From positions 62,001-126,000 of the forward strand of contig JAOAEQ010000003.1 in NCBI GenBank assembly GCA_026416715.1: a stretch of 64,000 bases of DNA, read 5' to 3'. Positions 1 through 64,000 of this stretch are shown one piece after another. Below the pieces are notes generated by a model, which ran no database searches, was not told where the DNA came from, and worked only from the letters and a program-made list of their open reading frames with translations. Within the stretch, counting starts at the first letter, position 1, and every line of letters starts with the position of its first letter. Position numbers and translations under genes: made by a program. The DNA is from a bacterium (GTDB lineage Bacteria > UBP4 > UBA4092 > JAOAEQ01).

Positions 1-2284
1 TTCGTAAACGGAGCGAATTGGTAATCACTGATACTGAGGAGAACGCCATCGCTGCTGCTGCGTAGATAGGGTTGAGTAGGATTCCGAAAAATGGGTAGAG
101 AACCCCTGCGGCAATAGGGATTCCGATAAGATTGTAGATAAACGCCCAGAATAGATTTTGCTTAATCGTTTTCATGGTTTCTCGGGATAACTGTATAGCT
201 ATTGGAACACTTTTCAAGTCATTTGTAATCAGGGTTATATCCGCAGATTCGATTGCGATATCAGAGCCGGAACTAAGTGCGAGTCCGATATCCGCTTGAG
301 TTAACGCCGGTGCATCGTTTATCCCATCGCCAACAAACGCAACGATATGTCCCTGCTGTTGTAAGTGTTTAATTTCGTTTGCTTTTTCTTGTGGAAGCAC
401 TTCTGCAATAATCCGATTCATCCCGAGTTGGTTTGCGATTGCCGTAGCAGTTTTTTGATTGTCTCCGGTAAGCAGGATAGTGGTCAATCTGAGGGATTCC
501 AGTTGTGCAATAACCTCTTTCGCAGTTGGTTTAAGAGTATCTGCCACCGCTATGATTCCAGCTGGTTTGCCATCAACAGCAATAACCATAATCGTTTTCC
601 CCTGTGCTGATAAGTCATCAATAGCCTTGATGAATCGGGAACTACCATCGTCTGGACTCGACTCGAAAATCTTGATTTCATTTAACTCCATAAATTTTTT
701 ATTTCCAATTAATATTTTTCTTCCGTTCACTATCCCACTTAATCCCAACCCAGGGTCAACCTTGAATTCTGCCACTTCAACCGGTTTGATTCCCTGTTTA
801 ACAGCATATGTAACGATCGCATCGCTAATTGGATGTTCGGACGCATTCTCAAGTGATGCGACTAAAACCAGCAAATCCGTTTCCGGCGTTTGTAGGGATG
901 GTGTCGTATTCGCATCGGTAGAACCGAAATTTACAACAAAATCAGTAACCTGTAACTTCCCTTGGGTAAGGGTTCCGGTTTTATCGAAAACTACGGTATC
1001 AATCTGCTGTGCTTTTTCCAAACTATCAATATTGCGGATTAAAATGCCGAGTTCCGCCCCTTTCCCGGTTCCAACGATAACCGCTGTTGGAGTAGCTAAA
1101 CCCAGTGCACAAGGACAGGCAATGATTAATACTGAGACAAAATTCATGAGCGCAAATCCTAACGATGGTTTCGGACCCAATAATAACCATAACAGAAACG
1201 TTATGCTGGCAATGCTGATAACCAACGGAACGAAAATCCCGGCAACGCGATCCGCAAAACGTTGAATTGATGGTTTCTGCAATTGCGTTTGCTGAACGAG
1301 AGCAACGATTTGTGCGAGCATTGTTTCTTTTCCAACCTTGGTTGCACGAACTTTCAATACCCCGTGGATATTGATGGTTGCGCCGATAACCGCATCACCA
1401 ACCTGTTTTTCAACTGGGATACTTTCTCCCGTTAGCATCGATTCATCTACGGCGGACGTTCCATCAATGATAATTCCATCAACAGGAATCTTTTCTCCTG
1501 GGCGAACTATGATAATATCACCAACTAGAATTTCATCAAGTGGAAGGTCTACTTCAGTTTCGTTGCGAATAACACGAGCGGATTTGGGTTGTAATGCGGT
1601 TAGTTTCCGAATCGCAGATGATGTTTGACGCTTCGCTCGCGATTCTAAAAGTTTTCCAAGCAAAATCAGGGTGATAATCGTAGCAGTAGTATCAAAATAG
1701 ATATTGGCGCTAAGGTGCATCGAACCAGCTGAATGGCTCGGGTGAACATCAAATAGCGAATAAAAAGTTGCAATGGTGCTATATAAATAAGCGGAAACAG
1801 TGCCAACGGTAACTAGCGTATTCATATCAGCGGTTTTATGTTTCGTCGCTGACCAGAATCCACGAAGGAATGGGCTTCCTGCCCAGAAAAGAACCGGCGT
1901 GGTGAGCAGGAATAAGACCAGATTAATAACCTGATTCGGAATCGCTCGAAGCCCAGATATCATATGTGCCATACTACCGAGCATAATGATTGTGGTTAGA
2001 ATGGCGCTGATAATAAACTTTTTTTTCACCCGCTTAAATTCTCGTTCTGGGGAATAGGTTTCGGGAGCGATATCAAATCCTGCTTCACGAATTGCCGCAA
2101 TGAATTGGGGCAGACCGGTTTGGCTCGCATCATAGGTAATTGCTACTTGTTCGTTAGCAAAATTTACCACCGCTGATTTTACGCCGGGCAGTTCGGAAAC
2201 GAACTTCTCGATACTCCGAGCGCAATGTGCGCAGGTCATACCAGCAACCGGAATAATAATCGATTGTATTGTTTTATTTTCCAT
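1..2284 (-). CDS. copA: Copper-translocating P-type ATPase CopA (3' end outside the window)
   Basis: P1B-type ATPase that exports Cu(I) from the cytoplasm. Read from the ATG at 2284, the protein opens with one heavy-metal-associated domain carrying GMTCAHC (Cys18, Cys21). Polytopic membrane segments follow, then the actuator TGE loop, the transport motif CPC (Cys390-Pro-Cys392), the phosphorylation motif DKTGTLT (Asp434), the EHP motif of the nucleotide-binding domain, and GDGIND near the window edge. CPC with a CxxC metal-binding domain marks the Cu+ subgroup. About 760 codons are present, and the last ones visible lie in the final transmembrane pair, so only the extreme C terminus is missing. 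The gene diverges from the glycosyltransferase block that starts at 2436. No CopY/CsoR operator was recognised in the 151-base gap. Confidence 0.95.
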
Positions 2285-2435
2285 AGCGAGTTGGAATGAG
2301 TGAATGATTTACTTTGATATGAAAAATAACCTCTATTTTGTTGAATTTCGAATTATATAATATACTACATTATAAAACCATCTCTATTTATTTTATTAGA
2401 CGTTAAGTAGAATAGACCGATTCAGAAAGGGTTAT

Positions 2436-3695
2436 ATGCAATTACCAGTACGAGCTCCTTCAACGATTATCGAAACGTTGATTCAAAGAAAATATCTCCA
2501 GATATTAACCATCATTTTGGTATTAGTAACCGGTGCAAACTTTCTCTATCACGGTATTATTATACCTGGAACTCAACTGAATATGGATTTCCGGGTATAT
2601 TATCGTTGGGCGGAGTTGTTTAGACTTGACGGGTGGTATCTCCGTGAGATTAAAACTCCAGAACCACATTTTTATTATCCGCCGTTCTGGGGAATGGTGT
2701 TACATCCGTTAACCTTTGTTTCGTATGACGTCGCTAAACTAATTTGGCAATGTATCAATGTATGTTTAGTAGCAGGTTTTATTCTTCTGACATTCCATTG
2801 GTTGAACGAGTTACATTATGAGAAGGTCAAACAACGATGGATTCAGTGGTTCCTCATAATCGTGGCGTTAGCATATGCGCCAGTATGCGATACCATCCGA
2901 GGTGGCCAGGTAAATTTACTTCTCCTACTCCTATTAAGTTTATCGTTCTATTTCTATCGAAAGGATAGGAAATGGTGGAGCGGAGTTCTGCTCGGCATTG
3001 CGAGTATGACGAAATTAGTTCCGATTTTGCTCATCGGATATTGGTTCTGGAAAAAGGAATATCAGATTATTATTGTAACCATATTAACCATCAGCATTGC
3101 TACGCTTTTCACTTTGCTACTCTACGGACCGGAGACGCATCTCGCATATATTAAAGGAAGTGCGATCTATTCGCGATATGTACTTGAACATTGGGACTAT
3201 CAAGCAAATGTATCGTTCTATTCATTCCTACGTGAATTGCAATTGTTCGGCTTTCTCCCGAAAAATTTACCAGCAGTATTGGTTCACTATCTATTCGCTG
3301 GCGTTTGTTGTTTTCTATTGCTCCTTGTTGTTACAAGACAGAAACCATCATGGGTTCAACTAGGATTTGAATATTGCGCAGCGTTAACGCTTATTCCATT
3401 AATCTTATCGTATACTGAACCGCATCATTTTACTTGGCTTTTACTTGGGTATATTTTTGCTATTATCTATGCAGCGGAGTATACCTCATTACCGGCAAAA
3501 GGATTATTGGCTGTTTCCTGGTTGCTGGTTAACATTGGGTATGCGGTAGATGATTTAACTTCACTCGGTGGTAGTGTTATTGGAATGCGACATATCCATT
3601 TTCTAGGAATAGTGTTCCTCTATATAGCACTACTCCTAATTCTCGCTGAATTCAATCGAAAAAAGGTAAAAGAGAGAATTGACGAATCAATTTGA
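2436..3695 (+). CDS. GT87 (DUF2029) family polytopic glycosyltransferase, first copy
   Basis: Integral membrane protein of 419 residues with about ten hydrophobic segments. It carries the hallmarks of the DUF2029/GT87 group: an early acidic DFRVYY motif after the first membrane segment, YPPFW shortly after, and RGGQVNLLL in a mid-protein loop. Family members are GT-C fold enzymes that use polyprenyl-phosphate sugars, including mannosyltransferases, on the outer face of the cytoplasmic membrane. The sugar and acceptor cannot be read from sequence. The ATG at 2436 is preceded by an AGAAAGG ribosome site. It is followed after 3 bases by a paralogue and heads an apparent operon to 6745. Confidence 0.85.
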   Translation: MQLPVRAPSTIIETLIQRKYLQILTIILVLVTGANFLYHGIIIPGTQLNMDFRVYYRWAELFRLDGWYLREIKTPEPHFYYPPFWGMVLHPLTFVSYDVAKLIWQCINVCLVAGFILLTFHWLNELHYEKVKQRWIQWFLIIVALAYAPVCDTIRGGQVNLLLLLLLSLSFYFYRKDRKWWSGVLLGIASMTKLVPILLIGYWFWKKEYQIIIVTILTISIATLFTLLLYGPETHLAYIKGSAIYSRYVLEHWDYQANVSFYSFLRELQLFGFLPKNLPAVLVHYLFAGVCCFLLLLVVTRQKPSWVQLGFEYCAALTLIPLILSYTEPHHFTWLLLGYIFAIIYAAEYTSLPAKGLLAVSWLLVNIGYAVDDLTSLGGSVIGMRHIHFLGIVFLYIALLLILAEFNRKKVKERIDESI

Positions 3696-3698
3696 AAT

Positions 3699-4910
3699 AT
3701 GTACGAATTGCTCAATAGACCTTATATAAAGATTCTTTTCACGCTGATTCTCATATCTGTTGCCTATAATTTCGTTATGCAAGGGGTTTGGGAATCATAT
3801 TCCCGAATTGGCATCGATTTCCAATACTATTATGAATTCGAAAAAAATATTGGTCGTTCGGATATTTGGTTTGTCTACCCGCCTTTTTTCTGGTTGTTGA
3901 TGATTCCCTGGCGATTAATCCCATATCCAGTTGCAAAAAATATTTGGGTAAGTTTGAATCTAATTGTGCTTATTTTCATTTCGTGGTTTTCATTTCAATG
4001 GATACATAGTTCAAAAGGCGGTCAGCAGTCTGTAGACAACGGTCAGAGACGATATGGTTATAACGGTACACTTTATACAGCGGGTTTCGTTTTTATCTGT
4101 ATTTATTATTTTTATCCACTGATTGTAACCCTACAAACAGGGCAGGTAAATTTAATGTTGCTAGCGATTCTTTTAGTTTGTTTATGGTTATATATCATTG
4201 GTAAAAAAACTGTAGCCGCAATATTGTTAGGTATCGCTGTGGCTATCAAATGGTTACCAGCATTACTATTGGTTTATTTCCTTCTTAAAAAAGAAAAAAA
4301 GTTTGTTGTGATATCCACTATTACGATCATAATCTTATGGCTATTGCCGCTTCCAATCTTCGGTTTGGAAAAAATCAGCCGATATTTCACTGCTACCCAA
4401 CACCTAGCTACTCGGGTTTTTTCAGACTATCTTTTTCTGAATAATACTTCGCTATTAGCATTCTGGTGTGATACCAGCACTCGGTTATCGTTGCCAATAT
4501 GGTTCGGGCAAGGATTCTATTATAGTTCGATATTCATAATTATCAGCATCTGGTTGTATATGACTTGGCAGCGGCGTTCCCATCGAGAGACCGGTCGTTT
4601 GATATTTGAATTCGTGTGGACAATAGCAACTGCTACGTTTTTACTTCCTTTTATCGAATTACATCATTTTACGCTTACTTTACCGCTCTATCTCGTGGGA
4701 CTTACACTATCAGTTGTAAACCGTTCCTACATTGCATTCAGCATATTAATCATTTCTTGGATTTTGGTGAACCTCGGATTCCAACTTGGAGATGTGACTA
4801 CTATCGGGCAGTCGAGTTATCTCTATCGTTACCTAAGTCTATTTGGCGTATTAATCGGTTGGGTAGCCGGATTGATAATTCAAGTTTCAATTAAAGATAA
4901 AATATGGTAG
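3699..4910 (+). CDS. GT87 (DUF2029) family polytopic glycosyltransferase, second copy
   Basis: Paralogue of the preceding gene, 403 residues and about ten membrane segments. It shares the same landmarks: IDFQYYYEF after the first segment, YPPFFW, and TGQVNLMLL in the central loop. The N-terminal acidic loop is shorter than in the first copy. Tandem GT87 genes usually add successive residues to one lipid-linked glycan; that is family inference and not visible here. The gene starts 3 bases after the upstream stop and overlaps the next gene by 7 bases, so the three are probably translated from one message. Confidence 0.83.
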   Translation: MYELLNRPYIKILFTLILISVAYNFVMQGVWESYSRIGIDFQYYYEFEKNIGRSDIWFVYPPFFWLLMIPWRLIPYPVAKNIWVSLNLIVLIFISWFSFQWIHSSKGGQQSVDNGQRRYGYNGTLYTAGFVFICIYYFYPLIVTLQTGQVNLMLLAILLVCLWLYIIGKKTVAAILLGIAVAIKWLPALLLVYFLLKKEKKFVVISTITIIILWLLPLPIFGLEKISRYFTATQHLATRVFSDYLFLNNTSLLAFWCDTSTRLSLPIWFGQGFYYSSIFIIISIWLYMTWQRRSHRETGRLIFEFVWTIATATFLLPFIELHHFTLTLPLYLVGLTLSVVNRSYIAFSILIISWILVNLGFQLGDVTTIGQSSYLYRYLSLFGVLIGWVAGLIIQVSIKDKIW

Positions 4911-6745
4911 CGATTCTTATTTTTCTCTGGATAATACTTCTCACGTATTTTCTAGGTGAACGGCTCCTACGGTTATTCCAAATTCAGCCGAGTTCGTTTC
5001 CACTCAAATTTGCGTTCACTATCGGTTTAGGATTCGCACTCTTTGCATACCTGATGTTGTTCCTCGGTTTGATGTCCTGCCTTTACCCTTGGCTAATTGC
5101 TTTAATACTGATTGCGTTAACCGTTATTGTATTTTATACCAAACGCAGATCGAGTAGCGAAATCGTCCGAAATCGAACTCCGTTTTGGTTCTTCCAATCG
5201 TTCGTCGCTAAATCCATGCTCTTAATAGTTATGGTAGTTATAGCGCTCGTTAATATCCTTGGCGCGTTAACTCCGGAAGTTAGACACGATTCGCTGCAAT
5301 ATCATCAGACAATCCCGCATTATTTTCTGCTAGAACATCGGATAGCCGAAGTGCCATATACCATCTATTATACCTATGCGTTAAACGCAGAAATGATTTA
5401 TACTCTTGCTCAAGCGTTAACCGGTGGCGATAGTATGCTTCCGAAACTATTGCATTGTTTCGCTGCGATATTAACCGCAATTGCCGTGTATGGTTTAGCG
5501 AAACGGTATTCCGATACTGCGCTGATTCCGTTATTATCCGCCGCGATTTTTTATACCCTCCCGCAAGTTGCGTGGATGAGCAGTTCCGCGTTTAATGAAA
5601 ATTGGTGGATGTTATTTGGCATTCTTGCGATTATTGCATGGTTAGAATGGTATAACTCGAATCGGAAAGAATGGCTGATTCTATCAGCGTTATTCTGCGG
5701 ATTCGGTATTGGAACCAAACTGATTGCCGTGCTCTTCTACCCACTGCTACTCGGATTCGCTAGTGTAGTAGTTCTCCTTCGAGAAAAACGCAATAAATTT
5801 TGGATTGTGTATTTTGTATTTTGGATGGTGTTACCGATAGCTCCTTGGCTAATTCGAAATTATCTTTATACCAATAATCCGATATATCCTTTATTATCAG
5901 GATATTTTAACAGTCCGTATCCGTATGATATTGCGGGACAGAATTTCGCTACAATTCGGTCGCTACCGCCGATGCGTTTTTCTGCTATCCTCGAGCGGAT
6001 AAGAGATACGTTTATAGCGATTAATATCAATGGAAATGGCATACTAACCGCATTTTTTATCGTCTGCGTCCCGCTGTTGCTGATGAAACAGATACCGAAA
6101 CAAATCAAATGGTTAACCGGTTATGGTTTAGTCGCTTGGCTAATGTATGCAGTGGTTGAAGGCGGAACCGATGGCAGGTTTATCTATCCGAGTTATCCGA
6201 TACTCGCGATCACGATTGGATATGCGTTATCTTTAGCAATCGATAAAATTGCTAGCATGCAGCCAAGTTCGTTATTATTCCGGCCAACATGTATCGTTTT
6301 TATCCTCTGCGTGATTATGCTAGGAACATATATCCATCTGAAGATTGCATTCGTACAGGATTTCAAAGAATCTTGGTTACCGGTTTTGGGTAAACAGCAT
6401 CGGGAACACTATTTAAGCGACCGAATCAAGATTTATCCGATGTTAGCATATATCAATCAAACTTTACCGCACGATGCGAAAGTTTTGCTTCCCAGCGGAT
6501 ATGCTGCGCTCTATTGCAATCGGCGATATCTCGCGCATAGCGAATTCGATATTTCGCCGCTGCATGATTTAATTATGCGCTATAATTCAGCTGACCGAAT
6601 TTATAGCCAGTTGCGTGCTTGGTCAATAACGCATCTAGTTTTTCAGATTAGCCCAACCCGGAATTCGGTAATAAGTGAACTCCTTGCGAAATATAGTACG
6701 AAATTGAACGAAATTAACGGATTTGAAATATATTTGTTGCAATAG
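4904..6745 (+). CDS. GT39/ArnT-like polytopic glycosyltransferase
   Basis: Membrane protein of 613 residues with a GT-C arrangement: about eleven or twelve hydrophobic helices, then a soluble C-terminal tail of roughly 100 residues. The first extracytoplasmic loop has the acidic RHDSLQYHQ segment typical of protein-mannosyltransferase or undecaprenyl-phosphate-dependent transferases. A GGTDGRFIYPSYP segment in the later membrane region resembles the conserved RY/FxxP end of such loops. Donor and acceptor are unknown. Its ATG overlaps the stop of the upstream GT87 gene (ATGGTAG), evidence of translational coupling. Confidence 0.75.
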   Translation: MVAILIFLWIILLTYFLGERLLRLFQIQPSSFPLKFAFTIGLGFALFAYLMLFLGLMSCLYPWLIALILIALTVIVFYTKRRSSSEIVRNRTPFWFFQSFVAKSMLLIVMVVIALVNILGALTPEVRHDSLQYHQTIPHYFLLEHRIAEVPYTIYYTYALNAEMIYTLAQALTGGDSMLPKLLHCFAAILTAIAVYGLAKRYSDTALIPLLSAAIFYTLPQVAWMSSSAFNENWWMLFGILAIIAWLEWYNSNRKEWLILSALFCGFGIGTKLIAVLFYPLLLGFASVVVLLREKRNKFWIVYFVFWMVLPIAPWLIRNYLYTNNPIYPLLSGYFNSPYPYDIAGQNFATIRSLPPMRFSAILERIRDTFIAININGNGILTAFFIVCVPLLLMKQIPKQIKWLTGYGLVAWLMYAVVEGGTDGRFIYPSYPILAITIGYALSLAIDKIASMQPSSLLFRPTCIVFILCVIMLGTYIHLKIAFVQDFKESWLPVLGKQHREHYLSDRIKIYPMLAYINQTLPHDAKVLLPSGYAALYCNRRYLAHSEFDISPLHDLIMRYNSADRIYSQLRAWSITHLVFQISPTRNSVISELLAKYSTKLNEINGFEIYLLQ

Positions 6746-6823
6746 AAATGCTTGAGCACTTGGTTTTATTTCTTCTAGTCGAGGGTTAATTTCCCGAATT
6801 ATCAAAAGTGCTGGAAAAATTTA

Positions 6824-9622
6824 ATGAGAAAAGATTTAATCGGTTTAGTATTAATTTTATTTTCTGCTATTCTAATAAACTATCAACTGTTTATTGGCAA
6901 TATCCCCTTTGATTTCGATAACCTAGCGTTCTACCATCCGCTTTTTTCTTTAGCGAAACATTCGCCAAGTATCCTTTGGGATCCGTATCAATTCAGCGGA
7001 TTTCCTACTTTTGCGGAACCGCAGTTTGCTATGTTCTATCCATTACGCTGGTTGTTTAATCTGGTGAATGTCTTCACGGCAATGCCAATATTCTATATCA
7101 TACATTATGTTCTTGGTTTGGTTTTTATGTATCTATTCCTGCGCTCGTTACCCCTAGGTAGAACCGCTGCAACTGGTGGTACGTTCTGTTACATTCACGG
7201 TAGTTATTTCCAAGCAAAAATGCTCATGAGTGGAACCTTGTTCTTCTCAATGGCATGGATACCATTGTTTATGTTATTTGCGATACGGGCAATAACTGGG
7301 AACATGCATATCCTTACTGATTCGGAGCAAACTCCGAATAATAAAACGGTAGCAAGCTACCGCAGTCCACATTTAAGGAATGCGATTTATGCCGGATTGG
7401 TGCTTGGAATCATCGCAGTAATCGGGTCACCGCACCATATGTTTTATCCGGTATTAGCAATGGTTATTTCCGTTCTTTTCTCTATCGGGTCGACTAAGTA
7501 CCGAGAAACAAATACCAAGTTTCCAAAATGGTATTCAATCCTTTATCCATTCTTCCTTATTACTATAACCGTGTTAATTGGAGTCGGTATTGGAGCAATC
7601 CAACTTATCCCTGGGAACGAACTGTTTACGAGAAGCATTCGCGCGAATTTAACCTTTTCGCAAGTGGTCGAAACACCGCTGAAATCGCAGTGGATTCTCG
7701 CTTCGTTTCTTGGCGGCACGCAAACCCCAGAATTTTTAGATGCCTCTGCGTATTTCGGTGTTGCCGGATTGATGTTGATATTCTTTGCGTTTACGAAACG
7801 GAACATTGATACCCGTTATCTCTGGTTTTGGCTGACGACCGCTATCCTCGCAATACTTATAGCACGAGGACAATATGCACCGTTCTATCATATTTTTTAT
7901 CATCTGCCATTTTTAAAATCATTGAGTTTTCCTTGCCGAAGTCTTGTCCTGTTAGCATTAGCCGGCGCTGTATTGACTGCATATGGAATCGAAACTGTTA
8001 TGCAGGTTCAAATCCGATATCCGAAATCCGGAATCCGAAATTTCCAACTTCTTACTTCTTACTTCTTACTTCTAATTTCCATTATCGTTCTCGTGTATTT
8101 CTATTTCCGATTTGGCACTCTCCTGATCCAGACTTTACTGAATACCAAATGGGCTGACCCGCTGCTCTATCGCTGGGCAAATCTTTGTCTATTTACTTTA
8201 TTAACTTCTTTTACGGTCATATTATTCTGGAAAAACCACATTGGGTTAAGAACATTTCAAATATTAATCCTCATTATTCTGTTTGCGGATTTATACCAAT
8301 TCACTCCGCGTATCCAGAAACGGTTTATTAATGCTAAAGAATATTTATCTCCACCAGCTGCGGTGCAGTTTCTTCAACAGCAAATTAAAGCGCCAGTTCG
8401 AATTATCGGATTCCATTCTTCGCGCTTATATGCGATTGACCAGAATGATAATCGGTTTAAAGAATATCTCGCGCCGAAACTCGCGGAGTTATATCGCTTG
8501 CAGGATGCACATGGTTACGACCCGCTCATGCTCCAGAAGTATGTTACGGTTATGCAGCGACTCGCTGGTCGTTCACCAACGGAAGATCCCCAACGGATGG
8601 CAACAGTAGCAACCTGCACGCCACGATTTCTCAATTTGCTGAATATCGGTTATATTGTTGGAGAAGTAAATGAATTCAGCGTTCTTCGAAAACAAATTGT
8701 TCTCGCATCAGGTATTGAAACAACTCTATCGGTTTCGGTCGATACCCCATGTCTCGAATTAGGGTTAATCTCATTACTTGACCGGCATCTCAAGACGCCG
8801 CAGGGAACCCAAATCGGAACGATAACCATTACTGATTCGAAAGGAGTTAATGAAATCCTCCCAATACGAGCGGGAATCGAAACCGCTGACTGGCGGATAG
8901 AAACCACACCAGCCGCACATCGAATGCCACAACCCGCAATGACGTGGATTGGAAATCTTGCAGGAAAAGAATATACGCTCCATAATTTCTATACCCGATT
9001 AAAATTTACAAAACCGATTATTCCGAAAACAATTACCATATCACATTTACGAATTCCCGGAATTATAGTTGTTCAACATATAACGTTAATTAAACAGAAT
9101 GACGAAAATCAGTTTACGAAACTTGCAGATTTCGGCGATGTAAGGATATATCAAAATAAGACGGTTTATCCGCGCGCATTTCTCGTTCATAAAATAGAAG
9201 TTATTCCAGACGAAGCAAAGCTCCTTGAGAAAATAGCAGCACCAACTGCTGATTTAAGATACACCGCCTATCTACAAGAACCGATTCCAGTTAGATTAAA
9301 TTCGCATCAGCTAACACTTAAACCGGATACTGTTACGATAACGCGATTTTCTCCTAATCGAATAGAATTAGAAAGTGAAAGTGACCATAATAGTTTTTTG
9401 GTGTTAAGCGAAATCGATTATCCCGGTTGGCAGGCAACGGTTGATGGGAAACCGACTAAAATTTATACGACAAATTATATTCTGCGTGGCCTTTATTTGG
9501 AATCGGGAAAACATAGAATTGTCTTAACCTTTCGTCCTAAATCATTATTTTTCGGTGCTATTCTTTCCCTTACCACACTGGTCATATCGCTTCTCGGAAT
9601 TAAATTAACTGCTAAAACTTGA
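6824..9622 (+). CDS. YfhO-family membrane protein
   Basis: Large membrane protein of 932 residues. The N-terminal half has about twelve hydrophobic segments, with FDFDNLAFYHPLF and WDPYQFSGFPTFAEPQ in the first extracytoplasmic loop. The second half is mostly soluble and beta-rich, and one C-terminal membrane helix ends the protein. The tail reads YPGWQATVDG, then LYLESGKHRIVLTFRP, the signature of the YfhO family. Bacillus YfhO is implicated in glycosylating lipoteichoic acid, so a role in transferring sugar to an envelope polymer is reasonable here. A tandem heptanucleotide repeat lies in frame at 8047-8073, just before a membrane helix. The gene is 78 bases past the GT39-like gene and may share its transcript. 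Confidence 0.85.
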   Translation: MRKDLIGLVLILFSAILINYQLFIGNIPFDFDNLAFYHPLFSLAKHSPSILWDPYQFSGFPTFAEPQFAMFYPLRWLFNLVNVFTAMPIFYIIHYVLGLVFMYLFLRSLPLGRTAATGGTFCYIHGSYFQAKMLMSGTLFFSMAWIPLFMLFAIRAITGNMHILTDSEQTPNNKTVASYRSPHLRNAIYAGLVLGIIAVIGSPHHMFYPVLAMVISVLFSIGSTKYRETNTKFPKWYSILYPFFLITITVLIGVGIGAIQLIPGNELFTRSIRANLTFSQVVETPLKSQWILASFLGGTQTPEFLDASAYFGVAGLMLIFFAFTKRNIDTRYLWFWLTTAILAILIARGQYAPFYHIFYHLPFLKSLSFPCRSLVLLALAGAVLTAYGIETVMQVQIRYPKSGIRNFQLLTSYFLLLISIIVLVYFYFRFGTLLIQTLLNTKWADPLLYRWANLCLFTLLTSFTVILFWKNHIGLRTFQILILIILFADLYQFTPRIQKRFINAKEYLSPPAAVQFLQQQIKAPVRIIGFHSSRLYAIDQNDNRFKEYLAPKLAELYRLQDAHGYDPLMLQKYVTVMQRLAGRSPTEDPQRMATVATCTPRFLNLLNIGYIVGEVNEFSVLRKQIVLASGIETTLSVSVDTPCLELGLISLLDRHLKTPQGTQIGTITITDSKGVNEILPIRAGIETADWRIETTPAAHRMPQPAMTWIGNLAGKEYTLHNFYTRLKFTKPIIPKTITISHLRIPGIIVVQHITLIKQNDENQFTKLADFGDVRIYQNKTVYPRAFLVHKIEVIPDEAKLLEKIAAPTADLRYTAYLQEPIPVRLNSHQLTLKPDTVTITRFSPNRIELESESDHNSFLVLSEIDYPGWQATVDGKPTKIYTTNYILRGLYLESGKHRIVLTFRPKSLFFGAILSLTTLVISLLGIKLTAKT
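8047..8073 (+). repeat. Heptanucleotide tandem repeat (ACTTCTT, about 3.9 copies) inside the yfhO-like gene
   Basis: ACTTCTT repeats three full times, followed by six bases of a fourth copy. The unit is not a multiple of three, so gain or loss of one copy would shift the reading frame of the yfhO-like gene. In the present copy number the frame is open and encodes a hydrophobic Leu/Ser/Tyr/Phe run. Confidence 0.85.
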
Positions 9623-9738
9623 GTTTATTAGTCAAGATTTAGTACCTAATCTATTCTTATACGCATTCATTTCCAAATTTGTATATATACCATTAATATT
9701 TAAAGAGTTAACTTGTATCTGAACGAATTTTTGCATGG

Positions 9739-9785
9739 GTGGAGTAGAGTGAGAATTGAACGGTTCAATTCTCACTCTACTCCAC
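9739..9785. repeat. Perfect 22-bp inverted repeat with CGG loop in the convergent gap
   Basis: Bases 9739-9760 and 9764-9785 are perfect reverse complements separated only by CGG. The element lies in the 362-base gap between two converging genes, the yfhO-like gene (ends 9622) and aspS (stop at 9985). It lacks a following T run, so it is not a textbook intrinsic terminator, although a convergent gap is where a two-way terminator would sit. A similar CGG-loop hairpin with different arms occurs at 48552-48578. I see nothing else recognisable in 9623-9984. Confidence 0.85.
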
Positions 9786-9984
9786 TACTACTCCGTTATT
9801 GAGTATTGCATCAATTTGCTAGAAAATAGTGGTTAAATTTGACTAAAATAGTCGGATTTAAGGTCGGGTGAATTCCTCGGATAAGTTGGTTTGTGAAACT
9901 CAATAGAAGTCAAATTGATTTAAACAATAGTGAAGTATCCGTGAAATATGTTCAATTTTGATTGGAGACTACGAGAGTTAACTA

Positions 9985-11781
9985 TTACCTTATTCCCGAT
10001 TTTGAGCTAATTTCAGGTTTGATAAGTTTCAAATGCAATTCATCGAGTTGTTTTTTACTGACAGGACTCGGTGCATTCGTCATGAGACAAGTGGCTTTTT
10101 GCGTTTTCGGGAAAGCGATAACGTCGCGAATCGTATTGCTGCCTGTGATAATCATCATGATACGGTCGAGACCGAATGCAATTCCCCCATGAGGTGGCGC
10201 ACCATATTGAAACGCTTCTAACAAGAAGCCAAACTTAATTTGTGCTTCTTCTTTAGTTATTCCAAGAATTTCAAACATTTTCGATTGCACATCCGCACTA
10301 TGAATACGAATACTACCACCACCGATTTCAGTTCCATTCAGCACCAAATCATACGCTTTCGCTCTAACTTTACCTGGGTCGGTCGAAAGTAATGGAATAT
10401 CTTCTTCCATTGGTGAGGTAAACGGATGATGCATAGCATTCCATTTTTTTTCTTCTTCACTCCATTCAAGCAGCGGGAAATCGGTTATCCAGAGGAATTG
10501 ATAGGTATCTTTCGGTTTTAAATTCAAATCATCAGCAAGTTTCAAGCGTAATCTTCCCAAAACTTCAGCCGCAATCTGTGGTTTATCAGCTACCAAGAGT
10601 AATAAATCACCGGGTTTAGCGCCGAATTTTATTTTTAACTGTTCGACTATTTCTGGTTTCAGATATTTTGCTACTGGCGAATCTACTGTGGTTTCCGTTA
10701 CTTTCAACCAAACGAGCCCTTTTGCGCCAAATTGTTTTGCGAAATTCGTTAGTTGGTCTAGCTGGTTCCGTGAGAAACCTGAACAACCTGGAGCACATAA
10801 CCCACGAACCACACCACCTAGTTCAACCGTTTTAGCAAAAACACTAAATTCGACATGACGTACTTCTTCAGTAATATCAACAATTTCTAACCCAAACCGA
10901 GTATCCGGTTTATCCGAACCGAACCGAAGCATAGCTTCCGTATACGTCATTCGCGGGAATGGAGTCGGAATATCGATACCTAATCCGAGCTTCATAATTT
11001 TCGCGAGCAGTGGTTCCAAAACATTGAATAAATTATCCGGAGTAATAAATGACATTTCAATATCTAGTTGGGTAAATTCTGGCTGGCGGTCTGCACGTAA
11101 ATCTTCATCGCGAAAACAGCGAACAATCTGAAAATATCGGTCATATCCGGATACCATCAGAATTTGTTTAAACAATTGGGGTGATTGCGGTAAAGCGAAA
11201 AAGAATCCGGGACTTAACCGAGCTGGAACAAGATAATCTCGCGCTCCTTCAGGGGTACTTTTAGTCAACATCGGAGTTTCTATTTCAAGAAACCCTTGTT
11301 CGCTAAGATAATCTCGAATGAGTTTACAAACCTGATGCCGTAAAATAAAGTTCCGCTGTAGTCTCGGTCGCCGTAAATCGAGATAGCGATACTTTAGTCG
11401 GATATCTTCGGAAACATCAATATCATCTTCAATAGGAAATGGTGGCGTTTCAGCTTTATTGAGGATTTGAACTCCAGTTGCATGAATTTCGATTTCTCCA
11501 GTCGATAAGTTCGGATTTTCTGTTCCTGCAGGACGTGGGGCTACATTTCCTTTAATTGCCACGACATATTCCGACCGTAATGAACGCGCTAATTCATGGA
11601 TAGCTGCGTTTTCTGACGGATTAAATACTACCTGAATCAGTCCGCTTCGGTCGCGAACATCAACAAACAATAATCCACCATGGTCGCGAGTCCGTTGTAC
11701 CCAACCATTTAAGACGATTTCTCGACCGATATCTTTCTTCGATACGGTACCGCAATATTTAGTTCTTTGCCAAAAAGCCAT
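9985..11781 (-). CDS. aspS: Aspartyl-tRNA synthetase
   Basis: Class IIb aminoacyl-tRNA synthetase that charges tRNA-Asp. Its 598 residues match the bacterial-type enzyme: N-terminal OB-fold anticodon-binding domain (about 1-110), class II core, inserted GAD domain (roughly 290-420), then the core again. Motif 2 is visible as FRDEDLRADRQPEFTQLDIE and motif 3 as GIAFGLDRIMMIITG. The ATG at 11781 lies 86 bases downstream of the epimerase stop on the same strand. Sequence alone does not show whether it is discriminating or also charges tRNA-Asn. Confidence 0.97.
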   Translation of the reverse strand: MAFWQRTKYCGTVSKKDIGREIVLNGWVQRTRDHGGLLFVDVRDRSGLIQVVFNPSENAAIHELARSLRSEYVVAIKGNVAPRPAGTENPNLSTGEIEIHATGVQILNKAETPPFPIEDDIDVSEDIRLKYRYLDLRRPRLQRNFILRHQVCKLIRDYLSEQGFLEIETPMLTKSTPEGARDYLVPARLSPGFFFALPQSPQLFKQILMVSGYDRYFQIVRCFRDEDLRADRQPEFTQLDIEMSFITPDNLFNVLEPLLAKIMKLGLGIDIPTPFPRMTYTEAMLRFGSDKPDTRFGLEIVDITEEVRHVEFSVFAKTVELGGVVRGLCAPGCSGFSRNQLDQLTNFAKQFGAKGLVWLKVTETTVDSPVAKYLKPEIVEQLKIKFGAKPGDLLLLVADKPQIAAEVLGRLRLKLADDLNLKPKDTYQFLWITDFPLLEWSEEEKKWNAMHHPFTSPMEEDIPLLSTDPGKVRAKAYDLVLNGTEIGGGSIRIHSADVQSKMFEILGITKEEAQIKFGFLLEAFQYGAPPHGGIAFGLDRIMMIITGSNTIRDVIAFPKTQKATCLMTNAPSPVSKKQLDELHLKLIKPEISSKSGIR

Positions 11782-11867
11782 AACGTTATCGACCTCATTT
11801 AAAATTGCAAGATTAGCATTTGTAAATTTGACATGCTACATGCTAAATTTGAAATGAATTCTCCTTT

Positions 11868-12998
11868 TTATGAAGTTAATCCTCGTTGTTCGAGTTGTTG
11901 TTTCGCTTGTTCGAATCCATCGGTAGCTTGCTGGTGTTTAACCCATTCGGTGAGTTCCCGCATTCCATCTTCAAATTTCACTTGCGGCTGAAATCCTAAC
12001 GACTTCTGAATTCGGCTGATATCCGCATAACAATGCCGAATATCTCCTTTCCGAAACTTATATGCGATTTCCGGTTTAAGAAACTCTTTCTTTCCTAACT
12101 TCTCCAGTAATACTTCCGCAATATGAAGGATACTCTGCGGCCGTCCAGAACCGACATTGAATACCTGATAGTTCGCTTCTTCTTTTTCTAACGCCAAAAG
12201 ATTAGCCTGGACAATATCCCGCACATGGATAAAATCCCGAGTCTGGAGACCATCTTCATAAATCACCGGCGGGTGATTGTTTAAAATTCGCGCAGAAAAT
12301 ATCGCCGCTACCCCCGTATAGGGATTACTTAACGCCTGCCGCGGTCCATATACGTTGAAATACCGCAAAGCAACCGTCGGAAGCTGATACGCACGACCAA
12401 AACTTAAACATAATTCTTCATGGTCGCGCTTGGTCACTGCATACACTGAAGTCGGAAATAACGGCTTTTCCTCATCCGTAGCCATGGCTTCGGTTACTTC
12501 TCCACAATACGGACACCGCATCTCCCATTCTTGCCGTGCTAACTGCTCCTCGGGACGCAGTTTCGGATACACCAGCCCACAACACCGACAACTATACTTC
12601 CCTTCCCCATAAATCGACATCGACGACGCTACAATCAGTTTCTCTACCGTATGCCGCTCATTCGCTAAAATATCGAGCAGATTCGCTGCACCTAGCGAAT
12701 TCACCTCCACATACCGCCGAATCTCATACATCGACTGACCTACCCCAACCGCCGCTGCCTCATGAAATATCACCGATACACCTTCAACAGCTTTCTGTAA
12801 CGCAACTCGGTCGCGAACATCGCCTACAACCAATTCCGCTGCAGGATTTAAATACGCCGGCGGTTTCCGTTCACTACCATGTACCTGCGGATCCAGATTG
12901 TCAAAAATCCGTACCGTATATCCCCGAGCAACAAGCGCATCAACTAAATGCGACCCGATAAACCCTGCTCCTCCAGTCACTAAAATCCGTTTAGCCAT
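11868..12998 (-). CDS. Extended SDR nucleotide-sugar epimerase with zinc-ribbon insert (dTDP-rhamnose 4-epimerase-like)
   Basis: NAD-dependent epimerase/dehydratase of 376 residues. It has the Rossmann motif GGAGFIGS at residues 9-16, Ser126/Ser128 in the ASSMSIYG strand, and the catalytic pair Tyr186/Lys190 (SVYAVTK). Inserted between the serine and tyrosine is a Cys-rich segment, CRCC at 137-140 and CPYC at 162-165, that looks like a zinc ribbon. I recall the same type of insert in proteins annotated dTDP-L-rhamnose 4-epimerase, so that is the best guess; UDP-sugar epimerase is the alternative. The start at 12998 follows AAGGGG at a 5-base spacing. It probably supplies activated sugars to the surface-glycan genes nearby. 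Confidence 0.8.
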   Translation of the reverse strand: MAKRILVTGGAGFIGSHLVDALVARGYTVRIFDNLDPQVHGSERKPPAYLNPAAELVVGDVRDRVALQKAVEGVSVIFHEAAAVGVGQSMYEIRRYVEVNSLGAANLLDILANERHTVEKLIVASSMSIYGEGKYSCRCCGLVYPKLRPEEQLARQEWEMRCPYCGEVTEAMATDEEKPLFPTSVYAVTKRDHEELCLSFGRAYQLPTVALRYFNVYGPRQALSNPYTGVAAIFSARILNNHPPVIYEDGLQTRDFIHVRDIVQANLLALEKEEANYQVFNVGSGRPQSILHIAEVLLEKLGKKEFLKPEIAYKFRKGDIRHCYADISRIQKSLGFQPQVKFEDGMRELTEWVKHQQATDGFEQAKQQLEQRGLTS

Positions 12999-13057
12999 AC
13001 ATACCCCTTATTACTATTTTCGTTATACCATTTAGTATTCGTAATTTAAGTTTGCTT

Positions 13058-13363
13058 TTATAAAATAAATCCCTTTTTCTTCGCAATCCGTTCCTTCGTT
13101 TGGTTAAAAACAACTTGCCATTGGGGAGTTCCCGGAGCAACTTTTTGTTCGTAAGTTTTCAATATACGCAACGTCTCGGATTCAATTTCTTCTTCAAGTT
13201 TCTGGTCGGCTGCGATAATTTGCACGATTTTATGAACAATACTAGTTTTATCTGAATTCTTGACTGCAATAAGCTTTTTTTTAATGAGATTAGCAATAAT
13301 CTGATTTGCGATACTTTCAATTCGTTCATCGCTTAATCGCGTTTTGCTTGGATGAGTCAGCAT
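13058..13363 (-). CDS. DUF507 family protein, copy 2
   Basis: Small basic, helical protein of 101 residues. It contains the N-terminal TRLSDERIESIANQI pattern and ends in KERIAKKKGFIL, as in the DUF507 family, whose function is unknown. It lies 18 bases downstream of a second DUF507 gene (13382-13663). The two resemble each other through the whole length, most clearly at both ends, pointing to an old tandem duplication. Paired DUF507 genes are commonly seen in several Gram-negative-type lineages; I know of no experimental role. Confidence 0.8.
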   Translation of the reverse strand: MLTHPSKTRLSDERIESIANQIIANLIKKKLIAVKNSDKTSIVHKIVQIIAADQKLEEEIESETLRILKTYEQKVAPGTPQWQVVFNQTKERIAKKKGFIL

Positions 13364-13381
13364 AGTTCTATCGAGTAGGTA

Positions 13382-13663
13382 TTATAAAATAATTCCTTTT
13401 TGTTTAGCTAAGATTAGTTTGGTTTTAGTTAATAAGGTTCGATAGTCTAACCCTTCCTGATTTAATTTATCTTTATGTTGATTGAGGATTTTAATCGCTT
13501 CCTGTTCAAGTTCATCTTCACGTTTTAAATCGAACACAATTGTCTCTTTAATTACTGATTCAATTGAGGTTGCATCTGCTAATAGAGTCAATTGAGATTC
13601 CTTTTTCAATAATTCGGTTATTTTAGTTGCTAAATAAGCTATTCTTGGTTCGGATAAACGCAT
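13382..13663 (-). CDS. DUF507 family protein, copy 1
   Basis: Protein of 93 residues starting MRLSEPRIAYLATKI and ending KLILAKQKGIIL, the two conserved ends of DUF507. The interior is highly charged and predicted helical. It is the upstream member of the tandem pair and has no close partner of other function. Function unknown. The 263-base gap upstream (13664-13926) is AT-rich and holds the promoter candidate of the divergent glycosidase gene. Confidence 0.8.
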   Translation of the reverse strand: MRLSEPRIAYLATKITELLKKESQLTLLADATSIESVIKETIVFDLKREDELEQEAIKILNQHKDKLNQEGLDYRTLLTKTKLILAKQKGIIL

Positions 13664-13867
13664 AGGTCTAATTTTAGATTGACCGTTTCATGTTTGGGAT
13701 AACGTTAAATTTAAATTAACATTATCATTTAAAATGTCAGTTTTGTCAAATTACACTCTAGGGTTTAATTGCATTTATTTTTCAATTTTGTCTAACATAG
13801 TCTGCTCCATAGCTACCGCATATCTTCGTAAAACAAGTTTGTAAATTAATATACAAGAAATAATCAT

Positions 13868-13896
13868 TTGTTCATTGGTCAAATATTCTTTATAAT
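13868..13896 (+). promoter_or_regulatory. Candidate sigma-70 promoter of the secreted glycosidase gene
   Basis: TTGTTC at 13868-13873 and TATAAT at 13891-13896 are separated by 17 bases. The -10 box is consensus and the -35 is weak. It lies about 30 bases upstream of the ribosome site AAGGGG. Confidence 0.45.
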
Positions 13897-13926
13897 ATTA
13901 CATCAAACTAAATCAAGGGGAACTTA

Positions 13927-15339
13927 TTGTTTATGCGATTTATGGTAAGTTTATGCTTATTATGTATATCAATTGTATTGTGGCTCGCGCATTGTCAGAA
14001 AACTAATGGTGCAGATATTTATTTCGATTCTCCGTTTGGTATCCATGGGAAAACATTCGAACTTGGTATGCCGAAAAATCCACCTCCAGGATTAAAAGAA
14101 AATATCACCGCTCAATATGAGAAATTAGGGGTTAAAACTGGGTCGGACTGGAATACAAAAATTGCAGCTTTTGAAAAAGAACTCGGGATTCGCTGGGATC
14201 GAATGGGAATCGGATTTATGATGGCAGACGATATTTTCTCCCGCACGGATAATATCGTGAAAAATGCAAATAAAGTTGGTGTAAATGTTTTATTCACGGT
14301 GAGCTATCAGAATCGACCGATGCCTGGCACTGCGGAATCCGACCGTATCCAGCAATTGGTCGAACGATATGATGGCGATGGTGTAGATGATATGCCGGGA
14401 TTAACCAAACCGGTACTGTATTGGCAGATCGGGAATGAACCGGAAAACCGAGTTGACGCTACCGAATATTTAGAATTGCTAAAAATCGGATATACTGCGG
14501 TAAAAAATGCGTCGAGTAAATGTCAGGTTCTCATTGCTGGATTGGATATCCAGATGAATTCACAGCCGAATTTCCTAGCAACGATTCTAGAATCAGGTGG
14601 TGCTAATTATTTCGATATTCTCGATATCCATGCGTTTGGAAATGCGCAGGGTGATTATCGCCAGATTGAACAGAAGGTGACCGATGCGCAAAAGATAATG
14701 AAACACTATGGAGTAAATAAACCGATTTGGATAACCGAAACTGGTACTGCGAGTGGTAGCTATAATTTTCCAATGCATCCGGAACAGCAATTATCTCAAA
14801 CGGAAAAAGCACAGGCGATAGATTTAGTTCGGCGATATATTTTAAGTTTCGGGCTAGGGGTAAAAAAAGTGTTCTGGGCATGGGGCTTGATTGAGGATTA
14901 TGGTTTTATGAATAAAATAGACGGATATTTCGACCATACCGGATTAATCTATAACGGATTAGGGTTGGCTGATGAAGGGCCGTGGGTAAAAAAATTAAGT
15001 TATTATGCATATAAGAAAATGACTGAAAAACTGGAAGGAGCAGATTGGTCGAAAACCAGCAGATTAACCAATTTACCTGCCGGAGTTTATGGCGTGCAGT
15101 TTACCAAAGCGGGAAAACCAATCTATGTTGTTTGGGTAGATAATGCTTCGCAGGCATCGGTAACGTTAACTCTTCCTGGATTGACCGCTAATAAGGTAAC
15201 TATCACTGAAGCTATCCCGAACTATGAAACCGGAAAAAAAGTCACGAATTATGCAACGGCATTTGTCACCACGTCAGCCTCAGTTCAAAACGGGAAACTG
15301 AATTTAGTTTTGAAAGATAAACCTGTTTATATTGAATGA
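13927..15339 (+). CDS. Secreted clan GH-A glycoside hydrolase-like protein
   Basis: Exported protein of about 470 residues. A hydrophobic N-terminal segment ends in LAHC, a poor lipobox (His at -1), so it may be cleaved or lipid-anchored. The TIM-barrel body shows the clan GH-A pair of glutamates: WQIGNEPEN with Glu171 (acid/base) and IWITETG with Glu271 (nucleophile). A C-terminal beta domain of roughly 90 residues follows. The closest broad match is the GH39/GH5-like group; the substrate is unknown. The start is ambiguous: TTG at 13927 lies 6 bases after AAGGGG, while ATG at 13933 lies 12 bases after it. Confidence 0.75.
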   Translation: MFMRFMVSLCLLCISIVLWLAHCQKTNGADIYFDSPFGIHGKTFELGMPKNPPPGLKENITAQYEKLGVKTGSDWNTKIAAFEKELGIRWDRMGIGFMMADDIFSRTDNIVKNANKVGVNVLFTVSYQNRPMPGTAESDRIQQLVERYDGDGVDDMPGLTKPVLYWQIGNEPENRVDATEYLELLKIGYTAVKNASSKCQVLIAGLDIQMNSQPNFLATILESGGANYFDILDIHAFGNAQGDYRQIEQKVTDAQKIMKHYGVNKPIWITETGTASGSYNFPMHPEQQLSQTEKAQAIDLVRRYILSFGLGVKKVFWAWGLIEDYGFMNKIDGYFDHTGLIYNGLGLADEGPWVKKLSYYAYKKMTEKLEGADWSKTSRLTNLPAGVYGVQFTKAGKPIYVVWVDNASQASVTLTLPGLTANKVTITEAIPNYETGKKVTNYATAFVTTSASVQNGKLNLVLKDKPVYIE

Positions 15340-15394
15340 GAAATAACCGATTTCTCCTGAGTCACTGTTTTAATGTGATATAGAAGATTAAATT

Positions 15395-15940
15395 TTATTC
15401 TTTTGCGCCTGATTGCTTCAGAACCTCAACTATTTCAAAATTGTTATCTTTGATTGCGCGGGTTAGGGCAGTCTCACCGAAATTATCCCGAGCATTAATA
15501 TCTGCTCCTTTACTGATTAAAAAGCGGAGTATAGCAACATGTTTATTTCGTGCAGCTACCATTAGCGCCGTTCTCCCGTCGGTAGTAGTTAGATTGATAT
15601 TAGCGCCACTGCTAAATAATGCGCGCACAATTTCAAGATGTCCTTCTCGTGCAGCAAGCATCAACGCTGACCATCCTTTCGGGTCTAGTTCATCGAGTTC
15701 AGCATGTGCTTCAATGAGTGCCCGAACAATACCGAGATGTCCTTTTTCAGCAGCGATCATTAATGCGGTATGACCGTATTTATCTTTTGCTTTCAGATTT
15801 ATTCCAGAAGTAATAAATAATTTTACTACGGTAATATCGCTATGTTCGACCCGTTTTAAAAACGTTTCTTCACTGTAGATAAGTCCGAGTCGTGAAATCT
15901 CATTAACCGCTTCTTTTTTAGGATTTTTAAAAAATAACAT
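15395..15940 (-). CDS. Ankyrin-repeat protein, cytoplasmic
   Basis: Protein of 181 residues with a short N-terminal lead (about 50 residues) and four ankyrin repeats, each with the GHTALMIAAEKGH-type helix-turn-helix core and a following DVNA/INAR-type turn. There is no signal peptide. Ankyrin repeats bind other proteins; the partner is unknown. It stands alone, converging on the glycosidase gene and diverging from the YggS gene. A second ankyrin protein at 26409-27110 is a lipoprotein, so the two are likely to work in different compartments. Confidence 0.85.
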   Translation of the reverse strand: MLFFKNPKKEAVNEISRLGLIYSEETFLKRVEHSDITVVKLFITSGINLKAKDKYGHTALMIAAEKGHLGIVRALIEAHAELDELDPKGWSALMLAAREGHLEIVRALFSSGANINLTTTDGRTALMVAARNKHVAILRFLISKGADINARDNFGETALTRAIKDNNFEIVEVLKQSGAKE

Positions 15941-16128
15941 AATACTCTCGTGGTAAAATTTTTCGAAATTATTATTTATTATATCCCAACTTACTTATAG
16001 TGCCTATTAAATTTTGATACGTGATACGGTTCGTGAACTCTGAACTCACACTAATCTATATACAGTATGAAAAAATGAGGATTTCAAGGTATAATATCTA
16101 CTAATGTAGAATCCTTATTACCCATTGT

Positions 16129-16821
16129 ATGTCTCAAGTTACGGACAATTTGCTTCGTTTGAAAGAGCGAATTCATGAGATAGCATTACGGAGTCATCGG
16201 AATCCAGAAGAAATCATTGTAGTTGCAGTAACTAAGACTGTTCCTATCGAAAAAATACTGGAAGCGATTGACGCTGGAATACATAATATCGGTGAAAATC
16301 GAGTACAGGAAGCTCGAGAGAAGTTCAACCAAATTGGGAATAAGGTAATCTGGCACTTAGTCGGACATTTACAAACGAATAAAGTTAAACCGGCAGTTGC
16401 GATGTTCGAGTTGATTCAATCAATTGACCGTATCGAGGTCGCGAGAGAAATAGATAAACGCGCCCGCCAGATTAATAAAGTTCAGAACGTTCTCATCGAA
16501 GTTAATACCTCGGGAGAAGAGACTAAGTTTGGAATAGAACCTGATAGATTAATGCAATTGATTGAACAGATTTTGCCCTTGCCAAACATTCGAATCCAAG
16601 GGTTAATGACTATTGCTCCATTAGTGGCTGACCCAGAACGAGCGCGACCGAGCTTTATCCAGTTACGAGAGTTGGCTGAACAGATTCAACGTCAGCATAT
16701 AGCTGGTGTTGAAATGCGGTATCTTTCAATGGGGATGACGAACGATTATCCGGTAGCTATTCAAGAAGGAGCAAATATGCTTAGAATCGGAACCGCGATA
16801 TTCGGAGCGCGACTTCCGTAG
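16129..16821 (+). CDS. yggS: YggS/PROSC-family PLP homeostasis protein
   Basis: Protein of 230 residues with the fold of the alanine racemase N-terminal domain. Lys36 in VAVTKTV is the expected PLP-binding lysine. GENRVQEA and HLVGHLQTNKVK are conserved family segments, and SMGMTNDYPVAIQEGAN forms the phosphate-binding end. YggS proteins bind pyridoxal phosphate and keep its level steady; no enzymatic reaction is established. It sits 23 bases upstream of proC, an arrangement seen in many bacteria. Confidence 0.93.
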   Translation: MSQVTDNLLRLKERIHEIALRSHRNPEEIIVVAVTKTVPIEKILEAIDAGIHNIGENRVQEAREKFNQIGNKVIWHLVGHLQTNKVKPAVAMFELIQSIDRIEVAREIDKRARQINKVQNVLIEVNTSGEETKFGIEPDRLMQLIEQILPLPNIRIQGLMTIAPLVADPERARPSFIQLRELAEQIQRQHIAGVEMRYLSMGMTNDYPVAIQEGANMLRIGTAIFGARLP

Positions 16822-16844
16822 CGAGCCGGAAGGAGGGCTGTAAT

Positions 16845-17666
16845 ATGAGTAAAGAAAAACGACTAGCGTTTATTGGTGCAGGGAATATGGCTGAAGCATT
16901 GATTCGCGGGATACTCTATTCGAAATTAGTGAAACCGTCAGCGATTATTGCCAGTGATACACTTGATACCCGAGTAGAATATATTAGTCGTCGTGTGGGA
17001 GTGAGAGCAACACGAGATAATCGAGAAGCGATTCAAGAAGCAAATATTATTTTTCTTGCAGTAAAACCGAACGTAGTTGATACCGTTTTATCAGAAATCG
17101 GGACGCTGTTAACGAAAGAACAATTATTAATCAGTATCGCTGCTGGTATTACTATTGCTCGAATTGAGAAACAGTTAACTGGACATATTCCAGTAATCCG
17201 GGCGATGCCGAATACTCCCGCGTTAGTTCTCGAAGGAGCGACGGCCATCTGCCCTGGGTCGTTTACGTTAAAATCCCATCTTGAACTAGCTCAGCAATTA
17301 CTCGGTGCGGTAGGGAAAGTGGTGGTCGTAGATGAAACGGTTATGGATACCGTAACTGGTTTATCTGGTAGTGGTCCAGCATATATTTTTATGGTTATTG
17401 AAGCGTTAGCGGATGCAGGAGTTAAAGAAGGATTAGAACGAGGAACTGCTCTGTTGCTGGCAGCGCAAACGGTTTTAGGTGCAGCAAAGATGGTTCTCCA
17501 GACAGGGGAACATCCTGCGGTGTTGAAAGATAAAGTTGCATCCCCAGGCGGGACAACAATTGCCGGGATTGCTGTATTAGAATCAGCTGGATTGCGGAAA
17601 TCGCTCATTCAAGCGGTATCCGCAGCTACAGCGAGGTCGAGAGAATTAAACCAAGCTAAAAAATGA
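16845..17666 (+). CDS. proC: Pyrroline-5-carboxylate reductase
   Basis: Catalyses the last step of proline synthesis, NAD(P)H reduction of 1-pyrroline-5-carboxylate. The 273 residues include the Rossmann motif FIGAGNMAEALIRG near the N terminus, a VKP segment, RAMPNTPALV, and the C-terminal SGSGPAYIFM and SPGGTTIAG signatures of ProC. The ATG at 16845 follows GGAGGG. It lies between yggS and asd on one strand, with a 28-base gap to the asd start. Confidence 0.97.
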   Translation: MSKEKRLAFIGAGNMAEALIRGILYSKLVKPSAIIASDTLDTRVEYISRRVGVRATRDNREAIQEANIIFLAVKPNVVDTVLSEIGTLLTKEQLLISIAAGITIARIEKQLTGHIPVIRAMPNTPALVLEGATAICPGSFTLKSHLELAQQLLGAVGKVVVVDETVMDTVTGLSGSGPAYIFMVIEALADAGVKEGLERGTALLLAAQTVLGAAKMVLQTGEHPAVLKDKVASPGGTTIAGIAVLESAGLRKSLIQAVSAATARSRELNQAKK

Positions 17667-17694
17667 AAATTTAATGTTAAAGGAGAAAAAACAT

Positions 17695-18741
17695 ATGGAA
17701 ATCGATAAGGTAGGTTATAAAGTTATTATTGTAGGAGCAACAGGAGCGGTTGGAATCCAGTTCCGAGAAATTTTAGAACAACGCCGATTCCCAGTAAAGG
17801 AATTGCGGCTATTAGCTTCATCGCGGTCAATCGGTAAAACTATGGTCTTTAGGGGAAAAGAAATTCCAGTAGAAGAGCTGAAACTCGAATGTTTCAAAGG
17901 AGATGAAATTGTTCTCGCATCAGCTGGTGGCGATGTGAGTAAGTGGTTTGCGCGTGATGCAGCAAAAAAAGGATGTATCACGATAGATAACACCAGCGCG
18001 TTTCGTATGGAGAAAGATGTGCCATTAGTTGTTCCGGAAGTTAATCCGCAGGACGTTACCTGGCATTCGGGGATCATTGCGAATCCGAATTGTTCAACAA
18101 TTCAGATGGTAGTTCCATTGAAGCCGATCCATGACGTTGCAAAAATTAAACGGATTGTTGTTTCAACCTATCAATCTGTATCCGGAAAAGGACTGAAGGC
18201 AATTGATGAATTAGAAAAACAGACGCGCGCGTGGGCAGAAGGGAAACCATATCCTGCGCCAGCCGTATTCCCACATCAGATTGCGTTCAATTGTTTACCA
18301 CATATCGATAGTTTTTTACCGAATGGATATACCAAAGAAGAAATGAAAATGGTTAATGAAACTAAGAAAATTATGGGTGACCAGAGTATCCAGGTTACTG
18401 CGACTACGGTTCGTGTACCGGTTTTTTATGCACATAGCGAGTCGGTAAATATTGAGACGGAAAAGAAATTAACCGTTGCCCAAGTTAAAGAGTTATTAAA
18501 AAATGCGCCTGGCGTAATTGTAGTTGACGACCCGAGTAAAAATGAGTATCCATTAGCAATTAATGCTGCAGGAAAAGATGAAGTATTTGTTGGTCGGATT
18601 CGGGAAGATGAATCTATTCCAAATGGTATCAATATGTGGATTGTAGCTGATAATATTCGAAAAGGCGCAGCATTAAATGCAATCCAGATTGCGGAAATAA
18701 TGCATACTATGGGGCTGCTTAAAGATAGATGGTTTGAATAA
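17695..18741 (+). CDS. asd: Aspartate-semialdehyde dehydrogenase
   Basis: Reduces aspartyl phosphate to aspartate semialdehyde, the branch point to lysine/diaminopimelate, threonine and methionine. The N-terminal nucleotide-binding motif is GATGAVG. The catalytic Cys133 lies in NPNCSTIQMV, and LPHIDSF and the RVPV segment follow. I prefer the ATG at 17695 to an in-frame ATG at 17674, because AAAGGAG at 17679-17685 is correctly spaced for the former and lies inside the longer reading frame. The gene ends 38 bases before an intrinsic terminator. Confidence 0.96.
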   Translation: MEIDKVGYKVIIVGATGAVGIQFREILEQRRFPVKELRLLASSRSIGKTMVFRGKEIPVEELKLECFKGDEIVLASAGGDVSKWFARDAAKKGCITIDNTSAFRMEKDVPLVVPEVNPQDVTWHSGIIANPNCSTIQMVVPLKPIHDVAKIKRIVVSTYQSVSGKGLKAIDELEKQTRAWAEGKPYPAPAVFPHQIAFNCLPHIDSFLPNGYTKEEMKMVNETKKIMGDQSIQVTATTVRVPVFYAHSESVNIETEKKLTVAQVKELLKNAPGVIVVDDPSKNEYPLAINAAGKDEVFVGRIREDESIPNGINMWIVADNIRKGAALNAIQIAEIMHTMGLLKDRWFE

Positions 18742-18778
18742 AGAGTTTCATTGCAACGAGATAAACCATACAACCATA

Positions 18779-18806
18779 GGCGCAAACAAAATTGCGCCTT
18801 CCTTTT
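18779..18806 (+). terminator. Intrinsic terminator after asd
   Basis: GGCGCAA (18779-18785) pairs with TTGCGCC (18792-18798) across a six-base loop and is followed by TTCCTTTTTT. It ends the yggS-proC-asd transcript and abuts the start of the yjbQ-like gene at 18812. Confidence 0.85.
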
Positions 18807-18811
18807 TTATT

Positions 18812-19207
18812 ATGATTAAGATAGAAATCAATACTCCTACACGGACTGCGTTAGTTGATATAACTGCGCAGATTGAAGATGCGGTCAGAAAAAGTAAAGT
18901 AGGTAATGGCGTATGCTATGTATATGTTCCGCATACTACTGCCGGGATAACAATTAACGAAAATGCAGACCCATCAGTTCCAGCCGATATTATAAAAGAA
19001 TTGAATAAACTCGTTCCGTTTGATGACCATTATCAGCATTCGGAAGGGAATTCCGCGGCGCATATTAAATCAACATTCGTTGGGTGTTCACAGGTTATCC
19101 TGATTGAAAATGGCCGGTTAGTTTTAGGGACATGGCAGGGGATATTTTTCTGTGAATTTGATGGACCGCGACATCGACAAGTCTGGATTAAAATAATTCC
19201 TTCTTAG
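18812..19207 (+). CDS. yjbQ: YjbQ/UPF0047 family protein (first copy)
   Basis: Small single-domain protein of 131 residues. It carries the two family motifs, HTTAGITINENADPSV and HSEGNSAAHIKS, and ends with GTWQGIFFCEFDGPRHRQV. YjbQ proteins have been reported to have weak thiamin-phosphate synthase activity; the true role is unsettled. Conservation begins at MIKIEINTPT, so the ATG at 18812 is chosen over an upstream in-frame codon at 18734 that would overlap asd and run through the terminator hairpin. No ribosome site is visible before 18812. A divergent paralogue lies at 62648-63061. Confidence 0.88.
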   Translation: MIKIEINTPTRTALVDITAQIEDAVRKSKVGNGVCYVYVPHTTAGITINENADPSVPADIIKELNKLVPFDDHYQHSEGNSAAHIKSTFVGCSQVILIENGRLVLGTWQGIFFCEFDGPRHRQVWIKIIPS

Positions 19208-19261
19208 AACTTTATCGTAATAAACTTTATATAAAAGAAAGAACGCAAAAAAACCGATACT

Positions 19262-20461
19262 ATGCAATATGAAAAAATCGTATCAGGCATATTAATATTC
19301 ATTTGTTTTTCGTTCAGTTTCGCTGACCGAGTTGATGATTTAATATCGCAATTAAAGCATAAAGATTTTTGGGTTCGTCGCCCTGCTGTTTTAGCATTAC
19401 GTAAAATTCAAGATCCGAGAGTGGACGAATCACTAATTTCATGTTTGAAGGATGAGGATTTTTGTGTTAGAAGATTCGCTGCAGAAGCAATGATATTGAA
19501 GGGAGACGGTCGTGCTATAGAATCATTAATTTTATGTTTAAGAGATACAGATGATGAAGTCAGACGATTTGTAGCAGAAGCACTGGGTCAGATAGGAGAC
19601 GCCCGTGCGATTGAACCATTAACAAAATGTTTACATGATGATAATATGTACGTTCGAATTGCGGTAGTGAATGCATTAAGCAAGATAAAAGATCCGCAGA
19701 CAATAAATTCGTTAGTTCTATTTTTAAATGACGAGTGTCCGATGGTACGTTCTTCAACTATAAGGGCGTTAGGCGAAATTGGCGATAATCGAGCAGTTAC
19801 ATATTTAATTCCTTTTTTAAAAGATAACGCTGTGCATGAAACAGCAGCAGTAGCTTTAGCAAAAATAGGCCAACCTTCGATAGACTCATTAATATCGGCT
19901 TTAAAAGATACTGAAGAGGAATCCTGGATACAAGGAATAGAACGGGAATCGGTTATAAAAGCATTGGTTTTGATTGGTAAGTTATCTGTTGAGCCAATGA
20001 TTGCTTGTTTAAAAGATAAGGACGCAAGTATACGGACGATAGCAGCGCATGTTCTTTATGAGATTAAAGACGTTAAAGCAGTTAATCCATTAATTGAATG
20101 TTTAAAGGACGATAATTGGATGGTACGGGCAATAGCAGCGAATGCGTTAGGCGAAATTAAAGATGAGCGGGCAATTGCACCGCTAATAGTATGTTTGGAG
20201 GATAATCATTACGATGTGTATAATTCTGTTTCCAATGCGCTCATAAAGATCGGTCAACCAGCGGTGACTCATTTGCTTGAACATTTGAATGATAGAAATC
20301 CTAGGTTATGCACTTCTGCTGCTGTAATACTGGGAGAAATTAAAGACACTCGCGCAATCGAACCGTTAATAAACTTAATACAAAATAACAATAAATACAT
20401 ACGAGGAACCGCAATAGACGCATTAGGCAATATTGGCGACAAAAAGTTATTCCTTATTTAG
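19262..20461 (+). CDS. HEAT-repeat protein, N-terminal part (gene interrupted by a -1 frameshift)
   Basis: An N-terminal signal peptide (about residues 1-21, ending FSFA) is followed by roughly twelve HEAT/PBS-lyase-type repeats of about 31 residues (pattern DxRAIEPLIxCLKDxDxxVRxxAAxALGEIGD). Such solenoids are protein-binding scaffolds. The frame closes at 20461 after DKKLFLI. Shifting back one base at the AAAAAG run (20441-20446) continues the protein as VIPYLVNSLPDWDIQG and on to 20907, so the two parts are one gene of about 548 codons. It is probably exported and co-transcribed with the transglutaminase-like gene at 20909. Confidence 0.8.
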   Translation: MQYEKIVSGILIFICFSFSFADRVDDLISQLKHKDFWVRRPAVLALRKIQDPRVDESLISCLKDEDFCVRRFAAEAMILKGDGRAIESLILCLRDTDDEVRRFVAEALGQIGDARAIEPLTKCLHDDNMYVRIAVVNALSKIKDPQTINSLVLFLNDECPMVRSSTIRALGEIGDNRAVTYLIPFLKDNAVHETAAVALAKIGQPSIDSLISALKDTEEESWIQGIERESVIKALVLIGKLSVEPMIACLKDKDASIRTIAAHVLYEIKDVKAVNPLIECLKDDNWMVRAIAANALGEIKDERAIAPLIVCLEDNHYDVYNSVSNALIKIGQPAVTHLLEHLNDRNPRLCTSAAVILGEIKDTRAIEPLINLIQNNNKYIRGTAIDALGNIGDKKLFLI

Positions 20462-20469
20462 TAAACAGT

Positions 20470-20907
20470 TTGCCCGATTGGGACATTCAAGGTAGAATTG
20501 TGGCGGCTTTAGAAAAATTAGATTGGATACCGAAAACTGAAAAGGAACAGATATATTCCATGATTTGTAAAAGAGATGTGCAAAATCTTATTGACAACTG
20601 GGAATTAACCAAACGAATTTTAATACAGGATATAGAAACTTCTGATATTCGAAAAATTGAAAACGGAATCTATTCTTTTATCTGTATCGGTAGAGCAGAA
20701 ATTATTCATTATCTTGTAACAGTATTATATGCAAAAGGTAATAATGATATAGCAGCTACTTATATTTCCTGTGGGAATAAAACACTGGCTAAAGTTGGTT
20801 ACAATTGGTTAAAGAAACAACGATATAAAACAATTTCTAGCGCAGGTAAATATGGAGTTAGTTGGGGACGCTGGATGTTTCCTCCTGATCCTGTAGTAAC
20901 CCCCTAG
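20470..20907 (+). pseudogene. C-terminal part of the HEAT-repeat protein, in the -1 frame
   Basis: This open frame has no convincing start of its own; its first possible codon is a TTG without a ribosome site. It reads as the direct continuation of the HEAT protein, beginning in practice at about 20446. The roughly 150 residues are helical, without the repeat pattern, and end one base before the next gene's ATG. Either the AAAAA run has lost or gained a base (mutation or assembly error) or the ribosome shifts at C AAA AAG. I cannot decide which. Confidence 0.7.
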
Positions 20908-20908
20908 T

Positions 20909-22495
20909 ATGTTCATGAAATTAATACAAAGAAATAATTGGCATGTAATATTATTCATTTTAATAGTTTTTATTCCTTGTAGAACATTTGGTTTTTCGAA
21001 TCCTACTTCCGAGAATTGGTTGAATGTGTTTCTCATGGGCGAAAAGATAGGGTATTATCATGAGACCAAACAGGAAACACTTTTTAACGGTGAAAAGGTC
21101 TATGAAATCAACAGCGAGATGATATCGAAACTTGCACGGTTCGGAATCGAGTTCAATGTAATTCAGAGATCGCAGGTATATCTAGCGAAAGATTATTCCG
21201 CTCGTTTTTGTAAATATGAAGAAGAAATGATGGGAAGTAAAAAAATCGTTACCGCAACGGTGCAAGGAAACAAATTATTGGTAGAAATCAATCTGAATGG
21301 TGAAATAACCAAGCAAACGTTAGCTTGGGCTCCGTCAAATTATTTTGATGCGGCTGTAGTTGAAAAGATTGTGCGAGATGGCTTACCTGTGGGAAAGACG
21401 TATCAGTTTAAGGTATATAGTCCGGAGTTAGCGCGATGGTTTGATGTGTCAGTATCAGTTGGGACAACCGAAAAGGTAGAGGTAAATGGCATCATCCAAG
21501 ACGCAGTAGTTGTATATACGGAGTATTTACAAGCGCCAGAGTTGACATCTCGAACGTGGATTGGGAAAGATAACCGAGTGGTCAAAGCAGAGGTTGGGAA
21601 TTATGGGATGGTTATGGTTCAGGTACCGGAAGCGGAAGCGAAAGAGTTTAAGCAGAAAATGGAAATCAAGAATCTCGCAATGTTAAAAAGTAATGTAACT
21701 TTCGATGAGCCAAAAGAAGTAACCCGAATGCGAGTTAAAATAACTTATACTGACGGTGACCCGAGAACCTTTATTCCTGAGGATGACCGGCAGAAATGGG
21801 AACAGCTATCCGATACAACTGTTCAATCGCGAGTGTTAATTATAACCGCAAATCCGATTGATGAAAATACAGTGCTGGAACTACCGTTAAAAATTAAAGA
21901 TAAGAATATAACGAGGTTCTTATCAAATACGCCCTATATTCAATCAGATGATTCGGCAATAGTTGCTATTGCAAAGCAGATTGCTGGTTCTGAAAGAAAC
22001 TCCGTAAAAGTAGCAATAGCATTATGCCATTGGGTAAATAATTATGTTGAGAATAAAGGGTTTGATACGGGGTTTGCATCAGCTAAGGATACGCTGGTAA
22101 CCAAACGCGGAGATTGCACTGAACATTCGGTTTTATTAGCAGCATTAACTCGTGCGGTTGGAATTCCGACCAAAATTGTTACTGGAATAACCTATGCTGA
22201 AGATGGTTTTTACTACCATATGTGGGTAGAAGTGTATGTTGGCAAATGGATTGCATTAGACCCGACGATGGATGAAATCCGGGTGAATGCGACACATATA
22301 AAACTTGCGGAAACTGAGACTCAAGAAGATGAATTAAGTGACTATGCATTGAAACTCCTCCGTTCTCTTAAAAAAATTACATTAGAGATACTTGACTACG
22401 ATATGGCAGGGGAATATTATTCTTCCCAAGATACTCAAATGTCAAGTCAAAATGAGATGTATAAAGTTTTAGAAAACCTGCTAAAATCCCAATAG
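20909..22495 (+). CDS. Exported transglutaminase-like protein
   Basis: Protein of 528 residues with an N-terminal hydrophobic signal (about 12-28). A beta-rich middle region follows, then a C-terminal transglutaminase-like domain with the complete triad: Cys403 in KRGDCTEHS, His437 in YYHMWVEV and Asp451 in ALDPTMDE. Bacterial members are mostly cysteine peptidases or amide hydrolases of the envelope rather than cross-linkers. The ATG follows the HEAT gene stop by one base, so the two products are probably made together and may interact. Confidence 0.85.
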   Translation: MFMKLIQRNNWHVILFILIVFIPCRTFGFSNPTSENWLNVFLMGEKIGYYHETKQETLFNGEKVYEINSEMISKLARFGIEFNVIQRSQVYLAKDYSARFCKYEEEMMGSKKIVTATVQGNKLLVEINLNGEITKQTLAWAPSNYFDAAVVEKIVRDGLPVGKTYQFKVYSPELARWFDVSVSVGTTEKVEVNGIIQDAVVVYTEYLQAPELTSRTWIGKDNRVVKAEVGNYGMVMVQVPEAEAKEFKQKMEIKNLAMLKSNVTFDEPKEVTRMRVKITYTDGDPRTFIPEDDRQKWEQLSDTTVQSRVLIITANPIDENTVLELPLKIKDKNITRFLSNTPYIQSDDSAIVAIAKQIAGSERNSVKVAIALCHWVNNYVENKGFDTGFASAKDTLVTKRGDCTEHSVLLAALTRAVGIPTKIVTGITYAEDGFYYHMWVEVYVGKWIALDPTMDEIRVNATHIKLAETETQEDELSDYALKLLRSLKKITLEILDYDMAGEYYSSQDTQMSSQNEMYKVLENLLKSQ

Positions 22496-22501
22496 TTCTG
22501 T

Positions 22502-22531
22502 TGTGCCATTTTGGCAGTGTGCAATGGTACA
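22502..22531 (+). other. Hairpin downstream of the transglutaminase-like gene
   Basis: Bases 22502-22510 pair with 22523-22531 (nine pairs, one G-U) around a 12-base loop. There is no T run, so terminator function is uncertain. Apart from this and the promoter candidate at 22779, I see nothing in the 359-base gap 22496-22854. Confidence 0.4.
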
Positions 22532-22778
22532 TTATGACACCCTAATCAACAATTTACTCCTATAATAACTTTTATAATTCCAACATTGTTCGCTGAACAC
22601 TTGATTTTAAGCTGAATTTGTACCTGTTTGACTATTGTATCGAATCCGAATTTTGTGAGTTAACTCTGGTATAGAAATTGCTCGAATGATTAAACGGAAA
22701 ATAATTCAAATTATACTTTTCATACTTTCTGTGAGTGATATAAATAAAGGGAAATCTTGGCAGAGTGTTAAGCTGAAC

Positions 22779-22807
22779 TTGATTTGAATATCAATTAAAA
22801 TTATGCT
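22779..22807 (+). promoter_or_regulatory. Candidate sigma-70 promoter for the receiver-protein gene
   Basis: TTGATT (22779-22784) and TATGCT (22802-22807) are spaced by 17 bases, about 55 bases upstream of the receiver-protein start. Confidence 0.4.
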
Positions 22808-22863
22808 ATTCTTTTTCAGGTGAAGTTAATTGTTCAATCATAACATAAGGCAAGGTGCAAATT

Positions 22864-23253
22864 ATGACCTTTGCAATTTCACCTTATAACAAACAAAAAA
22901 TTCTTATTGTTGACGATGACCGATATACTCGGTTGACACTAGAAGATGTTTTACAACGGGAAGGATTCAATACGTTCGGTCTGCCGGATGGGAACCAAGT
23001 AGCTGAAATTGTTATGAACGAATTAATTGATTTAGTTCTGCTTGACCTAAATCTTCCCGATCGAGATGGAATAGAAGTTTTGCGTGAAATAAGATATATG
23101 TGGTCGCAATTGCCAGTGATTATGATAACAGCTTCACGAGCGCCAGATTTATTCCATGCATTGATGGAACTCAATGTATTCTCGTTACTTCCGAAACCTA
23201 TTGATATAGCGCTATTACGACATGCGGTACGTCACGCATTATTTAAGTTGTAA
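22864..23253 (+). CDS. Stand-alone response-regulator receiver domain protein
   Basis: CheY-like protein of about 129 residues, a receiver domain with no output domain. Visible landmarks are the acidic pair in KILIVDDDRYTR, the phospho-acceptor Asp in LVLLDLNLPDRDG, a Thr in MITAS and the conserved Lys in LLPKPID. It could act by protein contact or as a phosphate relay. ATG 22864 is preferred; a GTG at 22855 in the same frame is possible. The NtrY-like kinase at 27444 is the nearest kinase and could be its partner, which is inference. Confidence 0.88.
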   Translation: MTFAISPYNKQKILIVDDDRYTRLTLEDVLQREGFNTFGLPDGNQVAEIVMNELIDLVLLDLNLPDRDGIEVLREIRYMWSQLPVIMITASRAPDLFHALMELNVFSLLPKPIDIALLRHAVRHALFKL

Positions 23254-23288
23254 CCAAAAAATACAACGATATTTTTTTGCTAGTATAA

Positions 23289-23332
23289 ATCCCATTAGTT
23301 GCAGATACACGCTGTGATAGTACTAATGGGAT
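23289..23332 (+). promoter_or_regulatory. Long-loop inverted repeat in the htpX leader
   Basis: An 11-base arm (23289-23299) and its perfect complement (23322-23332) flank a 22-base spacer and end 7 bases before the htpX ribosome site. It could be an operator for a dimeric regulator or an mRNA structure that hides the ribosome site; it is not CIRCE. It may also help end the upstream receiver transcript. Confidence 0.5.
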
Positions 23333-23354
23333 AAATTATAGGAGGTTGATAGAG

Positions 23355-24221
23355 ATGAATGTACTTAAAACCACCATGCTAATGGTTGTTTTAACCATGA
23401 TTTTAGTGTTTATCGGTTCATTTTGGGGAACCGAAGGAATGGTATTTGCGTTAATCTTTTCCTTAGGAATGAACTTATTTATGTATTGGTTCAGTGATAA
23501 GATGGTATTAATGATGTATCGAGCGAGACCAGTAACACCGCAAGAAGCACCGCAGTTATACCAGATGGTTGCCGAATTGACACAAAATGCGGGTTTACCG
23601 ATGCCAAAATTGTATATAATTCCAACCGATACGCCGAATGCGTTTGCTACTGGACGGAATCCGAACCATGCAGCAATTGCGGTTACCGAAGGAATTCTAC
23701 GTATTCTCGATTATAATGAACTTAAAGGGGTACTAGCGCATGAATTAGCGCATGTGAAAAATCGAGATATGCTGATTGGAACGATTGCTGCAGGGATAGC
23801 TGGTGCGGTGATGATGCTAGCGCGGATGGCGCAATTTGCTGCGATGTTCGGTGGGGTCGGTGGTCGCAATGACCGTGAAGGAAATAATCCCTTAGCGTTA
23901 TTGGTTATGATAATCGTTGCACCATTAGCTGCGTTACTGGTTCAGTTGTGGATATCCCGCACGAGAGAATATGAAGCTGATGCGACCGGAGCACGGTTCG
24001 CAAAAAATGCTGATGGGTTAGCGAATGCGTTATATAAATTAGAACAAGCAGCAAAGTTATTACCAATGAATGCGAATCCTTCGACGGCGCATTTATTTAT
24101 CGTTAATCCATTATCTGGTCGTTCTTTCCTAACATTATTTTCGACGCATCCACCGATCTCGGAACGAATTAAACGGCTTCGAGCGATGTCATTAACCGAG
24201 TTACTCGGTGCAATGAAGTAA
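23355..24221 (+). CDS. htpX: HtpX membrane zinc metalloprotease
   Basis: M48 family protease of the cytoplasmic membrane that clears damaged membrane proteins. The 288 residues have two N-terminal membrane helices, the zinc motif HELAH (His129, Glu130, His133), two further hydrophobic segments, and the third ligand Glu in SRTREYEADATGARFA. The ATG at 23355 is chosen because AGGAGGT at 23340-23346 is ideally spaced for it; an in-frame TTG at 23346 overlaps that site. It is followed by htrA, making a quality-control pair. Confidence 0.95.
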   Translation: MNVLKTTMLMVVLTMILVFIGSFWGTEGMVFALIFSLGMNLFMYWFSDKMVLMMYRARPVTPQEAPQLYQMVAELTQNAGLPMPKLYIIPTDTPNAFATGRNPNHAAIAVTEGILRILDYNELKGVLAHELAHVKNRDMLIGTIAAGIAGAVMMLARMAQFAAMFGGVGGRNDREGNNPLALLVMIIVAPLAALLVQLWISRTREYEADATGARFAKNADGLANALYKLEQAAKLLPMNANPSTAHLFIVNPLSGRSFLTLFSTHPPISERIKRLRAMSLTELLGAMK

Positions 24222-24339
24222 CCCTAACCCTAAAATATTCATTACAAAAAATTTTGAATAAACCCTTAGGGTACGGTGTTAGATAGAGATATTAAATGTG
24301 ATTAATAAAAAATATCCATTAGATGTGTGGGAGGATACT

Positions 24340-25854
24340 ATGCGTCACAATCTAAACCGATTATTAGCTCAATATCTATTCGGAGTTTCATGCATTCTCA
24401 TTCTATCCTTTTTTTCTTTCTCGGTTTCTGCTGAGGGACCAACGAAATCAGACGAGAATGTAATCTCCGCCGCAGAAGCTTTAGAAAAAGCATTTGTTGA
24501 AGTAGCGAAAAAAGTTAAACCTGCAGTCGTTAATATCAGTACCGAAAAAACAGTCCTAACTCGATCTTCAAATCCGTTTTGGTTCGACCCGTTTGGCGAT
24601 GATGAATTTTTTAAACAATTTGAGCCATTTTTTAGAAGGATGGTTCCGCCAGAAGTGCAGAAACGAGTTATACCGAGTCTTGGTTCTGGGGTTATTGTTC
24701 GGGACGATGGATATATTTTAACCAATAACCATATGGTAGATGGGCTAGACTTGGAGAAAGATAAAATCATAGTTACCTTAGCTGATGGCCGGAAATTCAC
24801 CAATGTTAAAGTGGTCGGTAAAGACCCGAAAACTGATGTTGCCGTAATTAAAGTTGATGGAGATAATCTTCCGACTGCAAAACTGGGCGATTCGAATACC
24901 GTACAGGTCGGTCAGATTGTTATCGCTATTGGAAATCCGTTTGGATTAGCGGAATCGGTAACGCAAGGAATTGTGAGTGCACTCGGTCGCTCAATAGGTC
25001 TTGCAGATTATGAAGATTATATCCAAACGGATGCGCCGATAAATCCGGGCAATTCCGGCGGTCCATTAGTGAATCTACGTGGTGAAGTTATCGGAATCAA
25101 TGCGGCGATTAAAACCGGTGGAATAGCGCAGAATGCTGGAATTGGGTTTGCGATTCCGATAAATTTAGCCAAAAAGGTTATGGGTGATTTAATTGAGTCT
25201 GGAAAAGTTGTACGGGGTTGGCTCGGTGTTCAACTGAATCCGGAAGAAATCGATGAGAAAATGGCAAAAGCGCTCGGGTTAAAGGAGAAGAAAGGTGCGT
25301 TAATTGCTAATGTTTTAGAGGGTCCGGCAAAAGAAGCAGGAATCGAACCTGGAGATGTTATCATCGAAATAAATGGGGTTCCGGTAAATTCTAATACCGA
25401 ATTGCGAAATCTAGTAGCGCAGGCTAAGGTAGGAGAGAAGGTTCCGGTGAAACTGATTCGTGACGGCAAAGAGAAAATCGTTATTGTTAAAATCGCCGAA
25501 CGAACCGAAGATGTTGAACTCGCAAGTAAAGATGCGGCGACAAAATGGGGATTAACGGTGCAAACATTCACGAAAGAACTAGCGCAGCAATTGAATCTCT
25601 CGTTTGAAGAAGGATTAGTGGTTACCGAGGTTAAATCGAAATCGCTTGCTGATGAAGCTGGATTTCAAAAGAACGATATTATTATCAAAATCAACAATAA
25701 ACCGGTAAAAGAGATTAAAGAGTTCAATGATATCAGCAAAGAAATTAAACCGGGTGATAGTGTGAAGTTTTATCTAAAACGTGGTAATGGATATATGTTT
25801 ATCATCTTGCAAATTCCAGAGAAAAAAGAAGAAAAGAAAGAAGAGAAAAAATAA
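24340..25854 (+). CDS. htrA: HtrA/DegP-type periplasmic serine protease
   Basis: Envelope protease/chaperone of 504 residues. A signal peptide (about 1-31, ending SVSA) precedes the trypsin-like domain with the triad His131 (TNNHMVD), Asp166 (KTDVAVIKV) and Ser239 (NPGNSGGP). Two PDZ domains follow (about 275-370 and 395-490), and a Lys/Glu-rich tail ends the protein. The ATG at 24340 has GGGAGG five bases upstream; a GTG at 24298 in frame would put 14 residues before the signal peptide and is less likely. Confidence 0.95.
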   Translation: MRHNLNRLLAQYLFGVSCILILSFFSFSVSAEGPTKSDENVISAAEALEKAFVEVAKKVKPAVVNISTEKTVLTRSSNPFWFDPFGDDEFFKQFEPFFRRMVPPEVQKRVIPSLGSGVIVRDDGYILTNNHMVDGLDLEKDKIIVTLADGRKFTNVKVVGKDPKTDVAVIKVDGDNLPTAKLGDSNTVQVGQIVIAIGNPFGLAESVTQGIVSALGRSIGLADYEDYIQTDAPINPGNSGGPLVNLRGEVIGINAAIKTGGIAQNAGIGFAIPINLAKKVMGDLIESGKVVRGWLGVQLNPEEIDEKMAKALGLKEKKGALIANVLEGPAKEAGIEPGDVIIEINGVPVNSNTELRNLVAQAKVGEKVPVKLIRDGKEKIVIVKIAERTEDVELASKDAATKWGLTVQTFTKELAQQLNLSFEEGLVVTEVKSKSLADEAGFQKNDIIIKINNKPVKEIKEFNDISKEIKPGDSVKFYLKRGNGYMFIILQIPEKKEEKKEEKK

Positions 25855-25913
25855 GTCTTAACCATAGAAACATAGTGACACCGAATTGATAATATATAAT
25901 ATGATAATACCAA

Positions 25914-25955
25914 ACCCCGTTAGAAAACTTCCACCTGCTAACGGGGTATTTATTA
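25914..25955 (+). terminator. Probable terminator after htrA
   Basis: ACCCCGTTAG (25914-25923) pairs perfectly with CTAACGGGGT (25938-25947) over a 14-base loop, followed by ATTTATTA. The tail is only moderately T-rich. Confidence 0.6.
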
Positions 25956-26016
25956 CCTAAAAGACGCGAGCATAGTCTTCCTCGAATCCCGCACAAATTC
26001 GTTGCGCAAGTTATCT

Positions 26017-26332
26017 CTATGCTGTCATACCAGAGGTAGGTTCTTTATCTACCGGAAACGGTTTTTCAATTGATTTCATTATCTCCCAATACACTTTTCT
26101 AATGAGCAAAAAACATAACACGAGAAACAGTATTCCCTCAATCGAATTCCTAATCAAATAAAGACGCAGATGTAAGAATAATAAATGATCCTATACCGAT
26201 TATGAATCCCAAAAGGGCTTCTAATTTTTTTGAGTAATTAAAATATTTTCTTCTAATAACGGTAATTACCTTATTATGAATTAGCCAGACAAGTATCAGA
26301 GAAACCAAGATAGTATAGAATAATAAAATTGC
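26017..26332 (-). pseudogene. Frameshifted small membrane protein gene
   Basis: On the minus strand a GGAGG (26340-26344) is followed by an open frame without a normal start codon. It encodes a hydrophobic stretch (ILLFYTILVSLILVWLI), a basic loop and a second membrane segment, and stops at 26150. Moving forward one base, the next frame continues smoothly (LIRNSIEGILFLVLCFLLI, then a hydrophilic tail) to a stop at 26017. Together they give about 105 residues with three membrane segments, so this looks like one decayed or mis-sequenced gene. No family was recognised. It lies inside the 554-base gap between htrA and the ankyrin lipoprotein. Confidence 0.5.
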
Positions 26333-26408
26333 TTTTTATCCTCCTATTTGGGGTAATCGTGAGCAGGGGTTAGATCGCTAGGAACGATGTTTCGCACTAT
26401 GTATTTAA

Positions 26409-27110
26409 TTATTCGGTTGCGCCCGCGTCGGTAAGCAGTTGAACGATATCTTTGGCACCACGAGCTTTCGCGAATTTCAACGCAGTTTTCCCGCCGGTAT
26501 TGGTTAAATTCGGATTCGCTTTTCGTTCAAGGAGTAATTTCACAGTATCAGTTTTACCTTCTTTTGCTGCATACATCAAAGCGGTATTGCCCCATTTATT
26601 CTGATAATTAATGTTTGCTCCTTTAATCAAGAGCGCTTCACAACATCGGGTCTGTCCATATTCTGCCGCATACATCAGCGGTGTTGAACCAAATTTATCT
26701 TCCGCATCAACGTTCGCTTGAAAACTTAATATCGTTTGTACTGCTGCAGTACATCCTTTTCTTGCCGCAAGATGTAATGCGGTTTCTTCTTGTGGACCTT
26801 TCGCGTTCGGGTCAGTTTTTTTGTTTTTTAATAACGATTTACATACTTCTGTATGGCCATTTAATCCAGCAAGCATTAACGCCGTATATCCATTCGGATT
26901 CTTGATATTCGGGTCAATCCCTGCGGTTAAAAATAAATCTACTGCGATAATATTTCCTTCCGTAGCAACTTTAAAAAAGTTTTTATCGGTATACTCCAAA
27001 TCCATTTGAAGTAATTCCGATTTTGCGCGGTCTGAACTTTTCCCGCAAGAGATTAACGGGATTAGTGAAACAATTAACATCATGAGCAAAACCAGTTTTC
27101 TTTTGAACAT
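26409..27110 (-). CDS. Ankyrin-repeat lipoprotein
   Basis: Protein of 233 residues. A hydrophobic signal ends in the lipobox LISC, so the mature protein should be anchored to a membrane on the periplasmic side. Five or six ankyrin repeats follow (for example NGYTALMLAGLNGH and WGNTALMYAAKEGK). The ATG at 27110 is preferred because a strong GGGAGG precedes it; upstream in-frame codons to 27182 would spoil the signal peptide. It is convergent with htrA and divergent from the kinase gene. The partner is unknown, but the neighbourhood of envelope proteases suggests a stress role. Confidence 0.85.
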   Translation of the reverse strand: MFKRKLVLLMMLIVSLIPLISCGKSSDRAKSELLQMDLEYTDKNFFKVATEGNIIAVDLFLTAGIDPNIKNPNGYTALMLAGLNGHTEVCKSLLKNKKTDPNAKGPQEETALHLAARKGCTAAVQTILSFQANVDAEDKFGSTPLMYAAEYGQTRCCEALLIKGANINYQNKWGNTALMYAAKEGKTDTVKLLLERKANPNLTNTGGKTALKFAKARGAKDIVQLLTDAGATE

Positions 27111-27417
27111 AAGATAATCCTCCCTGGAGTAAAATATAGGTGATTTGACCCTTATTCTAACTCTCTTTATATAATTCGTCAAGCGAAATTTGACTTTTTA
27201 TCCTTAATTATATGGATTACAAATAAATGGATGAGTGTCTAATGCTAAAAATAGCAAATTTAAACCGTAGTAGTATTGGAATTTGAATTTGTAAGCGGTT
27301 GCGACAAGACTTATCATTTAGTTTAGACGTGAAATTCCTTAATCACTTTTGATATTAAATCACCTAATTTTGATTTACCATGTGCGCTTTGACATTTAGC
27401 AGTATAGTTGTATATGC

Positions 27418-27423
27418 TATAAT
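27418..27423 (+). promoter_or_regulatory. Extended -10 promoter element for the kinase gene
   Basis: TATAAT at 27418-27423 is preceded by TG at 27415-27416, giving TGCTATAAT. A TTGACA sits 23 bases upstream, too far for a normal -35. A start of transcription near 27430 would leave the ATG at 27444 as the first usable start. Confidence 0.45.
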
Positions 27424-27443
27424 GAATGTTACTGAAGGAAAAC

Positions 27444-29300
27444 ATGACGCCGCAAATTATAATTCAGAAATTTAAAGAGCCGTTTAAGAAAATCGTTAGG
27501 GTAACCTTACGAACGAAATTAATGATTGCATTTTTCCTTACCGTAATCGTTTGTTTAGCGGTAGTGTTCGTTTTATCCCAACGAGTTATCAAACATCGAT
27601 TCGATGAAATAGCTAAAGAGCAAATAACCGATGCATTATCTCGGATTGATAACGAACTGAAAATAACTGGAAATGAAATCACTGGCAAACTAGAAAAAAT
27701 CGCGCAAATAACTGAACTGAAACGGAAAATGCTGATGCGGTATGAAAGTTCCGGGTTCGATTATCTCGGGTTATCCAACCAATTGATAGATTTAATGCAA
27801 TCAACCGGGTTAGATATTCTAGAAATAACTGACCATGATGGGAAAGTTTTGGCATCAGCGCACGAACCTGGAAAAATCGGTTCCATCAAATCGGATGATG
27901 TCTTTCTGCAGACTGCGCTTACCGGAAAAAATGCTCAGGGGATTAGCATTGAGAATCTAGTTTCCGGAAGTTATTTGGCATTGAAATCGAGTGTACCGAT
28001 ATATCACCGAGGAGAAATTATCGGCGTACTTACCGGCGGATACTTAATGAATTCGGAATTTATCCAGCGATTGAAACGGGTTGGTGCGGTTGACCTTGGG
28101 CTGGTTCAAGGAAATAATCTGGTAGTGAGTACTCTCGTTGATAGTCAAGGGAAACCAATAACGCAACTACACCTAAGTGCTGAATTCTTGAGTTCAATTC
28201 GGTCGTCGAAAATCCCGTTGATGCAGCGGTTTGTTTTGAATCAAACCGAGTTCAGTATTGGTGGTATGCCGTTGATAACCGGAAACAAATCAGTAGGTAT
28301 TCTACTCGTTGCTGTATCACAGGAGAAACTCCAGCAGACAGTAGCAGATTTACGTCGTAATATTATCTGGTTTGGGTTTTTCGGTATGTGTATTGCGCTG
28401 TTGGTAGCATATCTTATTGCGAAACGAATCACGTATCCACTGGATAAATTGGTTGAAGGGTCAGTTGCAATTGCAAAAGGAGATTATGATATCCAAATTC
28501 CGATAACCAGCAAAGATGAACTTGGAGCGCTCGTATCATCTTATAACTATATGGCGAAAGAATTACGTGAGAATCGGGAGAAACTGATTACGGCAATGCG
28601 AGTTGCCGAATGGCAGGAAGTCGCTAAACGGATTGCGCATGAAATCAAAAATCCGTTAACTCCGATTCAGCTCTCAATCCAGAATCTTCAACAAAGTTAT
28701 AATCGCAAAGCGGCTAATTTTGATGAGGTATTGCAGGAGTCAACTCAAACGATTCTTGAGGAAGTCGAGAATCTCTATAAAATCGTCAACGCGTTCTCCG
28801 AATTCGCTCGGATGCCAAAACCCCAGCCGGAATGGATAGAATTGTCGGAAGTGATAGAAAGTACCGTTACCCTCTATTCCAGTGGACAAGACCAGATACA
28901 ATTTAAGGTTAAGGTAAACGAACAAATCCCGAAAATATATGCTGACCCGGAACAGTTACGGCGTGCGTTTTCAAACCTGATTAAAAACGCTATTGATGCA
29001 ATGCCGAACGGTGGAACGTTGACTATCTCCGTTCAGCCGACAATACTAAACGAGCGACCAGCGGTTCAAATATCTTTTGCTGATACTGGGGAAGGAATGA
29101 CGCAGGAAACGAAAAGTAAACTCTTTATGCCATATTTTTCTACTAAACAGAAAGGTACTGGACTGGGACTCTCCATGGTTGACCGTATCGTTTCCGACCA
29201 CGGGGGAAAAATTGAAGTTGTATCTGAAGTGAATCAAGGGAGTACGTTTATTATTGTTATCCCGGTTTACAATGAAGCATTTAACGTGTCGAAAGAATAA
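27444..29300 (+). CDS. NtrY-like membrane sensor histidine kinase
   Basis: Sensor kinase of 618 residues: membrane helix (about 25-45), a periplasmic Cache-type sensing domain of about 260 residues, a second helix (about 307-327), HAMP, a short linker, then HisKA with the NtrY-type H-box AKRIAHEIKNPLTPIQLS (His399). The ATPase domain has NLIKNAIDAM, DTGEGM and GTGLGLSMV. Unlike canonical NtrY, no PAS domain lies between HAMP and the H-box. ATG 27444 follows AAGGA; an ATG at 27426 in frame lies too close to the promoter. No response regulator is adjacent; the lone receiver at 22864 is the nearest. Confidence 0.9.
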   Translation: MTPQIIIQKFKEPFKKIVRVTLRTKLMIAFFLTVIVCLAVVFVLSQRVIKHRFDEIAKEQITDALSRIDNELKITGNEITGKLEKIAQITELKRKMLMRYESSGFDYLGLSNQLIDLMQSTGLDILEITDHDGKVLASAHEPGKIGSIKSDDVFLQTALTGKNAQGISIENLVSGSYLALKSSVPIYHRGEIIGVLTGGYLMNSEFIQRLKRVGAVDLGLVQGNNLVVSTLVDSQGKPITQLHLSAEFLSSIRSSKIPLMQRFVLNQTEFSIGGMPLITGNKSVGILLVAVSQEKLQQTVADLRRNIIWFGFFGMCIALLVAYLIAKRITYPLDKLVEGSVAIAKGDYDIQIPITSKDELGALVSSYNYMAKELRENREKLITAMRVAEWQEVAKRIAHEIKNPLTPIQLSIQNLQQSYNRKAANFDEVLQESTQTILEEVENLYKIVNAFSEFARMPKPQPEWIELSEVIESTVTLYSSGQDQIQFKVKVNEQIPKIYADPEQLRRAFSNLIKNAIDAMPNGGTLTISVQPTILNERPAVQISFADTGEGMTQETKSKLFMPYFSTKQKGTGLGLSMVDRIVSDHGGKIEVVSEVNQGSTFIIVIPVYNEAFNVSKE

Positions 29301-29368
29301 AAGTTCATTATTCAGTAATCGATAGAAATTTAATATTTTAATTTTATATTTTGAAAGGAAGATACCCT

Positions 29369-29743
29369 ATGTTTTGTCCGAAATGTCAAGCGGAATATGA
29401 AGTGGGAATAACTGAATGCTCTGATTGTCAGATTCCGTTAATGGAGCGATTACCTGAAGAAAAAGATAAACCGGTGCCAGAAGCGGAATTGGTGTCGGTT
29501 ATTCAAATTATGGATGAATCGGAAGCAGTATTCTATTGCGAATTGTTAAAACAATCGGGTATAACCGCTACGTTCCGTTCATTTATCATTCCGGGATATG
29601 ATGGAATAACAGAATCAACTCCATATAAAGGTGAAGTGTTGGTTCTCGAAGAAGATGCCGACCAAGCAGAACAGATTATAGCTGATTATTTAAAGACTCT
29701 CGATAATTTTGAACTTGAAGAAGAACCGGAAGAAGAACCATAA
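29369..29743 (+). CDS. Zinc-ribbon/DUF2007-like protein
   Basis: Protein of 124 residues. An N-terminal zinc ribbon (CPKCQ at 3-7, CSDCQ about 15 residues later) is followed by a domain resembling DUF2007 (LVSVIQIMDESEAVFYCELLKQSGI), and a very acidic tail ends the protein. DUF2007 is thought to be a ligand-binding or signalling domain, with no firm function. The ATG at 29369 follows GGAAG. A damaged copy lies directly downstream at 29828-30199. Confidence 0.75.
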   Translation: MFCPKCQAEYEVGITECSDCQIPLMERLPEEKDKPVPEAELVSVIQIMDESEAVFYCELLKQSGITATFRSFIIPGYDGITESTPYKGEVLVLEEDADQAEQIIADYLKTLDNFELEEEPEEEP

Positions 29744-29827
29744 AATGTATTTCAAATTTAGCATTTAGCATTTGAAATTTTAATAAACAATGTTAATTTT
29801 GCATTTTACGTTGAGATGGGTTTACCG

Positions 29828-30199
29828 ATGCCGTTTTGTCCGAAATGCCGAACTGAATATGAGTTTGGAATTATGAGATGTTCCGACTGCCAGATTCCGT
29901 TAGTCAGTCAGTTGCCGGAACCTAAATGAGCTGAAATTGAATCCGCAGCAGTACATTTATGTACTGTCGCAAGCGAATTTGAAGCTATCGTAATTTGTGA
30001 AATTTTAAAACAAGCGAATATAGAAGCGAGTTATCGGTCGTTAAAATTATCTCGATATATTGACCTTTCCATTGATGAACTGTTCAAAAGCTATTGGGGA
30101 GAAGTTATTGTTTTGGAAAAAGATTATAATGCTGCTAGAGAGATAGTTGCCGATTATTTGAAAAGTATAGAAGAAAATCGGCAACCAGAAGATAATTAA
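29828..30199 (+). pseudogene. Second zinc-ribbon/DUF2007-like gene with in-frame TGA
   Basis: This is a tandem paralogue of the upstream gene: MPFCPKCRTEYEFG and CSDCQIPLVSQLPEPK, then TGA at 29927-29929, after which the same frame continues for 90 codons (ILKQANIEASYRS, YWGEVIVLEKD, IVADYLKSIEENR) to TAA at 30197-30199. Homology on both sides of the stop shows that the full reading frame was once translated. TGA is a normal stop elsewhere in this window, so a recent nonsense mutation is the simplest reading. Confidence 0.75.
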
Positions 30200-30305
30200 T
30201 GAAGAGAATTTTTTAGCTTGTAATATATCTTCGATAGTAACACTAATAAAATCAATTAAAAATCTTCTTGTTGTAGGTTTGTCCAGTAAGCGGTTATTTA
30301 TTTGA

Positions 30306-30340
30306 CAAAATCAAACTCACCACTGGTAAGTTTGATTTTG
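30306..30340. other. 12-bp inverted repeat in a 460-base non-coding gap
   Basis: CAAAATCAAACT (30306-30317) is perfectly complementary to 30329-30340, with further pairing of ACC and GGT inside the loop. It lies between the DUF2007 pseudogene and the end of the convergent O-antigen ligase-like gene, so it may stop transcription from either side, though T runs are poor. I see no other feature in 30200-30659. Confidence 0.55.
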
Positions 30341-30659
30341 TGCGTCGTGGTATCCTATTTTAAAAAATGAAATTATGGAAATTGACCGTGTTACAGTTGG
30401 TTAAAGCATGACATAAAACATGGTTGATATGATATAAAGTACCGTTTCAAGAAATAATTATTTCTATCCTAGGATTAGACGTAGAGAAAGTTTTCGTGTA
30501 ACTTCATGATATTAATGGAGGACTATTTCTGAAGAAAAGAACCTGCTGGACTTATTCTTAGCGAAGATTTAAAAGCTGATTTAAGGAAGCTTTTGTAAAT
30601 ATATAGTCAGTTCACCGAAATAACCCATTGAGGTTTTGTTTACGCTTTCACGGAAACAA

Positions 30660-32450
30660 CTATTTATTCTTCGATAGTTCAGCGAATTTGAGCATCTCTG
30701 CCGTGGCTAACGCTTCTTTACCCTGTTCTGCATAAATCTGGGCAAGTTGATAGTGGTACGCGGGTTTATTCGGATAATGTGCAATCGCTAATTTCGCTTC
30801 TCGTTCCGCTTCCGGATATCTGCCGATAGCCCGATACGCTTCCGCTAAATCCGAATGATAATAGGCGGTATTTGGATTCAGTTTAACTGCGAGTTCTAGA
30901 TGTCGTATTCCCTGTTCAACTGCGTTCAATTGGAGAAGCGTATTGCCTAAATGTTGATGGTATTCAGAATTCATCGGGTCACAAACCAGCGCTGCTTTAT
31001 ATCCGGCAACCGCAGAAACCAGTTGTTTTTCTTTTAGTCGGGTCAGTGCAGTGTTAAAATAGAGTTGACCGAGATAAGGAGAATATACCGCAAAATACCA
31101 TACTCCAGCTAAGATAAGAAGAATAATACCAAAGATTACAAACGAAACTAACGAAGGTTTTTGAGGTTCAAGTTCAGATTGAGGTTTCGACGGACGAATT
31201 GACCCAATATATACCCCAAGGATACAACAAAAAAGATAAAACAATTCAAGCGTATAATATCCGAATCCGAAAAAACCGTCGGTAATAAACGCGAACAAAC
31301 TTCCCGATAAGGCATACGCAAGGTTCAATTCAGTTTTTTTCAAATACCTGAATGTGAAATACACCAGCGTAATCATTAATCCGATAAAACTTAAGAGCCC
31401 GAGTAAACCCTGTTCAACCCAAATCTGCAGGAATAGATTATGCGCATATTTCGTCTCGCCAACTCCGACCGGCTTATATTTCCCATACCGGATTGCAAAA
31501 CTCCCGATACCGGTTCCAACGAACGGATGGTCGGAAATCATCTGTTTAGCGATATTCCAATATTGGAATCGTTCACTAACCGTGCTGGTTGGTTTAGTCA
31601 ACCGTGAAGAGAATGTTTCCAATTTTTCCGATTGCAATTCCATTTTCGGAAATTGGGAACAGATTGTAATAAGAGCAATTGAGATGATAATCAAACTGCA
31701 AATCCAGAAGAGCTGGTTTAGATTGATTTGCTTTTTGAATAAAAATATTAGTGGAATTAACCCGAACATTGAACAAAGATATCCACCGCGGGAATAAGTA
31801 AATGCGAGTGCAGTCAGGAGAATTCCCGTTGCAATAAGGAGCAGAGTCTTTTTCCCAACTTGTGTTGAGTTTAAAAAGTAGTAAGTTGATATCGGGAGAA
31901 TCATTGCGAGAAAGAGCGCATATACATTTGGATTGCCGAACGTTCCGATAATCCGATGTGTCTGCAGTGCATGGAGTATCCCTGTATAATACTGGGTAGA
32001 AATTAAATCCGGATTCTGCGAAATTAGTTGAATTGTATACTTGAACCCATAAACATATTGATAAATACCATAACCCGCTTCAAGAATTCCGAGCAGAATC
32101 AATCCGTATCCGATAAATTCGTAAGCGGGACACTGCCGTGCAATCGGATAGGTTAGGGAACCAGATGAACTTAACCAATAGATAAGAAATCCGATGAACA
32201 GATTTAACCAACCGAGCCAACTGCCGTTAAGATATACCGCATTAAATATCGAGAATGCACTAAAAATGACATAAATCAGAAAAGCCGTTGCGACCGATTC
32301 CCATTTTCTGAAATAGTTTCTGGTCGGAATTAAGGCGACCGCTAAAATTATGAAAACGAAACTCTGGATGAGCACTTTAGACCAGAGATAAACTGCAGAT
32401 GGAAAGAGAACAATTATAGCTAGGAAAATAACAAGCAGCGAAGCAATCAT
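30660..32450 (-). CDS. O-antigen ligase/polymerase (Wzy-C) family protein with C-terminal TPRs
   Basis: Membrane protein of 596 residues with about twelve hydrophobic segments. A large periplasmic loop holds the Wzy_C landmarks: HPFVGTGIGSFAIRYG, then YAHNLFLQIWVEQG. The last roughly 120 residues form three TPR repeats (for example NSEYHQHLGNTLLQLNAVEQ). Family members join or polymerise glycans from undecaprenyl-diphosphate carriers, such as the WaaL ligase or Wzy polymerase, and some glycosylate proteins. TPR-tailed forms are common outside Proteobacteria. It lies 7 bases downstream of scpB on the same strand, a positional link only. Confidence 0.85.
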   Translation of the reverse strand: MIASLLVIFLAIIVLFPSAVYLWSKVLIQSFVFIILAVALIPTRNYFRKWESVATAFLIYVIFSAFSIFNAVYLNGSWLGWLNLFIGFLIYWLSSSGSLTYPIARQCPAYEFIGYGLILLGILEAGYGIYQYVYGFKYTIQLISQNPDLISTQYYTGILHALQTHRIIGTFGNPNVYALFLAMILPISTYYFLNSTQVGKKTLLLIATGILLTALAFTYSRGGYLCSMFGLIPLIFLFKKQINLNQLFWICSLIIISIALITICSQFPKMELQSEKLETFSSRLTKPTSTVSERFQYWNIAKQMISDHPFVGTGIGSFAIRYGKYKPVGVGETKYAHNLFLQIWVEQGLLGLLSFIGLMITLVYFTFRYLKKTELNLAYALSGSLFAFITDGFFGFGYYTLELFYLFCCILGVYIGSIRPSKPQSELEPQKPSLVSFVIFGIILLILAGVWYFAVYSPYLGQLYFNTALTRLKEKQLVSAVAGYKAALVCDPMNSEYHQHLGNTLLQLNAVEQGIRHLELAVKLNPNTAYYHSDLAEAYRAIGRYPEAEREAKLAIAHYPNKPAYHYQLAQIYAEQGKEALATAEMLKFAELSKNK

Positions 32451-32457
32451 TTAATCC

Positions 32458-33120
32458 TCAAGATGCTGATTCAGGATTGGTTTGTTCTTCAGGTTGGTTA
32501 GAATTTCCGATTTCATCAGGTTTACGTTCCGCTTCCGGTTGCGTCTGGGTAAAAAGGTCTATTCCAGTTTCAGTTGAGGCGGGACCAACCGCTGATTCCG
32601 GAACGACTTCTTCAATGGTCGGTAAATCGCTTAAATTCCGTAGTCCAAAATGGTCAAGAAACTCTTGCGTGGTTCCATAGAGTAACGGACGTCCGACAAC
32701 TTCTTTTCTGCCAGTAACCCGAATCAATTTTTTTTCAAGTAAGGTTTGGATAACACCACCGGAATCAACTCCACGAATAGCTTCAATTTCTGCACGCATT
32801 ACCGGTTGCCGATATGCGATGATCGTTAACGTTTCTAATGCTGGTTTGGTTAATCTGAATTTGGTGGTAGATTGAATTAGTTTCTTGACCCACTCTGCAT
32901 ATCTTGGTCGAGTAGCGAGTTGATATCCATTAGCGATTTCAACCAGTTGAATTGCGCGTCCGTTTTGAGAGTATTCCAACTTCAATTCTGCAAGCGCCTG
33001 TTTAATGGTAGCCTCATCAACATCTTCAATAATCTGTTTGAATTTTCGGATAGTTAACGGTTCATCGGCAACGAATAACAAAGACTCAATAATTGGTTTA
33101 ACTTCAGATATTTCGAGCAT
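32458..33120 (-). CDS. scpB: Segregation and condensation protein ScpB
   Basis: Winged-helix subunit of the Smc-ScpAB condensin. The 220 residues start with EISEVKPIIESLLFVADEPLT and contain ALETLTIIAYRQPVMRAEIE and GRPLLYGTTQEFLDHFGL, the standard ScpB blocks. The C-terminal 50 residues are acidic, Pro/Gln-rich and disordered. No scpA is adjacent within the window. It is followed closely by the O-antigen ligase-like gene. Confidence 0.95.
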   Translation of the reverse strand: MLEISEVKPIIESLLFVADEPLTIRKFKQIIEDVDEATIKQALAELKLEYSQNGRAIQLVEIANGYQLATRPRYAEWVKKLIQSTTKFRLTKPALETLTIIAYRQPVMRAEIEAIRGVDSGGVIQTLLEKKLIRVTGRKEVVGRPLLYGTTQEFLDHFGLRNLSDLPTIEEVVPESAVGPASTETGIDLFTQTQPEAERKPDEIGNSNQPEEQTNPESAS

Positions 33121-33180
33121 AATAATTTATTATATCCTATCTTGCAACATATACCCAAGCGCAACTCAGGTTTATTTAGC

Positions 33181-33210
33181 TTGACAATTATATCCTTTGA
33201 GAGAGATAAT
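33181..33210 (+). promoter_or_regulatory. Promoter of the tRNA-fMet gene
   Basis: Consensus TTGACA (33181-33186) and GATAAT (33205-33210) with 18-base spacing, 18 bases before the first base of the tRNA. Confidence 0.65.
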
Positions 33211-33228
33211 ATTATATGCAACTAATGA

Positions 33229-33305
<77 letters not shown>

Positions 33306-33318
33306 ATCGTGATCTGAG

Positions 33319-33349
33319 GCTGAATAATAATGATTATTCAGCTTTTTTA
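33319..33349 (+). terminator. Intrinsic terminator after tRNA-fMet
   Basis: GCTGAATAAT (33319-33328) pairs perfectly with ATTATTCAGC (33333-33342) over a four-base loop and is followed by TTTTTTA. It also lies just downstream of the convergent trkA-like gene. Confidence 0.9.
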
Positions 33350-33351
33350 TT

Positions 33352-34005
33352 TTAGTAGAATAACTCGCGAAACTGCTCGCGACTTGACGAAGGGATAATT
33401 GCGATAATCGTATCCCCTGGTTTCAGTTCTGTTTCCCCTTTAGGTATAACCACCGTTCTTTCGCGAATAACCGCAATTAGAATACAGTCGTTAGGTAATT
33501 GTATTTTTTGAATCTGTTTATTAACCACAGGTGCATCTTTTGATAGTTCTATTTTAACAATTTCAACATTTCCGCCTTGTAGTGAAAGCAACGGGATTAC
33601 CATACTCGAATCAACTTTCTCTTCTATCAAGGTATTAATAATTCGAGTACTATTTACCGTAACATCAATACCAAGCATTTGCATGATTTCTTCATTTTTC
33701 GGATCGTTAACCCGAGCAATAGTTTTTGGAATAAAATAAACAATTTTCGCCATCTGGCAGATAATCAGGTTATCTTCATCCGAACCGGTCACAGCAACTA
33801 AGACATCTGCCCGGTTCATCCCTGTAACTTTTAAGGTCTCGAGTTCAGCACCGTCACCGAGTATAACCGTTTCGCCTAATTCTTCGTTTAGTTTGGTATA
33901 TCGAGCTGGGTCTTTTTCAACGAGGAGAACCTCATGTCCTTCTGCTAATAGGACTTTGGTTAAGTTATACCCTACCTTCCCTCCACCTACGACAATAACA
34001 TACAT
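33352..34005 (-). CDS. TrkA/KtrA-type RCK regulatory protein (RCK_N + RCK_C)
   Basis: Cytoplasmic gating subunit of 217 residues. A Rossmann-type RCK_N domain (VVGGGKVGYNL, Glu at the end of the second strand in LLVEKD, then GDGAELETL) is followed by an RCK_C domain (about 135-217). Such proteins bind NAD(H) or ATP and open or close cation transporters. No TrkH/KtrB channel subunit is nearby. Instead it closes an operon with an APC permease, a USP protein and a second RCK_N protein, so it may regulate that permease (inference). Confidence 0.88.
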   Translation of the reverse strand: MYVIVVGGGKVGYNLTKVLLAEGHEVLLVEKDPARYTKLNEELGETVILGDGAELETLKVTGMNRADVLVAVTGSDEDNLIICQMAKIVYFIPKTIARVNDPKNEEIMQMLGIDVTVNSTRIINTLIEEKVDSSMVIPLLSLQGGNVEIVKIELSKDAPVVNKQIQKIQLPNDCILIAVIRERTVVIPKGETELKPGDTIIAIIPSSSREQFRELFY

Positions 34006-34075
34006 ACGATTATAACATCTTCAATCCAAACCAAATGCTATGATTTAATATTGGATTTTTGATTTTTTCCTTTTT

Positions 34076-34495
34076 TTATTTCTTTTTTCCGGATATTTTC
34101 GGAAATAACGTTTCTTTTAACATTTCGGTTATCATAATGGTCGGGCAAACCGTAATAATCCCAATTTCTTTAAACGCAGCCGCTCGTTTCGGGTCATAGA
34201 CTCGCGCGATACTCCGATTAATGCCAAATTTCTCTTTGACAAACTGTGCTGCCATTAAATTCATATTATCTGAATTAGTTACCGCAATAAATGCATCTAT
34301 TTTAGTTAATTCCGCTTCGCGAATAACCGCATCGTCAAGCCCATGGCCAACAAGGATTGTCCCTTTAAAGTTTTCATCGAGATGCTGAAACGCTTGCCGA
34401 TTCTCATCTATAATCGTAACTTTATGTCCTTCAGCATCTAGCTGGGATGCTAACCGTGCCCCCACTCGACCACAACCTAAAATGACGATTCGCAT
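34076..34495 (-). CDS. Single-domain TrkA-N (RCK_N) protein
   Basis: Protein of 139 residues consisting of one RCK_N nucleotide-binding domain (ILGCGRVGARLASQL, TIIDENRQAFQHL, GHGLDDAVIREA) and a Lys-rich end; the RCK_C half is missing. It pairs with the complete RCK protein 70 bases downstream. A two-gene arrangement, one RCK_N and one RCK_N-RCK_C, recalls the two halves of TrkA and could form a mixed ring. Confidence 0.88.
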   Translation of the reverse strand: MRIVILGCGRVGARLASQLDAEGHKVTIIDENRQAFQHLDENFKGTILVGHGLDDAVIREAELTKIDAFIAVTNSDNMNLMAAQFVKEKFGINRSIARVYDPKRAAAFKEIGIITVCPTIMITEMLKETLFPKISGKKK

Positions 34496-34589
34496 ACATA
34501 ACCTTTCTATTTTATAAACTGCAAATTAAGTACATTCTATAATAATATACCAATCCCAATACCTATGTCCCAAATTGATGACTTCGCAA

Positions 34590-35225
34590 TTATTTCTCTA
34601 GTTTTGGTCGGTCGATGATTACCTCGCAATGAGCGCGTCGAAGGAGAACATCCGTAGTTTTGCCCAGAACCATTTGCGCCGGGTTAACCCGAGGACGAAC
34701 GCCCATAACAATCATGTCTACATCATATTCCTTAGCGGAGCGGATGATTTCTTCCGCTGCAACTCGGGCACGTTCGATTTTCCGAATCGCGGGTAATCCA
34801 CGTAATTGAACAATCGCTTCAGCTCGGTCAAGCGCTTGTTTTGCTTTTTCTTCTTCTTTTGGCAACTTTGCTCCTAGCGGTAAAGTTCGTGGGACTTCAA
34901 CGATATACGTTAACACAATTTCAGCGTTCTGTTCAGCGCCGAGCCGACACGCGAGTTCTACTCCTCGGTCAGAATATGAAGTTCCCTGTGTAGGGACCAG
35001 AATTCGTTTAATTGCATCAACCGACCGTATTGCTTTAGCGACATCACGAGATACCATTGGCGGCGGATGCAGCATCCACCACATTATCCCGCTCAACGAT
35101 GCGGTAAAGAGCAGAGCGAGCAGCAATCCTATCCAGGAAAACGATATTTCCCCGGTAGACTGCGGGACAATCAATAATGATGAAACAAAATTAGTTGTGG
35201 TTTCGCTAGCAGTCGTTAATTGCAT
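34590..35225 (-). CDS. Membrane-anchored universal stress protein
   Basis: Protein of 211 residues. A membrane helix (about 30-50) precedes a UspA domain (about 73-211) that starts KRILVPTQGTSYSDRG and ends in the nucleotide-binding region MVLGKTTDVLLRRAHCEVI. USP domains bind ATP or cyclic nucleotides and commonly modulate transporters. The single N-terminal helix should hold it at the membrane near the APC permease encoded upstream. Confidence 0.85.
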   Translation of the reverse strand: MQLTTASETTTNFVSSLLIVPQSTGEISFSWIGLLLALLFTASLSGIMWWMLHPPPMVSRDVAKAIRSVDAIKRILVPTQGTSYSDRGVELACRLGAEQNAEIVLTYIVEVPRTLPLGAKLPKEEEKAKQALDRAEAIVQLRGLPAIRKIERARVAAEEIIRSAKEYDVDMIVMGVRPRVNPAQMVLGKTTDVLLRRAHCEVIIDRPKLEK

Positions 35226-35242
35226 ACATTTGATTTTAAAAT

Positions 35243-35479
35243 TTATCTTTTTGATTCGGATGTGATTTTTAGATTATTTATTGCCCGATAAAACAGCCAC
35301 ATCCGGTATACCCCAGCTAGAAAAAACAATATTCCGATTAGAACACCGTACCAGGTTGGGACTTTCAACGATCGATAAATTAAAATCGGACCAAGTATCG
35401 TTAAGATAATTCCGAATGCAATTCGGAAATAATCTAGCGTTGGAATACTAATTTTCTTAGGTGACATTTTCTGATTCAA
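35243..35479 (-). CDS. Small two-helix membrane protein
   Basis: Protein of 78 residues with two hydrophobic helices (about 18-36 and 44-62) and charged ends. Its start overlaps the 3' end of the APC permease gene by 23 bases (an internal ATG at 35467 still overlaps), indicating translational coupling. No family was recognised. It could be a small accessory subunit of the permease. Confidence 0.65.
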   Translation of the reverse strand: MNQKMSPKKISIPTLDYFRIAFGIILTILGPILIYRSLKVPTWYGVLIGILFFLAGVYRMWLFYRAINNLKITSESKR

Positions 35480-37049
35480 TTAATGGCGCTCTTTTTCGGT
35501 CGCGTTCCGCGAGTGCATTTTTATATTGTTCTAGCAAATCGAATTCCTCTGCGGATTCGAGCACCTGTTTCTGTTGTTCTTCCCAATTACGTTTAATGCT
35601 ACCAAAAATTGGAAATCCTCGTCTTTTCCGATACCAAGCATAATAGATGAAACAGCCGAATACCCATAGTGGACCAGCAATGCGTCCGATTTCATGTGTT
35701 AGGACTACCATAACCAGAACTAAAAATACACCAAATAAACCTATCACTCCAAGAATCGGGAATTCGACCACCTGATGTTTTAATTTCAATTTCAGATTTA
35801 ATGGGACTTTATAGGGTCTTGGTGTATAAGGGTCAGAAAACCTAAGTTTTATTAGTGCAATAAAAACTAAAGTATAACCTAATGATGCACCAAATGCATA
35901 CATATTTCCTAATGTATCCAATGCATTTTTACTTAAGAACGATAATAATAATTCGATAATTCCGATACTAGAAAAAACCACAATTGTTCGAACCGGAGTT
36001 TTATATTTTGGGTGAACTTTATCAAACCATTCACTTATGCATTCCATTTTACTCATAGAATACGTTAGCCGAGAAGCCCCGACAATTCCACTGTTTGTGG
36101 AAATGAATAAAAAACATGCGCCAAGAATTGCAGTTAACGGTCCGGCAACTAATCCGATAAATGAGATATTACTCGCTAATTTTGCGACTGGATCACCGTA
36201 AGAAACTTCTGTCCATGGAAGAATACCTAAACTTAGAGTTGAAAATGCGGTTGCGAAAATAAAAACATTAAAAATAAGACTTAACGAAGTCCGAGGGATA
36301 ATTGTTGCTGGACGACGGGTTTCCTGTGCTGCCTGCGATATTGATTCTAATCCTACATAGGAAATAATCGCTAAGCTTGAACCGTACATAAAATTATTCC
36401 AGCTTGGGAATTGAGTTTGCCAATGCCAGATTAGCATTTCCGGTTTCCACGTGAAAATGAATCCTACAACAATGATGATTCCTTCTACAACAATTCCGAA
36501 AACACCAAGAATTTCATTCAATAACGATGATTCGCGAATCCCTTTAATATTTAGCCAGATTAATATTACAATTAAGAGAAGAGCTTCTAAACACCATATT
36601 GGATTCAAATTGGTAAATTGACCGAAAGAAATATTTAGGTCGCGGATGGCTGGGAAAAAGAAGTTGATGTAACCTGCGGTTCCGGTAGCGAATAGGGCAA
36701 TATCAATAGTATAGTCTAATAGCAAAGCACTTCCTGCCACAAATCCCCAGAAATCACCGAGACCACGTAAGGTAAAATACTGTCCACCTCCAGCAACGGG
36801 ATATGCAGACGCAAGTTCAGTATAAGCTAAACCGATAAGGATATAGACAAGTCCGGCTACGGCAAATGCGATATTAGTTGCGCCTTGTGCAGCTGCCATA
36901 ACGATACCGAGTGCAACATAAATATCTGCGCCGACATCAGCATACCCCCACATGAACGAACCCCACACGCTTACATTCCGCCGGAGTTCGGGTTGAGGAA
37001 ATTGATGATTAGAACTGGTAGCAGGCGTATCGCTAGATTCACCAACCAT
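35457..37049 (-). CDS. APC superfamily permease
   Basis: Transporter of 530 residues with about twelve membrane helices and a charged C-terminal tail of about 60 residues. The first helices carry GYADVGADIYVALG and YPVAGGGQYFTLRG, the latter being the Gly-rich helix of the amino acid-polyamine-organocation family. The substrate is not evident: amino acids are the default, but the AGGGQYF region and the neighbouring USP and RCK genes also recall KimA-type potassium symporters of the same superfamily. It is the main gene of a minus-strand operon (37415 to 33352). Confidence 0.85.
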   Translation of the reverse strand: MVGESSDTPATSSNHQFPQPELRRNVSVWGSFMWGYADVGADIYVALGIVMAAAQGATNIAFAVAGLVYILIGLAYTELASAYPVAGGGQYFTLRGLGDFWGFVAGSALLLDYTIDIALFATGTAGYINFFFPAIRDLNISFGQFTNLNPIWCLEALLLIVILIWLNIKGIRESSLLNEILGVFGIVVEGIIIVVGFIFTWKPEMLIWHWQTQFPSWNNFMYGSSLAIISYVGLESISQAAQETRRPATIIPRTSLSLIFNVFIFATAFSTLSLGILPWTEVSYGDPVAKLASNISFIGLVAGPLTAILGACFLFISTNSGIVGASRLTYSMSKMECISEWFDKVHPKYKTPVRTIVVFSSIGIIELLLSFLSKNALDTLGNMYAFGASLGYTLVFIALIKLRFSDPYTPRPYKVPLNLKLKLKHQVVEFPILGVIGLFGVFLVLVMVVLTHEIGRIAGPLWVFGCFIYYAWYRKRRGFPIFGSIKRNWEEQQKQVLESAEEFDLLEQYKNALAERDRKRAPLIESENVT

Positions 37050-37079
37050 ATTGAGTTTAACCGGTAATTTGAAACTTTT

Positions 37080-37415
37080 CTAAAATCCTTTTTTTACGAA
37101 AACGAGAATCGTTGCACAAACCAACCACACTAATAGGGATAGTAAAATACTCGGAAGTATTTTAAACCGATAGCTGCACCAATATAAGGTTGACGCAAAT
37201 GCTATCCAGACCGGAATCGCCCAGAAACTCCAGATAATCGTTTCCCGCATTCGGTCGCCATTGCCGTTGCTTCCTAAAAAAAAGAATGTCGGAAGGCTAA
37301 TGATTGGAAAAAATAGGAGCAATCCAGCAAGATAACTCAATTTCGTCTGGGAAAGCCATAGAATCAAACCAATAAATGCGCCGCCAATGACCGCTTTGAT
37401 TAAAATTTGAGTCAT
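37080..37415 (-). CDS. GlpM/DUF3147-like membrane protein
   Basis: Protein of 111 residues with four hydrophobic helices. Features such as KAVIGGAFIGLILWLSQTK and YLAGLLLFFPIISLP resemble the GlpM/DUF3147 family. That family was linked to alginate production in Pseudomonas, but its biochemical role is unknown. I chose the ATG at 37415; an upstream start at 37436 adds seven residues. It lies 30 bases before the APC permease gene and probably begins the operon. Confidence 0.65.
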   Translation of the reverse strand: MTQILIKAVIGGAFIGLILWLSQTKLSYLAGLLLFFPIISLPTFFFLGSNGNGDRMRETIIWSFWAIPVWIAFASTLYWCSYRFKILPSILLSLLVWLVCATILVFVKKGF

Positions 37416-37661
37416 AAACAATATTGTAACATACATTATTATACCATAATTTTAACCTTATAGATTAAATCACATCACGGTTTTATTTTAGGAACCGAAT
37501 GATAATCAATCTCCTAGGAGATATATTGACCATTTTTAAATGTAATGATGTACTAAGGGTTTCCTTGAAGTTGAAGTGAAGTAGAGTTAAGGCACTACGC
37601 AATAACCTTGATTATTTCCCATTATTCATTCTCATGAAAAATATAATAAAATAGCACTCCT

Positions 37662-37962
37662 ATGAAAATAATAAGGTTGCAGTTACTTTTGGTATTTTAA
37701 CGATTATCATGAAATAGTCCGGGGAATCTCCTCGCTATGTTTCTCGCTTTGAAAAACCACAAAACAAGACATTGAAATTGTGATTGAAGAAAAACCAAGT
37801 TTCGATTCCATGTCAGGCGCATATTTTTCGTTGACGGCAACAGTTAAGTTCGATACCCAGATTTATACCGGTAATGCATTATCAGGGTGGGAAAAATACA
37901 GTGCCATTTTTCCGACTGATCCTTCAAAATTTTTCATTCAAATAATCCTTTGTGGAAAATAA
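37662..37962 (+). pseudogene. Possible remnant of a secreted protein gene
   Basis: ATG at 37662 starts MKIIRLQLLLVF, a signal-peptide-like sequence, then stops. Coding-like text continues in other frames (SGESPRYVSRFEKPQNK, then, after another shift, IEEKPSFDSMSGAYFSLTA and ALSGWEKYSAIFPTDPSKF) to TAA at 37962. At least two frame changes would be needed. This is a guess from amino-acid texture; the protein family was not recognised. The rest of the 640-base gap 37416-38096 holds a 14-base palindrome (ATCTCCTAGGAGAT, near 37509) and the promoter at 38045. Confidence 0.3.
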
Positions 37963-38044
37963 ATCCGTAGTTACTCTATCACGGCATAGGTATCCGTCAG
38001 AAGTTAAGTTATACTTAAATATTTCAAAAAATATTAAATAATAC

Positions 38045-38073
38045 TTGACAAACATCTTTTTGTGGTGTATACT
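38045..38073 (+). promoter_or_regulatory. Near-consensus sigma-70 promoter of the XRE-cupin operon
   Basis: TTGACA (38045-38050) and TATACT (38068-38073) lie exactly 17 bases apart, 24 bases before the regulator's ATG. Just upstream is AATATTTCAAAAAATATT, a seven-base inverted repeat with a four-base spacer, suitable as an operator for autoregulation. Confidence 0.75.
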
Positions 38074-38096
38074 ATTTGGTGAAAGGTAGAAATACA

Positions 38097-38648
38097 ATGA
38101 AACTAGTTGGAGTTAATATAAAGCGATATCGGGAAGAGCGGCAAATCACTTTACGCGATTTAGCGAGCAAATTGAACGTCAGCGCAAGTTTCTTATCACA
38201 GGTTGAAACCGGAAAAGCATCGCCGTCATTATCAACCTTAAAGAACATTGCCGATGCGTTACACACCACGGTAGGGAGTTTAATCGGTGAAACAGAACCT
38301 ACGGCGACCCAACCAGTCGTTCGTGAGAAGGAACGCAAATCGCTCAAACAGTTAGGGAAAGGGATTAAATTATATTTATTAACTTCACCGGATCCGAATA
38401 AACAGATGGAACCGTTATTGTTTAAACTGGATAAAGAGGCTAATTCCGGAGAAGCGTCATATCGCCATTTTGGTCAAGAGTTTGTTTTGGTTTTGAAAGG
38501 AACATTGGAAATCACACTCAATGAGAGCAAGTATATTTTGAAAAAAGGAGATAGTATTTATTTTAATTCCAGTATTCCGCATCTGTTTCGAAATGTCTCT
38601 AAAGGGACTACTGAAGCACTATGGGTGGTAACCCCACCAACTTTTTAA
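38097..38648 (+). CDS. XRE-family transcriptional regulator with C-terminal cupin domain
   Basis: Regulator of 183 residues. An N-terminal helix-turn-helix of the Cro/CI type (about 1-65, TLRDLASKLNVSASFLSQVE) and a C-terminal cupin barrel (about 90-183) are present. The cupin motif is incomplete: HFGQEFVLVLKGTLEI fits motif 1, and IPHLFRN supplies the last His. The cupin should sense a small molecule or metal. The ATG at 38097 with AAAGG upstream is preferred over a TTG at 38076 that overlaps the promoter -10. It precedes the M20-like gene by 96 bases and is the likely controller of the operon and of itself. Confidence 0.88.
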   Translation: MKLVGVNIKRYREERQITLRDLASKLNVSASFLSQVETGKASPSLSTLKNIADALHTTVGSLIGETEPTATQPVVREKERKSLKQLGKGIKLYLLTSPDPNKQMEPLLFKLDKEANSGEASYRHFGQEFVLVLKGTLEITLNESKYILKKGDSIYFNSSIPHLFRNVSKGTTEALWVVTPPTF

Positions 38649-38744
38649 GTGCAGTAAACTGCTCTATTTTTTTATACGCTATGTTAATTATTACTTAATA
38701 TAGTTAATTTATATAAAACTAACTAGTAATGGGAGGTAACAGGT

Positions 38745-39983
38745 ATGTATAACATTCTAAAAACCAAACTAACCGGATTACAAAATCCCATGCAGGATTT
38801 TTCCGGTCGATTATCTGAGTTTAATCTTGATGAAAGGAACATGACTGAATTTATTACTTTGATCTCGCAAGAGATGAAAAAGTTAGACTTTGATGAAGTG
38901 GTTCAAGACCATGCCGGCAATATTATCGGTATCATTAATGGTTATGACGCTCAGGAAGATTTAATTCTGATATCCCATATGGATTTTTCTGTGTTCTCTG
39001 GATTACAATCGTTCAGGTCATACCAACCAGAACTGGATATGCTGACTTTTAAAGCCGGAATAATTTCATCGATATACGCCGGGGGATTAATGAAGCGGGT
39101 GTTAATGCCATTGAAGGGGAATCTAATCGTTTGCTGTGTTCCCCGAAGTGAAAGTTGCGGAATAGGTATCAAATATCTATTCGATAATTTCTTACGGGAA
39201 CGACGCAAACATATTCAGGGAGTCATTCTTTGTGAGCCAACTGACTTTAATATCAATCTTGGTCATAAAGGAAAAATGGAGTATGAGATTGTGGTGAAAG
39301 GGAAAATTGGGAAAGATGAATTTTTCGAACAACGGGGAATAAATATGCTCGGGACTATGTTTCCGTTAATCAACGAATTAGAGAAATATTCACAAACGTT
39401 ACCTCGCGATTTTACATTAGGTCCATCGAGTTTACGGATTAAAGATGTTAGCTATAGCGGTTACGGTAGTCCGTATCAGCCATTGGAAGATTTACGAGAA
39501 TGTCGGGTGGTCGTTGATCGCACCTATGTTCCGGAAGAAAGAGAGGAAACGATTTTAAATAAAGCCAAATCGATTGCGAAAAGTGTTTATCGAGAAAAAC
39601 CGGAAGTAATAGTTGACACTGCGGTGGCAACGCGCAGAGTTAAAACCCTAGCTGGAACAGAAGTTATTGCTGAAAAAGAATATAAACCATGGAGAATGGA
39701 AGAACATCATCCATTTGTTCTCTCTTCGTTAGGAGTACTGAGAGAAAACGGATTTAATGCTACACTTGGATACTGGAAAAAAATTATTACCGAAGGTTCA
39801 TATACTTGTGGTGAATTACAGATACCAACTATTGGTTTTGGCGCTGGTTCGGAAGAGATGCTAACTGTCGGCAAACCTATGATATCGATCGATGATTTAG
39901 CTAAATCAGTATATGGACAAACCCTGATAATTCACCGGAATCTTGGTATGCCAACGTTTGGGTGGTGCGAAGATGAAATCTAA
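38745..39983 (+). CDS. M20-family peptidase/deacylase-like protein with altered metal site
   Basis: Protein of 412 residues with the M20 (ArgE/DapE/YgeY-type) layout. Visible family features are ISHMDF (the first His-x-Asp metal pair), PRSESCG in place of the usual acidic pair, and LCEPTDFNINLGHKG (the EPT ligand and GHKG). The bridging aspartate normally found in GRGxxDxKGG is replaced in KAGIISSIYAGG, and the final metal-binding His is not seen in GAGSEEMLTVGKP. It may therefore bind one metal, act differently, or be a pseudoenzyme. GGGAGGT precedes the ATG, and its 3' end overlaps the acetate-kinase-like gene by 11 bases. Confidence 0.75.
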   Translation: MYNILKTKLTGLQNPMQDFSGRLSEFNLDERNMTEFITLISQEMKKLDFDEVVQDHAGNIIGIINGYDAQEDLILISHMDFSVFSGLQSFRSYQPELDMLTFKAGIISSIYAGGLMKRVLMPLKGNLIVCCVPRSESCGIGIKYLFDNFLRERRKHIQGVILCEPTDFNINLGHKGKMEYEIVVKGKIGKDEFFEQRGINMLGTMFPLINELEKYSQTLPRDFTLGPSSLRIKDVSYSGYGSPYQPLEDLRECRVVVDRTYVPEEREETILNKAKSIAKSVYREKPEVIVDTAVATRRVKTLAGTEVIAEKEYKPWRMEEHHPFVLSSLGVLRENGFNATLGYWKKIITEGSYTCGELQIPTIGFGAGSEEMLTVGKPMISIDDLAKSVYGQTLIIHRNLGMPTFGWCEDEI

Positions 39984-41205
39984 TGCTACTCCAATTAACA
40001 TTCTAGTACTGAACTGCGGAAGTTCATCGCTAAAATATAAAATTATTCGGATGCCGGAAGAACAGGAATTGGTTTCAGGTGAAGCGGAACGGGTTGGAAT
40101 AAAAACACAAGATACCCCGATGATAACCCATTATGTTTTCGGCCAAAAACGGGTGGTTAAAACTGAAATTCCGAATCATACCGTAGCGTTCCGAAAAGCG
40201 TTATCACTGATTAAAGAAGACCATAAAACCCATAAATCGGTTACGTTCGATATCTTTGCCCATCGATATGTTCATCCGGGAACGTGGTTTTCAAAAACAA
40301 CAAAAATCACTAATGCCAGACTCGAACGGTTGCGAGAAACATTGCAATTAGCGCCGTTACATAATCCGATATCATTTGCGTTGGTCGAACTTTGCACACA
40401 AGAGTATCCGGAAATTCCGCAATATGTGGTGTTCGATACCGCGTTTCATTCAACGATTCCAAAGGAATTGTATAGCTATGCGTTACCCATGAAACTGGTA
40501 AAAAAATATGGGCTAAGAAAAATAGGGTTCCATGGTATCTCACATCAGTATGTAAGTAGGGAAGCTTGCCGATATCTAAATCGAGATTATAGAACTCAAC
40601 GGATTATTAGTTGTCATTTAGGTACGGGTGGTTCCAGTGTATGCGCGATAGATTGTGGGAAATCAATCAACAATTCGATGGGATTTACTCCGTTAGAAGG
40701 ATTAATGATGAACACCCGTTCCGGGGATTTAGATTTAGGGTTGCTCTTTTATATTATGTTTAAAGAAAATATCTCGCCTGAAGATACCGAGACAATTTTA
40801 AATAAAAAAAGTGGAGTCCTTGGCATATTTAAGAATTCATCGGATTTACGCGATGTGATTAAAAGTATTAATAACGATTATAAAGCCAAAATGGCGTTTA
40901 ATATGTACGTCCGCCGGGTAAAAAAATATATATGTTACTATATACTCTTATTAAGAAAAGCAGATATTATTTTGTTTACTGATTCAATCGGAGTTGGAGT
41001 CCCGTTGATTCGAGAAGAGATTTGCCAAGGATTGGATTTCTTTGGAATCAAGTTGGATAAATTCAAAAATGCAAATTATACTAATGGAATACAAGATATT
41101 TCAACCTTAGATTCAGAAACCCGAATTCTGGTACTACCGACCGATGAAGAAATTATGATTGCGCGAGAGGCATATAAGGAGTTTAACCATGATAATCGTT
41201 ATTGA
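39973..41205 (+). CDS. Divergent acetate/butyrate-kinase family protein
   Basis: Acetokinase-superfamily protein of 410 residues. Most catalytic positions of acetate kinase are visible: Asn in LNCGSSS, Arg in AHRYVHPG, His in LAPLHNP, Asp in FDTAFHST, His in IGFHGISH, Arg in MNTRSGD and a C-terminal Glu in PTDEEIMIAREA. It differs in the nucleotide-binding GIGEN loop, which reads SIGVG, and in NNSMG instead of DTSMG. It should phosphorylate a carboxylate or run in reverse from an acyl phosphate; acetate itself is unproven. The ATG at 39973 overlaps the M20-like stop, and its own end overlaps the next gene by 17 bases. Confidence 0.82.
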   Translation: MKSNATPINILVLNCGSSSLKYKIIRMPEEQELVSGEAERVGIKTQDTPMITHYVFGQKRVVKTEIPNHTVAFRKALSLIKEDHKTHKSVTFDIFAHRYVHPGTWFSKTTKITNARLERLRETLQLAPLHNPISFALVELCTQEYPEIPQYVVFDTAFHSTIPKELYSYALPMKLVKKYGLRKIGFHGISHQYVSREACRYLNRDYRTQRIISCHLGTGGSSVCAIDCGKSINNSMGFTPLEGLMMNTRSGDLDLGLLFYIMFKENISPEDTETILNKKSGVLGIFKNSSDLRDVIKSINNDYKAKMAFNMYVRRVKKYICYYILLLRKADIILFTDSIGVGVPLIREEICQGLDFFGIKLDKFKNANYTNGIQDISTLDSETRILVLPTDEEIMIAREAYKEFNHDNRY

Positions 41206-42268
41206 ACCGACATTACGTGAAATTACATTTTGGGGTTTTACGAAAGGTAAAACTGGTAAGACCGAAAATACTTGTTTACTTAAAAAAACAGATGAGGTTC
41301 GTGATATTATCGGTTTAAAAACAGTAATAGATACTATATTAAACCAGGAGAAACTAGAAGCGATTGCATTCCATATTTATTTCGGTGCTGACCTATTCGA
41401 TCAGGCAGTTTTTGTCGACCGAACTTTTTTCGATAAATTCCGATCGTTGGTTAAATTTTTCCCTTTTTATATTCCGTTCATTGAAGATTTACTCCGGTCG
41501 GTATATGAGAAATATACTACTGTTCCGATACTAGCATTTTTCGAGACAGCATTTTTTACTGATTTGCCAGAAGAAGAGAAATATTATGCGATTCCCTATG
41601 AGTATTTCCAGAACACTAATATCAAACGTTGGGGATACCACGGCATCTATCATAAGTTCAATGCTCAGATATCAAAATCAGACAACCGAATTATTTCAAT
41701 CGTTTTTGATAAGCAGACTACCGTTTGTCCTATATACCAAAATCGACCATTAGCGATTAGTCTGGGATATACACCTTTGGAAGGGATAATGAGCCGAACC
41801 AGTTGCGGTGATATAGATCCAGGGATAGTGTTCTACCTTATGAAACAATATAACTATTCGATATTCCAAATCGATGAAATCCTAAAAAGAGATAGCGGGT
41901 TCTATGGACTTACGGGCTACGATTTGAGTATGGAAGAGTATTTCAAATTATATGGGAAAGATGAAAAACTTAAACTCGCGTTTGATATCTACGAAAACCA
42001 AATCTTAAAATATATCGGAGAAGGAATTTCGGTTCTCGGTGGAGTAGATATATTGGTTTTTTCTGGTGGTTTGATCAGATATGCACAATCACTCATATTG
42101 CATCTGCTCGAAAAGATAAGATTTTTAGGGATTAATCTCAAAGAATTACCGTGGAAGAATAAAACCAACATAATGTCTATCACTTCTCCAGATTCGAAAA
42201 TTGGAGTATATCTCAATTTAGAGAATCTTGCACAAATTATCTATGATGAAGCAGTAAAATTACTTTAG
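41189..42268 (+). CDS. Degenerate acetate-kinase-like paralogue, probable pseudoenzyme
   Basis: Protein of 359 residues aligned by eye to the gene before it through KRWGYHGIYHK, SLGYTPLEGIMSRTSCGDIDPG and VLGGVDILVFSGG. Several catalytic residues are gone: the LNCGSSS start is replaced by IEPTLREI, HRxVHxG by FHIYFG, LAPLHNP by FFPFYIP, Asp148-type FDTAFH by FETAFF, and the C-terminal NEE motif is absent. One His and the RTSCGD Arg remain. It most likely pairs with the intact homologue as a structural or regulatory subunit. AAGGAG precedes the ATG at 41189, and the long intact frame indicates that it is maintained. Confidence 0.78.
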   Translation: MIIVIEPTLREITFWGFTKGKTGKTENTCLLKKTDEVRDIIGLKTVIDTILNQEKLEAIAFHIYFGADLFDQAVFVDRTFFDKFRSLVKFFPFYIPFIEDLLRSVYEKYTTVPILAFFETAFFTDLPEEEKYYAIPYEYFQNTNIKRWGYHGIYHKFNAQISKSDNRIISIVFDKQTTVCPIYQNRPLAISLGYTPLEGIMSRTSCGDIDPGIVFYLMKQYNYSIFQIDEILKRDSGFYGLTGYDLSMEEYFKLYGKDEKLKLAFDIYENQILKYIGEGISVLGGVDILVFSGGLIRYAQSLILHLLEKIRFLGINLKELPWKNKTNIMSITSPDSKIGVYLNLENLAQIIYDEAVKLL

Positions 42269-42348
42269 TCTTTTGAGTGTCGTGAGAGTTCAATCCAATT
42301 CGCATCGCAATATCTTGTTCACGCTTTTGATTTTTTAACTATCTTGCC

Positions 42349-42377
42349 TTGAATTGAAATTAATATGAGTGTATAAT
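42349..42377 (+). promoter_or_regulatory. Sigma-70-like promoter upstream of the flavodoxin gene
   Basis: TTGAAT (42349-42354) and TATAAT (42372-42377), spacing 17 bases, with a leader of about 125 bases to the flavodoxin start. Confidence 0.55.
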
Positions 42378-42505
42378 AAGCTCAATTTGTTAGATAGCTA
42401 ATTTTTATGATTTCGATTTCATATTCGAACCTAATTTTAAGTCATAGATAAAGTTGTTTTTCAGGCATGAATGATATAATAATATAACGATAAAGGAGGT
42501 AAAGT

Positions 42506-42982
42506 ATGCCGAAGGTTTTGATTATTTACTATTCCCGCAGTGGAAATACTGAAAAGTTGGCGAAGTATATCGAAGATGGCATTAAATCTGAAGGAGTTGA
42601 GGTTATCTGTAAGAAAGTTCAGGATGTTAGTGTTAAAGAATTATTGGATTATGAGGGAATTGTAATCGGTTCACCGGTATACTATGGAACGATGGCAGCG
42701 GAAATTAAGAAACTCCTCGATGATAGTGTTCAGTTCCATGGAAAACTGGATGGGAAAGTCGGTGCCGCATTTTCTACTTCAGCGAATATCGCTGGCGGAA
42801 ATGAAACAACGATACTTGATATTCTTGCGGCAATGCTGATTCACGGAATGATAATTCAAGGCGACCCGAAAGGAGACCATTACGGCTCTGTTGCTATCGG
42901 TAAACCCGATGACCGCGCGAAAGATAACGCTATTCGCCAAGGGAAACGAATCGCGAAATTGGTTAAAAGAATCAGCGGATAA
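42506..42982 (+). CDS. Flavodoxin-family (WrbA-like) FMN protein
   Basis: Single flavodoxin-fold protein of 158 residues. The FMN phosphate loop is YYSRSGNTEKLAKYI at the N terminus, followed by GSPVYYGTMAAEIK in the second FMN loop and a FSTSANIAGGNETT segment in the third, which match the NAD(P)H:quinone oxidoreductase/WrbA group. It likely carries electrons or reduces quinones by two electrons in the cytoplasm. AAAGGAGGT precedes the ATG. It has its own promoter and so is probably separate from the kinase-like operon upstream. Confidence 0.9.
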   Translation: MPKVLIIYYSRSGNTEKLAKYIEDGIKSEGVEVICKKVQDVSVKELLDYEGIVIGSPVYYGTMAAEIKKLLDDSVQFHGKLDGKVGAAFSTSANIAGGNETTILDILAAMLIHGMIIQGDPKGDHYGSVAIGKPDDRAKDNAIRQGKRIAKLVKRISG

Positions 42983-43048
42983 CCAATAAGTATTTTTTAT
43001 CGATAATTTTAAGTAGAGTTAATTTGTAGTAAGCTAAGATTGTTTTTC

Positions 43049-43645
43049 TTATTTTTTAAGCTTCTTTCCGCAGTATGGACAATAGCACCAATCAGGGTCA
43101 GTAATCTTTTTCGCGCAGGATTTGCATTTTGTTACCATACTCGCTCCGCAATACGGGCAGAATTCCGGTTTCGCATACGCGCGAAATTGCTTGGTGCACA
43201 TCGGACAAGTTTGCAGTATCGGCGTGGATATTTTTTCTTCTATTACTTTTTTCGCTTCACTAATCGCTGAAGGAACTATCTCACGCATCATTTCAGAAAT
43301 ATCGCTATCGCGCCAACCTTTTATCGAAATGAGATAAACATTCGCTTCTTTCTTCTGAATCGTTAACCCGGCAGCATCACAGACGGTCTGCAACGCAAGG
43401 TCTGCCGGAACATTTTTGAACGTTGCTGTTATCATTACATTCGGTACTTCCGGTGAAATAACCACGCTAAAATTTCCGGATTTCGCAATTTGCGTAATTG
43501 CCGTAGTGATAGGAATATTAGTTAATTCTAGCGAAATTTTCATTAGCTCCTTGCTTAATTTCTCCGCCGGTTGTTCAGCATAACTAATAGAGATAATGGA
43601 AAAAAAGAGAATTCCAATTACTAAGATAATTGGTTTTTTATCCAT
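43049..43645 (-). CDS. Exported STN-domain protein with C-terminal double zinc ribbon
   Basis: Protein of 198 residues with a signal peptide (about 1-23, ending SYA). An STN-like domain follows (about 35-110: ISLELTNIPITTAITQIA, VMITATFKNVPADLALQTV), as found at the N terminus of secretins and TonB-linked receptors. A helical linker leads to a tail with eight cysteines in four CxxC pairs (CPMC, CPYC, CKSC, CPYC), a double zinc ribbon. Zinc ribbons are usual in the cytoplasm, so this pairing is odd for an exported protein. AGGAGG precedes the start. It is last in an operon with ECF sigma and anti-sigma genes. Confidence 0.75.
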   Translation of the reverse strand: MDKKPIILVIGILFFSIISISYAEQPAEKLSKELMKISLELTNIPITTAITQIAKSGNFSVVISPEVPNVMITATFKNVPADLALQTVCDAAGLTIQKKEANVYLISIKGWRDSDISEMMREIVPSAISEAKKVIEEKISTPILQTCPMCTKQFRAYAKPEFCPYCGASMVTKCKSCAKKITDPDWCYCPYCGKKLKK

Positions 43646-43687
43646 ATATTCTATACCTCCTGTAGTCTTTGGGTTCTCTGTGCTGTA

Positions 43688-44821
43688 TTATTTTTCATTA
43701 AATTCCATTTTTATCTGCAAATGCCGTGGTGATGAACTTTCGGCTTGTGGTATTTCCCGAATTTCAATGAACCGCTGAATCTGAAGGTCAGGCGAATGAG
43801 TTTGAATGGATAGTTCCATGGCTTCTTGTATCATTCTGGCTCTGATAGAGTCGAATGCAAGATGAGGTTGGGCAACAGGTGGTAATGCCGACGGAACTAT
43901 TTGAATTACCGTTCGGTAGTCATAAGAAGCCACCTGTTCCATTCGTTGTGGAGTAAAAGATACTGAAGTCCCCCGTGCAAGTCCGATACTTTGAGAGAGA
44001 GTATCTCCAGTAGTTGCCGCTTGACTAATACCGAATTCTCCTCCTTTTACCTCAGGAGTAGATACAGACTTAGTTTTACCAATTGGATACGCTTCTTTAG
44101 CATATTTCGCTTCTCCTGCTATCTCCTTCGGCGAGAATGGAGCTATAGCTGTTGGCGTAGCGGCAAGTTCCCTGCTTGTTATGTTCCCGCCGACACTTTT
44201 CATCTTTGTTAATGTTTGATTCTTTTCAGCTTCTTCAGAAGAAATATCACCATGGGTAACTTTCGGCTCTCCGAACGCAGTAATATCTTGTTCTTGCATC
44301 GTTGGAGTTCCGTGCGTAGCAGGTTGTTCTGCTGGTTTCGGTTGCAGCCGATTTGCTTGAACACTTCTTTCTGGCTTATCCGCAGTAGGTTGCCTAGCTA
44401 GAACCATCGGTGGGTTAATTTCTTCTTTTGGTAATATCGTAGTCACAGGTTGATTGATTATGTTGATACATAGAATAATCGCAACAATTGATATCGTTGC
44501 CGATGCTATTGCAAGTTTTCCCCAGACCGGTTTCTGCCAGCGTAAACGAACCGCTGGTTCCGGTTTCTTTCCAGATTTTACTGCAGCAAGTTTCTGTTCA
44601 ATTGCTTTCAATTGGTTCTGCCAATATAATGGTGGCCGTTCTTCTAGTTTTGGAAAACGTTCAATAATTCCATTCAGTTTCTTATACGATTCAAGTTCAG
44701 CGGAACAGACCGGACATCGGGCTAAATGCAATGTTAACCTATCCGATTTCCGACCGGATAATTCGTTATCCAGATATGCTACAATTAATTTTTGAACCTT
44801 TTTACATCGCATAATTTTCAT
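43688..44821 (-). CDS. Zinc-finger (zf-HC2) anti-sigma factor
   Basis: Transmembrane protein of 377 residues. The N-terminal cytoplasmic anti-sigma domain has the HC2 zinc site (Cys5, then HLARCPVC). A single membrane helix (about 107-125) follows, then a long Thr/Ser/Pro-rich, poorly ordered periplasmic region and a C-terminal part of about 70 residues. By family, it should hold the ECF sigma factor encoded just upstream until a periplasmic signal triggers release. The gap to the sigma gene is 51 bases. Confidence 0.88.
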   Translation of the reverse strand: MKIMRCKKVQKLIVAYLDNELSGRKSDRLTLHLARCPVCSAELESYKKLNGIIERFPKLEERPPLYWQNQLKAIEQKLAAVKSGKKPEPAVRLRWQKPVWGKLAIASATISIVAIILCINIINQPVTTILPKEEINPPMVLARQPTADKPERSVQANRLQPKPAEQPATHGTPTMQEQDITAFGEPKVTHGDISSEEAEKNQTLTKMKSVGGNITSRELAATPTAIAPFSPKEIAGEAKYAKEAYPIGKTKSVSTPEVKGGEFGISQAATTGDTLSQSIGLARGTSVSFTPQRMEQVASYDYRTVIQIVPSALPPVAQPHLAFDSIRARMIQEAMELSIQTHSPDLQIQRFIEIREIPQAESSSPRHLQIKMEFNEK

Positions 44822-44872
44822 GAGTGTTACATTATCAATTTTATCAGACTAATTACTCCAATTTAACATTTT

Positions 44873-45622
44873 TCATAAATATTTTTTTAGTTTCTTACGC
44901 AGTTCTCGTTTCGCATGATATAACCGAGACATCACCGTACCTATCGGGCATTGCATTATTTCCGCAATTTCTTTATATGATAATTCCTGTTGTTCGTGGA
45001 GAATAAATGCTATTCGATGTTCTACAGATAATGAATTCAATGCGGTCTGGATGAGAGCATTCAACTCTTGATTAACCAGTTCTTGTTTCGGGTTCATACT
45101 GTCGTCAGGTATAACATCAGCTAACTTCGATGGTTTCTCTGACTCCTCCGAGATATAAACCGGTGCATCGAGTGATTCTTCTCGACGTCGGTTCTGTTTT
45201 CGTATCTGGTTTCGGCATAAGTTCACGGTTATTCGGTATAACCAACCTGCAAACGTAGCGTTCGGTTGCGATTTGAATCGCTTGATGTGCCGAAATACCG
45301 CAACGAATGTTTCTTGGGTAATATCATCCGCTTCCGCATGGTTGCCTAAAACCCGATAGCAGAGTGAATATACCCATTTCTGATATTTAACCACCAATTC
45401 CTGAAACGCAATAGCATCCCCTTGTTGTAACCGGAGAACTAACGCTAAATCTGCATCAAGGTTAATATCTTCCAATACACGCGCAGAAGATGCGCCGGTT
45501 GATATCGATACAGCGCAGGTATCTGACATATCTTCGTCTGAGCCAATCGGTTGATTTACCTCTTTATTTTCAGGGTTGTCTTTGCCAATCATACTAACAA
45601 CCGAACTCAATACTTTATTCAA
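44873..45622 (-). CDS. ECF-type sigma-70 family RNA polymerase sigma factor
   Basis: Sigma factor with region 2 (LQQGDAIAFQELVVKYQKWV and ADDITQETFVAVF) and region 4 (LSVEHRIAFILHEQQELSY and CPIGTVMSRLYHAKREL). The start is uncertain: the frame opens with TTG at 45622, and ATGs at 45592 and 45529 are in frame; conserved sequence begins only about 55 residues in. A downstream zf-HC2 anti-sigma gene and an STN-zinc-ribbon gene complete the operon. ECF operons normally autoregulate, but no promoter pair could be recognised. Confidence 0.88.
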   Translation of the reverse strand: MNKVLSSVVSMIGKDNPENKEVNQPIGSDEDMSDTCAVSISTGASSARVLEDINLDADLALVLRLQQGDAIAFQELVVKYQKWVYSLCYRVLGNHAEADDITQETFVAVFRHIKRFKSQPNATFAGWLYRITVNLCRNQIRKQNRRREESLDAPVYISEESEKPSKLADVIPDDSMNPKQELVNQELNALIQTALNSLSVEHRIAFILHEQQELSYKEIAEIMQCPIGTVMSRLYHAKRELRKKLKKYL

Positions 45623-45804
45623 AAATAAAAGTGATTTTTCCGCTCAACGATTACACCACAAATACAATTTATATTGATATAACCATTTTCGACTACTATT
45701 ATGCCATACTGTAAGTTTATTGCTAAAGCATAGATGAATACGTTATACTGTATAGCTAAATAATAGTACAATTCATCAGATTTTTTATTGTATATACCTA
45801 AAAC

Positions 45805-46245
45805 ATGGCTAAATTGCTTACTTGGAAGAAGTTTTTGATGGCGTTGGTAATAAACCATATTGTCGTGACTCTGTTGGTTTTATTAGGAAATCGTATTTTC
45901 ACCCCTCTTGCAGAAAGGAAATGCCAGCAGCAGATGGAGTATATCCAAGCCGGGATTAATGCCTATAATCAATCGCATCCGAATGATAAAAAGCTGCAGA
46001 TGGAGTTCGGCTTTCCCGGGTTTATCGAGCAAACCTTGATACCGCAAGGATATATCAAACAACCGATAGTAGATATTCGCGAAACGCATAGTTATTATCT
46101 GGAACGGAACGGATTTGTCAACTGCCGAATCCATCAGCGGAACCCAGCGTCTATAACTATATTAGGCATCGTGATACTATCGGTTTTAGCTACTATTTTA
46201 GAGTTTGCTTTTTTAGGATATCAGATTCAATATAGAACAAATTAG
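45805..46245 (+). CDS. Hypothetical membrane protein with an internal pilin-like loop
   Basis: Protein of 146 residues: membrane helix near the N terminus (about 12-32), a soluble middle of about 80 residues (RKCQQQMEYIQAGINAYNQ, then FPGFIEQTLIPQGYI), and a second helix (about 115-138). The middle resembles the start of pseudopilin-like soluble domains only in a general way. Not recognised. It starts divergently from the ECF operon and precedes the phosphodiesterase-like lipoprotein gene by 96 bases. Confidence 0.6.
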   Translation: MAKLLTWKKFLMALVINHIVVTLLVLLGNRIFTPLAERKCQQQMEYIQAGINAYNQSHPNDKKLQMEFGFPGFIEQTLIPQGYIKQPIVDIRETHSYYLERNGFVNCRIHQRNPASITILGIVILSVLATILEFAFLGYQIQYRTN

Positions 46246-46341
46246 CCACGGATTAGCACGGAGGCAAAAATTGGTTTTGATAAAAAAATAATGTGTAACT
46301 GTGGCTTAATTTTTTAGGAGATTAATTGTAGGAGATTAATA

Positions 46342-48351
46342 ATGGATAGATATAGATGGTTGATTTGGCTAGTTAGTTTGGGTTTGATTATTAGCCTCGG
46401 GAGTTGTGGGAAAAATAAACAGACGAATTATAAATCGTTACCGCAGAAAGTTGTTGTGCTTGGTTTTGATGGGATGGATGCTGGTTTAACCGCAAAATGG
46501 ATGAAAGAAGGGAAACTACCAAATTTTTCGAAGTTAGCCGAAGTAGGTACTTTTAGTCCGTTGCAGACGACGAATCCTGCGGAATCGCCAGTATCATGGG
46601 CGACGTTTATTACCGGCTGTAATCCGGGAAAACACGGAATATATGATTTTTTAAAACGGAACCCAGCGACCTATATGCCGGAATTAGCGCTAGATACGCT
46701 AATTTTTCCGAAGCGATTTATTCATATTGGCAAATGGCGATTCCCACTCGAGAGTCCCAAGGTGGTGAATAATCGTAAAGGGATACCATTATGGGAATAT
46801 ACAAGGCGAGAGAATATCCATACGGTCGTTTTGCATTGTCCGGATACATTTCCAGCGGAACCATGTTCTGGGGCGATGTTATCCGGATTAGGGGTACCTG
46901 ATTTACGTGGGACAATGGGCACATTTAGTTTTTATTCCGATGCGGTAACTGATGCGGATACGGAGATGGGCGGGAAAATAATCAAGGTTGAGCTCAATAA
47001 CGATACGATTGCAACGAAAGTTATCGGACCCCGAAATCGGTTTCTAAAAAAGCATCCCGGTGGGATTGATGTCACCTTACCGCTGCATATTACCATTGAC
47101 CGGCACAGTAAACGGGTTACGCTCGAACTGCAAGGGCAAAAACAGACGATTGGACTTCGGCAATGGAGTGATTGGTTTACCGCAGAGTTTAAATTATTAC
47201 CGTTTCGCAGTGTAAGCGGGATAGCGCGATTCTATCTGATATCTATCGAACCAGAGTTTAAGTTATATTTATCGCCATTTAATTTCAATCCGGAAAATCC
47301 TCCGTTTCAAATCAGTTATCCGGCTGATTTTGCGAAGAAACTTGCAAAACGATTTGGATTATATAAGACGTTAGGTTGGGCAGAAGATACTTGGGCGTTA
47401 AATGAAAATCGGATTGATGAAGATACCTTCCTTGAAGACCTTTATTACACGTTTGAACAGCGAAGTCGCTATGCTTTGGAATTATTAAAAGAACTGGATG
47501 CGAATGTATTTATTGCCGTTTTTGAAGGAACTGACCGAGTCCAGCATATGTTCTGGCGTTATATGGATCCGAAACATCCAATGTATACCAAAGAAGGTGC
47601 AGCGCAATATGGTGATACGATTCTGAAGTTCTATCAGAAGATGGATGAGTTTGTCGGTCAGGTGATGCAAGAGTTACCACCGAATACGACGTTGATTGTT
47701 CTATCAGACCATGGGTTTCATAGTTGGCGGTATACAGTGAATACGAACACGTGGTTAGTGCAGAACGGGTTTATGGCATTACGAGAAGATACGCAATTTC
47801 AGGAGAAGAATTTATCGCAGTTTTTCGGGCAGGGGACATTTTTCGAACATGTGGATTGGAGTCGGACGAAAGCGTATGCGCTGGGATTAAGCGAGATTTA
47901 TATTAACCTGCTGGGTCGGGAAGGGCAGGGGATAGTCTTGCCTGGGGAAGAGTATGAGCAGGTGCGTAATGCGATTATTCAGAAGATGAAACAGTATCGA
48001 AATCCGCTCAATGGCGAACGGGTTTGGTATAATGTCTATAAACGGGAAGAGGTGTTCCACGGTGAGTATGCAGAAGAATCCGGTGATTTAGTGGTCGGAT
48101 TTAATGATGGATACCGCACTTCATGGCAGACTTCACTTGGTGGAACACCAGAGAACATCATCGAAGTTAATAAACGGAAATGGAGCGCTGACCATTGTTC
48201 TTTCGACCCGCATATTACGCCGGGAATCCTGCTAATGAACCGAAAGTTAACTCGACCGAATCCGGCGATTCAGGATTTAGCACCGACTATCCTCCATCTT
48301 CTTGGTCTCGAAAAAGGACCGCAAATGGATGGAACGACGTTTATCCAATAG
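46342..48351 (+). CDS. Type I phosphodiesterase/nucleotide pyrophosphatase-like lipoprotein
   Basis: Exported protein of 669 residues with the lipobox LGSC (Cys22). The alkaline-phosphatase-superfamily metal sites are visible: GFDGMD at 41-46, ESPVSWATFITG at 81-92 with the nucleophile position, KHGIYDF, FEGTDRVQHMFWRYMD in the middle, SDHGFHSW, and a final DHCSFDPH. Relatives remove or transfer phosphoryl groups on nucleotides, phospholipid headgroups or phosphonates; the substrate here is unknown. It is probably periplasmic and membrane-anchored. GGAG precedes the ATG. Confidence 0.85.
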   Translation: MDRYRWLIWLVSLGLIISLGSCGKNKQTNYKSLPQKVVVLGFDGMDAGLTAKWMKEGKLPNFSKLAEVGTFSPLQTTNPAESPVSWATFITGCNPGKHGIYDFLKRNPATYMPELALDTLIFPKRFIHIGKWRFPLESPKVVNNRKGIPLWEYTRRENIHTVVLHCPDTFPAEPCSGAMLSGLGVPDLRGTMGTFSFYSDAVTDADTEMGGKIIKVELNNDTIATKVIGPRNRFLKKHPGGIDVTLPLHITIDRHSKRVTLELQGQKQTIGLRQWSDWFTAEFKLLPFRSVSGIARFYLISIEPEFKLYLSPFNFNPENPPFQISYPADFAKKLAKRFGLYKTLGWAEDTWALNENRIDEDTFLEDLYYTFEQRSRYALELLKELDANVFIAVFEGTDRVQHMFWRYMDPKHPMYTKEGAAQYGDTILKFYQKMDEFVGQVMQELPPNTTLIVLSDHGFHSWRYTVNTNTWLVQNGFMALREDTQFQEKNLSQFFGQGTFFEHVDWSRTKAYALGLSEIYINLLGREGQGIVLPGEEYEQVRNAIIQKMKQYRNPLNGERVWYNVYKREEVFHGEYAEESGDLVVGFNDGYRTSWQTSLGGTPENIIEVNKRKWSADHCSFDPHITPGILLMNRKLTRPNPAIQDLAPTILHLLGLEKGPQMDGTTFIQ

Positions 48352-48551
48352 CTAAAATCAAACAATGATATTCTGATGTTCCACACGTCCACCTCGAATA
48401 ATTTTAAATCAAATTTTCATTTCGCCATTCTTGCTGACAAAACTTCGACACTTCATTTCCTATCTTTCCTAGAAATACACTAAATTTGATATAGACAATT
48501 GATTTAGTTAAGGATATATATAAATTATTAGAACTAGGTTAAGGGAGAAGA

Positions 48552-48578
48552 GTGGGTATTGCTCGGAGCAATACCCAC
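48552..48578. repeat. Hairpin with CGG loop in a 593-base non-coding gap
   Basis: Twelve perfect base pairs (GTGGGTATTGCT at 48552-48563 with 48567-48578) close a CGG loop. There is no T run after it on the plus strand. The loop matches that of the longer hairpin at 9739-9785. It lies about 200 bases after the phosphodiesterase gene. I see no gene or other clear feature in 48352-48944. Confidence 0.75.
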
Positions 48579-48944
48579 CCATCTCCGCTCGTGGTTCTGA
48601 GCTAGTCAATTCAGAGGGATGAATAGCCCCGAGCTTGAGTTTGAACGGAATAATATATAAAACATCTTGAGGTTTTAAGGGTTTTAACCCCCAAAATACC
48701 TGATTCCATATAGTGTGAAATTAAAGATAGAATGTCTCCAATTAGAAAATGTAGGTTTATCCCATTTAACGAACTGTTTTACTCTTGAAATATTCTGATG
48801 TATACTTGTAGTATGTAAAGTAAGAACGGGTTACCGAAGAAATGAAAAGCCAGTAGGATGGAGGTATCATTAATTTTTGTATTAAAGTATTAAGCATTTT
48901 TTCGAACATCATCTAACAAAAATTTTTCGAAAGGAGATGTTTTT

Positions 48945-51353
48945 GTGTCGAAAAGAAAAAGCAATAAACCAAATCACATGCGCACCAAAAATAGCAATGC
49001 TCCATTAACACCTGATGAACTTCGGAACCTTGATGCTTATTGGCGAGCAGCAAATTATCTATCCGTCGGGCAGATATATCTGTTGGATAATCCGCTGTTA
49101 AAAACTCCGCTAAAAAAAGAACATATCAAACCACGACTGTTAGGTCATTGGGGAACAACTCCCGGATTAAATTTTATTTATGTCCATTTAAATCGGGTAA
49201 TTAAAAAATTCGGGTTAAATATGATTTATATCATCGGACCCGGTCATGGCGGACCCGGGTTAGTAGCGAATGCGTATCTTGAAGGGACGTATACCGAATT
49301 CTATCCGCATATTTCGCAGGATGTTGAAGGAATGAAAAGATTATTCAAACAGTTTTCTTTTCCGGGCGGGATACCGAGTCATGTCGCTCCGGAGACGCCC
49401 GGTTCGATCCATGAAGGTGGTGAACTCGGTTATGCGCTAGCGCATGCGTATGGTGCCGCGTTCGATAATCCGGATTTAATTGTTGCCTGTATCGTTGGAG
49501 ATGGCGAAGCGGAAACCGGACCATTAGCTACGAGCTGGCATTCGAACAAGTTTTTAAATCCTGTAACTGACGGTGCGGTTCTGCCGATTCTGCATCTGAA
49601 CGGATATAAAATCGCTAATCCAACCGTTTTGGCTCGTTTACCGCATGACGAACTTGAAAGCTTATTCATCGGGTATGGATATAAACCCTATTTTGTTGAA
49701 GGTGATGATCCCAAACACATGCATCAGCTTATGGCAAAAACGTTAGATACCATCATCAACGAACTCCATGCTATCCAGAAAAAAGCAAGAATAACTGGCA
49801 ACCGTTTTCGTCCAATCTGGCCAATGATTATCCTGCGAACACCAAAAGGATGGACTGGGCCAAAAGCGGTTGATGGTAAACAAATTGAAGGAACGTGGCG
49901 GTCGCACCAAGTTCCGTTATCAAACATAGCGTCTAATCCCAAGAATATTAAACTATTAGAAAAATGGATGAAAAGTTATCAGCCGCAAAAACTGTTTGAT
50001 ACCACCGGAAAGCTTCGACCAGAATTAGCAAAGTTAGCGCCGATAGGTTCTCAACGAATGAGCGCAAACCCACATGCGAACGGCGGTCTTTTGCTCAAAG
50101 ATTTGAAACTACCTGATTTTAAAAATTATGCGGTTGATGTTCCATCTCCCGGAACCGTAGTTGCGGAATCGACTCGAATTATGGGTAAATTTCTCCGTGA
50201 TGTTATGAAATTGAACCAGGAGACGAAAAATTTCCGGATATTCGGTCCTGACGAAACAGCATCGAACCGATTAGATTCGGTATTTGAGGTGACTAACCGG
50301 ACTTGGATGGCGCAACGGATTCCTGAAGATGATTATCTATCTCCTGATGGACGGGTTATGGAAGTATTGAGTGAACATTTATGTCAAGGATGGTTAGAAG
50401 GATATTTGCTAACCGGTCGACATGGATTTTTCTCCTGTTATGAAGCGTTCATCCATATCGTGGATTCAATGTTTAACCAGCATGCGAAATGGCTAAAAGT
50501 AACCCGGCATATTCCCTGGCGTAAACCGATTGCATCATTAAATTATCTCCTAACGTCGCATGTCTGGCGGCAAGACCATAACGGATTCTCGCATCAAGAC
50601 CCCGGATTTATTGACCACGTGGTGAATAAAAAAGCGGAAATTATTCGGGTATATCTTCCACCGGATGCAAACACCTTGTTATCGGTTACTGACCACTGTT
50701 TACGAAGTCGGAATTATGTGAATGTTATCATTGCAGGGAAACAACCGGCGTTGCAATATCTGGATATGGACTCAGCGATTAAACATTGCACGGCAGGTAT
50801 CAGTATCTGGGAGTGGGCGAGTAATGATAAAGGCGGAGAACCAGATGTGGTTATGGCATGTGCTGGAGATGTTCCGACATTAGAAACTCTCGCTGCGGTT
50901 GATATTTTACGGCAAAATTTCCCTGACCTAAAAATCCGGGTGATTAATGTTGTTGATTTGATGGCACTGCAGCCACCGAGCGAACATCCGCATGGATTGT
51001 CAGATAAAGATTTCGATGCGATGTTTACAATCAATAAACCGATTATTTTTGCATTTCATGGATATCCGTGGCTTATCCATCGGTTAACCTATCGGAGAAC
51101 TAACCACCCCAACCTCCATGTCCGTGGTTATAAAGAAGAAGGAACTACAACTACGCCATTTGATATGACCGTTCTGAATCAGGTTGACCGATTCCATCTA
51201 GCGAATGATGTTATTGACCGGGTTCCGAAACTCGGTTCCGCTGCTGGATATGTTAAACAACTCATTCGCGATAAACTCATCTTGCATCGTCAATATATTA
51301 CCCAAACCGGTGATGATTTACCGGAAATTCGTAACTGGAAATGGCCATATTGA
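48945..51353 (+). CDS. xfp: Xylulose-5-phosphate/fructose-6-phosphate phosphoketolase
   Basis: Thiamin-diphosphate enzyme that splits xylulose 5-phosphate (and/or fructose 6-phosphate) with phosphate to acetyl phosphate plus a shorter sugar phosphate. The 802 residues match the full-length enzyme, with the early [17 protein letters not shown] segment, GPGHGGPG, the cofactor motif GDGEAETG at 185-192, and [10 protein letters not shown] and [13 protein letters not shown] further on. The GTG start has AAGGAG at 48931-48936, spaced by 8. It is monocistronic. Its product, acetyl phosphate, would be a substrate for an acetate kinase such as the homologue at 39973. Confidence 0.96.
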
Positions 51354-51383
51354 ACAAAATGCATCGACCGACTAGGTATCATC

Positions 51384-51413
51384 TTGCAAGTGGAGATAAA
51401 TTTTCAGTATAAT
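51384..51413 (+). promoter_or_regulatory. Candidate promoter of the Gld-like ABC operon
   Basis: TTGCAA (51384-51389) and consensus TATAAT (51408-51413), spaced by 18 bases, about 75 bases before the ABC ATPase start. Confidence 0.45.
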
Positions 51414-51488
51414 TTTTTACTCAAACTCTTATAATTTCTTAATAATGATTACTATGAGAACAACATCAAGGTAATCATTTTTTTATAT

Positions 51489-52430
51489 ATGATTGAGGTA
51501 AATAATCTTACCCGATATTATGGGAATTTAGCAGCGATTCGGGACGTGAGTTTTAAAGTGCAACCGGGAGAAATTCTTGGTTTTCTTGGACCGAATGCGG
51601 CGGGAAAAACGACTACGATGCGTATCATTACCGGATTCCTACCCGCAAATAGCGGGACGGTTCGAGTAGCAGGATTTGATATCGCGACGCAAAGTCTAGA
51701 AGCACGGAAACGTATCGGTTATCTTCCGGAAAACGCGCCGTTATATCCGGATATGACGGTTGCTGGATATTTATTATTCCATGCAAAAATTAAAGGGGTC
51801 GCAAAAAAAGACCGAGCTGACCGAGTTGAAGATGTGCTGAAAAGCTGTTATATAACCGATGTTCGGGATAAACTGATTGGCAAGTTATCGAAAGGATATC
51901 GCCAGCGGGTAGGACTAGCGCAAGCGATAATCCACAATCCGCCGGTATTGATTCTCGATGAACCGACCATAGGGCTAGACCCGATAGCTATTCGGGAAAC
52001 GCGCGATCTAATTAAAAGTCTTGCTGGAAGGCATACCGTTATATTAAGCACACATATTCTTCCGGAAGTAAGTATGACCTGTTCCCGAGTGGTAATTATC
52101 AATAAAGGACAAGTTGTCGCAGAAGATACTCCGGAGAATTTAACCGCGCAACTTCGTGGTTTTCAACGATTTTTTATCGAAATTAAACAGTCAGCTAATG
52201 AACTGGTTGATATTTTAAAAAAGATACGCGGGGTTACTAACATTGTTCAAGAATCAGAACGGCAATTTGTAATTGAAAGTGAAATGAATACTGATATTCG
52301 TGATGAAGTTGCGTCAATAATCGTTAATCGCGGGTTAGGGTTACTTGAACTTCGGCCAATCCGAATGACTTTAGAAGATGTTTTTGTGCAATTAACGACA
52401 AAAGAAGAAACAGAAGCAACAAAAGATTGA
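51489..52430 (+). CDS. ABC transporter ATP-binding protein, GldA-like
   Basis: ATPase of 313 residues: Walker A GPNAAGKTTTM, signature LSKGYRQRVGLAQA, Walker B LILDEPTIGLDP, and the switch His in STHILPEV. A C-terminal domain of about 90 residues is typical of ABC-2 systems. With the next two genes it forms the set known from Bacteroidetes gliding motility (GldA/F/G) and found widely outside gliding bacteria; the substrate is unknown. It precedes the permease gene by 29 bases. Confidence 0.92.
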   Translation: MIEVNNLTRYYGNLAAIRDVSFKVQPGEILGFLGPNAAGKTTTMRIITGFLPANSGTVRVAGFDIATQSLEARKRIGYLPENAPLYPDMTVAGYLLFHAKIKGVAKKDRADRVEDVLKSCYITDVRDKLIGKLSKGYRQRVGLAQAIIHNPPVLILDEPTIGLDPIAIRETRDLIKSLAGRHTVILSTHILPEVSMTCSRVVIINKGQVVAEDTPENLTAQLRGFQRFFIEIKQSANELVDILKKIRGVTNIVQESERQFVIESEMNTDIRDEVASIIVNRGLGLLELRPIRMTLEDVFVQLTTKEETEATKD

Positions 52431-52459
52431 AACGAACCGTAACGGGTGGATAACCGTAT

Positions 52460-53170
52460 ATGAGAAATGTATATTATATTGCGCAACGAGAAATAAAATC
52501 ATATTTTAGTTCACCGATTGCTTATGTGTTAATAGCAGCGTTTTTATTAGTCAGCGGATTTTTCTATGTGGTTATTATTAATTTTACCAGAACCGCAGAG
52601 TTGGGTTTGTTGTTCCATAATATAGCGATTATGTTACTGCTGTTAAGTCCGGTGATAACCATGCGGTTGATTGCTGAAGAACGTCGAACCGGAACTATCG
52701 AATTGTTGTTAACTGCGCCGATAACTGAAACCGAAGCGGTGGTTGGAAAATACTTCGGAGCGGTATGCGTGTATCTACTTATGCTCATATTAACGTTGCA
52801 TTTTCCGCTTTTCTTAATCGCGTTCGGCAATCCGGATAAAGGACCAATTATTTCTGGATATCTCGGGTTATTCCTCATGGGAAGTTCGTTTTTAGCTATT
52901 GGCATATTAGCTTCATCATTCGCTCGAAACCAGATAGTCGCTGCTGTTTTCGGTTTTAGTCTCCTATTACTTTTATGGCTATTTAGCGCTATCGCGCAAC
53001 AATTCAGCGGTCCGGTTGGTTCAGTTATCCAGTATCTGTCAATTTACGAACATTTTAATAATTTTATCCGCGGAATTATTGATACTCAAGATATCATCTA
53101 TTTTTTATCGTTTATCATTATCGCGCTATTTTTAGCAGTCAGAGTAATGCACAATAAAAAGTGGAAGTAA
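52460..53170 (+). CDS. ABC-2 type permease, GldF-like
   Basis: Membrane subunit of 236 residues with six hydrophobic helices. The N terminus (YYIAQREIKSYFSSPIAYV) and RLIAEERRTGTIELLLTAPI are the conserved ABC-2/GldF landmarks. It forms the channel with the ATPase upstream. A 155-base gap holding short imperfect repeats of TTACATAG separates it from the GldG-like gene. Confidence 0.9.
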   Translation: MRNVYYIAQREIKSYFSSPIAYVLIAAFLLVSGFFYVVIINFTRTAELGLLFHNIAIMLLLLSPVITMRLIAEERRTGTIELLLTAPITETEAVVGKYFGAVCVYLLMLILTLHFPLFLIAFGNPDKGPIISGYLGLFLMGSSFLAIGILASSFARNQIVAAVFGFSLLLLLWLFSAIAQQFSGPVGSVIQYLSIYEHFNNFIRGIIDTQDIIYFLSFIIIALFLAVRVMHNKKWK

Positions 53171-53325
53171 CCAGGCAAGTAGTTACATAGTTGCATGGTT
53201 ACATAGATACATCAGTTTGTATAAGGTAAAGGAATCGGTTTAGGTTGATGTAGCGGATCAATTCGATAATCCGCCTAAGGGCTTGTTCAATCAAGCTCCT
53301 ACGTATAAGTTATAATTTTCGAACA

Positions 53326-54879
53326 ATGGTAAACAGAAGAATTATGGTTAGAAAACTTATTCCTGGAATTGGTATTATCGGCATCATAGGACTTATCATT
53401 TGTCTTGGCATACTGTTGGTTATCCCGACTTTCCCTTTGTGGCTGAAAATTGCTACGGGAATCAGTACAATTTTAACCTTATTGTATGTTGGGTATTATT
53501 GGGATAACATCATGCGATGGCTAAAAAGTGCTCCATTTCTTACCGGCGCAAACACTACCGTATTTATTCTAGCTATCATCGTCATATTCGGCTTGATTAA
53601 CTATCTCGGGGTTCGGCATCACAAACAATTTGATTTGACCAAAAGTAAAAAGTTTACGTTGTCTGAGCAGACGAAAAAAATCGTTCGTGGGATTAAACAG
53701 CCAGTGTTAATTACTGCATATTACCGGCAAATCCATCCCGAATATGATACGGTTAAAACGCTATTAAACCAATATACCGCATTAAATCCGAAAATTTCGG
53801 TGCAGTTTGTTGATATTCAGGTTAATCCCAGAAAAGCATTGCAAGACGGGGTTCGGTATGATGGAACCAGTATTCTGGAGTCCGAAGGTAGAAAAGAACG
53901 AATTACCGGAAATGAAGAACGGGATTTTACTGCAGCGCTCCTGAAACTAACCAAACTCGGGAAAAATAAAATTTACTTTATTTCCGGTCACGGAGAACAT
54001 AGTCTTGATGCGTATAACGAAGATGGATATAGCCAACTAAAAGAAGCATTACTCAATGAAAATTATCTGGTGAATACGCTCTCACTTACCCAGATGACTA
54101 CAATACCAGCCGATGCAGCAGTAATCGTTATCGGTGGTCCGAAAAAAGAATTATTAGCTAACGAGGTTCAATTATTATCCGCATATTTGAAATCAGGTGG
54201 GAAATCCTTAATTCTACTCGACCCAGCTCCTGAAGGTAGTTCACTAGCTCCGATTTTAGAAGAATGGCACATCAAAGCAAATAAGAATATCGTGGTAGAT
54301 TTAGCAAGTTATGCATTTCCGAATATCGCCATTCCTGCGGTGAGAGAATATCCCTGGCATGAGATTACTCGGTCGTTAGAAGGATTGAGCACAATCTATC
54401 CTTTAGCAAGGTCAATCAGTATTGATACTGGATTACCGGACGGTTTAACAGTATATCCATTAGTAAAATCAAGCGATGAAAGCTGGGGCGTTACCGACCT
54501 AAATCGAGCGAAAATTGACCGAACAAAAGATAGTCCCGGACCGTTAAATCTCGCGGTTACGGTAACTAAAAAAGTAACTGAATTAACTGGAATTGATACG
54601 ACTATAGCAGTTCCCGAGACACGATTAGTCGTATTCGGTGATTCCGATTTTGTCAGTAACGCATTTCTTGATAAAGTTGGCAATCGAGATATTTTCTTAA
54701 ATTCACTTGCCTGGTTAGTTGAACAACCGGAATTAGTTGGTATCCGCGCGAAAGAACCGGAACAGCGGCAGATATTCCTTATTGGTTATCAATGGCGATT
54801 AGTCGCGTTCACCAGTCTTTTATTCTTACCCTTAATCGTCTTCTTTGCTGGGATAGTGGTTTGGTGGAAACGGAGATAA
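53326..54879 (+). CDS. GldG-like ABC-associated protein
   Basis: Protein of 517 residues with membrane helices near the N terminus (about 12-70 and 85-102), a long periplasmic part and a C-terminal helix. It contains the region NPKISVQFVDIQVNPRKAL and the FISGHGEHSLDAYNEDG segment typical of the GldG/ABC-type uncharacterised transport (DUF4350-like) group. It is thought to be the exported partner of the ATPase/permease pair. The first ATG is at 53326; another at 53344 is possible. Confidence 0.85.
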   Translation: MVNRRIMVRKLIPGIGIIGIIGLIICLGILLVIPTFPLWLKIATGISTILTLLYVGYYWDNIMRWLKSAPFLTGANTTVFILAIIVIFGLINYLGVRHHKQFDLTKSKKFTLSEQTKKIVRGIKQPVLITAYYRQIHPEYDTVKTLLNQYTALNPKISVQFVDIQVNPRKALQDGVRYDGTSILESEGRKERITGNEERDFTAALLKLTKLGKNKIYFISGHGEHSLDAYNEDGYSQLKEALLNENYLVNTLSLTQMTTIPADAAVIVIGGPKKELLANEVQLLSAYLKSGGKSLILLDPAPEGSSLAPILEEWHIKANKNIVVDLASYAFPNIAIPAVREYPWHEITRSLEGLSTIYPLARSISIDTGLPDGLTVYPLVKSSDESWGVTDLNRAKIDRTKDSPGPLNLAVTVTKKVTELTGIDTTIAVPETRLVVFGDSDFVSNAFLDKVGNRDIFLNSLAWLVEQPELVGIRAKEPEQRQIFLIGYQWRLVAFTSLLFLPLIVFFAGIVVWWKRR

Positions 54880-54966
54880 ATAAGATGATTATCCACAGAT
54901 GTTCGAACTAGATACTACGATTTTTTAATCTATGTAGTCATTTAAGAAATCTGTATAATCAGGTAT

Positions 54967-57372
54967 ATGGACCGGCCGCTGGTCGTTATTACCCTATGTT
55001 TTATCTGTGGTCTTACCCTTGGCCATTATGTTAGTATTTCTATTTCCTTCCTATTTGTTATCAGCCTTCTTTTACTCATTATTTCTGCTATTCTGATTCA
55101 TCACGAAAAAGATGCTTCGGTAATTATTCTAGTTCTCGCAGGATTATTGGGTGTTATCCATATAGAACGAACGGAACGGAACAACCGTTTTCGGTTAGCA
55201 TATATTGACTCGATTTCAAAGTATTCACCGATTAATCTAACCGGAAGAGTAGTTGATAGTTCACATAGAACGAATGGGGAAATGGCGTTAACCATTGACC
55301 GAGTAAAATTCTATTATAACCAAACGTGGTATGATTTCAGCGGACAAATTTTGGTTATCCTACCTGCTCAAGAGAATATATCCGTTGATTCCAATTCGGC
55401 TAAAGAACCAACTCGGTATTTTTACGGCGATAGAATACAAGTGTATGGAACAGTCCAGATAGCTCCAGAACCTGCCAATCCCGGTGAATTTAATTATCGC
55501 GAATATTTATTGCAAGAAGAAATATATGGCATTGTTAACTGCTGGAACGCTGCTGATATTCAAAATCTTTCAGTGAGTTCTTTTGGAGTTTGTGAACGCA
55601 TTCTTCGCCTCGCATCAAAAATTAAATATTATTACGTTTGCATTAATAATGCTACTCTTCCACCTACACACGCCGCATTATTAAACGGGATTGTTCTTGG
55701 TGAAAAAACTGAATTAGCCGATGATATAAAAGAAGCATTTATTCGTTCTGGAATATTTCACCTCTTGGTCGTTAGTGGGAGCAATGTCATGTTAATTGCG
55801 GTTATCGTTTTCGTTGTGCTAAAGGTATTCCGAGTGAAACGGAGAATCGCTGCGTTGGTTTCGATTCCATTAGTTATCCTGTATGCGCTGGTTGCAGGAT
55901 ATCAACCGCCGGTATCTCGTGCGACAATTATCGCGGTTATGGTGCTGCTTGGGCTAGCTACGAAACAAGATGTACAAATTATTAATAATCTCGGGATTGC
56001 TGCATTGATAGCTTTGATAGTTAATCCGTTGGATATTTTCGGTGCAAGTTTCCAACTTTCTTTTTTAACCGTTTTAAGTATCATCCTAATCTATCCGATT
56101 CTACAGCAATGGATGCCGTTTCCGAAGAAACTTTTTTCAGTGCAGCTAATCCTATATAGTTCCATTGCTGCGTTTATCGGGATTGCGCCGTTGTCAGCGT
56201 ATTATTTTAATCTTTTACCGTTGATATCTCCGGTAACCAACTTACTCGCTGTTCCAATCGTTACTATTAATCTGTCCGCCGGATTGGTTTCAGGTATTGT
56301 TTACCCTTTTTCACCAGCATTAACCCAGTTGGTTGCAAATACGAACTGGTTACTGCTAACGATTCTCATGAAAGTAGTTACATTTTTCTATTTCATTCCG
56401 GGAAGTTATATCTATGTTGCTAGACCAGCATTATGGGTTATCGTTCTTTATTACCTTTTTCTACAAGGTTTTATTTATGGCTTTTATCCAACGGTTTATG
56501 CGCCGAATTATGCGTTCCGTAAAAAGTGGCTGGTGGCTGTTTGGGGAGTTCTACTCCTTATCGTAGTGAATGCATTGATTCCGTGGAATCGGAACCTAGA
56601 ACTAACCTTTTTGTCAGTCGGACAAGGGGATAGTGCATTCATTAAATTTCCAAATGGGAAAACGATGTTGATTGACGGCGGCGATTATTCTGCTGGGAAA
56701 CGGATTGTAATACCATATTTACGTCGGCAAGGAGTCCATCATTTAAATACGGTGGTATTATCCCATCCGCATAATGACCATCTCGGTGGTTTGATTCATG
56801 TATTAAGTAATATTCCAGTTGAAATGTTCATAGACAGTAACCAAATGAGATATGATTCCGAGTATTATCCAAAGTTGTATGAAATAATTAATAAAAAAAA
56901 TATAAAGACGGTCAAGGTGGCTCAAGGATACCAGATATCTCTGTTTAGCAGAGCAACGATAACTATTCTCCATCCACCAACTGAATTTCTTCAAACTACT
57001 CGTTCTGAAACGAATAATAATTCTATCGTGTTACGTGTAATTTATGGTAAAGTAACCACGATATTTCCGGGAGATATTGAACAAGAAGCAGAACGGTATC
57101 TAGTCCGGAAAAGAATCACACTCGCAGCGACAATTTATAAAGTGCCACATCATGGTTCTGCTAGCTCGAATGAGTTAAGTTTTTTGCGCTCTGTTCGACC
57201 AGAAATAGCGATTATCTCAGTCGGGAGAAATAATTGGTTTAATTTACCATCGCTAGTTGTTCTGGAATCTTTGAAAAAAGATAATGCCCAGATATACCGA
57301 ACTGATATCAACGGTGCGATTCGTCTTTGGACGGATGGCGATAAAATAAAAATTGCATCAATGAGAGATTAA
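54967..57372 (+). CDS. comEC: DNA internalisation competence protein ComEC/Rec2
   Basis: Polytopic membrane protein of 801 residues in the usual three parts: N-terminal helices with a soluble OB-like domain (about 60-200), the Competence membrane domain with FHLLVVSGSNVMLIA and GYQPPVSRATIIA, and a C-terminal metallo-beta-lactamase domain whose metal motif is SHPHNDHLGG. Single-stranded DNA enters the cytoplasm through this channel. No comEA or pilus genes are in the window, so natural transformation is only suggested. Confidence 0.95.
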   Translation: MDRPLVVITLCFICGLTLGHYVSISISFLFVISLLLLIISAILIHHEKDASVIILVLAGLLGVIHIERTERNNRFRLAYIDSISKYSPINLTGRVVDSSHRTNGEMALTIDRVKFYYNQTWYDFSGQILVILPAQENISVDSNSAKEPTRYFYGDRIQVYGTVQIAPEPANPGEFNYREYLLQEEIYGIVNCWNAADIQNLSVSSFGVCERILRLASKIKYYYVCINNATLPPTHAALLNGIVLGEKTELADDIKEAFIRSGIFHLLVVSGSNVMLIAVIVFVVLKVFRVKRRIAALVSIPLVILYALVAGYQPPVSRATIIAVMVLLGLATKQDVQIINNLGIAALIALIVNPLDIFGASFQLSFLTVLSIILIYPILQQWMPFPKKLFSVQLILYSSIAAFIGIAPLSAYYFNLLPLISPVTNLLAVPIVTINLSAGLVSGIVYPFSPALTQLVANTNWLLLTILMKVVTFFYFIPGSYIYVARPALWVIVLYYLFLQGFIYGFYPTVYAPNYAFRKKWLVAVWGVLLLIVVNALIPWNRNLELTFLSVGQGDSAFIKFPNGKTMLIDGGDYSAGKRIVIPYLRRQGVHHLNTVVLSHPHNDHLGGLIHVLSNIPVEMFIDSNQMRYDSEYYPKLYEIINKKNIKTVKVAQGYQISLFSRATITILHPPTEFLQTTRSETNNNSIVLRVIYGKVTTIFPGDIEQEAERYLVRKRITLAATIYKVPHHGSASSNELSFLRSVRPEIAIISVGRNNWFNLPSLVVLESLKKDNAQIYRTDINGAIRLWTDGDKIKIASMRD

Positions 57373-57444
57373 CCGCAATAATCTCAAAACTGAATAGACC
57401 AAGCGGTTGGTTATCGTTCGAGAACAAGAAAGTTTTCATCCCCT

Positions 57445-58857
57445 ATGCATAATCGGAATTATATATCAAATGGACTGTTAATCTTTATCTTTTTTTTATC
57501 GTACTATTTACTTACCTTTGGTCGGTCACAAGAGTATTCCTATTTTGATGGTTCGATAATGTTTAATGTTACAAAAAGTATTGTCGAAGATGGCAGTTTA
57601 AAATCACGGGTACCGGGCATATATCGCGGCGGAGTTGAAGTAGTACATTCGCAGTATGGTTTAGGATTTTCAATTGTGACTATTCCAATGTACCTATTGT
57701 TGAAATTTATTGCACAGCAGACTGGAATATTTCAGTTTGAATCAATTGCTCGAGCAGCACCGATGCTAACGAATGTATTGATTACTGCTTTAACCTGTAC
57801 ACTACTATTTTCATTCGGGAATCAATTGTTTCGCAACAAACGGATAGCGTTTTTCATAACCGCTATTTATGGACTTGCGACAATGGCGTGGCCATATTCC
57901 CGCTATGATTTTTCTGAACCGTTAGCCGGTTTATGTATCTTCGGAGCGATATATACATTATTTCTTTTTCAACAGGGGAAACAGAACTATTGGTTGGTGA
58001 TAAGTAGTCTTGCAATAAGTTTTGCGTTATTTACTCGAATTGTTGAAGTGATTTCGTTGCCATTTTGGTTTTTGTATTTATATCAACTCTTGAAAGAAAA
58101 GAAAGCAACGGTTAGTAAACGGTTCTTCATCCAAATATTCTTACCGTTAATATTAACCGGAATCGCTTATTTCTGGTACAATTATTACCGCTACGGCAAC
58201 ATTTTTACTACCGGCTATGGATTAGATTTACGGATTCAAACTTTAGTCCGGAATTTTCTGCCTGGGTTGTATGGACTTTTGTTAAGTCCGGGAAAAGGAT
58301 TGTTCTGGTATAATCCGCCATTATTGTTATTTCTGACATCAATCCCAATTGTATATAACCGAGACCGGTCGTTATTTTATTGTGCAAATGGAATTATCCT
58401 TGCCCATTTGGTTACCTATTCTGCATGGACTGCTTGGGAAGGTGGTTGGTGCTGGGGACCGCGCCTGCTATTGCCGATACTCCCTTGGTTGGTTTTATTA
58501 AGCGGGTATTGGCTTGAAACTAGGCGCATCCAAATGCTTAGCTGGTTTTTATTTTTATGCGGATTTATTATCCAGTTTCTCGGAATTGTCTTTCCTTATA
58601 ACCACTATATCTATTCTACCTTATCCAATGGTATCCCGTTTTCGGCGTTACTGTTTCAAGTTCAACATAGTCCGATTCTAGGACATTTGATTTTGCTTTT
58701 TCAATATCCGATGTATCTCTGGGATTTCGCGTTGGTAGCTACTGTTCCTGATTCGATTAGATACTATAAACTCGGTGCAATAGTTATTCTGGTATTTATT
58801 TTTATTTCTTCAACCGTCATTTTAACGAAACGAGTCATCAATCCGTATGAAAATTAA
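57445..58857 (+). CDS. GT-C type polytopic glycosyltransferase-like protein (A)
   Basis: Membrane protein of 470 residues with about twelve hydrophobic segments. After the first helix an acidic loop (YSYFDGSIMFNV) occupies the place of the catalytic Asp of GT-C enzymes. The WEGGWCWGPRLLLPILPWL segment late in the protein is shared with the gene at 60492 (WWGGWTIGPRHLIPIIPFL), so the two are paralogues. The sugar is unknown. It overlaps the next gene by 11 bases. Confidence 0.72.
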   Translation: MHNRNYISNGLLIFIFFLSYYLLTFGRSQEYSYFDGSIMFNVTKSIVEDGSLKSRVPGIYRGGVEVVHSQYGLGFSIVTIPMYLLLKFIAQQTGIFQFESIARAAPMLTNVLITALTCTLLFSFGNQLFRNKRIAFFITAIYGLATMAWPYSRYDFSEPLAGLCIFGAIYTLFLFQQGKQNYWLVISSLAISFALFTRIVEVISLPFWFLYLYQLLKEKKATVSKRFFIQIFLPLILTGIAYFWYNYYRYGNIFTTGYGLDLRIQTLVRNFLPGLYGLLLSPGKGLFWYNPPLLLFLTSIPIVYNRDRSLFYCANGIILAHLVTYSAWTAWEGGWCWGPRLLLPILPWLVLLSGYWLETRRIQMLSWFLFLCGFIIQFLGIVFPYNHYIYSTLSNGIPFSALLFQVQHSPILGHLILLFQYPMYLWDFALVATVPDSIRYYKLGAIVILVFIFISSTVILTKRVINPYEN

Positions 58858-60412
58858 TTCGATCTCAGCCATGAAAAAATGGTTATTCTGGTTAGGTTTA
58901 TTGGTCGTTATCGGATTAAGTATCTATCTCCGATTCTGGAACTTGGAGACAAATCCCCGCTGGTATAATGATGAATGTATTTATCTCAATGCTACGAGAA
59001 ATCTTCTTCATGGAAAGTTACAAATGCAAGCGGTAACCTGGACTTTTTTCTCCCCGCATCTACCACATCCGCCGTTGTTTTTTCTGCTCAGTGCGATTGC
59101 GTTGGTTCTTTATTCTAATGGAGTGATAGCATTACGGATTATCGTAGCGCTTGCTGGGATCGCTACGACCATTTTACTCTATTTTACAGGAAAAGAAATT
59201 CGTGATGAACAAACCGGTTTATGGGCTAGTTTCTTGTTCGCCATTTATCCTTTGTCGGTAATTTATACCCGTTGGGCGTTTCCCTATGCTTTGGGAATGT
59301 TCTGGATTCTGTTTACTATTTATTGGTTACTTAGGTATGTTAGTATACGAAAAGAGAAGTATTTGTATTTTGCAGGAATAACGGCTATGTTATCGGTATT
59401 AACCATTTATGATGCGCTCGAACTTATCCTTTTTCTAGCAGCCGGTATGATATTGATGAAAATTGATTGGAAAAAAATCGGTTTGATACTTAGTATTGCA
59501 CTAGGTCCATTAATCCTGCTTTTTTTAGGTATGCTAATGGTAGATTGGCAATCAGTAATATATGATTTGCGAATGCTTGTCGGGCGGTTCGTACACGAAA
59601 GTATACCGCCGCATAACTTCTGGTTACTCGTAGCCGGATATAAGAAATTGTGGTTATTAGATAGTTTTATGTTTTTTGGAATTATTGGATTATTATTCGT
59701 CAAACGAGAATACCGATTATATCTCGCGCTCGCTTTCCTATGTATCAGTATTCTTCCGGTTGCTCGACTTGGAATTTATCTTGATATATTTTTCCATCCG
59801 ATAATGATTTGTTTACCACTCATTATTCTTGGATTAGCCAATATTGTTACCGGTATACTCGAGCAATGCTATCGCCGATTAAATTACGTAATAAAAAAAA
59901 TACCAGCTTTATCACAATTTACCATTCAATTTATTCAATTAGCCCCGATAATAATCATTTTCATTTTGTTAATCCCATGTGTGGTAACCGATATTCGGAG
60001 CGTAAATAATGTTTTTATAGCGAAAATGAATTATTTCGCCAATCGGAATAATAACCATACGGTTGCTTTAGCGCAGTATCTCAATCAACATACTGAAAAG
60101 AATGACGTGGTCATAGCGCCGTTATGCGTGCAACAATTTCTCCAATGTAATAGTACCGATTTATTTCAATCTGCCGCATATAGCGGTTGGGACACCCAAT
60201 ATTATTCAGCTGAGCTTCCCAAAGAACGTTTTAAGTATCCATGTGCATATTATTGGGTTAAATATATTGTGGTTTCGGAAGTTGACCGAGTTGATACGAT
60301 AACCAAACCAGGCGTTAAGGAACTGTGGCAGAGAATTCAGGCAGATAAGTGGCAAATTGTCTACCAGCTTGGTGAGTATGATGTATATTTAAATCCGTTG
60401 TATAAGAGCTAG
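58847..60412 (+). CDS. GT39/ArnT-like polytopic glycosyltransferase (B)
   Basis: Membrane protein of 521 residues with about eleven helices and a C-terminal soluble tail of about 130 residues. The first extracytoplasmic loop contains YNDECIYLNATRNLL, whose acidic pair matches the catalytic site of the PMT/ArnT group. KEIRDEQTGLWASFLFAIYP is a further family block. It probably transfers a sugar from a polyprenyl-phosphate donor. The start overlaps the upstream gene by 11 bases. Confidence 0.78.
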   Translation: MKINSISAMKKWLFWLGLLVVIGLSIYLRFWNLETNPRWYNDECIYLNATRNLLHGKLQMQAVTWTFFSPHLPHPPLFFLLSAIALVLYSNGVIALRIIVALAGIATTILLYFTGKEIRDEQTGLWASFLFAIYPLSVIYTRWAFPYALGMFWILFTIYWLLRYVSIRKEKYLYFAGITAMLSVLTIYDALELILFLAAGMILMKIDWKKIGLILSIALGPLILLFLGMLMVDWQSVIYDLRMLVGRFVHESIPPHNFWLLVAGYKKLWLLDSFMFFGIIGLLFVKREYRLYLALAFLCISILPVARLGIYLDIFFHPIMICLPLIILGLANIVTGILEQCYRRLNYVIKKIPALSQFTIQFIQLAPIIIIFILLIPCVVTDIRSVNNVFIAKMNYFANRNNNHTVALAQYLNQHTEKNDVVIAPLCVQQFLQCNSTDLFQSAAYSGWDTQYYSAELPKERFKYPCAYYWVKYIVVSEVDRVDTITKPGVKELWQRIQADKWQIVYQLGEYDVYLNPLYKS

Positions 60413-60491
60413 TCAGAATAATTTAATTGAGAGTATAAGATGGAGTAAAGAAGAATTTTTGTCATTCTCTTAGCAATACTTTGATTTGATT

Positions 60492-61940
60492 ATGCGACGA
60501 ATTTGGATCAAGTATCGAATAGAAATAATACTGTTTTTATTGTTCTTCTTTTGCTATAGTTACATTTGGCATAAGCCGAGTTGGAACGATTTGGGGAGAT
60601 ATGACCTAATTATGGCTATAGTCGAACAAGGAACAGTCTGCATTGATTCGTATCACCAGAACACCGGGGATAAAGCATTTTATCAAGGTCATTATTATTC
60701 GGATAAAGGCCCTTTTCCTGCTTTTCTTGGCGTTCCGATATATTGGTTGTTATCGAAACTTTTTACAAAAATGGAACCTCAGTTGGGATTTGCTGGTCAT
60801 AGGCAAGTTAATCTTCTAATTTGGTTTACTAAATTGGTGATTATCCGAATTCTGGTTATTTCCGCTCTATCAGCGTTACTTGCAATAGTTTTATACCGAT
60901 TTCTACTTCGGTTGGGAACAGAGCCGAAACTAGCAATACTGCTGACTATTGGGTATGGTCTCGGAACGTTAGCATTTCCATATTCAACCTTATTCTATGG
61001 ACATCAACTAGCAGCAGCGCTTATCTTTATGTCATTTTATATACTATATAATTTGAAACATCCAATTCAGAATATTTCATACAAAAAATCAAACGTATGT
61101 TATCTAATCTCAGGATTATTATGTGGGCTAGCTATTTTAACCGAATATCCGGTGGTTCTGTTGGTCGTAGTGCTTTTCTTTTATGCTTTTCCAATTTACA
61201 CACAGCAATCTGCATTTCGAAATATTCTATGGTTTTTGCTCGGGTTCGTTGGTCCGATAGCAGTTTTATTTTATTATAATTATCTTTGTTTCGGATTTCC
61301 GTTTACATTCGGTTATTTCTCAGTAGCAGATGAAAACTTCCGCCAACAGATGGCGAAAGGAATTGCTGGGATAACGTATCCTAAAGCAGATGCGCTGGTT
61401 GGTATAACATTCAGTGCATATCGCGGATTATTTTTTATTAATCCATTATTACTATTATCAATTTTCGGGTTCTATTATTTCTATCAAAAACAAGAAACAC
61501 GGAACGAATTCCGGTTTATTCTTGTCGCGTTCATCATCTATCTATTATTTAACGCATCATATTATATGTGGTGGGGTGGATGGACGATTGGCCCGCGGCA
61601 TTTGATTCCAATAATTCCGTTCCTCATTATTCCGATAGCATTTATTCCATTGAACACATCTAAATGTTTCAAACCATATCTTCTTTATATTTTATGCATG
61701 ATTTCTATCCTATTTATGGTTATCGGAACGGTTGTTGACCCACAGGTACCGGATACTATCCGCAGATTATCCTGGAGTCCATTATTCGGCTATTCCCTTC
61801 CTAAATTTCTCTCCGGCGATTTTTATGCTAATCTCGGTACCGTTCTCGGTCTCAACGGTCTAGCCAGTATTCTTCCACTGCTAATCGTCATGGTTATCGG
61901 CATTTCTCATCTTATCTATTTAGCGAAAAGGGCAACATAG
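60492..61940 (+). CDS. GT-C type polytopic glycosyltransferase-like protein (C)
   Basis: Paralogue of the gene at 57445, 482 residues and about twelve hydrophobic segments. The first loop reads RYDLIMAIVEQGTVCID and is followed by YYSDKGPFPAFLGVPIY, a common arrangement in large GT-C-like families. The late signature WWGGWTIGPRHLIPIIPFL is present. The ATG at 60492 is preferred over a TTG two codons earlier. Whether it shares a transcript with the gene 80 bases upstream is unclear. Confidence 0.72.
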   Translation: MRRIWIKYRIEIILFLLFFFCYSYIWHKPSWNDLGRYDLIMAIVEQGTVCIDSYHQNTGDKAFYQGHYYSDKGPFPAFLGVPIYWLLSKLFTKMEPQLGFAGHRQVNLLIWFTKLVIIRILVISALSALLAIVLYRFLLRLGTEPKLAILLTIGYGLGTLAFPYSTLFYGHQLAAALIFMSFYILYNLKHPIQNISYKKSNVCYLISGLLCGLAILTEYPVVLLVVVLFFYAFPIYTQQSAFRNILWFLLGFVGPIAVLFYYNYLCFGFPFTFGYFSVADENFRQQMAKGIAGITYPKADALVGITFSAYRGLFFINPLLLLSIFGFYYFYQKQETRNEFRFILVAFIIYLLFNASYYMWWGGWTIGPRHLIPIIPFLIIPIAFIPLNTSKCFKPYLLYILCMISILFMVIGTVVDPQVPDTIRRLSWSPLFGYSLPKFLSGDFYANLGTVLGLNGLASILPLLIVMVIGISHLIYLAKRAT

Positions 61941-62025
61941 GATTAGAAGTGTTAATAGGGAAGAGATAGAGCTATACAATATAGCGCTATTCACTGTGTC
62001 GAATTTATAAGCTTTATGGCAACGT

Positions 62026-62059
62026 AAAAAAAGGGTATCTCATTATTCAAGAGATACCC
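62026..62059 (-). terminator. Intrinsic terminator of the ferritin-like gene
   Basis: On the minus strand GGGTATCTC (62059-62051) pairs perfectly with GAGATACCC (62041-62033) over a nine-base loop and is followed by seven Ts. It lies 30 bases beyond the ferritin-like stop codon. Confidence 0.88.
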
Positions 62060-62088
62060 CTATAAATGGTAAAGTATGTTAGTCTCGT

Positions 62089-62517
62089 TTATTTTTTAAT
62101 TCCGAGGATGGTTTCGAATTGGTCAGCGTGTCCTTCTTCTTCAGCTAGAATTTTCTCGAATAACAGGCGGGTGGTTGAATCATCCGATTCCGCAGCAAGC
62201 TTTATAATCTGCTTATACATTTCGATAGCTTCTTCTTCAGCTTCCAAATCAGCTTTTACCATTTCTGGCAAGGAACCACCAACTTTAATCGGGGTTGGTT
62301 TAGTCGTCGGTGTTCCACCAAGATAAAATAACCGTTCCGCAATTTGTTCCGCATGTTTCATTTCTTCAATGGCAATATCTTCAAAAATATCTTTAATTTC
62401 CGGACTCTGCATTCCGATAGCCATTACATGCTGCCACATATATTGAATCGTAACCCCGATTTCTCGCGCAATCGCTTTATTCAACCATTCTAATAACTCT
62501 TGTTTACCTTTAGCCAT
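62089..62517 (-). CDS. Ferritin-like/bacterioferritin-type diiron protein
   Basis: Four-helix-bundle protein of 142 residues. Iron ligands are visible as Glu in AREIGVTIQY, the pair in EEMKHAEQ, Glu in EAEEEAIEMY and the pair in EEEGHADQF, i.e. a complete diiron centre. No heme-binding Met at the bacterioferritin position was confirmed. It probably stores iron or removes peroxide in the cytoplasm. It is monocistronic, with a good terminator and a GGAGG before the start. Confidence 0.88.
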   Translation of the reverse strand: MAKGKQELLEWLNKAIAREIGVTIQYMWQHVMAIGMQSPEIKDIFEDIAIEEMKHAEQIAERLFYLGGTPTTKPTPIKVGGSLPEMVKADLEAEEEAIEMYKQIIKLAAESDDSTTRLLFEKILAEEEGHADQFETILGIKK

Positions 62518-62647
62518 AATTCATTGAAACCTCCTATTTTTTAATGGGTATAGTTGTGCAGCTAAGTTATTTAAGCATCGTTTAGCTGGATTTAAGCTAT
62601 GCAATCAGTTAATTAAGATACCCAAAAACGCTTTATTTCGTCAAGGA

Positions 62648-63061
62648 TTATTCACCAATCGCTTTGATAATAACCCGTTTTTTTCGTTGCCCATCGAACT
62701 CGGCATAATATATCTGCTGCCATGGACCTAAGTCTAACCGACCATTAGTTACCGGAACAATAACTTGATGATGTATCAGAAGACTTTTTAAATGCGCATC
62801 TCCATTAGTTTCTCCGGTTCGATGATGCCGATATTCCGATCCTTCTGGAGCCAATTCCTGCAACCAATCGTCAATATCAGCAATAAGACCAGATTCCGCA
62901 TCATTAACATATACCCCTGCAGTAATATGCATCGCTGAAACAAGAATAAATCCTTCTTTAATTCCACTTTTTTTAAGAACTTTCTCAACTTCATCGGTAA
63001 TATTGATATATTCTCGTTTTCGAGAAGTATTAAACCAAAGATATTCAGTTATTGCTTTCAT
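62648..63061 (-). CDS. YjbQ/UPF0047 family protein (second copy)
   Basis: Protein of 137 residues. The motifs [15 protein letters not shown] and [16 protein letters not shown] and the ending [19 protein letters not shown] identify the family. It belongs to the NGDAH variant rather than the NSAAH variant of the gene at 18812, so the two are old paralogues and not a recent copy. The role is unsettled, as for the first copy. GAGG precedes the ATG. Confidence 0.88.
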
Positions 63062-63331
63062 AATAAACCTCTTGAAATATTTCTTTTAACAATAACTATA
63101 TCAATGCTTTATAATTTATTGATATTGAATAAAAAATTGACTATTAACCTTGATTTATTATGTGTATGTATGTTATAATATTATTGTATAAAAATAAAAT
63201 TTTGTCCATTCGGGCTGGAAATGGAATTTCGGTTCTGTTTCTGGCCTTTCTTTTTTAATACCGAAATTAAGCGAATACAGAAAGAAATAATGCAAATAAA
63301 ACAATTTATTTCATCTGCTCTCTCGTTCGGT

Positions 63332-64000
63332 TCATTTGGATTCAAGGACTGCCTTAATTCGTTTAACCGCAGTTTCTTTTCCCATAGCAAATAGCAACTC
63401 ATAGATACCCGGACCAACAGTTTTCCCAGTTAATGCAACTCGGGCGGGATGAACGAGTTGACCGAGTTTAACCCCTTTTTCGGTTGTGATTTTAATGAAT
63501 AACTTTTCAATATTTTCTATCGTATACGGTTCCAATTTATCCAATTCCGTTTCTAACATTAAAAGAAGAATTCGAGATTCTGCTGGTGAAAGATGTTTTT
63601 TCGCTGCTTCCGGCTCAATTGTAATCTTATCAGCTAAATAGTAATCGAAATTTGTGGCGATATCTTTAACTGTTTTTGCCCGTTGTCGTTCGAGTTCGAT
63701 AACTGAATGTAACCAGGTTTTATTGATCTTCTCAATATCATACCCTTTCTCTTTTAGTAATGGGATGAGTAACTCTTCTAATCGGGAGAGGGGAACCCGT
63801 TTAAGATAGATACTATTCATCCACGAAAGTTTATTATGGTCAAATATTGCTGGGTTCTTCGATACTTTATCAAGAGAAAACTTTTCAATTAACTCCTCTT
63901 TCGAGAAAAATTCGGTTTTATCATCATATGCCCAACCGAGTAATGCGAGATAATTCATCAATGCTTCCGGCAGGTATCCAAGCTCGCGGAATTCTAGAAC
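63332..64000 (-). CDS. gltX: Glutamyl-tRNA synthetase, C-terminal part (5' end outside the window)
   Basis: The frame is open to the window edge (VLEFRELGYLPEALMNYLALLGW), a standard junction in GltX between the catalytic and anticodon-binding parts. The visible 222 residues cover the stem-contact region (HNKLSWMNSIYLKR) and the helical anticodon-binding domain, ending with TGKTVGPGIYELLFAMGKETAVKRI. The KMSKS motif should lie just outside. The 270-base gap between its stop and the YjbQ gene is AT-rich, with no gene seen. Confidence 0.93.
   Translation of the reverse strand, partial: VLEFRELGYLPEALMNYLALLGWAYDDKTEFFSKEELIEKFSLDKVSKNPAIFDHNKLSWMNSIYLKRVPLSRLEELLIPLLKEKGYDIEKINKTWLHSVIELERQRAKTVKDIATNFDYYLADKITIEPEAAKKHLSPAESRILLLMLETELDKLEPYTIENIEKLFIKITTEKGVKLGQLVHPARVALTGKTVGPGIYELLFAMGKETAVKRIKAVLESK

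Follow-up and report, generated by a model that had tools for sequence, protein, structure and literature searches.

What is made by a bacterial operon that joins an XRE-cupin regulator, an M20-fold protein and two acetokinase-fold proteins? The question is raised by a locus in the stretch of 64,000 nucleotides that we analysed as a whole (the window), the features of which are collected in Table 1. The open reading frames, the promoter and the overlaps described in an initial annotation of this DNA are all present where it placed them, the M20-like frame overlapping the next one by 11 bases and the two acetokinase frames overlapping by 17. In what follows, acetokinase-fold proteins are abbreviated AK, the trio is M20–AK1–AK2 and residues are numbered as in MtACK. 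A search of the literature for this gene combination found nothing relevant.

Table 1. Features of the trio locus (positions in the window)
Feature	Position	Strand	Basis or remark
Perfect palindrome TTAAGT-TAT-ACTTAA	38004..38018		probable operator of the XRE-cupin regulator
Second, degenerate operator-like copy, over the -35 box	38034..38048		2 mismatches
Sigma70-type promoter TTGACA-17-TATACT	38045..38073	+	11/12 matches, joint best of 23 hits in the region
XRE-cupin regulator	38097..38648	+	PuuR-like architecture; ATG start 38097
Operator-like copy (TTAATTATTACTTAA) before the trio	38684..38698		1 mismatch
M20-fold pseudohydrolase, partner of the kinase pair	38745..39983	+	Pfam/NCBIfam, alignment, AlphaFold2, Foldseek
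Codons of the conserved C-terminal tail PTFGWCEDEI	39951..39980	+	mostly predicted disordered
AK1, acetate kinase of pyrophosphate (Entamoeba) type	39973..41205	+	residues, PDB match, trees
AK1 extended PHOSPHATE2 loop CHLGTGGSS	40612..40638	+	extra Gly, N211 -> T; compare PMC5517563
AK1 ADENOSINE motif FTDSIGVG	40975..40998	+	A330 -> D, G331 -> S; compare PMC5517563
AK2, acetokinase-fold pseudokinase	41189..42268	+	lost catalytic residues, tree

The genome that carries the window encodes four acetokinase genes, namely an ordinary ackA (on C11), a divergent gene (on C40), AK1 and AK2, together with a membrane pyrophosphatase and pta. The C40 gene (L058:4325-5539) looks degenerate, with FKTV replacing HRVV at R91 and FEPSFH replacing FDTAFH at D148 in the alignment, and adjoins a gene resembling AMP-forming acyl-CoA ligases. 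Just downstream of the trio and on the same strand lies a WrbA/flavodoxin-like gene (42506-42982), which is not a recurrent trio neighbour.

In other genomes, the succession M20–AK1–AK2 was met again at about 30 loci outside the window's phylum, and about ten phyla are represented in all; the records found by the scan carry the labels Verrucomicrobia, Lentisphaerae, Planctomycetes, Omnitrophota, Auribacterota, Myxococcales, Bacteroidetes, KSB1, Deltaproteobacteria and Proteobacteria. These loci were collected by a search with the M20-like protein, which led to genome G229 and its full-length relative followed by two AK genes, and then by scans of the phylum of G229 and of a species collection with AK2. 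After removal of duplicates there were 36 AK1–AK2 loci: 31 with an M20 gene, three with a FolE2-like gene and two others, one of which (L110) starts at AK1 at a contig end while the other (L107) has no M20 gene next door. The adjacency on which the initial annotation had made its proposal depend is kept across phyla. The gene beside the trio is mostly a sigma54 activator; apart from the regulator, we found no recurrent further neighbours. Of 386 genomes sampled across the domain, four contained the AK1-loop pattern, and in one of these it was a chance match in another gene; the system is accordingly uncommon and scattered in its distribution. In the second of the two compared genomes of the window's own phylum there was no AK2 match, the M20 match was just an ordinary relative and the trio was not seen. 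Distances of AK1, AK2 and M20 correlate (r 0.80-0.85), as expected of a co-inherited unit, although such a correlation also arises from shared operon ancestry.

Some individual loci have features of their own. The genes beside the G229 trio (L056:896-6687) resemble an indolepyruvate:ferredoxin oxidoreductase, two phenylacetate-CoA ligases and two ACT-domain proteins, a set that gives a hint of aromatic amino-acid metabolism. Two genes similar to POT-type peptide transporters lie upstream, on the other strand, of the AK1–AK2 pair without an adjoining M20 gene (L107:2992-7818), and in L122 (2727-6278) the three trio genes share one reading frame, with TAA codons alone between them.

The window AK1 matches the Pfam Acetate_kinase family with 386 bits, and N7, S12, R91, D148, H180, H208, R241 and E384 are retained in 36/36 AK1 proteins. 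The nucleotide site is altered just as uniformly: N211 is replaced by Ser or Thr, A330 by Asp and G331 by Thr, Ser or Asp, and N335 is changed, again in all 36. In the comparison set, which consisted of 21 ordinary acetate kinases and MtACK, N211 is departed from in one of the 21 ordinary enzymes, position 330 is Gly or Ala in every one of them and neither D330 nor a changed G331 occurs. All AK1 proteins, including that of the window, also have an extra Gly in the PHOSPHATE2 loop. The combination of this Gly with the Asp of the ADENOSINE motif has been reported only for Entamoeba and for four acetate kinases of Anaerolineaceae (Dang and Ingram-Smith, PMC5517563).

The phylogeny agrees with these marks. 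In a 95-row tree, in which the window proteins sit on long branches, AK1 and the Entamoeba histolytica enzyme (EhACK) form one group (100/97), with EhACK as the sister of the AK1 proteins from the three loci where AK1–AK2 are followed by a FolE2-like pseudoenzyme and M20 is missing (L093:6127-9192, L094:7076-10141 and L179:6793-9815; 100/99). With both motifs masked, EhACK still joins this FolE2-type AK1 (100/97) and all AK1 separate from the ordinary kinases (100/99); the grouping is therefore not an artefact of those motifs, and AK1 and EhACK share a common descent. The best PDB match of FolE2-type AK1 is likewise EhACK (4H0O), and no other bacterial proteins found here stand nearer to the pyrophosphate acetate kinase of Entamoeba. 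Orthology of the gene starting at 39973 to the housekeeping ackA, which the initial annotation had named as counting against its proposal, was rejected: the genome has its own ackA on C11, AK1 falls in another clade, and the window AK1 has Ser and Thr in place of the conserved G331 and N211.

We therefore strongly predict from these residues and this descent that AK1 uses PPi. In MtACK, blocking of the adenosine pocket alone does not produce a PPi enzyme (PMC5517563), and changes at N211 and G331 lower the rates, that at G331 also shifting the choice of NTP, with no use of PPi (PMC4390882, PMC5517563). Since MtACK is not switched by altering the pocket alone, we offer this use of PPi as a prediction and not as a result.

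The window AK2 scores 173 bits against Pfam Acetate_kinase. It carries N7 -> E, R91 -> H, D148 -> E, H208 -> V, R241 -> S and E384 -> L, and in the AK2 clade as a whole N7, H208, R241 and E384 are mostly lost. The AK2 proteins form one clade with a single label change on the tree (100/99) and are pseudokinases kept beside AK1 across phyla.

The M20-like protein of the window exceeds the Pfam cut-off for M20_dimer (25.1 bits; cut-off 21) and stays under that for Peptidase_M20 (19.7; cut-off 24.6), and its nearest NCBIfam family is YgeY (143.5 against a cut-off of 321). Its M20 fold is evident from the AlphaFold2 model (pTM 0.82), the best Foldseek matches of which are all M20-type hydrolases. 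The bridging Asp, the general-base Glu and the C-terminal His are replaced by Thr, Ser and Thr, respectively, whereas in the other aligned trio M20 proteins seven of the eight metal and base positions are kept in 25/25 and the remaining one in 24/25 (a Glu -> Gly change). YgeY, or a working hydrolase, was rejected for the window copy on the YgeY score and the lost metal and base residues, and the hydrolase expected by the initial annotation is not borne out. Its idea of a regulated unit concerned with acyl phosphate, some members of which are pseudoenzymes, is supported, as AK2 is without catalytic residues and the window M20 without metal and general-base residues. The three FolE2-like partners, too, are devoid of the conserved Cys and His of the FolE2 metal site.

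These two unrelated folds end in a similar way. A C-terminal motif, G[WYH]…[DEN]-hydrophobic, is found in 31/31 M20 and 3/3 FolE2-like partners (VPVFGWTSDEI, MPTFGWCEDEI in the window and VPFSGYESNEI are examples), and is absent from all 29 YgeY-like and all 25 ordinary FolE2 proteins compared. The pattern was composed after the sequences had been viewed. A stricter version of it, which 32 of the 34 partners match, ends only partner genes or their second copies among the 1,224 ORFs of the loci. In the isolated model of the window M20-like protein, residues 405-412 have pLDDT below 50 and the tail is predicted to be mostly disordered, as a docking tail would be. A single AlphaFold2 run on the natural-frame M20–AK1 read-through of L122 (pTM 0.52), a one-chain model that covered the partner and AK1, gave no confident interface and a disordered tail. 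Conservation of the tail as a by-product of the overlap with the AK1 start was ruled out: elsewhere the M20–AK1 gap ranges from -11 to more than 100 bases, and the FolE2-like gene is the last in its operon.

The window regulator has HTH_3 (49.8 bits) and Cupin_2 (61 bits) domains and scores 67 bits against NCBIfam PuuR, under the cut-off of 211, which places it outside that family. The palindrome before it is the sole copy without mismatches in the 64 kb, and copies with at most two mismatches number 10 against 5.75 expected. The idea that a small molecule sensed by the cupin acts as the inducer gains indirect backing in so far as the palindrome is common to the fronts of the regulator and of the trio. 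In 24 M20-type loci, the trio is instead divergent from an activator of the XylR_N-V4R-sigma54 type, and the best -24/-12-like site between the two averages 9.2/11 as opposed to 7.1 in shuffled sequence. These activators keep the zinc ligands of DmpR/CapR in 25/25, Trp128 in 24/25 and the phenol-positioning His100 in 18/25 (compare PMC7264223). The retention of these residues points to a phenol-like inducer for the M20-type trios.

The reading that we prefer, with a probability of about 0.55, is that the trio specifies a carboxylate-kinase complex that works without nucleotides (PPi/Pi), with a catalytic AK1, a non-catalytic AK2 and a partner docked by its tail. AK1 would interconvert a carboxylate and PPi with an acyl phosphate and Pi, as the Entamoeba acetate kinase does, and AK2, its dead homologue, would stand in for the second protomer found in ordinary acetate-kinase dimers. 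The membrane pyrophosphatase and pta of the genome are in line with this reading. The metal-hydrolase-fold partner, M20 in most cases and FolE2-like in some lineages, would be held by the C-terminal tail; the intact M20 of most lineages may release or present the acid, and that of the window may have turned into a non-catalytic scaffold or ligand-binding subunit. There, the XRE-cupin regulator, acting on the shared palindromes, would replace the sigma54 activator.

The same observations can be read in other ways. AK1 could be a nucleotide-dependent acyl kinase with a shifted preference for NTP or acid, and the trio an ordinary catabolic unit for an acid released from an amide. The full set of acyl-phosphate catalytic residues fits this, as does the behaviour of the MtACK variants at N211 and G331, which are slowed and do not turn to PPi (PMC4390882, PMC5517563), but the presence of both PPi-type marks in 36/36 and the place of EhACK in the clade when the motifs are masked make it unlikely, if still worth keeping in view. 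That the complex is no enzyme but senses acyl phosphate or PPi, or has a regulatory role tied to them, is suggested by the fact that two of the three window members are pseudoenzymes, that AK2 is dead everywhere and that the FolE2-like partner has also lost its metal-site Cys and His. A pure sensor, however, would have no need of AK1 catalytic residues invariant in 36/36, nor of M20 residues that are nearly so outside the window, and we regard this possibility as improbable.

We would give very little credence to two further proposals. AK1 might phosphorylate the C-terminal carboxylate of its partner's tail, yielding a C-terminal acyl phosphate; carboxylates are indeed the target of acetate kinase chemistry, and one acidic-hydrophobic C-terminus is found on two unrelated folds in these operons only. 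Nevertheless, the last residue of the tail varies (I, L, V or F), its spacing shifts by one or two residues and no docking on AK1 was predicted; we know of no precedent for such a reaction. Equally far-fetched would be a lineage-specific operon that is decaying and functionless in the genome of the window. The great divergence of its AK2 and M20 from related proteins and the missing M20 site would agree with this, and yet the three long overlapping frames are intact, the AK1 catalytic residues and the partner tail are kept, and there are dedicated operator-like palindromes. The PPi-dependent carboxylate-kinase complex remains our preferred explanation.

The pyrophosphate acetate kinase of Entamoeba has hitherto been an isolated oddity, with only four bacterial look-alikes, from sequenced species, named (PMC5517563). 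Here this enzyme type turns up across about ten phyla of bacteria, at each examined locus next to a catalytically dead twin, so that a type supposedly near-restricted to amoebae may be a bacterial system of wide distribution that has gone undescribed. The amoebal enzyme thereby acquires a probable origin, and bacterial proteins can be offered for work on PPi use, pseudokinase pairing and tail docking; one C-terminal tail on two unrelated folds would constitute a new recruitment signal.

Comparison with known systems brings out what is particular to the trio. The activator beside M20-type trios has the same architecture as the phenol-sensing XylR_N/V4R activators DmpR, CapR and MopR, and is absent from the window locus, where the XRE-cupin regulator stands instead. 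To our knowledge, the operon that this activator would control resembles no known phenol pathway. YgeY-type M20 hydrolases are the nearest named relatives of the M20-like partner, which differs from them in its C-terminal tail and altered lid and, in the window, in its missing metal and base residues. The alternative partner has the fold of FolE2 (GTP cyclohydrolase IB) but is distinguished by the tail and the missing conserved Cys and His. Housekeeping AckA (MtACK, 1G99; Thermotoga maritima, 2IIR) shares with AK1 the fold and the acyl-phosphate catalytic residues, and differs at N211, A/G330 and G331 and in having no second, dead paralogue in its operon. The putative acetate kinases of the Anaerolineaceae Ornatilinea, Longilinea, Flexilinea and Leptolinea (PMC5517563) have the extra Gly and the Asp, as AK1 does, and another Asp at the position of Gln323, as in FolE2-type AK1. 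EhACK itself belongs to the AK1 clade and has the extended PHOSPHATE2 loop with the second Gly, Thr for N211 and Asp at A330; it has a bulky Gln-Met pair closing the adenosine pocket where the window AK1 has Ser-Ile, G331 being replaced and I332 kept in AK1, a difference that speaks against the preferred reading. As far as we know, EhACK is a single, self-standing enzyme with which no AK2 or tailed partner has been described. We suggest, tentatively, that the trio may be a bacterial enzyme system without a described counterpart, in which a PPi-driven carboxylate kinase functions only in a heteromer, together with its own pseudokinase and an exchangeable partner of metal-hydrolase fold recruited by the shared tail; EhACK would then have branched off from the catalytic subunit of this system as an enzyme that stands alone.
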